Below, in pieces: positions 1 to 33,168 of a DNA stretch of 33,168 nt. The notes under the pieces were generated by a model. It saw only the letters and a list, made by a program, of their open reading frames with translations, was not told where the DNA came from and searched no databases. Position 1 is the first letter of the stretch. Every line of letters begins with the position of its first letter. Source of the stretch: a virus; IMG/VR virus record IMGVR_UViG_3300032285_000759, positions 1-33,168 of that record. One strand, written 5' to 3'. The position numbers and the translations under genes were made by a program.

Positions 1-1674
1 AATTCAACCTCTGGGCGTGTTGGGATTACCGATAACGGCTTGTATTGCTATATCGTAGACGGCACTTACCGCTATTCTTGGCGAATCACAACCCCAACCA
101 CGGCCATCTTTACCGGCTCAATATCTGGCACAACCTTAACTGTCAGCAACTTGCAAAGCGGTACTATCGCCGTGGGTCAGGTTTTGTTTGGCGTTGGCGT
201 GTCGCAAGAAACAGTTATTTTGAGTGGATCAGGCACAACCTGGACTATCAATATTTCCCAGACTGTCAGCGCAACCTTGATGAATAGCGCCACAACGATC
301 AGTTTTACAGGACTGATCACGACTGGTTCTACCAATGCAAATCTGGCCACTACATCAACTTTGTACCTTGGCCAGACGATTCAGGGTACTAGCGTGCCTG
401 TGGACACCATTATCACGGCCGTTGTGACTCCATCGGGTGGATACAACAATTACACATTGTCTAGCAACACCGCGGTTTCATTAGAAACCATGTACGCGTT
501 GGACTTTACTGTTTTACCAGCGTCAGATGGGGCATTCAGCGGTGCAAACTCGGTGGATATCATTGACAATTACTTTGTCTACAACCGCCCCAATACTCAG
601 CAATTTGGGTCTAGCGATGCTTTAAGCCCCATATCCCAGCAATTGTCGTTTGGGTCTAAAGACGGCTCGCCTGACAACCTGGTGGCTTTGATTGTGGACC
701 ATCGAGAGATTTACTTGATGGGTGAAGCAAGTTCAGAGGTTTGGGTGGATGCGGGTTTATTCCCTTTCCCATTCCAAAGAATACCTGGTACTTCAACCCA
801 GCACGGCATTGTTGCCCAATTTAGCGTTTCTAGGCTAGGCGATTCGTTTGCTTACCTGTCTAGAAACAACCGCGGGCAAGGCCAAATCATGCAAATGAAG
901 GGTTATATCCCGCAGAGGATTTCTACCCATGCCGTGGAGAACACACTAGCGAATCAATACATCAGCGATGCTATTGCATGGACTTACCAACTAGAAGGCC
1001 ATGAAGTTTATGTTATTTCGTTTCCTACTCTTAACATCACTTGGTGCTACGATGTTGCCACGAACCTCTGGCATAAATGGTTATATAACACGAATCAAAA
1101 CCAATATCAAAGACACAGAGGAAACTGCTGCGCCGTATTTCAGGGAATGGTTCTGGTAGGTGACTATGCCAATGGTAAGATTTACGAACTGGACAAGTTG
1201 AACTACACAGACGATGGCCAATACATAAGAAGGCTAAGACGCGCACCACATTTGGTCAGCGACTTTCAGCGTCAGTTTTTTGAAGAACTCCAGATTCAGT
1301 TTGAACCAGGCGTTGGCCAGTATGGTTTGTCCTTAAATACTGCGACTTTTCTGTCCTCGCCTTATACGATTGCTGCCAACTCCACTTTGACGATTGCAGC
1401 GCCCCAGACGATCTATTTGGGCAACCAGAGTGCGGTCAATTCAAATACCCCCACAACCAATCCACAGGCCATGTTAAGGTGGTCAGATGATGGTGGAAGT
1501 ACCTGGAGCAAGGAACATTGGACTACAATAGGGGCTATTGGTAGATATCAAAATCGTGCTATTTGGAGAAGATTGGGCACGGCTAGGGATAGAGTGTTTG
1601 AGGTTGTTGTGACCGATCCTATCAAAGCCGTGATTGTTTCGGCAAATCTGAAGATGACTGGAGGTGAAAATTGA
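1..1674 (+). CDS. P22 gp10-like packaged DNA stabilisation protein (3' part; 5' part at 32914-33168)
   Basis: This is the downstream 557 codons of a gene that begins at 32914; the reading frame is open from base 1 and joins the last base of the window exactly, giving a protein of 642 aa. In P22, gp10 is part of the neck that closes the portal after packaging. The family text is recognisable after the join, for example [17 protein letters not shown]-like sequence near bases 541-590, and the gene follows a gp4-like gene as in P22. P22 gp10 is about 470 aa; the extra length is largely an insert at about bases 103-498, made of two beta-rich accessory modules (first module begins FTGSISG and contains NISQTVS). 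The stop codon overlaps the next start (TTGA at 1671-1674). The family call is from recognition of the sequence and gene order. The TTG at 40 is only an internal codon, not a start. Confidence 0.85.
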
Positions 1675-1904
1675 GTATTACAACCAACACCTCACAACTA
1701 CAACCCTATCCACAAGCAGAGTTTTTAGATAAAAACACAAATCGGCCTACCAGGGCATGGCAACAATTCTTCTTGAACTTGTTGAACTTTTCCTCGGCCA
1801 CTACGGCAACAACTGGATCGGCAACGCTTCCGGCAAATCCTGTAGGGTTTATCAATATAACTGTAAATGGCAAGGCATTTAAAGTGCCATATTACAATGT
1901 ATAG
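1671..1904 (+). CDS. small conserved phage protein, 77 aa, between neck and ejection genes
   Basis: I do not recognise a function. The gene starts with TTG, supported by a strong GGAGGTG Shine-Dalgarno at 1660-1666 and by TTGA overlap with the stop of the gp10-like gene. The protein ([20 protein letters not shown]...) has a segment [14 protein letters not shown] that looks helical, and a beta-rich C-terminal end ending in [11 protein letters not shown]. It occupies the place where P22 carries gp26 (tail needle) and gp14, but at 77 aa it has no visible trimeric coiled-coil needle, so calling it a needle would be unsupported. It is likely virion-associated or an assembly factor, by position only. 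Confidence 0.7.
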
Positions 1905-1912
1905 GGGAAAAA

Positions 1913-4045
1913 ATGGACATTTCTACAGTCAATAACGCAGTTGCTGATGCTACGGCGGGCTTGCCGTCAGGCTGGACTCAGTTTGTTTCTGACAATATAG
2001 GCTCGGCTGCTGGTCAGCAAGCAATTGTGACCGCGGCTGCCAATTATGGTATTACCAATCCATCAACTATTGCCAGTTTGGTAAACCAAGCGACTGGCAT
2101 GAGTGTGACACCACAACAGGTTACTCAGGTCGCACAATCTGTACCAGCACCTGCCCCAGCTCCAGCCCCAGCTCCAAGCGGAACATCTTTATCTAACATT
2201 GCTGCACCTCAGTTTGTAGGTACAACAGCACCTGGCGCAGTTGGCACAACTTATGGCCAAGCATCAGGCGATATGATTAGCACGGCCTCACAGGCCAATC
2301 CAGCCCTTGCACAAGCATTGACAAGCGGTAATGCTGCGGTCAATTACAACGCTGATACAGGGGCTTACAACCTAATTGACAAAACCACAGGCGCACCGAT
2401 TGCTGGTAATTATCAAGTTCAAGTAGGTCCAAACGGCACAGGAATCAATATTCCTAGTGGTAATGGAATGATTCAGGTGACCGCCCAGACAGATCAAAGT
2501 GGAGCAATTGCACCAGTCACGGCCGCCAATGTGCAAAACGTTGGATTAAATCGTGGCGCTGGTGGATTTGCCGGTGGTCCAGATGCTTTCATGGCTACGG
2601 CTGGCCCTGCCATAGCGGCAGTATTTCCCGCAGCTGCACCATACATTCTTGCCTACAATTCAGCATCTGCAGCAAATAAAGGTCAGTATGGACTAGCCCT
2701 TATCAACGCATTGGGTGCAGCCGGTGTTTACGCAGGGCAAAACCCAGACTCACAAATTGGCCAAACAGTTAATAGCTATATTGATGCTGTAAAAACCTCA
2801 CTTCCACAAGCAGTCCAAGACGCATTAGGTACGTCTACAACGCAAACAGGATCAGTGCCAAACGTTCCTAGTACATCTCAAATAGGCGATACAACTGGGT
2901 TGGGTAGTACCAATTATTCTGTTGCACCATCAGGATCAACAGGCACAGGTTTTAATGTCCAACAAGGTACAGGCACAAATCTATTTGATACAAGCGGTTT
3001 TAACCCAAATACAGGTTTGACAAATGGATTGGGAGTGCAAGCACCTGGTTCAGCTAATCTAGCAAGTATGGGTGGTGGACAGGGCTTGACTGTATCTAGT
3101 AACTTGCCTGGTGGAACAAATACATTAACTGGCCAACCATTAGGAACTGCTCTCAGCAATTTGCCTGGCGGTACAACCACAACAGCTGGCGTAATTGGGG
3201 CAACAGGAACAACACCTGTGGGTACTGGTGGATTACCAATAAACGCTGCAACAGGAGCAACACTAGGAACTGCTCTAAATAATGTAAGCACAGGCGTTAC
3301 CAATCCAAGCAATCTTATTACCAATTCAACTGGCAAAGTAACTGGCACAACGGCTGGAACTGGTGGGACTGCTGCTACTGGACTAACAGCAGCACAAGCA
3401 GCTGCTCTAGGAATTCCAGCCGCTGCTTCTGTCATAGGAACAGCATTAACTAACAAAGCTATTGGTAACGCAGCAGGCACACAAGCGGCTGCTGGCGCTA
3501 ACGCACAAGATTTGATTCATGGTTTATATACGGCACAAGGCCAAATCCAACAACCTTACCAGGCTCTTGGGACGCAAGCCACGAACGTATTGGGCGCACC
3601 AGCAACCCAACAGTATTTGACCAACCAGTTTAATAACCAAGATTTAAACGCACAATTAGCGCCTAATTACCAGTTCCAATTACAACAAGGGCTAGGCCAA
3701 GCACAGAATGCGGCCAACATGGGCGGTGGATTATTGTCTGGTAACACGTTGCAAGGTTTGAATACTTACGCACAAAACTATGCCCAAGGCGCATATCAGA
3801 ATGCGTTTACTAATTATCAAACTCAACGCAACAACATATATAACAATTTGGCTGGACAAGCTGGCATTGGTCAGACTGCAAACCAACAACTCAGCTCATT
3901 GGGTGGTCAATTGGCCAACACATACGGCAACATCACAACAGGTTTGGCAGCATCACAAGCTGGTGCTACTACTGCCCAAGCAGTCAACAACGCAAATTTG
4001 TTAAGCAATTTGGCCAACACCGCAACAGTCGCTGCTTTAGCATAA
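1913..4045 (+). CDS. gp7-like DNA ejection/internal virion protein, 710 aa
   Basis: Probable ejection protein released from the virion into the cell envelope during DNA entry. The C-terminal 220 residues match the style of P22 gp7-like DNA transfer proteins: a Q/N/A-rich helical region with QQPYQALGTQATNVL (about residues 545-560), APNYQFQLQQGL (about 583-594), GGGLLSGNTLQGLN (about 603-616) and repeated YQN/NYQTQRNN. The N-terminal two thirds is low-complexity, rich in Gly, Thr, Ala, Asn and Pro, with an APAPAPAPAP run near residues 79-88 and a hydrophobic Ala-rich segment near residues 225-255. P22 gp7 is only about 230 aa, so this is a long extended relative. A GGGGAAAAA stretch lies before the ATG. 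It is the first of three consecutive large proteins in the order of P22 genes 7, 20 and 16; function is by synteny and composition. Confidence 0.65.
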   Translation: MDISTVNNAVADATAGLPSGWTQFVSDNIGSAAGQQAIVTAAANYGITNPSTIASLVNQATGMSVTPQQVTQVAQSVPAPAPAPAPAPSGTSLSNIAAPQFVGTTAPGAVGTTYGQASGDMISTASQANPALAQALTSGNAAVNYNADTGAYNLIDKTTGAPIAGNYQVQVGPNGTGINIPSGNGMIQVTAQTDQSGAIAPVTAANVQNVGLNRGAGGFAGGPDAFMATAGPAIAAVFPAAAPYILAYNSASAANKGQYGLALINALGAAGVYAGQNPDSQIGQTVNSYIDAVKTSLPQAVQDALGTSTTQTGSVPNVPSTSQIGDTTGLGSTNYSVAPSGSTGTGFNVQQGTGTNLFDTSGFNPNTGLTNGLGVQAPGSANLASMGGGQGLTVSSNLPGGTNTLTGQPLGTALSNLPGGTTTTAGVIGATGTTPVGTGGLPINAATGATLGTALNNVSTGVTNPSNLITNSTGKVTGTTAGTGGTAATGLTAAQAAALGIPAAASVIGTALTNKAIGNAAGTQAAAGANAQDLIHGLYTAQGQIQQPYQALGTQATNVLGAPATQQYLTNQFNNQDLNAQLAPNYQFQLQQGLGQAQNAANMGGGLLSGNTLQGLNTYAQNYAQGAYQNAFTNYQTQRNNIYNNLAGQAGIGQTANQQLSSLGGQLANTYGNITTGLAASQAGATTAQAVNNANLLSNLANTATVAALA

Positions 4046-4054
4046 GGATAGATC

Positions 4055-5761
4055 ATGGCAACATTTACGGATTATCCAACAACAAGACAAACGTCATTGA
4101 ATGACATATTAGCCCCATTGTCTAATATTCAGCAGTATCAACAGCAAAAACAGTTGATGCCTTTGCAATTGCAAAAAGCTCAATTAGAACTAGAACAAGC
4201 TCAAAAACTAAATCCACTAGCCGTTCAAGAAGCAGAATTAAAATTACAACAAACACAAGCAGCTACACCTACAGCAGTTTTAAAATCAGGAATTGAAGGA
4301 GAAGTCGCAGCGCAATCCAATAAAGAGCGTATAGCGTTAATGAAATTTCAAAGTAATCCAGAAAACTGGTCTACTAATGGACGAGTTGATTTAGACAAAA
4401 TTAATAAAGCAATTCCATTAATTGCGCCTTTAACTGGCGCTGAACATATTGACAAACTTACAAAACTTGGAACAGCACAAACTACAGCAATTGAGGGTAA
4501 ACAAAATTTAACTCAAAAAGAGCGTGAAATTGTATCTAATCGCATGGGATTATTGGGTAGATTAGGTGTTGAAGACCCAGAAATTGTCAGGGCTGAACTA
4601 AAACGTTTAAAACATGAAAATCCAGACAATCCAGATTTGCACCGAGTAATTGATGCTTATGACGTGCCATATTCTATGACCAAGCCTGGCAAACACGTTT
4701 CTCAAGATTTAGTGCGTTCAAGTCAATCTATGTTAAGTCCAACAGAACAACAAGAAGCATTGACACCCAAAGCTGGCACAGTAGACACAGGCGCTCAAAT
4801 CATGGGCACTACAACAATGCCATCAATTGGCGGTAATGCCCCAAATATTCAAATGGGTTCAGCGTTGGCCAATAAGACTTTAGCACCATCTATTTTTGCC
4901 AATCCAATTACTGGACAACCTCAACAAGTGGGTGGAGTTGGTGGATCGTTGGGAGGTATGTCGCCCAACCCAATGGGAATACAAGGCCAACCAGGCAGTT
5001 CAACAATGCCGCCATCGTCAGGACAAAAGCTACAAGGCGGTCCATTGCCTCTAGGCGCTCAATTAGGCGCACCACAAGGTGGACAGTTAAATCAACTGCC
5101 AAATGAATCACCGGCCAACTTTAACGCGCGTATGCAAGCCGCGCAAAGTACCTATTCAAAAGCAATTGATCAATACAGCAATCCACAAAGTCAATATGGA
5201 CATATTCCAACAACTCAACAACTCAATAAAAACGTATTGGATTTATTGAAAGACCCAAGCGTTGGCACTGGTGCAATTGCAGACTTTTTGGCCGGAAAAA
5301 CCAACAAAGGCAGCTTAAATACTAAAGAACAAGAATTAGCCAAATATCTTGAGCAACGCATTCAAAATATTGGGCCACGGACAGATGCTGCCGCCATCAA
5401 CTTGAAAAATGCTTATGGATCATATAATCTGGGCAAAGACACATTAAAAAATCTAATAAGACAAGACAATGTTTGGGTGACAACTCAAGACTTGCAAGCC
5501 AAAGGAATTATTAAAAATGGCGGCAATCAAGTCAATCCAGATTACAACAAAATACAAAACTTTAATCAACAGTTTTCAATGTATGCTTCAAACCCAGCGT
5601 TGATGCAATACATTTCTATGGTTGGAGAAGATAAAAAAGCAAACCTTGATCCAGATGATCATGGCGCATTTACACAATTTATTAAAAATCATTCTCCTGC
5701 TGAACGTCAAATGTTGGAAGCTAAACGCCAACAATTGCTCAAATTAGTTGGAGGTCAATAA
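4055..5761 (+). CDS. probable second ejection/internal virion protein (gp20 position), 568 aa
   Basis: No family is recognised with confidence. The start is supported by AAGGATAG shortly before the ATG, and the stop overlaps the next start (TAATG at 5759-5763). Residues about 25-80 are Gln/Leu/Ala-rich and form a likely coiled coil (LQLQKAQLELEQAQ). The middle (about 240-350) is Gly/Pro/Gln-rich and low-complexity, and the last 200 residues look helical and charged. Its place between a gp7-like and a long C-terminal-helical protein corresponds to P22 gene 20, whose product is ejected into the host. The gene is more AT-rich than packaging genes further right. A role in DNA ejection is inference from position and composition. 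Confidence 0.55.
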   Translation: MATFTDYPTTRQTSLNDILAPLSNIQQYQQQKQLMPLQLQKAQLELEQAQKLNPLAVQEAELKLQQTQAATPTAVLKSGIEGEVAAQSNKERIALMKFQSNPENWSTNGRVDLDKINKAIPLIAPLTGAEHIDKLTKLGTAQTTAIEGKQNLTQKEREIVSNRMGLLGRLGVEDPEIVRAELKRLKHENPDNPDLHRVIDAYDVPYSMTKPGKHVSQDLVRSSQSMLSPTEQQEALTPKAGTVDTGAQIMGTTTMPSIGGNAPNIQMGSALANKTLAPSIFANPITGQPQQVGGVGGSLGGMSPNPMGIQGQPGSSTMPPSSGQKLQGGPLPLGAQLGAPQGGQLNQLPNESPANFNARMQAAQSTYSKAIDQYSNPQSQYGHIPTTQQLNKNVLDLLKDPSVGTGAIADFLAGKTNKGSLNTKEQELAKYLEQRIQNIGPRTDAAAINLKNAYGSYNLGKDTLKNLIRQDNVWVTTQDLQAKGIIKNGGNQVNPDYNKIQNFNQQFSMYASNPALMQYISMVGEDKKANLDPDDHGAFTQFIKNHSPAERQMLEAKRQQLLKLVGGQ

Positions 5762-7833
5762 TGCCTGAATATGATATTAATCAACTTTTAAACGATCTTC
5801 CATATCAAAAAAGCACGTCCGAATACAATATTGAGGATTTGCTAAAAGAAGGTGTGCCTAAAGAAGTTGACTATACAAAACCTTACATTGCCACGCCACG
5901 CATTAGAAGCAAGAAATTAATTGAGGAGCAACAAAAGTTTAACCCTCAAGATGTTATTCAGGCAGCCAAGCACGCCGGCCAAGGATTGACATCATTGGCG
6001 GATATAACTGTAGGTGGTGTATTGCCTATGGCCGGTTATCTTGCACAAGGTGTTGCAAGGCCATTTACAACGCCACAAAGAGCTGAACAGATTGGCCAAT
6101 CAGTAACAGGCGCATTGGAAAAGCCGTTTGGTAAAACCGCAGGTTATTTGACTGGAAGTGATGTTATTAATTCACCAGGATATAAAGGTGAAGCCACGCA
6201 GCAAGCTATGCAATTTATTGGCGAAAATGTTAATTTGGGCGCTGAAAAGTTAAGCCAAGTAACTGGTATGCCAATAGAAGATGTACGCCACATTATGCAA
6301 ACTGGAACATTTTTAGTGCCTGGTGCAATAGCAAAAGGTAGTGCAGCACTAAAAGCAACCGGCACAGCGTTAAATGATGTTAAAGCTCAAATGGGGCAGC
6401 AATTTGCAAACAGGCAAGCTCAGGCGGCCGCTCCAACAATTCAACAAAATGGATTGCAAAGCGGCGGTGCAGCAGCATCAACACCACAAAATATTTTACA
6501 AGGTAATATTGAAGCCGCAATTGCAAATTCATCTCCAGAATTGCAAACAATAGCAAAAAGTGTTACTCCAGAAAAGGTTAATTTGCCGGCTTTGGAAACA
6601 AGGGCACTTGAAGAAAAACATGGAATTAATTTGTCAGAAGGACAACGCACAAACGATATTCCAAAATATTCAAGTGAATGGAATAAACGCGGTGAAACAT
6701 CTACTTTGGGCGAACATTTTAATGATCAACCAAAACAATTTAAATCTGCTTTTGAAAATTTGATTACTAAACACGCACCTGAAATTTTGGAAACTGAGCC
6801 ATCATCAATTGGACAATTGCAAATTAATGCTTTAGGTGAAAAAGATGCTTTGAGGAAACAAGCAATAAGTGAAGCATATAAAAAATTGGAAGACGCAAAT
6901 GGTGGCCAATTCCCTATTGATATTTCTCAACTAAAAAATAATATTAATACAGAATTAAAGAACAAACTTAAATTTAATGCTTATGAAGATAAATTAGGAA
7001 CAATTAAAAAAGATATTGACAGTTTAATAGAAAAAGGCCACATGACGTTTGCTGATTTTGAAAACTTGAGAACAAATTTAGCAGATGAATTGCGTTCTAA
7101 TGGGAATGGAACGGCTAGACAAGCAGCCTATATTGTACGCGATCAATTGGAAAACTTACCTTTGCCTCCAGAGTTACAAAATATTAAACCTTTAGCGGAT
7201 CAAGCGCGTGCGTTAAATAGAGAACGTATGCAAGTAATTAATTCAAATCCAGCCTATAAAGCAGCAGTTAAAGAATTCAGTGATTTAAACGAAGCTGGTT
7301 CAACTGGTGAAAGTTTAAATGCTGAAAAGTTTCATCAGAAATTTGTAACAAATGCAACACCAGAATCTATCAGAAGATTAAAAGTAGAAATTGCAGATAA
7401 TCCACAAGCATTACAGTCATTAACTGCTGGTGAATTAAAACATATTATGCGTAAAGCTGGTTTATCAGGTGAAGTTCCTGATTTAAACACAAAAACATTT
7501 ACTAACTTTTTGATTGATAATAAAGCAAAATTAAACGAAAGTCTTGGCCCTGCAGCAGCGCAAGATTTGATGGAAATTGGATTATTGGCTAATAAAATTG
7601 GAATGCCAAGAACAGGATTGTTTAATACTTCTAATTCATTTAGCGCATTACTAGCAAACATGGCCAAACAAGGCGCTTTAAGTGCTGGTGAAATGAAATT
7701 GGCTGGATTAACTGGTGGGGCATCAGTTATACCTGTTTCTTTAGGTAAACAAATGATGCAAAAATTTAATAAAGAAAACTTTGCTGCACAAGCCACAAAT
7801 CCACATTCTGGAATTATTAAGGAACAACCATGA
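5761..7833 (+). CDS. probable third ejection/internal virion protein (gp16 position), 690 aa
   Basis: Large, mostly helical protein with no assigned family. The N-terminus has a short internal repeat: YDINQLLNDLPYQKS is followed by YNIEDLLKEGVPKE, a tandem motif also seen in other large phage injection proteins. Residues about 70-130 and 170-205 contain hydrophobic Gly/Ala stretches (LADITVGGVLPMAGYLAQG; TGTFLVPGAIAKGSAAL) that could insert into membranes, as expected of gp16-type ejection proteins. The remainder is charged and helical. A strong GGAGGT lies just upstream, and the start overlaps the previous stop by one base; its own stop overlaps the next ATG (ATGA at 7830-7833). Composition is AT-rich: 19 of 60 bases are G or C at 6841-6900. 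Function is inferred from order 7-20-16 and membrane-like segments. Confidence 0.55.
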   Translation: MPEYDINQLLNDLPYQKSTSEYNIEDLLKEGVPKEVDYTKPYIATPRIRSKKLIEEQQKFNPQDVIQAAKHAGQGLTSLADITVGGVLPMAGYLAQGVARPFTTPQRAEQIGQSVTGALEKPFGKTAGYLTGSDVINSPGYKGEATQQAMQFIGENVNLGAEKLSQVTGMPIEDVRHIMQTGTFLVPGAIAKGSAALKATGTALNDVKAQMGQQFANRQAQAAAPTIQQNGLQSGGAAASTPQNILQGNIEAAIANSSPELQTIAKSVTPEKVNLPALETRALEEKHGINLSEGQRTNDIPKYSSEWNKRGETSTLGEHFNDQPKQFKSAFENLITKHAPEILETEPSSIGQLQINALGEKDALRKQAISEAYKKLEDANGGQFPIDISQLKNNINTELKNKLKFNAYEDKLGTIKKDIDSLIEKGHMTFADFENLRTNLADELRSNGNGTARQAAYIVRDQLENLPLPPELQNIKPLADQARALNRERMQVINSNPAYKAAVKEFSDLNEAGSTGESLNAEKFHQKFVTNATPESIRRLKVEIADNPQALQSLTAGELKHIMRKAGLSGEVPDLNTKTFTNFLIDNKAKLNESLGPAAAQDLMEIGLLANKIGMPRTGLFNTSNSFSALLANMAKQGALSAGEMKLAGLTGGASVIPVSLGKQMMQKFNKENFAAQATNPHSGIIKEQP

Positions 7834-8381
7834 GCGTCAACCTTTCACCTGTAGGTAATGGATTTCAATTCCTGTCTTCCACGACACCCAACGTACCTTT
7901 GGCCGGTGGCTTTATTTATAGTTACCAGGCTGGATCGTCTACGCCTCTAAACACTTATACAGACAACACCGGCAACGTTGCCAACACCAATCCTATTGTG
8001 CTCGGTACTGACGGCAGACCGCCAAATGAGATTTGGTTGACAAGTGGTTATTCATACAAATTTGTATTGACTGATTCCTCTAATAACACAATACAAACAT
8101 TGGACAACCTGTATGGAATTATTGGCACAAGCCCAAGCGTTAGCGCAGTTCCTAGTGGCGGCATTATTATGTGGTCTGGGTCTATCGGTTCTATTCCTAC
8201 TGGCTATGTGCTTTGTAACGGCTCTAACGGCACTCCTGATCTGCGGGACAGGTTTGTTGTTGGCGCTGGCAATTCCTATTCTGTCGGTAACAATGGCGGG
8301 TTTGCTAGTAGCGGAGTGGTGACCAGCTCTGGGACTAATAATCCTTTGTACTATGCTCTAGCATTTATCCAAAAAACATGA
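7830..8381 (+). CDS. short tail fibre/collar-domain protein, 183 aa
   Basis: Two-part virion protein. The N-terminal part (residues 1 to about 85) resembles the head-binding module that attaches P22-type tailspikes and fibres, with NVPLAGGFIYSYQAGSSTPL and a GTDGRPPNEIWL segment. The C-terminal part (about 105-150) is a phage tail collar domain: PSGGIIMWSGSIGSIPTGYVLCNGS, then TPDLRDRFVVGAG. After the collar there is only a short tail, with no enzymatic or beta-helix receptor-binding domain, so this may be an adaptor or a minimal fibre. The ATG overlaps the stop of the previous gene and is preceded by AAGGAAC. It is located at the place of P22 gene 9 (tailspike) relative to the ejection genes. 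Confidence 0.75.
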   Translation: MSVNLSPVGNGFQFLSSTTPNVPLAGGFIYSYQAGSSTPLNTYTDNTGNVANTNPIVLGTDGRPPNEIWLTSGYSYKFVLTDSSNNTIQTLDNLYGIIGTSPSVSAVPSGGIIMWSGSIGSIPTGYVLCNGSNGTPDLRDRFVVGAGNSYSVGNNGGFASSGVVTSSGTNNPLYYALAFIQKT

Positions 8382-8572
8382 GCAATACTGAACAAGACTT
8401 GGCCGTTCATGTTGCGGTCTGTGACGAGCGTTACAGGCGCATAGAGCAATCTTTGACGGATGGCGAGAGGCGCATGACCAAGATCGAGTATTTGATCTAT
8501 GGCGTGATGCTGCTGGTCTTACTTGGCCCTGGCGTTGCAGGTCAGTTTTTCCATAAATTCTTTGGGTTGTAA
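8378..8572 (+). CDS. small membrane protein with C-terminal transmembrane helix, 64 aa
   Basis: Begins with a soluble charged segment (HVAVCDERYRRIEQSLTDGERR) followed by one clear membrane segment at about residues 41-58 (LIYGVMLLVLLGPGVAG). This layout, a short helical region then a tail anchor, is like that of phage XhlA-type and related lysis-associated proteins, but I cannot assign a family. The ATG overlaps the previous stop (ATGA). It opens the lysis cluster, so a holin-accessory role is possible by position. Confidence 0.7.
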   Translation: MSNTEQDLAVHVAVCDERYRRIEQSLTDGERRMTKIEYLIYGVMLLVLLGPGVAGQFFHKFFGL

Positions 8573-8574
8573 AA

Positions 8575-9294
8575 ATTGACCCATTCACACTTGTCGCTCT
8601 TGCTACCTCTGCTTTCAAACTTGTTAAAGAGTCTTGTGAGATGTATAAGGAGGGGAGACAGTTTGTTGTCGATGCAAAGAAGGAGCTTGATGGAGTAGTC
8701 AAAGATGTCAAAGGTATTCAAAATGATGCCAAAGGCGTTTGGGGGTTTTTGACGGGTCTTTTTGGTGGTGCTAAACAAAAAAATCAACAAAAAATTGTTG
8801 AAAAGCCCGCTAAGAAGGCAAAACAAAAGGCCGTTGATTTTGATGAAAACCAGATTTATGCCCAAGTCGCAGACGCTTTGACCAAGTTCTTTCACGCCTA
8901 CAACGGATTAAAGAACTATTCCAAGGAACAACAAGAAATTGCGTTGACGGCAACTGGTGAAGAAGGACAAGACATTGCAATTAAATTGGTGATTGCCGAA
9001 TTGCAGATGGAAAAGTTGAATGAGGAAATGCGAGAGTACATGGTCTACCATGTGCCCACTGAGATGAAGGATTTGTATTCCAGAGTTAACAAGATGGTTG
9101 GCCACATTGCTAACCAGCAAGCATTGGCAAGAAAGGCAGAGTCAGATAAAAAGAAAAAAATAGCATGGCAAAAACGTCAACGTCAAGAGGAAATTCGGGA
9201 CAAAACAATAGCTATAACTCTTACGGCTCTAATGATCGGTTGGATATGGATAATGATGATCGTGATCGCTCATTCTTCACCATCGTTGTTGTAG
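8575..9294 (+). CDS. membrane-anchored helical lysis-region protein, 239 aa, apparent ATT start
   Basis: Function unknown. An ATG-started version begins at 8641 (217 aa), but the frame is open and protein-like upstream: the codons from 8575 read I-D-P-F-T-L-V-A-L-A-T-S-A-F-K-L, close to the MDPxTLxxxAxxA opening that many phage proteins of this type have. The codon at 8575 is ATT rather than ATG, three bases after the previous stop, and a stop codon at 8554-8556 closes the frame upstream. The body is Lys-rich and helical (about residues 20-220 of the longer form) and ends in a membrane segment (TLTALMIGWIWIMMIVIAH). The 3' end overlaps the next gene. Coordinates use the ATT start; if ATT is not used, translation must start at 8641. 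Confidence 0.55.
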   Translation: MDPFTLVALATSAFKLVKESCEMYKEGRQFVVDAKKELDGVVKDVKGIQNDAKGVWGFLTGLFGGAKQKNQQKIVEKPAKKAKQKAVDFDENQIYAQVADALTKFFHAYNGLKNYSKEQQEIALTATGEEGQDIAIKLVIAELQMEKLNEEMREYMVYHVPTEMKDLYSRVNKMVGHIANQQALARKAESDKKKKIAWQKRQRQEEIRDKTIAITLTALMIGWIWIMMIVIAHSSPSLL

Positions 9295-9407
9295 CGCTGA
9301 TGGCGGTGATTTTGTTGTTTATTCCAATTTTGTCGTGGATGTACATTGATATTAAGATGATGGAAATCAGGGTTGACAAGGCACTTAAAAAGATTGAAAG
9401 CAAGTAA
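9165..9407 (+). CDS. small single-pass membrane protein, 80 aa
   Basis: One transmembrane segment at about residues 38-60 (FFTIVVVALMAVILLFIPIL), a Ser/Asn-rich acidic N-terminus, and a short charged C-terminal helix. No family recognised; it lies between an unknown membrane-anchored protein and the inner spanin, so a holin or antiholin role is possible. The ATG at 9165 gives 130 bases of overlap with the previous gene. A later ATG at 9246 would leave 49 bases of overlap and a 53-aa protein with the membrane helix intact; neither start has a strong ribosome-binding site. The stop overlaps the Rz start (TAATG). Confidence 0.6.
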   Translation: MAKTSTSRGNSGQNNSYNSYGSNDRLDMDNDDRDRSFFTIVVVALMAVILLFIPILSWMYIDIKMMEIRVDKALKKIESK

Positions 9408-9847
9408 TGTTTAGTTTGTTCAACCCTTGGGTGATTGTTGGAATATTAGGCTTGGTGCTGAGTTCTTATTTCTATGGCCATCACCAGGCTTATGTTGAGC
9501 AAGCAGCAGAGATTGCCAGGTTAAATTTGATTGAGCGTGACAAAGAACAACAAATGCAAGTAATGGCAGATAATCATGCCAAAGATTTAAGGAAAGCCAC
9601 TCAAAATGCCAAAACTGAAGTTGCTAAGTTGCAGTCTGACCTTGCTGATGGCCGGTTGCGGTTCTCCGTCAGCACCATTTCAACCTGCAAAGATGCCTCC
9701 ATTGCCGGTGGAAATACAGAAAGCAGAACCGAACTTGACCCAGAGGTTGGTCAAGCTCTTATCGCCATCACAGCCGATGGAGACAACGCCATCAGACAAC
9801 TCAACGCCTGTATCGACATCTACAACGAAGTAAGGAGTAAACAATGA
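9407..9847 (+). CDS. Rz: Rz-like inner-membrane spanin (i-spanin), 146 aa
   Basis: Spanins fuse inner and outer membranes in the last step of lysis of Gram-negative hosts. The protein has an N-terminal membrane anchor at about residues 8-24 (WVIVGILGLVLSSYFYG), followed by a long periplasmic helical region (about 30-85) of coiled-coil character, then a Ser/Thr/Cys-containing part and a helical C-terminus, as in lambda Rz (153 aa). A second gene encoding a lipoprotein is nested in the +1 frame, the classic Rz/Rz1 arrangement, which strongly supports the call. The start overlaps the previous stop (TAATG at 9405-9409) and the stop overlaps the next gene (ATGA at 9844-9847). Confidence 0.88.
   Translation: MFSLFNPWVIVGILGLVLSSYFYGHHQAYVEQAAEIARLNLIERDKEQQMQVMADNHAKDLRKATQNAKTEVAKLQSDLADGRLRFSVSTISTCKDASIAGGNTESRTELDPEVGQALIAITADGDNAIRQLNACIDIYNEVRSKQ
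9606..9833 (+). CDS. Rz1: Rz1-like outer-membrane lipoprotein spanin (o-spanin), embedded in Rz
   Basis: This 75-aa reading frame lies wholly inside the Rz gene in the +1 frame, as in lambda. It starts with a lipoprotein signal peptide (MPKLKLLSCSLTLLMAGC) with a lipobox-like L-M-A-G-C at residues 14-18, so the mature protein would begin with a lipid-modified Cys18. The mature part is Pro/Ser/Thr-rich (PFQPAKMPPLPVEI), typical of o-spanins. It would be anchored to the outer membrane and bind the C-terminus of Rz across the periplasm. Confidence 0.85.
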   Translation: MPKLKLLSCSLTLLMAGCGSPSAPFQPAKMPPLPVEIQKAEPNLTQRLVKLLSPSQPMETTPSDNSTPVSTSTTK

Positions 9848-10071
9848 ATATCAACCTAAAAGCCGTGGTCACCATCATTGCAAGCCTTTCCCTGATGGGG
9901 GTGGTAGGGTGCATGATTTGGATGTTTTTACTTGCTATTTACGATCCCACAGTAGATGATAAAGTGGTTTTTGAAATCATTGGACCAGCATTCCAAACGA
10001 TTGTAGGTGGGTTTATTGGCTTAATTACTGGCATTCACATTGGAGAGAAAAAAGATGACGCAACTGAGTAA
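9844..10071 (+). CDS. candidate holin, two transmembrane segments, 75 aa
   Basis: Two predicted membrane helices: about residues 6-32 (VVTIIASLSLMGVVGCMIWMFLLAI) and about 44-66 (IIGPAFQTIVGGFIGLITGIHIG), separated by an acidic loop (DPTVDDK) and followed by a short charged tail (EKKDDATE). Size, topology and position directly before the endolysin fit a class II holin or a related 3TM-holin-like family member, but no specific family is recognised. The start overlaps the Rz stop (ATGA) and the endolysin begins inside its last 17 bases, so translation is likely coupled. Confidence 0.6.
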   Translation: MNINLKAVVTIIASLSLMGVVGCMIWMFLLAIYDPTVDDKVVFEIIGPAFQTIVGGFIGLITGIHIGEKKDDATE

Positions 10072-10486
10072 ACACTTTTCACTTGAAGAATTGACACACA
10101 CCGATCACAGGGAGTTAGATAATGAACCAAATGAGTCTGAAAGAGAAAATCTTGTTCGACTTGCAAATTTTCTTGAGCAAGTTAAATTCGTATTGGGTGA
10201 CGTTCCGATCATGGTTAACAGCGCGTTTCGGTCAAAAGCCGTAAATGATGCGGTTGGCAGCAAGGACAGCAGCCAACATAGAATTGGATGCGCTGCCGAT
10301 TTGCGTGTGCCTGGCATGACCCCAGACCAAGTGGTGAAAGCCGTCATTGGTTCACAATTGGAATTTGACCAGGTAATCCGAGAATTTGACCGCTGGACAC
10401 ACATTTCTGTGCCATCGCACCCTGAAGACAAGCCACGCAAACAAGCGTTGATCATTGATAAAGCTGGAACAAGAGTTTATTCATAA
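10055..10486 (+). CDS. M15-family peptidoglycan peptidase endolysin, 143 aa
   Basis: Expected to cut peptidoglycan peptide bonds during lysis. The zinc-binding pattern of the M15/DD-carboxypeptidase family is visible: SxHxxGxAxD-type motif SSQHRIGCAADLR with His75 and Asp82, and a second His at 116 in DRWTHIS; the FxLEELTHTDH opening and VNSAFRS at about 54-60 are also typical. The ATG at 10055 is chosen because GGAGAG ends 7 bases before it; a TTG 15 bases earlier has no such support. It overlaps the holin candidate by 17 bases. There is no signal peptide, so it needs a holin to reach the periplasm. Confidence 0.85.
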   Translation: MTQLSKHFSLEELTHTDHRELDNEPNESERENLVRLANFLEQVKFVLGDVPIMVNSAFRSKAVNDAVGSKDSSQHRIGCAADLRVPGMTPDQVVKAVIGSQLEFDQVIREFDRWTHISVPSHPEDKPRKQALIIDKAGTRVYS

Positions 10487-10494
10487 GGAAAATC

Positions 10495-10719
10495 ATGGCT
10501 ACAAATTTTAAAATCACACGCGAACAATGCAAAAAAGACGATGATTCGCACTATGTTGTCAAAAAAGAATGGCAAAAAGAGCGCGAACACGTTATGCGTA
10601 TTGAAAATGAGTTAAAAAAGCATGAGAAGACCGATATGTCTCACGCACACCCAACTCACTCGCACAATGCCGGTATGAACCAACCCAGCGCACCATTGCC
10701 CAATATGCGTAAGGGCTAA
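10495..10719 (+). CDS. small unknown protein with His-rich tail, 74 aa
   Basis: No family recognised. The N-terminal half is charged and helical (VVKKEWQKEREHVMRIENELKKHEK), and the C-terminal half carries a His/Pro/Asn-rich segment (SHAHPTHSHNAG) that could bind metal. AAGGAAA precedes the ATG. It is the last gene of the rightward late operon. Its stop codon (TAA, 10717-10719) overlaps the stop of the leftward operon on the other strand. Confidence 0.7.
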   Translation: MATNFKITREQCKKDDDSHYVVKKEWQKEREHVMRIENELKKHEKTDMSHAHPTHSHNAGMNQPSAPLPNMRKG

Positions 10720-11108
10720 CGATTTAGATACAAATCGGTCAATGGCACGCCCTTTGGCCAAAGATTATTGATTTGTAAATAGTGGATTGTTTGAATGTGC
10801 GCCAAGTACCAGGCGTGCATTCTTTCTGCTTTGGTCATTAGATGGCCAGAGTCTATTTCTGTGTGGCACGGCTGGCAAAGCGCAGCAATATAGTTATCTG
10901 ACGCTTTAATTCCTCTACCCTTACCGCCATGCCAATTAGAGTGTGCGGCCTGTGCGAGATGGAAACCACACCTCTGACAATTCATGGCTGCCACGATTTT
11001 TAGTAAATTTTTGTTCCGTATGTAATGTGTCTTTGGAAATGACCTCACGAGTGCTAAATCTGTGGTCTTTGGGGCATGAGTATCGTCTTCGCTTGGAATC
11101 GTCTTCAT
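10716..11108 (-). CDS. YbcO/HNH-like recombination nuclease, about 130 aa
   Basis: A zinc-bound HNH-type nuclease of the YbcO (DUF1364-like) kind is indicated by a CQRC pair, then QAAHSNWHGGKGRGIKASDN and CQPCHTEIDSG, that is Cys-x2-Cys, a central His-Ser-Asn, a Gly-Lys-Gly turn with Lys-Ala-Ser-Asp, and Cys-x2-Cys-His. Such proteins are encoded in phage recombination regions, often beside RusA or NinG. The N-terminal segment KTHYIRNKNLLKIVAA just before the first Cys pair is also family-like, so translation should start at or before it; the ATG at 11108 is preferred over a TTG at 11123. A shorter form starts at ATG 10985. The chosen start makes a 173-base overlap with the zinc-ribbon gene. 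It is the last gene of the leftward operon. Confidence 0.7.
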   Translation of the reverse strand: MKTIPSEDDTHAPKTTDLALVRSFPKTHYIRNKNLLKIVAAMNCQRCGFHLAQAAHSNWHGGKGRGIKASDNYIAALCQPCHTEIDSGHLMTKAERMHAWYLAHIQTIHYLQINNLWPKGVPLTDLYLNR

Positions 11109-11160
11109 TGGTTCTTGTCTCAAGTATTTTGCCTGGTTGACCGCAGAGTGGGCATTTCAT
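10936..11160 (-). CDS. small zinc-ribbon protein resembling the NrdR N-terminus, 74 aa
   Basis: MKCPLCG at the start, ETRTNEDDSKRRRYSC and HRFSTREV together look like the zinc ribbon of NrdR and of related phage proteins: Cys3, Cys6, a basic RRRY segment, Cys29 and His33 (the usual final Cys is replaced by His). The remaining 40 residues have no clear match and are also coding in the other frame. The ATG overlaps the stop of the upstream gene (ATGA at 11157-11160), which supports the start. It may bind nucleic acid; target unknown. It lacks the ATP-cone domain of true NrdR. Confidence 0.65.
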   Translation of the reverse strand: MKCPLCGQPGKILETRTNEDDSKRRRYSCPKDHRFSTREVISKDTLHTEQKFTKNRGSHELSEVWFPSRTGRTL

Positions 11161-11483
11161 TCGTGTGACCTTATTCCTAATCTTTCTGATGCTTCCCTAG
11201 TGCGCCAAATGTCAATTGACAGTCTAGATGCTTCCAGCTGGTACTTTAACTGCTCCTCAATCATCACTGATGCCTTTAATTCGTCAATTAACCCTAAGTA
11301 TTCAGGATCACACAAGGCTTCGCGTTCCTGTGCTGCAATTTGGCTAAATTCACCAGCGACATGGCGCATACAGATGGCCTTGGCACTCTTTAACTTTAAC
11401 TCGCACGCTATTCGATTGGACTTGGCGTTGGCGTAGGCAGTGGAATTATCGTAGATAAACTGTGCGTGTCGTTCAGGTGTCAT
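11157..11483 (-). CDS. helical phage protein of unknown function, 108 aa
   Basis: The sequence (MTPERHAQFIYDNSTAYANAK... LEASRLSIDIWRTREASER) is strongly helical and resembles a small protein often found in the early regions of phages and prophages, but I know no function for it. A GAGGAA Shine-Dalgarno lies close upstream of the ATG at 11483, inside the preceding small membrane gene. The stop overlaps the next start by four bases. Part of the leftward operon with RusA and the YbcO-like nuclease. Confidence 0.75.
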   Translation of the reverse strand: MTPERHAQFIYDNSTAYANAKSNRIACELKLKSAKAICMRHVAGEFSQIAAQEREALCDPEYLGLIDELKASVMIEEQLKYQLEASRLSIDIWRTREASERLGIRSHE

Positions 11484-11580
11484 TGGACATTTCCTCTAGC
11501 AAAGCCCAGATGGCCATTAAAAAACAAATAACCACAAAAGTGATTAAAAACAATCCAAAAATAATTAACAAGGTATTCAT
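11473..11580 (-). CDS. tiny membrane peptide, 35 aa
   Basis: A short frame that reads MNTLLIIFGLFLITFVVICF followed by LMAIWALLEEMSNDT. Residues 3-27 form one strong transmembrane helix. Its ATG overlaps the RusA stop (ATGA at 11577-11580) and its 3' end carries the GAGGAA ribosome-binding site and start of the next gene, so it fits the operon exactly and explains the otherwise empty 93 bases. Function unknown; no homologue recognised. Confidence 0.6.
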   Translation of the reverse strand: MNTLLIIFGLFLITFVVICFLMAIWALLEEMSNDT

Positions 11581-11996
11581 TCTGTTTCCCTTATTAACAC
11601 CTCAACACAAGGTTCACCATATTTCTTGGTAACGTACAAATTGACAATCTGGGAATCGTTTTTAAAAATGACCTTATCGCACCCATCAAGCACCGCTTTA
11701 ACCACATTGTCGATGTCTGGTTTCTTAGTATGCCTCTCTAAGCCATTTAAACACGCCTCCTTGCGTTTCTTTGAGTAGGATAATGGTATGGCAAAGGATA
11801 TGTAAATAAATGCGTCCAAAGCCGTTTTAAGCGGTTCAGATAATCCCATTGATTTCTGTGCTGCTTGGCGAATAGTATCCTCATAAGCAACAGTCTTTGC
11901 ATCGGTATAAGTGCTGACAAAAGCACCGCGTCTAGCAAACCTTGGTCGGCCTTTACCGCGGGGCTGGCCATCAACTTTGAATGTCACATGAAACAT
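11577..11996 (-). CDS. rusA: RusA-family Holliday junction resolvase, 139 aa
   Basis: RusA is a small dimeric endonuclease that cuts four-way DNA junctions. Family hallmarks are visible: N-terminal GQPRGKGRPRFARRG (about 10-24), the catalytic KKPDIDNVVKAVLDG region with Asp94 and Asp96 (the D-x-D-N motif) and Asp104, then VIFKNDSQIV with Asp114, and the closing VEVLIRE strand. Length is normal for the family (E. coli RusA 120 aa). An AAGGAACTC sequence precedes the ATG, and the start lies within the end of the upstream 56-aa gene. It probably resolves recombination intermediates made by the ERF/exonuclease system encoded at 13897-15545. Confidence 0.92.
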   Translation of the reverse strand: MFHVTFKVDGQPRGKGRPRFARRGAFVSTYTDAKTVAYEDTIRQAAQKSMGLSEPLKTALDAFIYISFAIPLSYSKKRKEACLNGLERHTKKPDIDNVVKAVLDGCDKVIFKNDSQIVNLYVTKKYGEPCVEVLIRETE

Positions 11997-12141
11997 TGAG
12001 TTCCTTAATTCTTTGGGCTACTGCTTTGCCTAAACCATTAAACATTGGGTGCTTTTCCATTTCCCTGACCTGGTGTCTGACGTAATCAATCCATCCAGGC
12101 TTTAGAGCAAGTTGAGCATAGTGTTCAACAAAATCAACCAT
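11971..12141 (-). CDS. small conserved phage protein, 56 aa
   Basis: Reads MVDFVEHYAQLALKPGWID, then YVRHQVREMEKHPMFNGLGK and AVAQRIKELNVSCDIQS. The PGWxDYxRHxxxEMEKxPxFxGLGxxV pattern recurs in small proteins of phage replication regions; function unknown. It overlaps the YdaU-like stop by 8 bases and the RusA start by 26 bases, which suits the tightly packed operon. No obvious strong ribosome-binding site, so coupled translation is likely. Confidence 0.7.
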   Translation of the reverse strand: MVDFVEHYAQLALKPGWIDYVRHQVREMEKHPMFNGLGKAVAQRIKELNVSCDIQS

Positions 12142-12862
12142 TGTTCTTTATCATTTTGAACTTGGCCTTTACTTCGTCTGGCATCGCCACGGCGTTTTTA
12201 GCATCATTCTCTAGTTTCACAAGCGTTGGATCACGCCCAGGCTTGCTAGGAACTGTCTGGTGAATGATGTCCACTTTAGCGGCAATCCACTCAGCTTTGA
12301 ATGTTGTCCATCCTCTAGCACAACAAGTCTTGATTGCGTCATCTAGCGTGATGTTGGCTTTTTCGGCCTCAATTTGAATTGATGCGATCAAGGTGTCGGT
12401 TAGTGTTTTGTTTTTGGCTTTCAAGACTTTTTCAAAATCCATATATATATGGTTCTTGGTTATTGGTTCTTGGTTCATGGTTAGTTGCACATCTGTTGTA
12501 CATCTGTTCAACACCTGTTCAACACCTGTTGATCGTTTGTTCAACGCACGTTTAACGGCTGATGCTTTACCAGCTTTAGATTTGTCGTTAATTAAACTTT
12601 GATATTCAGATATTTCTATTTCACAACGCCTTTGATACCAATATTCACCTTTCAATTTGAAAAACATATTGAGTATTCCAATAACAATATCTTCATTATC
12701 CCTAGCATTTATTTTCATGCTAAGAGTATAAATATCGTTTGGTAAAGGGTTTTCTGTATCGTAATAAAGCCAAAGAAGTTTTAAATAAATTCCTACTTCT
12801 TCATTGGTAAGAAACGCGGTATCTTTAATAAAATCACCAATATGATGCTGATAATAGTGCAT
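12134..12862 (-). CDS. YdaU-like (DUF1376) replication-region protein, 242 aa
   Basis: The N-terminal 85 residues fit the DUF1376/YdaU pattern, including HHIGDFIKDTAFLTNEEVGIYLKLLWLYY and LPNDIYTLSMKINA, which resembles a winged-helix domain found in phage replication initiation-type proteins. A Lys/Asn-rich linker (about 105-140) precedes a C-terminal helical part (about 140-242) with a ACCARGWTTFKAEW segment as in replication/primosome proteins of such phages. The start is the first ATG after a nine-T run and a GGGG that may act as a ribosome-binding site. It is the first gene of the leftward operon. Because no helicase or polymerase is seen in the genome, this protein is the best candidate for recruiting the host replication machinery. 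Confidence 0.75.
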   Translation of the reverse strand: MHYYQHHIGDFIKDTAFLTNEEVGIYLKLLWLYYDTENPLPNDIYTLSMKINARDNEDIVIGILNMFFKLKGEYWYQRRCEIEISEYQSLINDKSKAGKASAVKRALNKRSTGVEQVLNRCTTDVQLTMNQEPITKNHIYMDFEKVLKAKNKTLTDTLIASIQIEAEKANITLDDAIKTCCARGWTTFKAEWIAAKVDIIHQTVPSKPGRDPTLVKLENDAKNAVAMPDEVKAKFKMIKNNG

Positions 12863-12871
12863 AAAAACCCC

Positions 12872-12952
12872 AAAAAAAAAGGGCTACACCTGCTATCTCG
12901 CCTTTCGGCGTTGGCGGACTGGCGCAGTACCAGCAGATAGCATGTGTAACCC
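12872..12952 (-). ncRNA. structured RNA (three-way junction) with terminator-like T run, upstream of the replication operon
   Basis: An 18-bp stem is formed by 12881-12898 with 12935-12952. Read on the minus strand it has one G-A mismatch and one G-T pair, where plus-strand RNA would have two mismatches, so minus-strand RNA folds better. Inside are two more hairpins: CTGG/CCAG with a 7-base loop (12919-12933), and CGCC-GAAA-GGCG with a GNRA tetraloop on the minus strand (12899-12910). The stem is followed directly by nine T residues (12880-12872), giving intrinsic-terminator form, 10 bases before the YdaU-like ATG. It could be a small RNA with its own terminator, or an attenuator in the leader. 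The shape alone does not identify a family; a C4-type phage antisense RNA is one candidate to test. Confidence 0.65.
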
Positions 12953-12985
12953 TACTACGAATAACGCCGCCAAGCGTCCAAATAA

Positions 12986-13012
12986 AGTATAACTCAAATT
13001 TACAAAAACCAA
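12986..13012 (-). promoter_or_regulatory. weak promoter candidate for the structured RNA
   Basis: On the minus strand TATACT (12991-12986) is a good -10, but the nearest -35 candidate TTGGTT (13012-13007) is poor and only 15 bases away. Initiation would be near 12978, giving an RNA of about 105 bases ending at the T run. It overlaps the end of the Cro-like gene. Confidence 0.25.
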
Positions 13013-13152
13013 TCTGGCTTTAATAGCTTTAATTGCCAAATCCTTGCTTGGGGAATTACTTTCCAATTGGTAACGGCCTGTCTCTGAATGCCCAATAGGC
13101 GCGCCAAAGATGCTTTATTACCAGCGAGTTCAATTGCTTTTTCTTTTGTCAT
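13000..13152 (-). CDS. Cro/YdaS-like helix-turn-helix regulator, 50 aa
   Basis: Reads MTKEKAIELAGNKASLARLL, then GIQRQAVTNWKVIPQARIWQ and LKLLKPDWFL. This is the short Cro/YdaS form: helix-turn-helix at about residues 13-33 (KASLARLLGIQRQAVTNWK) and the IPxARxWQLxxLKPxWF ending. It should bind operator DNA as a dimer. It is transcribed away from the rightward operon, in the place of a lambdoid control gene, with operator-like repeats just upstream. There is no Shine-Dalgarno before the ATG, and a -10-like TACAAT lies so close (13164-13159) that the transcript may begin at the ATG itself. This gene is too short to appear in many automatic annotations. Confidence 0.85.
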   Translation of the reverse strand: MTKEKAIELAGNKASLARLLGIQRQAVTNWKVIPQARIWQLKLLKPDWFL

Positions 13153-13158
13153 GTTGTA

Positions 13159-13187
13159 ATTGTACATCAGTATTTACTTATTTACCA
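13159..13187 (-). promoter_or_regulatory. candidate leftward promoter for the Cro-like gene, possibly leaderless
   Basis: On the minus strand TACAAT (13164-13159, 5 of 6 consensus) lies 17 bases from TGGTAA (13187-13182, weak -35). Transcription would start at about 13152-13153, at or just before the A of the ATG. Leaderless translation is known for lambda cI from PRM. The -10 overlaps the first operator-like repeat, as expected for autoregulation. Confidence 0.4.
13161..13177 (+). repeat. operator-like repeat, copy 1
   Basis: TGTACATCAGTATTTAC. The inverted copy at 13225-13241 matches at 15 of 17 positions, with the match running on a few bases. It lies over the leftward promoter candidate, 9 bases upstream of the Cro-like ATG. 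It is probably a binding site of the Cro-like protein; this is inference. Confidence 0.6.
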
Positions 13188-13209
13188 CATTAGGGAATGT
13201 ACCTATAAA
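13181..13209 (+). promoter_or_regulatory. rightward early promoter candidate
   Basis: TTTACC (13181-13186) and TATAAA (13204-13209) are separated by 17 bases, a good sigma70-type arrangement (4 of 6 and 5 of 6 matches). Transcription would start near 13216 and read the second operator-like copy in the leader, then the early genes from 13294. Confidence 0.5.
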
Positions 13210-13224
13210 AAAGACTTGCTGAAA

Positions 13225-13241
13225 GTAAATCTTGATGTACA
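13225..13241 (-). repeat. operator-like repeat, copy 2 (inverted)
   Basis: GTAAATCTTGATGTACA on the plus strand; its complement is TGTACATCAAGATTTAC, which matches copy 1 except for the two central bases. It lies just downstream of the predicted rightward start point, where a bound repressor could block elongation. Confidence 0.6.
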
Positions 13242-13293
13242 CTACATTCATGCCCTAGCAAATCGCATAAGGGTCTTTTTAGAAAGCAGCAAA

Positions 13294-13452
13294 ATGAAAA
13301 TTGAATTATTAGAAACATTCCAAACGCAATTGCGTGGTACTAATGACCAAGAGTACCAAATATATTTAGCTTGTGCTGATGACGGCAAAGGCGGTGATAT
13401 TACAAATAATGGTCAACCACTCAAAACATATGAAGAGTGGCTAAATGCTTAA
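13294..13452 (+). CDS. small early protein, 52 aa
   Basis: Unknown function. The ATG at 13294 is chosen over the upstream TTG at 13216, which lies at the predicted transcription start. An AGAAAG stretch precedes the ATG at modest distance. The protein (MKIELLETFQTQLRG... TYEEWLNA) is acidic with a Gly-rich middle segment. First gene of the rightward early operon; its end overlaps the next ATG by 8 bases. Confidence 0.6.
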   Translation: MKIELLETFQTQLRGTNDQEYQIYLACADDGKGGDITNNGQPLKTYEEWLNA

Positions 13453-13648
13453 AGAACAAGCCAACCTAATCCTAGATCAGGTGCGGGTTGGCGTTCTTTA
13501 CCCAAAACACATCATTAATCAAGCATTGACAATTACTGGAGATTTAAATGGAAAAATATCACAGAACAACGAACGAAGCATTCCACAATACTATGGAGTA
13601 TGGGGCTTGCATCGAGAAGCCAACCCCCAAGATGTTTACAAAGGTTGA
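13445..13648 (+). CDS. small early protein, up to 67 aa, overlapping the next gene
   Basis: Starts MLKEQANLILDQVRVGVLYP and continues with a helical IINQALTITGDL segment that looks like real protein. After about residue 35 the frame runs into the next gene, and the last 34 residues are of doubtful meaning because the other frame there encodes a better protein with its own ribosome-binding site. The whole frame may be translated, giving about 100 bases of dual coding, or the natural stop has been lost. Function unknown. Confidence 0.45.
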   Translation: MLKEQANLILDQVRVGVLYPKHIINQALTITGDLNGKISQNNERSIPQYYGVWGLHREANPQDVYKG

Positions 13649-13712
13649 AATATGCGTGTACTTAATCGCAGCGATCGTGATTTTATTAGATATGTTTATC
13701 TGGAGACCCTGA
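13548..13712 (+). CDS. small membrane protein, 54 aa
   Basis: Reads MEKYHRTTNEAFHNTMEYGA, then CIEKPTPKMFTKVEICVYLI and AAIVILLDMFIWRP. The C-terminal part (about residues 33-51) is one transmembrane helix; the YHRTxxEAF opening recurs in small phage membrane proteins. TGGAG lies about 8 bases before the ATG. The stop TGA overlaps the next ATG (TGATG at 13710-13714). Function unknown. Confidence 0.65.
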   Translation: MEKYHRTTNEAFHNTMEYGACIEKPTPKMFTKVEICVYLIAAIVILLDMFIWRP

Positions 13713-13900
13713 TGGATGCATCCAAAATCATTAGACAGTCTGAAGAAGCCACACAAGCCTACATCAACAACCCAGTCAACAAGTTGAACTTTCAGTTGGG
13801 TTACTTAAAAAGCCAGATTGAGGATTTGTGCGAAATGGTCCAGATTCAGCGTGAAGAAATCCAGAAGTTAGAAATTGAATTATCAGGAGAAAAAGAATGA
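13712..13900 (+). CDS. small coiled-coil protein, 62 aa
   Basis: MDASKIIRQSEEATQAYINN followed by a heptad-like helix (about residues 28-62, KSQIEDLCEMVQIQREEIQK). The ATG at 13712 is preferred over one at 13652 because GGAG lies 6 bases upstream and TGATG couples it to the previous stop. The stop overlaps the ERF start (ATGA). Function unknown. Confidence 0.65.
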   Translation: MDASKIIRQSEEATQAYINNPVNKLNFQLGYLKSQIEDLCEMVQIQREEIQKLEIELSGEKE

Positions 13901-14466
13901 AACAAATCGCAACTGCTCTAGTCAAAGCCCAAAAGGCGTTTAATCCCGCTTTAAAGCAGTCTATTAACCCGCATTTCAAAAGCCGGTATGTTGACCTTGC
14001 TGGGTGCGTTGAGGCCGTTATAGACGCTTTAAACAACAATGGCATTTACTTGCTGCAAAAGACATTTGAGTGCGCTGACGGCGTGATTGTTGAGACTATT
14101 TTTGTCCACGAATCAGGCGAGATGCTGGAGTGCGGAATGCTGCACTTTCCCGCGGTCAAAGCCGATCCACAGGGTTATGCGTCAGCTCTCACATACGCCA
14201 GGCGCTACAGTCTGATGGCGGCGTGCGGTATTGCGCCAGAAGACGATGACGGCAATCAGGCTAGTCGCAAGGTTGAGACAAAGATCGTAAGCCACGTCAA
14301 CGTTAAAGAGTTGGACAAACTGATTGAAAAGATGCGCCAGGCTGAAAACCAAGAGCAACTGGTGGCCAGCTACAGAATTGCATTCCAAGCGTGCCAGAGC
14401 GAGAAATCACACCAAGACCGCGTGATTGCCATTAAAAACGAAATGAAAGAGAAAGTACCGGCATGA
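13897..14466 (+). CDS. erf: ERF-family single-strand annealing protein, 189 aa
   Basis: ERF proteins form rings on single-stranded DNA and pair homologous strands. The N-terminal 120 residues show the family pattern: ALVKAQKAFNPALKQSINPHFKSRYVDLAG in the first 40 residues, then GEMLECGMLHFPAVKADPQG and YASALTYARRYSLMAACGI (the family's AxTYARRYxLxxxxGI signature), followed by an acidic EDDDGNQA. The C-terminal 60 residues are a variable helical part. AGGAGA precedes the ATG. Acts with the exonuclease at 14937 in a RecA-independent recombination route similar to P22 Erf or lambda Red. Confidence 0.92.
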   Translation: MKQIATALVKAQKAFNPALKQSINPHFKSRYVDLAGCVEAVIDALNNNGIYLLQKTFECADGVIVETIFVHESGEMLECGMLHFPAVKADPQGYASALTYARRYSLMAACGIAPEDDDGNQASRKVETKIVSHVNVKELDKLIEKMRQAENQEQLVASYRIAFQACQSEKSHQDRVIAIKNEMKEKVPA

Positions 14467-14615
14467 ACTTAATCAGCGATTTTGAATCAGAACGTGATTA
14501 CTGGCACGCACAAGACGCAATTGAAGACTTGTACGAGTACGAATTATCCAAACATCCACATTGCAAAGACCCAGATCACCCTGGTTGCACAAAATGCGAG
14601 GATTTTGATGATTGA
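14463..14615 (+). CDS. small acidic zinc-finger-like protein, 50 aa
   Basis: Reads MNLISDFESERDYWHAQDAI, then EDLYEYELSKHPHCKDPDHP and GCTKCEDFDD. The His-Cys and Cys-x2-Cys (HPHCKDPDHPGCTKC) could bind zinc. The ATG overlaps the ERF stop (ATGA at 14463-14466) and the stop overlaps the next gene by 8 bases. It is well placed and has low isoelectric character; function unknown. Confidence 0.65.
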   Translation: MNLISDFESERDYWHAQDAIEDLYEYELSKHPHCKDPDHPGCTKCEDFDD

Positions 14616-14937
14616 TGCAAAATTTCAATTAATGTTAAGCCATGAAGATCAATTCAGCGATGATTTCTTTGAGTGGCTGCCAAACAACGAACACATTTAC
14701 GATGCGTTCAGCTTTGAGACCATGAAAATCATACGAAAAGGCTATCAACACTATTCTGGGCGTACCATTTTGGAGGTTCTGAGACACCATTCGGCACTCA
14801 GCGAGCAGGGCATTTGGAAGTTAAATAACAACCACACGCCTTACCTTTGCCGATTGTTTGCCCTGATGAACCCAAGATTTGCCGAGATTTTCGAGTACAG
14901 AACAGTTAAAAAACCCAAATTAAGATTGGAAAAATAA
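14608..14937 (+). CDS. unknown protein, 109 aa, in the recombination module
   Basis: The ATG at 14608 is chosen because GAGGA lies 5 bases before it, and the upstream frame reads a different small gene. The protein (MIDAKFQLMLSHEDQFSDD... KPKLRLEK) has a central FETMKIIRKGYQHYSGRTILEVLRHHS segment that looks like a DNA-binding helical region, and a basic C-terminus. It resembles small conserved proteins next to phage exonucleases, but I know no function. Its stop overlaps the exonuclease start (TAATG). Confidence 0.7.
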   Translation: MIDAKFQLMLSHEDQFSDDFFEWLPNNEHIYDAFSFETMKIIRKGYQHYSGRTILEVLRHHSALSEQGIWKLNNNHTPYLCRLFALMNPRFAEIFEYRTVKKPKLRLEK

Positions 14938-15545
14938 TGGAACAAAGAACAGACGAATGGTTTGAGTCCCGCCTTGGTAAAGCCACGGCCAGCAGAATTG
15001 CGGACATTATCGCCAAGACCAAGACAGGACCAAGCGCAAGCCGTGAGAATTACGCGGTCCAGCTGGTGCTAGAACGCATTACCCAAAGTAAGGGCGAGTC
15101 TTATACAAATGCTGCAATGCAATGGGGGACAGAAACCGAGCCGATGGCCAGGCAACAATACGAACTCAAGCGCGGTGTTTTTGTAGACGAGGTAGGGTTC
15201 ATTGATCATCCAACGATTTCGATGTCTGGCGCGTCCCCAGACGGCTTGGTGGGTGCTGATGGCTTGGTGGAGATCAAGTGCCCAAACAGCGCAACCCACA
15301 TGGAAACGCTAGTTAACAGAAAAATACCGAGTAAATATATTCCTCAAATGATGTGGCAAATGGCCTGTACCGGCAGAAACTGGTGCGATTTTGTGAGTTT
15401 TGACTCAAGATTTCCAGAAAACCTACAGATTTTCGTTGAGCGAATTGAGTATGACCCGACTTATGTACGAATGTTGGAATTGGAAGTTGGCCAGTTTTTG
15501 GATGAAGTAGAGAAGAAAGTTGAAATTTTAAGGAAACTAAAATGA
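14937..15545 (+). CDS. YqaJ/lambda-exonuclease-family recombination exonuclease, 202 aa
   Basis: This enzyme resects 5' strands of double-stranded DNA to give 3' tails for the ERF annealing protein. Catalytic features are clear: EWFESRLGKATASRIADII (about 7-25), WGTETEPMAR (63-72), SPDGLVG with Asp102, and LVEIKCP with Glu112 and Lys114 (the D...E-x-K metal site). YIPQMMWQMACTG (about 135-147) matches the family's helix that positions Gln-x2-x-Q. Length is normal (lambda exonuclease 226 aa). TAATG overlap with the previous gene; ATGA with the next. Confidence 0.93.
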   Translation: MEQRTDEWFESRLGKATASRIADIIAKTKTGPSASRENYAVQLVLERITQSKGESYTNAAMQWGTETEPMARQQYELKRGVFVDEVGFIDHPTISMSGASPDGLVGADGLVEIKCPNSATHMETLVNRKIPSKYIPQMMWQMACTGRNWCDFVSFDSRFPENLQIFVERIEYDPTYVRMLELEVGQFLDEVEKKVEILRKLK

Positions 15546-15805
15546 GCAAAGTATTAAAAGAAATCAAAGTGATCACCGGAACTTATACCAACAAAGAGGG
15601 GTTGCAGAAGAACCGCTATTCCCGCATTGGATCGGTGATTGACACTAAAAGCGGTCCAATGATCAAGATTGACAGCATACCGCTCAAAGAAGGCGGTTGG
15701 GATGGTTGGGCGTACATGAATGACCCCATAGAAACGCCCTATACAGCACCACAAGGCGGTCGGCCAATGGGTCGTGGGGTTATAGATGACGATGTGCCGT
15801 TCTAG
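15542..15805 (+). CDS. short SSB-like protein with acidic C-terminal tip, 87 aa
   Basis: The protein ends GVIDDDVPF, matching the conserved SSB C-terminal tip (DDDIPF) that docks partner proteins. The body (VITGTYTNKEGLQKNRYSRI... IKIDSIPLKEGGWDGWAYM) is beta-strand-like and suits a small OB-like fold, but it is shorter than a standard SSB (about 110 residues of OB fold plus tail). It follows the exonuclease with an ATGA overlap, where phage ssDNA-binding proteins often occur. Likely coats the resected DNA and may recruit host proteins through its tip. Confidence 0.72.
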   Translation: MSKVLKEIKVITGTYTNKEGLQKNRYSRIGSVIDTKSGPMIKIDSIPLKEGGWDGWAYMNDPIETPYTAPQGGRPMGRGVIDDDVPF

Positions 15806-15814
15806 GGGTTAATA

Positions 15815-16051
15815 ATGAATAAAGAAGACTTTAAAAACTGGTGGTATCACGAAGGTAGTCAAGCCCCGTATACACATCATGATTGTGAAGAACATTGTAT
15901 GCGAATGTGTGAAATTGCTTGGTCTAATGGTGCTTTTAAAGAGCGTGAGGCATGTGCAAAGTTGTGTGATGTATTGGCGGTGAGTCCTGCGTATGCATCT
16001 GATATTACAAAGTTGGCAGCAATGGCAATCCGAGCAAGGAAACAAGAATGA
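15815..16051 (+). CDS. small Cys/His-rich protein, 78 aa
   Basis: Unknown. Contains HHDCEEHCMRMCEIAW and a C-terminal FKEREACAKLCDVLA...AAMAIRARKQE segment that resembles the next gene's C-terminus, suggesting a shared small family. GGGGTTAATA precedes the ATG. Stop overlaps the next start (ATGA at 16048-16051). Confidence 0.65.
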   Translation: MNKEDFKNWWYHEGSQAPYTHHDCEEHCMRMCEIAWSNGAFKEREACAKLCDVLAVSPAYASDITKLAAMAIRARKQE

Positions 16052-16284
16052 CTGAAGAAGATGAAGAATTTGAACGTGTTATGGCCAAAATAGATTGGCA
16101 GCATACCCCATCTAAAGACAGCCAATTGGTTTCATTGCGCCGCTGGGAAATTGACAAAATGATCAGATTGGCGGTTTTGGCAGAACGCGAGCAATGTGCT
16201 GAAATAGCAGACAAATGGGTGGTTGCTTATCCACATCCATCAAAAATTATTGCCCAATGTATAAGAGAAAGGGGGCAAGAATGA
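16048..16284 (+). CDS. small protein, 78 aa, related to the preceding gene's C-terminus
   Basis: Unknown. The second half (AVLAEREQCAEIADKW ... IAQCIRERGQE) matches the (K/A)EREACAxL...AxxIRARxQE layout of the upstream 78-aa protein, so the two look like diverged tandem copies. ATGA overlaps on both sides. Common in phage early regions with no assigned function. Confidence 0.65.
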   Translation: MTEEDEEFERVMAKIDWQHTPSKDSQLVSLRRWEIDKMIRLAVLAEREQCAEIADKWVVAYPHPSKIIAQCIRERGQE

Positions 16285-16418
16285 ATGATTTATTTAAACC
16301 ACGCCAATGCCCACGTTGTTTTGGTTTATTCAAAGTAGGAGATAGGTTTTGGAATGATAGCGGGACTGTCTATCATTGGATGTGTTGGGTGAATAAATTC
16401 AAAGAAAAAAACACTTGA
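16281..16418 (+). CDS. tiny zinc-finger-like protein, 45 aa
   Basis: Reads MNDLFKPRQCPRCFGLFKVG, then DRFWNDSGTVYHWMCWVNKF and KEKNT. CPRC followed by H-x2-C (YHWMC) gives a possible treble-clef or zinc-knuckle. The start at 16281 overlaps the previous stop (ATGA). It ends three bases into the next promoter candidate's -35. Function unknown. Confidence 0.65.
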   Translation: MNDLFKPRQCPRCFGLFKVGDRFWNDSGTVYHWMCWVNKFKEKNT

Positions 16419-16442
16419 CAAACTCAATTTGTGCTATAGTTT
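16415..16442 (+). promoter_or_regulatory. promoter candidate with palindrome over the -10
   Basis: Perfect -35 TTGACA (16415-16420). The obvious -10 TATAGT (16435-16440) is only 14 bases away; TAGTTT at 16437 has 16-base spacing but is weak. An inverted repeat, GTGCT...AGCAC (16431-16448), spans this region. The -10 and its spacing are uncertain; the element sits between two genes and probably drives 16491 onward. Confidence 0.45.
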
Positions 16443-16445
16443 AAG

Positions 16446-16468
16446 CACTACAAAGTGTAGTGTTTTTT
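16446..16468 (+). terminator. hairpin plus T6, terminator or attenuator
   Basis: CACTACA and TGTAGTG pair perfectly over 7 bp with a 3-base loop (16446-16462), followed by six T. This is an intrinsic-terminator form, and it lies directly after the promoter candidate, so it may end the upstream operon, act as an attenuator, or serve as an operator. It is read just before the AAAGGA site of the gene at 16491. Confidence 0.6.
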
Positions 16469-16490
16469 GCAAAGAAACAAAGGATTTATC

Positions 16491-16829
16491 ATGGGATACC
16501 CCAAAATGGAAAAGTTGCCTATGGGCGCAAAATCATCAGACCGCACAAGCGAGAAGAAGGTTAGCGTACCCAAGGAAGACAGAGAAATGTTTGTGCCAGG
16601 TGCATCGGGAGAGAAAATCCCTAAAGGCGCACTATCCAGCGATACAACAGGCGAGCGTAAGCGTCCCATTGAGGGCGGCGTTGGCATGGGCAAAATGGAT
16701 GGCATTGGCGAGCGTGACGGCAAGCACATGGGTCATCATGACGGCCGTTTGGGCGAGATGAAGGGCCACATGGGCGAGAAGAACGTTTACGAGCACAAGC
16801 GCGTTCCTCACGTTCAAGACACGATGTAA
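16491..16829 (+). CDS. low-complexity Gly/Lys/Met-rich protein, 112 aa
   Basis: Starts MGYPKMEKLPMGAKSSDRTS. AAAGGA lies 6-7 bases upstream, so this ATG is preferred over an in-frame upstream codon. Two near-repeats are visible: KLPMGAKSSDRTSEKK and KIPKGALSSDTTGERK. The C-terminal half is rich in Gly, His, Met and Asp (GKHMGHHDGRLGEMKGHMGE), which could bind metal or be disordered. Similar proteins occur in some metagenomic phages with no known role. Followed by a terminator-like hairpin. Confidence 0.6.
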   Translation: MGYPKMEKLPMGAKSSDRTSEKKVSVPKEDREMFVPGASGEKIPKGALSSDTTGERKRPIEGGVGMGKMDGIGERDGKHMGHHDGRLGEMKGHMGEKNVYEHKRVPHVQDTM

Positions 16830-16832
16830 AGC

Positions 16833-16866
16833 GAAATAGCCCCAAGGTGCGACAAGGGGCTATTTC
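16833..16866 (+). terminator. perfect 11-bp hairpin, probable bidirectional terminator
   Basis: GAAATAGCCCC (16833-16843) pairs with GGGGCTATTTC (16856-16866) around a 12-base loop, immediately after the stop of the 112-aa gene. A long T run is lacking; only the stem itself carries TTT. It may end transcription from the upstream promoter. Confidence 0.55.
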
Positions 16867-16895
16867 TAATCACAACAACTAAGAGGATAGTTGAT

Positions 16896-17141
16896 ATGAC
16901 TGTAGACAATTGTAAGGTATGCAAGTTTTATTTGGGGCATGACATTGGTTCTTGTCGCAGATATCCTGATTACAAGACCCGCTCACAAAATGAGTGGTGT
17001 GGTGAATTTGCGAAGAAACTCTCGGAGGGTGAAGCAGTTGCCGAGACTTTGCCCGAGGCTAACCCCTTGGGCGTTTTTTCTGCTATGGGCATGGAAGAAG
17101 TGACAATGCCAACCCCAAAGCGCGGGAGACCACGGAAATGA
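16896..17141 (+). CDS. small Cys-cluster protein with AT-hook-like end, 81 aa
   Basis: Cys6, Cys9, Cys20 and Cys35 (NCKVCKFY ... CRRYPDY ... WCGEF) form a probable zinc or iron-sulfur-type cluster; the CxxCxF...CRRxP...WCGEF layout is frequent in phage and bacterial small proteins. It ends PKRGRPRK, a GRP-core AT-hook-like motif. AGAGGA lies upstream of the ATG. Function unknown; DNA binding is possible. Overlaps the next start (ATGA). Confidence 0.7.
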   Translation: MTVDNCKVCKFYLGHDIGSCRRYPDYKTRSQNEWCGEFAKKLSEGEAVAETLPEANPLGVFSAMGMEEVTMPTPKRGRPRK

Positions 17142-17419
17142 TCAAACCATTGCGTGACAAGTTATTTGTAAAGCCGATCCAGCGCATAGAAAGCGAACTG
17201 TGGATTCAGACCGCAGAAGCTCCCACAGTAGGCCACATTACCGCCTTGGGTAATGAAGCAGCCGAACAGGGTTTGAGCGTTGGGGACAAGATTTACTTTG
17301 GCACATTGGCCAAGGATTACAAAAACGAATACCTCAAATACCAAGAATTTAAGGACAACAACGAGAATTTAATCGTGATGTCCTGGCAAGATGTATGTTT
17401 TGTGGAGGAAGTTGAATAA
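17138..17419 (+). CDS. GroES-like co-chaperonin, 93 aa
   Basis: Begins IKPLRDKLFVKPI, close to the GroES N-terminus (IRPLHDRVIVKR). Later GHITALGN aligns with the RGEVLAVGN region, then LSVGDKIYFG with VGD-x-V-x-F, and the end LIVMSWQDVCFVEEVE with LIMSESDILAIVE. Length equals GroES (97 aa). The mobile-loop region is short and reads ESELWIQTAE, where LWI may replace the GroES IVL contact. Such proteins (for example T4 gp31) cap host GroEL to fold phage capsid proteins. It lies just before the packaging and head genes. Assignment rests on pattern, not a search. Confidence 0.65.
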   Translation: MIKPLRDKLFVKPIQRIESELWIQTAEAPTVGHITALGNEAAEQGLSVGDKIYFGTLAKDYKNEYLKYQEFKDNNENLIVMSWQDVCFVEEVE

Positions 17420-17971
17420 TTATTCTCTAAATCCATGTGGAGTATGTTTTAAATGTTCAATTGAATGACAATTTGGGCATAAAACTTCTAAATTACTTAA
17501 ATCATTGTTTTTTCTATTGCGATCAATATGATGTACACCAAGAATTTGTTTTACTTCATCAAAACCACAACGAACGCATTTTAAAATCATGTTTCTTGTT
17601 AACATCATTTTGCGAACGGTAGAAAAAACTGGTTTAAATGTTTCTTTTGATGCTTTGTTTACGCAAGCACGAGAACAAAATTTACGATTTGTTGATTTGG
17701 GAGCAAAAAAGTCAACATGGCAGTGAAAGCAATTGTATTTGGTTCTTCCTCTGCCAATCATGCTTGTATGGTAGCATTTACTGCTACAATATTTAGCAGT
17801 TGTTGATCTATTTTTGATTACATGAAATAATGAATTGCAAACTAAACAATTTTTTTCAACAGTATCGTGAATTGCCTTATATTGATAAGAACATGATCTT
17901 GAACAAAATTTGTAATTTGGCAAACGGTAAGGTGGCATATATTCTTCTTTTGAACAATGTAAGCACTTCAT
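17420..17971 (-). CDS. HNH homing-type endonuclease, 183 aa
   Basis: Multiple Cys-x2-Cys and CSxxC pairs (residues 3-6, 23-27, 42-45, 62-66, 81-84, 99-103) form repeated zinc-finger-like units that would bind DNA, followed by an HNH nuclease core: ILKCVRCGFDE (about 129-139), GVHHIDRNRKNNDLSNLEVL and CPNCH (165-169). The ATG at 17971 is chosen (AAGGC upstream) over a much longer reading frame to 18238 that runs over plus-strand genes. It is oriented opposite to its neighbours, its stop touches the GroES-like stop, and it is AT-rich (15 of 60 bases are G or C at 17461-17520), all typical of a mobile insertion. Confidence 0.85.
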   Translation of the reverse strand: MKCLHCSKEEYMPPYRLPNYKFCSRSCSYQYKAIHDTVEKNCLVCNSLFHVIKNRSTTAKYCSSKCYHTSMIGRGRTKYNCFHCHVDFFAPKSTNRKFCSRACVNKASKETFKPVFSTVRKMMLTRNMILKCVRCGFDEVKQILGVHHIDRNRKNNDLSNLEVLCPNCHSIEHLKHTPHGFRE

Positions 17972-18011
17972 TATTTTGCCTTGATTATGTTTACCGCCCA
18001 TAGGAGTTCTT

Positions 18012-18155
18012 ATGCCTTTAATTAAAAGTAAATCTGAAAAAGCTCTTAAAGAGAATATCAGAACTGAAGCTAAAAGTAAACCCATAAAGCAAGCAGTTGC
18101 GATTGCTCTGAATGTTAAACGTGAAGCAACCAAAGCAAAGGCGAAAAAGAAATGA
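18012..18155 (+). CDS. small basic phage protein, 47 aa
   Basis: Reads MPLIKSKSEKALKENIRTEA, then KSKPIKQAVAIALNVKREAT and KAKAKKK. The SKxALxxNIxTExKxxKPxKQAVAIAxxVKR pattern is a widespread small-phage-protein family of unknown function, often near terminase genes. GGAG lies 5 bases before the ATG. The stop overlaps the small terminase start (ATGA at 18152-18155). Confidence 0.75.
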   Translation: MPLIKSKSEKALKENIRTEAKSKPIKQAVAIALNVKREATKAKAKKK

Positions 18156-18544
18156 CAATTGGCCGCCCAACACTCTTTGATCCATCCTATTGCGACAAGG
18201 TGGTGGAATTGGGCGCATTGGGCAAAAGTGTAGAACAAATAGCTACAAGTTTGGGTGTGTCGTTAAGAGTAATTTACTTGTGGCGTGATACTTATCCACA
18301 GTTTATGCACGCCTTGGAAGATGCAAAGGCTGCAGAGCTTAATTGGTGGGAAGATCAAGCCCAGGCTTACATGCTAGAACACAAAGACGCAGCCAAGTTA
18401 AACGCTAGTATTTGGTCCAGATCAATGGCTGCAAGGTTTCCGAAAAAGTACAGGGAATCGGTTAAACAAGAAATATCAGGCGAGAATGGTGCGCCTTTGT
18501 TGGCTGGCTTACAAGTAACATTTGTCAAACCCAATGACACCTAA
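18152..18544 (+). CDS. terS: terminase small subunit, 130 aa
   Basis: Recognises the packaging site and feeds DNA to the large subunit. The N-terminus is an HTH-like region (GRPTLFDPSYCDKVVELGAL ... GVSLRVIYLWRDTYP), and the middle is helical and charged (EDQAQAYMLEHKDAAKLNAS), followed by RFPKKYRESV. Size and immediate upstream position to the large terminase support the call. The end overlaps the large terminase start. Confidence 0.85.
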   Translation: MTIGRPTLFDPSYCDKVVELGALGKSVEQIATSLGVSLRVIYLWRDTYPQFMHALEDAKAAELNWWEDQAQAYMLEHKDAAKLNASIWSRSMAARFPKKYRESVKQEISGENGAPLLAGLQVTFVKPNDT

Positions 18545-19790
18545 TATAGAGTTCCCACTAAAACTCCAATGTTTATTTGAGTCATCAAGGTATAAGGTTT
18601 TGTACGGCGGCCGTGGTGGCGCTAAGAGCTGGGGGATTGCCAGGGCGTTGTTGGTCATCGGATCAACCAAGGTCACCAGGGTGCTATGTGCCCGAGAATT
18701 CCAAACCAGCATCAAGGATTCAGTCCACAAGTTGCTAAGTGACCAGATCATGGCCATGGGTTTGACAGAATTCTATGAAATAATCGACAGAACAATTAGG
18801 GGCAAGAACGGCACAGAGTTTAACTTTGTCGGCCTGAAGAACAACGTCAGCAACGTCAAGTCTTATGAAGGTGTGGATATCTGTTGGGTTGAAGAAGCTC
18901 AAAGCGTGTCCAAGCGGTCTTATGACGTGTTGATTCCTACGATTCGTAAAGAGAAATCTGAAATTTGGATCAGCTTTAACCCTGAACTGGAGACAGACGA
19001 GACTTACCGGCGCTGGGTGTCCAACCCGCCAGACAATGCCAAAGTGGTAAAAATCGGTTGGCAAGATAACCCTTGGTTTCCTGAAGTGCTGAGAGACGAG
19101 AAAGACGCGCTAAAGAATCGTGATCCTGAAGCCTATCAGACAGTTTGGGAAGGAATGTGCCGGTTGACAGTTGACGGAGCTGTGTTTGCCAAAGAAATGC
19201 AAATGGCCGAGATCAACAACCAGATCACAAACGTGCCGTATGACCCTATAAAGCCTGTATACACGATTTGGGACTTGGGTTGGGCTGACAGTACCGCCAT
19301 CTGGTTTGTGCAGTTTATAGGCGTGGAAATCAGGGTTCTACGCTATATGGAAGACAGTCAGAAGACCATCAGCTATTACCTGGCTGAAATCCAGAAGTTC
19401 GGCTATGTTTACGACACGCATTATCTGCCCCATGACGCTGCGAGTAAGAATCTAGGAACTGGCCGATCCATTGAGGAAATCGTCAGGGCAACAGGGATGA
19501 ACGTCAGGGTTTTGGATCGAGTGCCAATTGCCGACAGTATTAACGCTGCCAGGACAATATTCCCGCGGTGTTACTTTGATAGGCAAAACACAACGGATGG
19601 CTTACAATGTTTACGACACTACAGGTATGAGGTTGACCCTGACACCAAGCAATTCAGTAGAACGCCATTGCATGACCAATACTCGCATGGTGCTGATGCG
19701 TTCAGAATGCTGGGATTAATGGTTCAAGAGCCTAGAAAGCCTGTTAAGAAGAAGGCAACGTACGATTATTCAGCAAATTGGATGGGATAA
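18534..19790 (+). CDS. terL: terminase large subunit, 418 aa
   Basis: ATP-driven packaging motor and nuclease of the PBSX/Terminase_3-like type. Walker A GGRGGAKS at residues 25-32 and Walker B VDICWVEE at 114-121 are clear; nuclease residues include WDLGWADST (Asp247, Asp252), HYLPHDA (Asp301) and SHGADAFR (Asp388). Length is normal. The ATG at 18534 lies inside the end of the small terminase gene with no Shine-Dalgarno, so coupled translation is likely; a TTG 12 bases upstream is an alternative. The portal gene follows after three bases. Confidence 0.95.
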   Translation: MTPNIEFPLKLQCLFESSRYKVLYGGRGGAKSWGIARALLVIGSTKVTRVLCAREFQTSIKDSVHKLLSDQIMAMGLTEFYEIIDRTIRGKNGTEFNFVGLKNNVSNVKSYEGVDICWVEEAQSVSKRSYDVLIPTIRKEKSEIWISFNPELETDETYRRWVSNPPDNAKVVKIGWQDNPWFPEVLRDEKDALKNRDPEAYQTVWEGMCRLTVDGAVFAKEMQMAEINNQITNVPYDPIKPVYTIWDLGWADSTAIWFVQFIGVEIRVLRYMEDSQKTISYYLAEIQKFGYVYDTHYLPHDAASKNLGTGRSIEEIVRATGMNVRVLDRVPIADSINAARTIFPRCYFDRQNTTDGLQCLRHYRYEVDPDTKQFSRTPLHDQYSHGADAFRMLGLMVQEPRKPVKKKATYDYSANWMG

Positions 19791-19793
19791 ATT

Positions 19794-21893
19794 ATGTCAG
19801 ACTACCAAGACGATTATGATCCACGCATAGACATGGCCAAGAAGTTCTTGAAACTGGCCAATGATGCTGACACAAACAATCGTTCAGAAGCCCTTGAAGA
19901 CTTAAAGTTTGGTTCTGGTGACCAATGGCCAGTAGAAATCCAGAACAGCCGTAATCTTGAAGCCAGACCCTGTTTGACGATCAATAAGGTTGACGCTTAT
20001 GTGCGCCAGGTCACCAATCAGCAACGCCAGCAGCGCCCGCGGATCAAGGTCCACGGCATGAACAGTCAGTCAGACGCTAAAGTGGCCGAGATTCTGACCG
20101 GCATTTGTAGGCACATCGAGGTCAATTCAGACGCTGACCATGCTTATGACAATGCTTTCAATTACGCCGTGCGCTGCGGATTTGGTTATTGGAGGGTCAC
20201 GACAGACTACATCAGCGATAAAACGTTTGACCAGGACATCTTCATCGAGCAGATTCACAACCCTTTTACAGTTTATTTTGACCCCAATAGCACGTTGCCC
20301 GATGGATCAGACGCTGAACGCTGCCTAGTGACCACTGTAGTCAGTAAGAAGGAATTTGAGAAACTCTACCCCGATGCTGACACTGGTGTGGGCTTTACCC
20401 AGCGCGGAACTGGTGACAGTAATGCCGAATGGGTGATGAAAGAAGATATTAGGATTGCCGAGTTTTGGTATACAGAGCATATCAAAGACACGCTTTTACT
20501 GTTGTCAGACGGCACAAAGGTGTTTAAGTCCAAAGCGCCAAGCAAAGCTGACATGGAATTGCGTGGTTTGTTTATCGTTGACCAACGTTCAACCATGCGT
20601 AAATTGGTCAAGATGATCAAATGTACTGGCATTCAGGTGTTAGAAGAATACGATTGGCCAGGTAAGTTCATTCCGATTGTGCCAGTCTACGGCGAGGAAT
20701 TCGTTGTTGACAACAAGCGTAAAAAGTACGGCATGATTCGCCAGGTCAAAGACGCGCAGAGGATGTATAACTTCTGGAAAACGGCCATCACCGAATCTGT
20801 TGCGTTAGCACCAAAGGCCAAATGGCTGCTTGCAGAAGGCCAAGACGAGGGCCATGAGAACGAATGGGCGCAGGCCAATATCAAGTCAATGCCTGTCCTT
20901 AGATACAAGCAAAAGGACATTGAGGGCGTGCCAGCTCCTGTACCAAGTCGCATTCAGCCTGAGTCACCGCCCGCGGGCATCATGGCTGCAGCAGACGGCA
21001 TCAATCAGGATATGCAAGCCATCCTTGGTATTTTCGATCCAAGCCAACAACTGGCCGGAAATATGTCCGGAAAGGCACTAAATGGCCAGCAGCAACAGGT
21101 TGATCTAACAAATTTCCACTATTACGACAATTTAACTCGATCCATCAGGCACACCGCCAAGATCATTCTTGATCTAGTGCCCACGATTTACGACAACGCT
21201 CGGGTGATGCGGATTATTGGTGACGATGGCCAACCTGACCTGGTGGAGATCAACAAACGCGCACAAGACGAGCAGGGCGTACAAAAGATACTCAATGACG
21301 TGACTGTCGGCGAATATGACGTTGTAATGGATACAGGACCAGGCTACAACTCCAAGCGTCAAGAAGCGGTTGAGACCATGATTCCATTGTTGTCAAAAGA
21401 CCCACAATTGATGAATGTTGCGGGTGATTTGATCTTCAGGAACATGGACTTCCCAGGCGCTGACGTGATTGCGGATCGTCTGGCAGCATCCAACCCATTG
21501 GCACAGATTGACGATAAATCGCCCATTCCACCACAGGTTCAGATGCAACTCAAGCAGTCACAGGCCACGATCCAACAGCTGCAGCAGCAATTGCAAGCCA
21601 TGCAGTTACAACTCAAGAATCGCTCAGACGTTGAGCAATTGCGTCAGGATGCCGAGACCAAGCGCGTACTCATTAAAGAGACGAACAGGGCGCACGACAT
21701 TGAATTGCGTGACCAAGAACGCCACAGAGACATGGTATTGCGGACTGATACACAGGCACATGACACTGTTATCAAGACCCAAACACAACTGGAAATCGAG
21801 CGTATGAAAGCCGATTTGGCGGTTTATCTGAGCCAATTAGACCGATTGACAGAGCGTGAGGCCAAGGCCGAAGCCGTTGAGCGTGCTATTTGA
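19794..21893 (+). CDS. P22-type portal protein, 699 aa
   Basis: Dodecameric ring through which DNA is pumped. The P22-portal pattern is recognisable: FGSGDQWPVEIQNSR, RPCLTINKVDAYVRQVTNQQRQQRPRIKV, and YAVRCGFGYWRV in the first 150 residues, LEEYDWPGKFIPIVPVYGEE in the middle, and a C-terminal Gln-rich coiled-coil (about residues 580-660) as in the long barrel of P22. Length fits (P22 gp1 725 aa). ATG follows the large terminase stop; downstream there is a short leader with promoter and hairpins. Confidence 0.93.
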   Translation: MSDYQDDYDPRIDMAKKFLKLANDADTNNRSEALEDLKFGSGDQWPVEIQNSRNLEARPCLTINKVDAYVRQVTNQQRQQRPRIKVHGMNSQSDAKVAEILTGICRHIEVNSDADHAYDNAFNYAVRCGFGYWRVTTDYISDKTFDQDIFIEQIHNPFTVYFDPNSTLPDGSDAERCLVTTVVSKKEFEKLYPDADTGVGFTQRGTGDSNAEWVMKEDIRIAEFWYTEHIKDTLLLLSDGTKVFKSKAPSKADMELRGLFIVDQRSTMRKLVKMIKCTGIQVLEEYDWPGKFIPIVPVYGEEFVVDNKRKKYGMIRQVKDAQRMYNFWKTAITESVALAPKAKWLLAEGQDEGHENEWAQANIKSMPVLRYKQKDIEGVPAPVPSRIQPESPPAGIMAAADGINQDMQAILGIFDPSQQLAGNMSGKALNGQQQQVDLTNFHYYDNLTRSIRHTAKIILDLVPTIYDNARVMRIIGDDGQPDLVEINKRAQDEQGVQKILNDVTVGEYDVVMDTGPGYNSKRQEAVETMIPLLSKDPQLMNVAGDLIFRNMDFPGADVIADRLAASNPLAQIDDKSPIPPQVQMQLKQSQATIQQLQQQLQAMQLQLKNRSDVEQLRQDAETKRVLIKETNRAHDIELRDQERHRDMVLRTDTQAHDTVIKTQTQLEIERMKADLAVYLSQLDRLTEREAKAEAVERAI

Positions 21894-21917
21894 CAAAGTA
21901 ACTCTTTCGTGTATATT
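21890..21917 (+). promoter_or_regulatory. promoter candidate upstream of scaffold and coat genes
   Basis: TTGACA (21890-21895, perfect -35) and TATATT (21912-21917) with 16-base spacing. The -10 is inside an inverted repeat GTGTA...TACAC (21909-21922), an operator-like layout also seen at the 16415 promoter. It would supply extra transcript for scaffold and coat. Confidence 0.6.
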
Positions 21918-21928
21918 TACACAAAACC

Positions 21929-21965
21929 TTACCCATGAGGAACATGGGGATAATTCTTAGGGTAA
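21929..21965 (+). promoter_or_regulatory. leader with two alternative hairpins before the scaffold gene
   Basis: CCCATG (21932-21937) and CATGGG (21943-21948) form a 6-bp stem. TTACCC (21929-21934) is complementary to GGGTAA (21960-21965), which includes the AGGG Shine-Dalgarno-like sequence of the scaffold gene. The two pairings share bases 21932-21934 and cannot coexist, so this may tune translation; it is a structural reading only. Confidence 0.4.
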
Positions 21966-21969
21966 ACCT

Positions 21970-22857
21970 ATGTCTGAAAAAGAAGCGTCATCAGTATTGA
22001 CGAGTGAGAACTCAGCTGAGTTTTATGCTAACAAACTTGGTTTAGCTGACAGAAACGATGATGTGGCGGTTGAGGATTCTCCCGAGCCATCAGAAGTTGA
22101 AGATCAGAGTGAACCAGAGGCAGAACAAAGCAAACCTACAGAGGAAAAGAAGCAGAACCCTAAGTTAGAAAAAAGGTTTTCTGAACTGACAAAACAACGT
22201 GAGCAAGCCAAGGCAGAAGCGCAAGCAGAACGCCAACAGCGAGAAGCGTTGGAAACAAGGTTAAGGGCTTTAGAGCAACAGGCTGCGCCTGCCCAGGCGA
22301 AGAACATTGACGAAGAACCACAACCTGGCCAATTCCAAGATGCGTTTGAGTACGCAAAGGCATTGGCGCAGTATTCAACAGAAAAAGCCTTACAAGAGCG
22401 TGATCAGCAAGAGGCCAACAAAAAGGCTAATGAGGAAAGACAAAAGGTTATCCAATCTTGGTCTGCCAAATTAGACAAAGTGAAGGCCGAAATGCCCGAT
22501 TACGATGAAATTGTAAGCACGGCGAATGTGGTGGTTAGTGATGATATTCGAGACTCCATTTTGGAGAGTGATGTTGGACCAAGAATCCTGTATCACCTTG
22601 CTGATGACCTTGAATATGCTCAAAAACTAGCACAAATGCCTACGCGCAAGGCTTTGATTGAAATAGGAAAACTGGAAAAGCTATACGAGAAAAGTGAAGC
22701 CAAAACAGAAACTGTAGCGAAAAGTAAAGCACCAGCACCAATCCGGCCCTTGAAGGCGGGTAATGGCCAAGCGGATATCCCTATTAACAGTAGCGGAGAA
22801 TTCCACGGCACTTACCAGTCTTGGAAAGAAGCCAGGCGGGCTGGCAAAATCCGATAG
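21970..22857 (+). CDS. capsid scaffolding protein, 295 aa
   Basis: Position between portal and coat and composition identify it. It is very acidic at the N-terminus (VEDSPEPSEVEDQSEPEAEQ), has a long coiled-coil (about residues 60-115, KQREQAKAEAQAERQQREAL) and a helical region, and ends basic (TYQSWKEARRAGKIR) like the coat-binding C-terminus of P22 scaffold. P22 gp8 is 303 aa. No protease motif is visible, so it is probably released intact rather than cut. Confidence 0.85.
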   Translation: MSEKEASSVLTSENSAEFYANKLGLADRNDDVAVEDSPEPSEVEDQSEPEAEQSKPTEEKKQNPKLEKRFSELTKQREQAKAEAQAERQQREALETRLRALEQQAAPAQAKNIDEEPQPGQFQDAFEYAKALAQYSTEKALQERDQQEANKKANEERQKVIQSWSAKLDKVKAEMPDYDEIVSTANVVVSDDIRDSILESDVGPRILYHLADDLEYAQKLAQMPTRKALIEIGKLEKLYEKSEAKTETVAKSKAPAPIRPLKAGNGQADIPINSSGEFHGTYQSWKEARRAGKIR

Positions 22858-22880
22858 TTTTTTAATCCAAAGGAAATCAA

Positions 22881-24125
22881 ATGGCAAATAACCTGCTAAC
22901 GATATCCAAGATCACCAACGAAGCGTTGATGGTTTTGGAGAATGAACTCACGTTCACAAGCGAAGTCGATCGTAACTATGATGACCAATTTGCGGTTGTC
23001 GGCGCTAAGATCGGTAATACAGTAAACGTTCGTAGACCAGGCCGTTTCATCGGTACTACTGGACCAGCATTGAACGTTGAGGACTTTAACGAGTCTAGCG
23101 TACCAGTGACTTTGAGTACTCAATTCCACGTTGATACTCAATTCACCACGCAAGATTTGGCGCTAAGTCTTGATATGTTTAGTGACCGCGTGTTGAAACC
23201 TGCAGTGGCTGCTATTGCTAACAAGATTGATCGTGACGGCTTGGTGATGGCCAAGAACAACACGGCCAATATCGTTGGTACAGCTGGTACACCGCCCACA
23301 GGTTTGATCACATACTTGACTGCTGCTGCTTACTTGGACGCTGAAGGCGCACCAAGGGATGGCCGCCGTTCATGTATCGTTGAACCTTTCACAAGCGCCA
23401 CAATCGTTGATTCTTTGAAGGGTCTATTTGTGCCCCAAGAAGCTATTGGCGAGCAGTATCGCAAGGGTTTGATGGGTCGTGACTCTGCTGGTATGAATTG
23501 GAAGATGGATCAGAACGTTGTTTCACAAACATTCGGTTCTTATTCAACTGCCGTGTTGTCATGCAATACATCAACTGCAACTGGATTCCTAACCTCTGGT
23601 TGGGCATCATCTTCAACTATCGCCTTGTCTGCCACAACAGCCACAGCATCGTTGAACGTTGGTGACGTTATCCAAATTGCTAATGTGTACGCTGTCAACC
23701 CCCAGAATCGTCAGGCTTATGGTTCTAACAAGCTACGCAACTTTGTCGTGACTGCTGCCGCTACTGTGGCAACATCAGGTACAACTAGCGTGACTGTTAG
23801 CCCTGCCGTGATTACTGCTGGTCAGTTCCAAAATGTGTCTGTGACAAGCCCTGGCGCGTCCACAGTGACTCCGTTTAATAATACTGGTACTGTGTCACCA
23901 CAGAATATCATTATGCACCGCAATGCGTTTACATTGGCAGTGGCCGATCTTGAGTTGCCAGAGGGTGTCCACTTTGCTGGTCGTGCCTCCGACAAGGAAA
24001 TCGGTTTGTCAATGCGTGTGGTTCGCCAGTACACCATCAATAACGATAGTATTCCTACGCGTTTAGATGTGTTGTATGGCTGGGCACCGCTATATCCTGA
24101 ACTCGCTTGCCGTGTTGCAGCTTAA
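22881..24125 (+). CDS. P22-type major coat protein, 414 aa
   Basis: HK97-fold shell protein. The N-terminal 130 residues match the P22 coat pattern: ITNEALMVLENELTFTSEVDR, GAKIGNTVNVRRPGRF and STQFHVDTQFTTQDLALSLD. A Thr/Ser-rich beta region (about residues 215-330) is consistent with the inserted domain of P22 coat, and the C-terminus ends GWAPLYPELACRVAA. P22 gp5 is 430 aa. AAAGGAAATC precedes the ATG. Confidence 0.95.
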   Translation: MANNLLTISKITNEALMVLENELTFTSEVDRNYDDQFAVVGAKIGNTVNVRRPGRFIGTTGPALNVEDFNESSVPVTLSTQFHVDTQFTTQDLALSLDMFSDRVLKPAVAAIANKIDRDGLVMAKNNTANIVGTAGTPPTGLITYLTAAAYLDAEGAPRDGRRSCIVEPFTSATIVDSLKGLFVPQEAIGEQYRKGLMGRDSAGMNWKMDQNVVSQTFGSYSTAVLSCNTSTATGFLTSGWASSSTIALSATTATASLNVGDVIQIANVYAVNPQNRQAYGSNKLRNFVVTAAATVATSGTTSVTVSPAVITAGQFQNVSVTSPGASTVTPFNNTGTVSPQNIIMHRNAFTLAVADLELPEGVHFAGRASDKEIGLSMRVVRQYTINNDSIPTRLDVLYGWAPLYPELACRVAA

Positions 24126-24147
24126 TTAACATAAAGGAGAATTAATC

Positions 24148-24588
24148 ATGGCAAATCCAGGACCAGCAACCACAGTAAGCAATCACCCACAAAACTTGGC
24201 CACAAACCAAGCATTGCGTTTGATTGCATCAGCACAATCCGTCAATTTGGCCGTAGCTGGTGACACAGCAATGGTCGTTGTTGATGTGAGCAAATTTGTG
24301 CCTACCAGCGTACTAGTCACCAATGGCTTGAACTCTAGCGGTGCAACCACCACTATTGCAACGGCTACTGTTGGTGCTTACACCGGCCCAGGCGCAACAG
24401 GTTCAACCATATTGACTACCGCTGCTTTGACTAGCAACACCGGTGGTCCTTATGTGACCATTACTGCTGCAACAAATCCCAACACCGCTATTTCTAACCC
24501 AACTAACATTTATGTTAACGTTGGTACTACGATTGCAGCGACTTGTGACGTGTTTGTTTACGGCTATGACCTCACATTTTTACCTTAA
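24148..24588 (+). CDS. probable head decoration or minor structural protein, 146 aa
   Basis: Unknown; beta-rich and rich in Thr, Ala, Val and Asn, with no charged surface clusters. It sits directly after the coat gene with AAAGGAG upstream, where decoration proteins often lie, and is followed by a strong terminator. It is probably a virion protein; identification as decoration is inference. Confidence 0.6.
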   Translation: MANPGPATTVSNHPQNLATNQALRLIASAQSVNLAVAGDTAMVVVDVSKFVPTSVLVTNGLNSSGATTTIATATVGAYTGPGATGSTILTTAALTSNTGGPYVTITAATNPNTAISNPTNIYVNVGTTIAATCDVFVYGYDLTFLP

Positions 24589-24607
24589 TTTGTGAGTAAA
24601 TAACGAG

Positions 24608-24638
24608 AAAGCCACTCTCAAAAGGGGTGGCTTTTTTT
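24608..24638 (+). terminator. rho-independent terminator after the coat cluster
   Basis: AAAGCCACTCT pairs with GGGGTGGCTTT around a CAAAA loop (two G-T pairs in the upper stem), followed by T residues to 24638. It separates the head genes from the fibre genes; some read-through or a new promoter near 24640 must supply the latter. Confidence 0.85.
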
Positions 24639-24677
24639 CATTTTGTTATACAATAATCATGTTTTAAAGGAATTCTC

Positions 24678-25001
24678 ATGTCCAAAACTACCATTTCGCG
24701 TGGCAATGTGTTAGCAAACACCATTTGCCAATTGACACTACCTAGCACGACATTCTCCACAACAACTACTGAAGTCACCATTTCATGTCCTGGTGTCAAA
24801 GCCACAGATATGATTAACGTGTCTGTTGATGCGGCTATGGTTGTAGGTGTAGGTGTTGCTAATGCTTACACCAACACGGCTGACCAAATCACAATTCGTT
24901 TATTTAACCTAACAGGCACTTCAGTTACACAGACTGCAGCCGTTTTGTTGGTTAATGTAAGATCACCAGAAGATAGCCCCCTACCAGCTAACGTGGTGTA
25001 A
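24678..25001 (+). CDS. small structural protein, 107 aa
   Basis: Beta-rich, Thr/Val-rich, with no identified family. TTTAAAGGAATTCTC precedes the ATG (AAGGA site). It is the first gene after the terminator; upstream TATACAAT (24647-24654) could be a -10 but no good -35 is present. Virion role is inferred from composition and from position beside coat and fibres. Confidence 0.55.
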   Translation: MSKTTISRGNVLANTICQLTLPSTTFSTTTTEVTISCPGVKATDMINVSVDAAMVVGVGVANAYTNTADQITIRLFNLTGTSVTQTAAVLLVNVRSPEDSPLPANVV

Positions 25002-25003
25002 AC

Positions 25004-25351
25004 ATGGCCAGCTCAACAGTCCAACGCAATGCGGGTCAGACGTATTGTTTTAGCGTCACCAATAGTGCCCATTCAAGCACTTTGGTTGACGATCAGACAA
25101 ACGATCAGATCAACTACTGCTCATTCTTAAACACCGGCGCGTCACCCATTGCGGTGAAATTTGCGAACTATTCGCCCTGTCCCGCTGCCACGTTTCCGAG
25201 TGATGGAACACCTGGGGATTATGTTTTACCAGCTGGTATGACTTCTCCCATTATCCTGGCAACCCCAACCACGCCCTTTTACATGACTGCAATCAGTAAT
25301 AGCGGAACGGCTGGATTGCTTTATGTGACCGCGGTTGGTGATCAAAGCTGA
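25004..25351 (+). CDS. small structural protein, 115 aa
   Basis: Unknown; Ser/Thr/Ala-rich beta protein with two Cys pairs. It begins two bases after the previous stop. The YVLPAGMTSPIILATPTTPFYMTAI segment resembles small phage virion proteins. Probably a head or tail decoration component. Confidence 0.55.
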   Translation: MASSTVQRNAGQTYCFSVTNSAHSSTLVDDQTNDQINYCSFLNTGASPIAVKFANYSPCPAATFPSDGTPGDYVLPAGMTSPIILATPTTPFYMTAISNSGTAGLLYVTAVGDQS

Positions 25352-25353
25352 TC

Positions 25354-28008
25354 ATGGCTGGCCCTAACACAACCATTGACCAAAACCTATTGCCTGTACA
25401 GGCGTATTTTGCAGTTGATGGCACGTTTCAGACTTTTATCGGTCAGGGCCAACCTTTCACCGCCCCCATTAGCCCCATTCAATCAGGGCTGACAATCACC
25501 AATAGCACGATAGACTCAAGCACAATTGGGGCAATAAGTCCGTCTACTGGGGTTTTCACTAATATCACGACTACCACAGGCACGATCACCACATCGCCTG
25601 TCAGTTCAACAGATATTGCGAATAAATACTATGTTGATTCTGTTGCTCAAGGGCTTGGTCCAAAGGCAGCGTGTCAAGTAGGAACGACAACGAACATCAC
25701 GCTATCAGGGTTACAAACCATTGATGGCTACACAACTTTGTCTGGTGATCGAGTATTGGTGAAGAACCAGTCCACATCATCGCAGAATGGCATCTATATA
25801 GCGTCTACAACGGCTTGGACAAGAGCGGTTGATATGGATATATGGGCAGAAGTCCCAAGCTCCTACACAGTCCTTTTAAACGGCGGGCAAGCCGATACTG
25901 GCTGGGTTTGTACGGCTGCCCAAACAGGCACAATTGGCGTGACGGCCATGCCTTGGGTGCAGTTTTCGGGTAATTCAACTTATTACGCTGGTACAGGCTT
26001 AACACTAGCATCCAACACGTTCAGCATCACCAATACAGGGGTCACCGCGGCCACTTATGGGTCTGCCAGTCAAACAGTCACGTTTGTGATCAATGCTCAA
26101 GGCCAGATCACCAGCGCCACATCACAGAATATTGCAATTGCTGCTAGTCAAATCACGAGTGGCACAATCTCATCTAGCCTGGTAAGCGGGTCTTATACTG
26201 GAATTACAGGGGTTGGAACGCTGACCGCGGGCACTTGGAACGCGTCTACGATTACTGTGGCTTATGGCGGTACAGGGGCAACAAGCCTGACTGGATACGT
26301 CTACGGCAACGGCACAGGGGCTATGACGGCCTCCACAACAATTCCGACTACTGCGCTCAGTGGAACGATTACAAACGCTCAATTGGCCAATTCAACCATT
26401 TCTGGCGTGGCTTTGGGCGGTAATCTGTTTAGTTTGACAATTGGGTCAAATCTTAGCGGAACAAGTTACAACGGCTCTGCTGCGGTGACGATCACCAACA
26501 CCGCGCCAATGGTTTATCCCGCTGCGGGCATTGCTAGTTCGACTGGATCGGCCTGGAATACATCTTATTCCACAACTGGATCAGGCACAGTTTTGGCGTT
26601 GGCTACTGCTCCAACGCTAAATAACCCCACAATTAGCAATTATGAGTCTTATACGCCATCGGCTGCGCCAAGCTATACCGAAGGCCGTGTTTGGTACGAT
26701 TCCACACAAAAAACATTAACTTATTTCAATGATATCACCAGTAATGCGGTTCACATCGGCCAAGAAATTCAGCTAAAGGTTTACAACAATTCCGGATCAA
26801 CCATCAATGTTGGGCAACCTGTCTACATTACAAGTACATCTAGCGGGTTTGTTTATCCTACTGTTGCTCTAGCTATTGCTAATAGTCTAGCCACTGCCAA
26901 CGTCATTGGATTGGCCAACCAGGCTATTCCAACAGGCACTGCGGGCTATGTGACCACGATTGGGGTTGTTTCTGGTGTCAATACTGGTACATACACAGTT
27001 GGAGACACGCTTTATTTATCGCCTTATTCAGCAGGTTATTACCAGAACACGATACCGCCAACAGGATACGCCATCAAGATCGGCACAGTATCGTATGTGA
27101 ACTCTAGCGGTCAAATTTACGTTAATAAGAGTAATTTGTCCGTTCAGGCGGGCAATATTGTTGGCCAGGTGGCTTTGGCAAACGGCGGTACAAATGCCAA
27201 TCTAACGGCCGTTGCTGGTGGAATTGTTTATTCTGGTGCTAGTGCGTTGGCGATTAGCGCAGCAGGATCAAGTGGCCAAGTATTGACTTCAGGTGGTACA
27301 GGTGCGCCAACTTGGTCAACTCCCGCGGCTTACGCCACAGTCACTGATGACACCACAACCAACGGCACGCGGTATCCACTATTTGCCAACCAGACGGCTG
27401 GAAATATCACAACCGAGTACACCAGCTCCACAAAGTACCAATTTAACCCCAGTACAGGACTATTGACCGCCACAGGATTTAGCGGTTCTGGGGCTAGTTT
27501 GACCAGTTTAAGCGCGTCAAATGTCAGCTCAGGCACGCTAGGAATTGCCTACGGCGGTACAGGATTGGGCACAACGCCTACAAATGGCCAGTTGCTAATC
27601 GGTAATGGCACTAATTACACATTGGCCACAATCACGGCTGGCAGCAACATCACAGTTACCAATGCGTCTGGGTCGATCACAATTGCAAGCACGGCCACTG
27701 GCGGGTCAAGCACGATTTCTGACGATACAACAACCAACGCCACTCGATACCCTTTGTTTGCCAATCAGACAAGCGGAACGGCCACAACAATCTATACCAG
27801 TAGCACCAAATATCAATATAATCCAAGTACAGGTGAACTTGATTCTCCCGAAATGGTTGCTAGTAATGGTATTTTTACAAATTCAAACACAGTATCTAGC
27901 AGTTATTCAATTCCCGCAAACTCAAATGCGTTATCTTTAGCGCCTTTGAACCTGGCTGCTAGTGTTTCTGTGACGATTCCATCATCATCAACATGGAGAC
28001 TTATTTAA
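25354..28008 (+). CDS. large tail fibre/receptor-binding-type protein, 884 aa
   Basis: Beta-rich Ser/Thr/Gly/Asn protein. Residues about 60-215 include a modular segment (SSTDIANKYYVDSVAQGLGP; GDRVLVKNQSTSSQNGIYIA) typical of phage tail and fibre proteins. From about residue 300 it has repeated modules containing YGGTG or NGGTN followed by a Gly-rich strand and GNGT. The segment DDTTTNGTRYPLFANQT and DDTTTNATRYPLFANQT occurs twice (about 27345 and 27718), with the following TSSTKYQ(F/Y)NPSTG also repeated. It is between coat and gp4-like genes and shares modules with the next gene. It most likely makes a fibre, possibly host-binding; no enzymatic residues are apparent. Confidence 0.65.
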   Translation: MAGPNTTIDQNLLPVQAYFAVDGTFQTFIGQGQPFTAPISPIQSGLTITNSTIDSSTIGAISPSTGVFTNITTTTGTITTSPVSSTDIANKYYVDSVAQGLGPKAACQVGTTTNITLSGLQTIDGYTTLSGDRVLVKNQSTSSQNGIYIASTTAWTRAVDMDIWAEVPSSYTVLLNGGQADTGWVCTAAQTGTIGVTAMPWVQFSGNSTYYAGTGLTLASNTFSITNTGVTAATYGSASQTVTFVINAQGQITSATSQNIAIAASQITSGTISSSLVSGSYTGITGVGTLTAGTWNASTITVAYGGTGATSLTGYVYGNGTGAMTASTTIPTTALSGTITNAQLANSTISGVALGGNLFSLTIGSNLSGTSYNGSAAVTITNTAPMVYPAAGIASSTGSAWNTSYSTTGSGTVLALATAPTLNNPTISNYESYTPSAAPSYTEGRVWYDSTQKTLTYFNDITSNAVHIGQEIQLKVYNNSGSTINVGQPVYITSTSSGFVYPTVALAIANSLATANVIGLANQAIPTGTAGYVTTIGVVSGVNTGTYTVGDTLYLSPYSAGYYQNTIPPTGYAIKIGTVSYVNSSGQIYVNKSNLSVQAGNIVGQVALANGGTNANLTAVAGGIVYSGASALAISAAGSSGQVLTSGGTGAPTWSTPAAYATVTDDTTTNGTRYPLFANQTAGNITTEYTSSTKYQFNPSTGLLTATGFSGSGASLTSLSASNVSSGTLGIAYGGTGLGTTPTNGQLLIGNGTNYTLATITAGSNITVTNASGSITIASTATGGSSTISDDTTTNATRYPLFANQTSGTATTIYTSSTKYQYNPSTGELDSPEMVASNGIFTNSNTVSSSYSIPANSNALSLAPLNLAASVSVTIPSSSTWRLI

Positions 28009-28022
28009 ACAAATCGTTTAAA
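28004..28022 (+). repeat. small inverted repeat at the end of the fibre gene
   Basis: TTTAAAC and GTTTAAA form a perfect 7-bp AT-rich stem with a 5-base loop, over the stop codon. There is no T run, so termination is unlikely to be strong. It may mark a fibre-module junction or be a weak processing site. Confidence 0.3.
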
Positions 28023-28045
28023 ATGTCTAAAATTCTGGAGATTTT

Positions 28046-28810
28046 ATGTCCAATCTAGTATTCCAAGCCAATAGCGGCGGTTCGGTAACGTTAACTGGTT
28101 CAAATACCGCTGGTACATACACCATCACCATTCCAGCAGTCACCGGCAACTTTATAACGACTGGTGACACCGCAACAATCACAAGCTCAATGATCAACGG
28201 ACCATTGACAGTCGCGGTTGGCGGTACAGGTGCTGCGACATTTGCTGCCAATAACGTTTTACTAGGCAACGGAACTAGCGCATTTCAGGTGGTAGCACCA
28301 GGTTCAAGCGGTAACGTGCTAACAAGCAACGGCACGACTTGGACATCCACTGCTGCGGCATCACAGACTTACCCTGGTGCTGGTATCGCCAATTCAACAG
28401 GATCGGCTTGGGGTACTTCTTACACAACATCAGGATCGGGTACTGTTGTTGCACTTGCAACCAGTGCTACTTTGACAACTCCAACAGTTACTGGATATAC
28501 AGAAACAGCACCGGCTTTGACAAACTCAAGCACAGCGGTTACTTTGTCATTGGCATCAGGAACTGTTCTTAGTTACACGTTAACTGGTAACTGTACGTTC
28601 ACCATGCCCACGGCAACGTCAGGCACATCTTTTATTGTTAAGCTAATTCAAGACGGCACAGGATCACGCACAGCAACATTTACTGGGGTTAAATGGCCAG
28701 CGGGTACAGCTCCAACAATAACGGCTACAGCATCCACAGGATTGGATATTTTGAGTTTTGTATGTATCAATAGTGTTTGGTACGGCACATACGCACAGGC
28801 GTTTGCATAA
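28046..28810 (+). CDS. tail fibre module protein, 254 aa
   Basis: A shorter relative of the 884-aa protein, with the VGGTGAATFAANNVLLGNGT module, and a segment YPGAGIANSTGSAWGTSYTT which closely matches YPAAGIASSTGSAWNTSYST in the larger protein. The last 110 residues form a separate beta domain with GNCTFTMPTATSGTSFIVKL, a pattern seen at the C-terminal end of such fibres. TCTGGAG precedes the ATG. Its stop overlaps the next start (TAATG at 28808-28812). Confidence 0.65.
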   Translation: MSNLVFQANSGGSVTLTGSNTAGTYTITIPAVTGNFITTGDTATITSSMINGPLTVAVGGTGAATFAANNVLLGNGTSAFQVVAPGSSGNVLTSNGTTWTSTAAASQTYPGAGIANSTGSAWGTSYTTSGSGTVVALATSATLTTPTVTGYTETAPALTNSSTAVTLSLASGTVLSYTLTGNCTFTMPTATSGTSFIVKLIQDGTGSRTATFTGVKWPAGTAPTITATASTGLDILSFVCINSVWYGTYAQAFA

Positions 28811-30405
28811 TGTTTGGCGCACCTAATTTTTTCTTTAGTGGTGCTAAAAAATCCACATATCGAGTAATTCAACAATTTAATTCAACAAGTAGTTGGACTG
28901 CTCCTACTGGTGTTACTAGCATTAATTATTTGGTTGTTGCTGGTGGTGGTGGAGGTGGTTATTATTCACCTGGATATGGTGCTGGTGGTGGTGGTGCTGG
29001 TGGATATTTAACAGGAACAAACTTATCAGTTACACCTGGAACAAATTACACAGTAACAGTAGGTGCAGGTGGTGCACCGGGAACTTCATCAATAGCACCA
29101 AGTGGCTCTAATTCTGTCTTTTCAAGCATTACTTCTTATGGCGGTGGAGGTGGTGCTCAAGGTTTATCTACAGCACAAGCGGGTGGAAATGGTGGCTCAG
29201 GTGGTGGATCAGCGGCAGGTGGTACTGCTGGCTCTGCAACACCATCAGGTCAAGGTAATAATGGTGGTAGTGGATTTTATGGAACAGGTCAATACACTGG
29301 TGGAGGTGGAGGTGGAGCTGGAGCAGTAGGCAATAACTCTCCAACACCTACTGGTGGCGCTGGTCTTTCCAATTCAATAAGTGGATCAAGTGTTTATTAC
29401 GCTGGTGGTGGCGGTGGTAGTAATGAAAGTAATCCAGGCTCAACAGTTTATGCGGGTGGAGTAGGTGGTGGTGGTAATGGAGGGGCTTACAATTCTGGCA
29501 CTAATATTCCAGCTACATCAGGTGCAGCAAATACTGGTGGTGGCGGTGGAGGTGGTGCAGAAAGTGCCGCAGGTGCTGGTGGCTCTGGTGTAGTCATCAT
29601 TTCTTATTTAGTCCCAAATACAACAAGAACAGCAATATTTACTGGTTCAGGTTCATGGACAGTACCCACAGGTGTGACAAGTGTTAATTACCTGGTTGTA
29701 GCTGGTGGTGGAGGTGGTGGTTATTCAGCAAGTTCTTCTGGAGGGGGCGGTGGAGGTGCTGGTGGTTATTTAGCTGGTTCAAGTTTGTCTGTTTCATCAG
29801 GCACAACTTATTCAATTACAGTAGGAGCTGGGGGTAGTGGTTCTGTTATTGCCGCCACATTTGGAGGTAATGGATCAAATTCTTTATTAGGCACTTTAGT
29901 AAATGGATCAACTGGTTCAGTTGGTGGTGGTGGTGCTGGATCATCTACATTTGCTGGAGCATCTTATGATGTAGGCCAAAATGGTGGATCAGGAGGCGGT
30001 GGTGCATCATATGCCGTTGGTCCTGGAGGTAATGGTACATCAGGCCAAGGAAATAATGGTGGAACAGCTACTGCTACTTCGCCTTATAGTGGTGGAGGTG
30101 GTGGTGGTGCTAGTGCTGTGGGAGCTAATGCTTCATTAACTGGTGGAGGAAATGGTGGGAATGGTTCTTCATCAAGCATAACTGGCACAAGTGTTACTTA
30201 TGCTGGTGGTGGAGGAGGAGGAACTAATGCTTCTTCTGGAAATCAAGGATTTGGTGGAACTGGTGGTGGTGGACAAGGACAATATACAAGTGGGCCTGTT
30301 GCAACTGCTGGAACAACTAATTTAGGTGCTGGAGGAGGTGGTGCTTGTGGGTCTTCTCAGGGTGGTGCTAATGGTGGTTCTGGAATTGTGGTAATTTCAT
30401 GGTAA
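28810..30405 (+). CDS. glycine-rich tail fibre/tip protein, 531 aa
   Basis: Nearly one quarter or more glycine by eye. It contains two tandem copies of a long module: each opens with SWTxPTGVTSxNYLVVAGGG and ends GSGVVIISY or GSGIVVISW (about 28885-29610 and 29650-30402). Such Gly-rich domains of polyglycine sandwich type occur at the receptor-binding tip of phage fibres. The ATG at 28810 is preferred as it overlaps the previous stop; an upstream frame start at 28777 lies inside the other gene. Codon use is heavily GGT/GGA. Confidence 0.7.
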   Translation: MFGAPNFFFSGAKKSTYRVIQQFNSTSSWTAPTGVTSINYLVVAGGGGGGYYSPGYGAGGGGAGGYLTGTNLSVTPGTNYTVTVGAGGAPGTSSIAPSGSNSVFSSITSYGGGGGAQGLSTAQAGGNGGSGGGSAAGGTAGSATPSGQGNNGGSGFYGTGQYTGGGGGGAGAVGNNSPTPTGGAGLSNSISGSSVYYAGGGGGSNESNPGSTVYAGGVGGGGNGGAYNSGTNIPATSGAANTGGGGGGGAESAAGAGGSGVVIISYLVPNTTRTAIFTGSGSWTVPTGVTSVNYLVVAGGGGGGYSASSSGGGGGGAGGYLAGSSLSVSSGTTYSITVGAGGSGSVIAATFGGNGSNSLLGTLVNGSTGSVGGGGAGSSTFAGASYDVGQNGGSGGGGASYAVGPGGNGTSGQGNNGGTATATSPYSGGGGGGASAVGANASLTGGGNGGNGSSSSITGTSVTYAGGGGGGTNASSGNQGFGGTGGGGQGQYTSGPVATAGTTNLGAGGGGACGSSQGGANGGSGIVVISW

Positions 30406-30623
30406 AAATCTATCAACTTTACGGCATAGAAACCGCCTTTCAGTTACTTAGACCAGATGCTAAGTGGCAAATCACTAACCGCAACATCACGCAATGGGAA
30501 GACCCAAGACCATGTCCTACATGGGAAGAATTGGATGCGGTAATGGAAAAGATTAAGGCTTTTGAAGACTCTATCAACACCATTTGGACAGACGAACAGA
30601 TTAAAGAATTAGGGGGAACATAA
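30399..30623 (+). CDS. small fibre-associated protein, 74 aa
   Basis: MVKIYQLYGIETAFQLLRPD and a PCPTWEELDAVMEKIKAFE helix suggest relation to XkdW-like or fibre-assembly proteins that follow fibre genes, with weak support. The ATG overlaps the end of the Gly-rich gene; the stop overlaps the next start (TAATG). Likely a chaperone or small tail component. Confidence 0.55.
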   Translation: MVKIYQLYGIETAFQLLRPDAKWQITNRNITQWEDPRPCPTWEELDAVMEKIKAFEDSINTIWTDEQIKELGGT

Positions 30624-30997
30624 TGGCTCACTTTGCAGAATTAGACTCAAACAATGTTGTTAAACAGGTGATTGTTGTTAGCAACGCAGACACATCAACG
30701 GCACAAGGTGAAGAAAAAGAATCAATTGGCATTGCCTTTTGTGAGCGTTTGCTTGGTGGCATTTGGGTAAAAACAAGTTACAACGGCAACATCAGAAAAA
30801 ATTACGCTGGTATTGGTTTTACTTACGACAAAGATCGTGATGCTTTTATTGCTCCAAAGCCATACAATTCTTGGGTTTTGAATGAAACCACTTGCAGATG
30901 GGATGCGCCTGTGGCCTTACCTAGTGACTCTGGAACTGGCGAACCTCCAAAAATGTACTCATGGGATGAAACCACAACCAATTGGGTTGCCGCATGA
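30623..30997 (+). CDS. conserved phage virion-associated protein, 124 aa
   Basis: MAHFAELDSNNVVKQVIVVS, then GGIWVKTSYNGNIRKNYAGI, FTYDKDRDAFIAPKPYNSWV, and a YSWDETTTNWVAA tail form a pattern that recurs in many aquatic phages, usually beside structural or fibre genes. Two W-rich motifs (SWVLNETTCRWDAP and YSWDETTTNW) look like an internal repeat. Function unknown; neck or fibre association by context. Confidence 0.75.
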   Translation: MAHFAELDSNNVVKQVIVVSNADTSTAQGEEKESIGIAFCERLLGGIWVKTSYNGNIRKNYAGIGFTYDKDRDAFIAPKPYNSWVLNETTCRWDAPVALPSDSGTGEPPKMYSWDETTTNWVAA

Positions 30998-31305
30998 AAT
31001 GGCGCATTGATGAAATAGAAGCACAAGATGGCGTAATCACGGCCGTCAAGTACCATATTTCTCATGTAGAAAATGACCAATTGGTTGAGTCTGAGGGTAA
31101 TTGGACATTTAGAAAGCCACACGAAGACGTGCCGTTTGACACAGTTACAGAAGAACTTGTCATCAGCTGGTTACAAGAAGACGAAATCATTAATGGAAAT
31201 CCTGTGATATCAGGAAGAATCCTAGAGCAACACAACGAATTGGCAAAAGAAAAGGTCGTTGCGCCTTGGAAACCTCAAATATTCATTCCTAATATAAAAG
31301 GATAA
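30994..31305 (+). CDS. conserved phage protein of unknown function, 103 aa
   Basis: The ATG at 30994 overlaps the previous stop (ATGA), so it is used rather than the longer in-frame start. The protein MKWRIDEIEAQDGVITAVKY ... ISWLQEDEI appears as a beta-sheet fold, common in aquatic phages next to the preceding family. No function known; probably structural or assembly-related. Confidence 0.7.
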   Translation: MKWRIDEIEAQDGVITAVKYHISHVENDQLVESEGNWTFRKPHEDVPFDTVTEELVISWLQEDEIINGNPVISGRILEQHNELAKEKVVAPWKPQIFIPNIKG

Positions 31306-31308
31306 TCC

Positions 31309-32280
31309 ATGACTGCGCCGATTGACATCATTACATCTGCTCTAAAAGACATTGGCGCGTTGGCTGCGGGCGAGACACCCACGCCTGAAGCTGCTCAAGA
31401 TGCGTTCATTATGATGAACCGCATGATTGACCAGTGGTCCAATGAGCAAATGATGGTGTTCTATAAGACAGAAATCATCTACACATTAACACCTGGTCAA
31501 ACCCAATACACGATTGGCCCTGGCGGTGAAATCGGCTCGGTGTTTACTGGGTCGATTACGAATAACGTTTTGACAGTATCTGCCATTACGTCAGGTGCTA
31601 TTTCTTTGGGCATGACGATCACAGGAACTGGTGTACAGACCGGCACTAAGATTACTGGCTTTCTGACTGGTGCGGGTGGTAACGTCAATGAGGTTGGCAC
31701 ATACCAACTCAATATTTCTCAAAACGTCAGCTCAACAACCATCAATGCTTTCTACCAGCGCCCACTTAGCATCAATTCGGCTTTTGTACGCATTAATACA
31801 TCACAAAGCGGTGTCCCTATTCTGAACGGCGGTTTGGACTATCCTGTGGCCATTCTGAACGTTGAAGACTATGAAATGATTGGTCTGAAGACTTTGAACG
31901 GACCTTGGCCAAAGGCTTTGTACTACCAACCCACGGAAACGCTTGGAAATCTGTTTGTTTGGCCAAACCCAGCCCAGGGCGAAATGCACATTTTTGCCGA
32001 TACATTGTTCAGCCAATACACCTCGATCAATGACACAATGTTGCTGCCACAAGGCTTCGAGAGCTGTCTAGAATGGTGTTTAGCAGAGCGTTTAATGCCT
32101 CAGTATGGTAAGGCCAGCGCCACACAGATTCAGATGGTTAACGCCTTTGCAGCACAGGGCAAAAGCACATTAAAGCGCACAAACATGAAACCAGTACAAA
32201 GTGCAAGATACTCAGATGCTTTGCTAATGAGTCGGGCAAAAGATGCTGGTTGGATTTTGACGGGGGGTTTCCTAAGGTGA
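31309..32280 (+). CDS. P22 gp4-like tail accessory factor with inserted domain, 323 aa
   Basis: gp4 binds below the portal and begins tail assembly. The N-terminal helix ([40 protein letters not shown]) and strands ([18 protein letters not shown]) are family-like, as is the C-terminal [20 protein letters not shown] helix. P22 gp4 is 166 aa, but this family is often near 200; here a beta-rich insert of about 70 residues (31540-31749) splits the usual PGGEI...[11 protein letters not shown] sequence. The insert is homologous to that in the gp10-like gene. AAAGGATAA precedes the ATG. Confidence 0.88.
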
Positions 32281-32305
32281 CATATTCCGCTAATTTATGT
32301 ATAAT
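32277..32305 (+). promoter_or_regulatory. strong promoter candidate for the HNH gene
   Basis: GTGACA (32277-32282, 5 of 6) and TATAAT (32300-32305, 6 of 6) with 17-base spacing, overlapping the gp4-like stop. Transcript start near 32312, followed by AAAGGAG 6 bases before the HNH ATG. It may also feed the gp10-like gene. Confidence 0.75.
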
Positions 32306-32331
32306 GATTTTGTACTTTAAAGGAGTAAATC

Positions 32332-32913
32332 ATGTACACAAAAGAGGAAGCAATTTTAAGGAAACGTGCAAGAGACAGAGCAGCATATGCCAGAAAAGTT
32401 GGTGGATTAGTAGGTAATCCAGGCAGGCCATCAAATACACCAGATGTATTGTGGAGCAAAGTAGACAAACGTGGCGAAGATGAATGTTGGGAATGGAAAG
32501 GTTACAAGAATGCAGAAGGTTATGGGAGGACATGGATTAATGATGTTGGCTATTACGCCCATCGTGTCATTTTTAACCTTGTCAACCCAAACATTATTCA
32601 ATTATCTGCTCCAAAAGATTCGGCAGACAATGGATATATTTTGCATACTTGCGATAATCCATCTTGTTGCAATCCTAAACATTTATTTGTTGGGACTCAT
32701 CAAGACAATATGGCGGACAAATTTAACAAGAATAGACAAAAAAGATTTCCAAGTGATAGCGGTCCAAGGTGTAAACTTTCAATGACCCAAGCAAGAGAAG
32801 CTAGAGAATTGAAAAAAAATGGTATGAGTACAAGAGATTTGGCAAAGCAATTTGGGCTTAGTTTGCCGAGCATGAAAACATTGTTAGCTGGTAAATCTTA
32901 CAAGGAAGATTAA
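32332..32913 (+). CDS. HNH homing-type endonuclease with HTH tail, 193 aa
   Basis: HNH_3-type core: ECWEWKGYKNAEGYGRTW, YAHRVIF with His77, ILHTCDNPSCCNPKHLFVG with His105, Cys107, Cys112/113 and His117, and GTHQDNMADK with Asn126. The C-terminal part, LSMTQAREARELKKNGMSTR and DLAKQFGLSLPSMKTLLAGK, is a helix-turn-helix like that of NUMOD-bearing homing nucleases. It is inserted between the gp4- and gp10-like genes, with its own promoter, and is probably a free-standing selfish element that cuts phages lacking it. Confidence 0.9.
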   Translation: MYTKEEAILRKRARDRAAYARKVGGLVGNPGRPSNTPDVLWSKVDKRGEDECWEWKGYKNAEGYGRTWINDVGYYAHRVIFNLVNPNIIQLSAPKDSADNGYILHTCDNPSCCNPKHLFVGTHQDNMADKFNKNRQKRFPSDSGPRCKLSMTQAREARELKKNGMSTRDLAKQFGLSLPSMKTLLAGKSYKED

Positions 32914-33168
32914 ATGCCCGATTTTGGTTTTGTAGGCGCGAGTTATACGGCTCAATCCATCTACCAAGATGCGAGCGAGTGTATAAACTTCATCCCAGAA
33001 ATTGATCCTACATTACCACAGGGATCAAGAGGGGTAGTTGCGCTTTATCCAACGCCAGGCTTAACGACTCAGGTTGTGTTGCCAGCTGGTGCTGAAATCA
33101 GGGGAATGCGTACGCTATCAGGCGGTAATCAAATGATTGCAGTCTGCGGTGCTTATGTTTATGTGTTG
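32914..33168 (+). CDS. P22 gp10-like packaged DNA stabilisation protein (5' part; continues at base 1)
   Basis: The first 85 codons of the gp10-like gene, starting MPDFGFVGASYTAQSIYQD, which is the typical beginning of phage stabilisation proteins of the P22 gp10 family. The gene starts one base after the stop of the preceding HNH gene (TAA at 32911-32913). The upstream sequence AAGGAAGATTAA places a Shine-Dalgarno-like AAGGA about 8 bases before the ATG. The frame stays open to the last base, and the last codon TTG is followed in frame by AAT at base 1, so the window is cut inside this gene. The protein is expected to sit below the gp4 ring in the tail and hold packaged DNA in the head. Confidence 0.85.
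   Translation, partial: MPDFGFVGASYTAQSIYQDASECINFIPEIDPTLPQGSRGVVALYPTPGLTTQVVLPAGAEIRGMRTLSGGNQMIAVCGAYVYVL

Follow-up and report, generated by a model that had tools for sequence, protein, structure and literature searches.

A compact C4-like RNA ahead of phage replication genes, a candidate self-limiting attenuator

The 33,168-nucleotide stretch of viral DNA analysed here (the window; IMG/VR record IMGVR_UViG_3300032285_000759) carries a structured minus-strand RNA of about 108 nt, with predicted ends at 12979 and 12872. A Cro-like gene lies on one side of it and the replication genes on the other. We read this RNA, with a probability of roughly 60%, as an antisense RNA of the C4/P4-CI type that combines target and antisense in one molecule and would attenuate the replication operon in a self-limiting way. 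Sequence comparison establishes its architecture, the complementarity of two target-antisense pairs (a:a' and b:b') that is kept by coevolution, and its place at the head of an early or replication operon. Termination control and action in trans are what we infer.

Architecture of the RNA in the window

The gene directly upstream of the RNA encodes a P22 Cro-like repressor (13000–13167, minus strand; PF14549, E 5.5e-9). Directly downstream is a DUF1376/YdaU-like primosomal (replication) gene (12134–12862, minus strand; Pfam PF07120, E 7e-24; PHROG primosomal protein). Though the Cro-like gene is present, no integrase (PF00589) was matched in the window record (1–33168). The stretch before the replication genes packs promoter, target, antisense and terminator into about 130 bp. 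From its sequence, the RNA is predicted to have its own sigma-70 type promoter at the 5' end, with a -10 element TATACT (12986–12991, minus strand) and a weak -35 element TTGGTT (13007–13012, minus strand) within the end of the Cro-like gene.

All parts of the RNA are on the minus strand. It begins with a 5' hairpin (12978–12963) whose stem GACG/CGTT encloses the loop CUUGGCGG; inside this loop lies target a, TTGGCGG (12973–12967). The linker that follows is target b, CGTAGTA (12959–12953). Folding and covariation define the outer stem P1, with the 5' arm GGGTTACACATGCTATCT (12952–12935) and the 3' arm AGATAGCAGGTGTAGCCC (12898–12881), and the enclosed P2 hairpin, CTGG-TACTGCG-CCAG (12933–12919). 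The P2 loop TACTGCG (12929–12923) is antisense b', complementary to b, and antisense a', CCGCCAA (12917–12911), complementary to a, is single-stranded between P2 and the hairpin P3, CGCC-GAAA-GGCG (12910–12899). P1 comprises 18 positions, one of them an A-G mismatch and another a G-U pair. Together with the nine U that follow (12880–12872), where the RNA is predicted to end, it has the form of an intrinsic terminator, a stable stem and then a U run.

The outer stem, the two enclosed hairpins with a GAAA loop in one of them, and the run of nine T had been described on this strand in a first-pass annotation, and all are present. It had also placed the T run 10 bases before the YdaU-like start; the spacing to the ATG at 12862 is 9 nt. 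Essential parts that lie within its interval were left undescribed, namely the first 27 bases of the RNA (12979–12953), which make up the hairpin and the linker.

A GGGG at 12871–12868 (minus strand) is the probable Shine-Dalgarno sequence of the DUF1376 gene. Alternatively it may pair with GCCC in the 3' arm of P1, a pairing that has weak statistical support. In the window (12868–12885) the P1 3' arm and U run complement the Shine-Dalgarno region; the complementary segments are AGCCC/GGGCU in group 1 and GCUUUUU/AAAAAGC in many other members.

An RNA family with coevolving target and antisense

Fifty diverse members were used to build a covariance model, which finds at least 162 members with scores of 47–111 bits, one copy per genome, and gives the window locus 98 bits (E ~1e-23). 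The fold of the window locus by itself is moderately unusual (z -2.8), so that homology is decisive in confirming the locus as real. In a distant blastn comparison, 12873–12978 was the sole part of 11500–14500 that matched the Manatee Spring phages MW202462 and MW202544 (87.7%), in which the RNA is again directly ahead of the start of a gene of the DUF1376 cluster. In MW202462 (L002:5960-6202) an annotated 'hypothetical protein', probably spurious, overlaps the RNA on the opposite strand. The window shares a 22-base core with Burkholderia phage BcepMigl. A pattern scan of IMG/VR gave 58 exact core matches, and two later scans gave further matches, the number of which is a lower bound.

Among Burkholderia phage isolates, the covariance model finds the RNA in BcepMigl, BcepIL02, DC1 and CSP3. 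In these Lessievirus isolates it is unannotated and lies upstream of the replication genes; b is identical in CSP3 and DC1, and differs in BcepIL02 and BcepMigl. A prophage-like region of Polynucleobacter sp. UK-Kesae-W10 also has the RNA, and there a CI-like gene diverges from the operon. Seven matches were obtained in a pattern scan of bacterial genomes, of which only this region and a betaproteobacterial MAG contig were real. The model search of bacterial genomes gave 3 of 398 in the same family (centre included) and otherwise none in the 397 of a phylum sample. This rarity in bacterial genomes marks the RNA as a phage element rather than a host element. A plasmid collection gave no match, and only 4 of 28 large RNA-bearing records encode a tyrosine integrase.

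A search with Rfam models, C4 among them, had been suggested in the first-pass annotation as a check; no Rfam 15 family matches the window or its relatives at gathering or permissive thresholds. Rfam 15 does not include this large RNA family, none of the curated families accounts for it, and no earlier description of the RNA was found in open-access papers.

Covariation was scored over six helices, two of which (a:a' and b:b') are crossing. Across the alignment of 50 members, for which selection had enforced a/a' complementarity, 96.0% of cells are paired, as compared with 73.7% after shuffling and 35–41% for slid structures. Double compensatory changes, which had been named beforehand as the signal to look for, occur in 36 of the 44 pairs (25.9 expected; a:a' and b:b' included) and in 464 cells (107 expected). 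All 18 P1 pairs covary, as do 4/4 pairs of the 5' hairpin stem (97.8% paired) and 3/4 of P3. The b:b' helix, enforced by no selection step, has double compensatory changes at 7/7 pairs. With a pattern that placed no constraint on a, every family member with a variant a' has the matching a, and a/a' complementarity is perfect in 162/162 members, including those found by the model alone. Three compensated a/a' alleles were seen, among them GGCAG/CTGCC and GACGG/CCGTC. By covariation alone, pairing within a molecule and pairing between identical molecules look alike.

Among 147 unique relatives, G-U pairs outnumber A-C pairs by 106 to 0 in the 5' hairpin, P2 and P3 taken together, and 86 of the 147 have a GNRA tetraloop on P3. 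This asymmetry, together with the loops, identifies the minus-strand RNA as the functional molecule, as had been surmised from a G-T pair in the window. A plain terminator, which the first-pass annotation had already considered too little, is ruled out by the coevolution of a:a' and b:b'. The stem is kept by relatives beside the replication gene; lack of covariation, a freely varying stem and loss of the stem beside the same genes, all named earlier as findings that would speak against the RNA, were not observed. A small protein encoded in the element was also considered and rejected, as single-base length differences occur between members and no reading frame stays open in the majority of them.

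In most members the P1 stem (12898–12935 in the window) retains a single internal mismatch, with the ninth pair unpaired in 35/50 members and the tenth in 7/50. Evasion of RNase III and a toehold for branch migration are possible roles of a mismatch at either pair.

Signals around the RNA are also conserved. A -10 element that matches TATAAT at 5–6 of 6 positions precedes the 5' hairpin in 107 of 139 members, compared with 6 of 138 in a control window. This -10 element is directly before the 5' hairpin, and the RNA is therefore predicted to begin with the target hairpin. A U run followed by a start codon after 8–14 nt was found in 119 of 140 members, which had been selected for TTTT and have U runs of 4–9 nt. 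Four members found by the model have no clear U run and keep P1 and all helices, so that termination may not be universal. These four (L274:1501-1606, L275:1606-1501, L120:2031-2136 and L160:333-216) are still close before the start codon. The downstream gene belongs to the DUF1376 replication family in the largest cluster (70 loci); others include HNH, GIY-YIG and ParB-like genes, the names being assigned by eye except for the window's gene. A small DNA-binding, Cro-like gene is just upstream in 51 loci.

The b' loop is highly diverse, with 60 different sequences among the 162 members, and each of them fits its own b better than it fits the b of others. For these 60 loops, b:b' pairing within a member is at -7.0 kcal/mol, versus -2.5 kcal/mol for cross pairing. 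Among pairs of members with identical P1 arms, 164 have different b' loops and 43 have the same. In 139 of these 164 pairs the member's own b' fits better, with a mean b:b' energy of -7.3 kcal/mol compared with -3.9 kcal/mol for the other's. Such diversification of b/b' on an identical P1 resembles the evolution of antisense specificity, for example that of immunity types, and the sequences thereby suggest action in trans. The pattern favours a leader whose own terminated product is an antisense that promotes termination.

Folding, proposed mechanism and alternative readings

Predicted folds of family members change with RNA length. In RNAs truncated at a', the median probability of a:a' is 0.89, and in full-length RNAs the probability of P1 is about 0.93. 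In these models this is attenuator behaviour, in which antiterminator and terminator are mutually exclusive. The window RNA truncated at a' prefers a related, non-identical 5' pairing, with an a:a' probability of 0.01; a:a' does appear when the growing RNA has reached 74 nt. Between 60 and 90 nt, pairings of the 5' region that exclude P1 dominate; by 96 nt P1 has taken over. Target b abuts the P1 5' arm and b' lies at the opposite end of the 18-bp stem, hence intramolecular b:b' pairing and P1 exclude each other. The first-pass annotation had proposed a trans-acting small RNA or an attenuator, and the covariation, the folds of truncated and full-length RNAs and the matched b/b' alleles agree with it, trans action being the part that we infer.

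Under the favoured reading, the promoter at the end of the cro-like gene would start an RNA of about 108 nt with the target a-b at its 5' end. The body of this RNA would carry the antisense, with a' single-stranded and b' displayed in a hairpin loop, and P1 with the U run would act as an intrinsic terminator immediately ahead of the replication operon's start codon. In most members a of the growing RNA would pair first with a' (antiterminator), and the complete RNA would prefer P1 (terminator). As long as the RNA is scarce, the antiterminator would form and the replication genes would be read. As terminated RNA accumulates, its a'-b' would bind a-b of new transcripts, P1 would form and transcription would stop. 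Expression of the replication genes would thus be limited, and an incoming phage of the same a-b type could be shut off.

Several features would suit a leader that acts only in cis, in which a-b:a'-b' is an antiterminator that responds to transcription speed or to some unknown factor, and the RNA, once released, does nothing in trans. Target and antisense are within one RNA, the truncated and full-length folds behave like those of an attenuator, and a search for a second target (a2-b2) found no conserved site in 1.4 Mb around members, only scattered chance matches of 5–6 nt. We nevertheless regard this explanation as rather unlikely, since the many matched b/b' alleles on identical P1 are expected of antisense specificity and not of an internal helix, and since the core is that of C4 RNAs, which act in trans. 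The missing second site weighs the other way for a small RNA whose main target is elsewhere, in the host or a competing phage, and whose 5' a-b only limits or matures the RNA itself. Such an RNA would account for the predicted promoter and terminator of its own and for the C4-type display of a' and b', but its fixed place before the replication genes speaks for a target close by, and we consider this reading improbable.

Control of translation would be a stronger competitor than a distant target, and one that still ranks below regulation in cis; it seems to us distinctly unlikely. Here P1 and its 3' arm would govern access to the Shine-Dalgarno sequence, as C4 does with icd/ant, and termination would be secondary. 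The start codon is within 8–14 nt of the U run, some members have no U run, and the P1 3' arm with the U run complements the Shine-Dalgarno region better than shuffled sequences do (-6.6 vs -5.1 kcal/mol, 0/200), a test in which shared ancestry was uncontrolled. With the same limit, the complementarity is found outside group 1 (-5.9 vs -5.1 kcal/mol, 0/300) and is weak within group 1 (5/300). Long U runs in nearly all members, for which selection required TTTT, argue against control by translation as the main function; an additional translational layer through Shine-Dalgarno pairing is possible. The element also adjoins a replication gene and is shaped like a perfect terminator, as would fit a replication origin hairpin, a protein site or an ordinary terminator. 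We give next to no weight to such a structure, given the G-U excess outside P1, the GNRA loops, a promoter in register and the coevolution of a:a' and b:b'.

If the self-limiting attenuator does act in trans, it may also confer superinfection immunity that needs no repressor. The terminated leader would be the trans-acting factor that shuts the replication operon of an entering phage whose a-b type matches; the 60 b' alleles would then represent immunity groups, mostly of small phages with no recognisable integrase. We offer this as a tentative proposal that is doubtful at present. Were trans action true, a 7-nt loop in its genome would reveal the immunity type of a phage, and superinfection groups of uncultured phages would become predictable and testable.

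Relation to C4, P4 CI, IsrK and plasmid attenuators

Features of C4, of P4 CI and of plasmid-type attenuation are brought together very compactly in this family. As in the C4 RNAs (RF01695, RF03163; P1, P7), target a is in a hairpin loop (N-UUGNCNG) and is followed by b; the loop is UUUUGACAG in P1 C4, where a1 is TTGACAG. Within its outer stem P1 C4 has GCUGG-(b' loop)-CCAGU-CUGUCAA, and the body of the window RNA has GCUGG-(b' loop)-CCAGU-CCGCCAA, with a' of the form C-N-G-N-CAA in both. A long outer stem and a-b/a'-b' specificity are likewise shared, a' and b' of C4 being complementary to the upstream a1-b1. The first-pass statement that the layout resembles C4 only in general shape is too weak for this core, although the Rfam C4 models have no match. 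The C4 (RF01695) and c4-a1b1 (RF03163) models stay below the gathering threshold for the window and its relatives, RF01695 has no match to them even at E 10, and the family's own covariance model has no match to P1 C4. Kinship with C4 therefore rests on the shared core and not on a score.

The order of parts also differs. In C4 a tetraloop hairpin is followed by the b' hairpin and a', whereas in the window RNA the b' hairpin and a' come first, and the accessory tetraloop hairpin has shifted from the 5' side of b' to the 3' side of a'. Unlike in C4, the outer stem ends in a U run and forms an intrinsic terminator, a-b is right at the RNA 5' end, no a2-b2 was found at the ribosome binding site, and replication genes take the place of icd/ant. 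The reading that we favour is that the window RNA works like C4/CI by design, yet is not to be filed as a member of RF01695.

In the plasmid attenuators of pT181 and pIP501, the leader upstream of a replication initiator forms either an antiterminator or a terminator, the two being mutually exclusive. The window RNA, by folding only, shares this arrangement and likewise has a replication gene downstream. Their antisense comes from the opposite strand, whereas a'-b' of the window RNA is on the same strand and would be the terminated product. IsrK (RF01394) is also a phage leader RNA that ends in an intrinsic terminator and is related to seqA/a1-b1. It has no a'-b' antisense body, unlike the window RNA, and its model has no match to the window.

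The CI RNA of phage P4 is reported to pair with seqA and seqC and thereby to terminate transcription prematurely, so that the P4 replication genes are not expressed (PMC4825925). The window RNA resembles it in having antisense and target in one leader ahead of replication genes, with premature termination proposed. In P4 seqA, CI and seqC are separate and CI is processed from the primary transcript, whereas the window RNA unites target, antisense and intrinsic terminator within about 108 nt. In the immunity region of phage P4 (L276:2206-1921), the Rfam C4 model matches CI and the isrK model its upstream leader, both above threshold, with c4-a1b1 just below threshold in the leader; the C4 match places P4 CI and P1 C4 in one RNA family.
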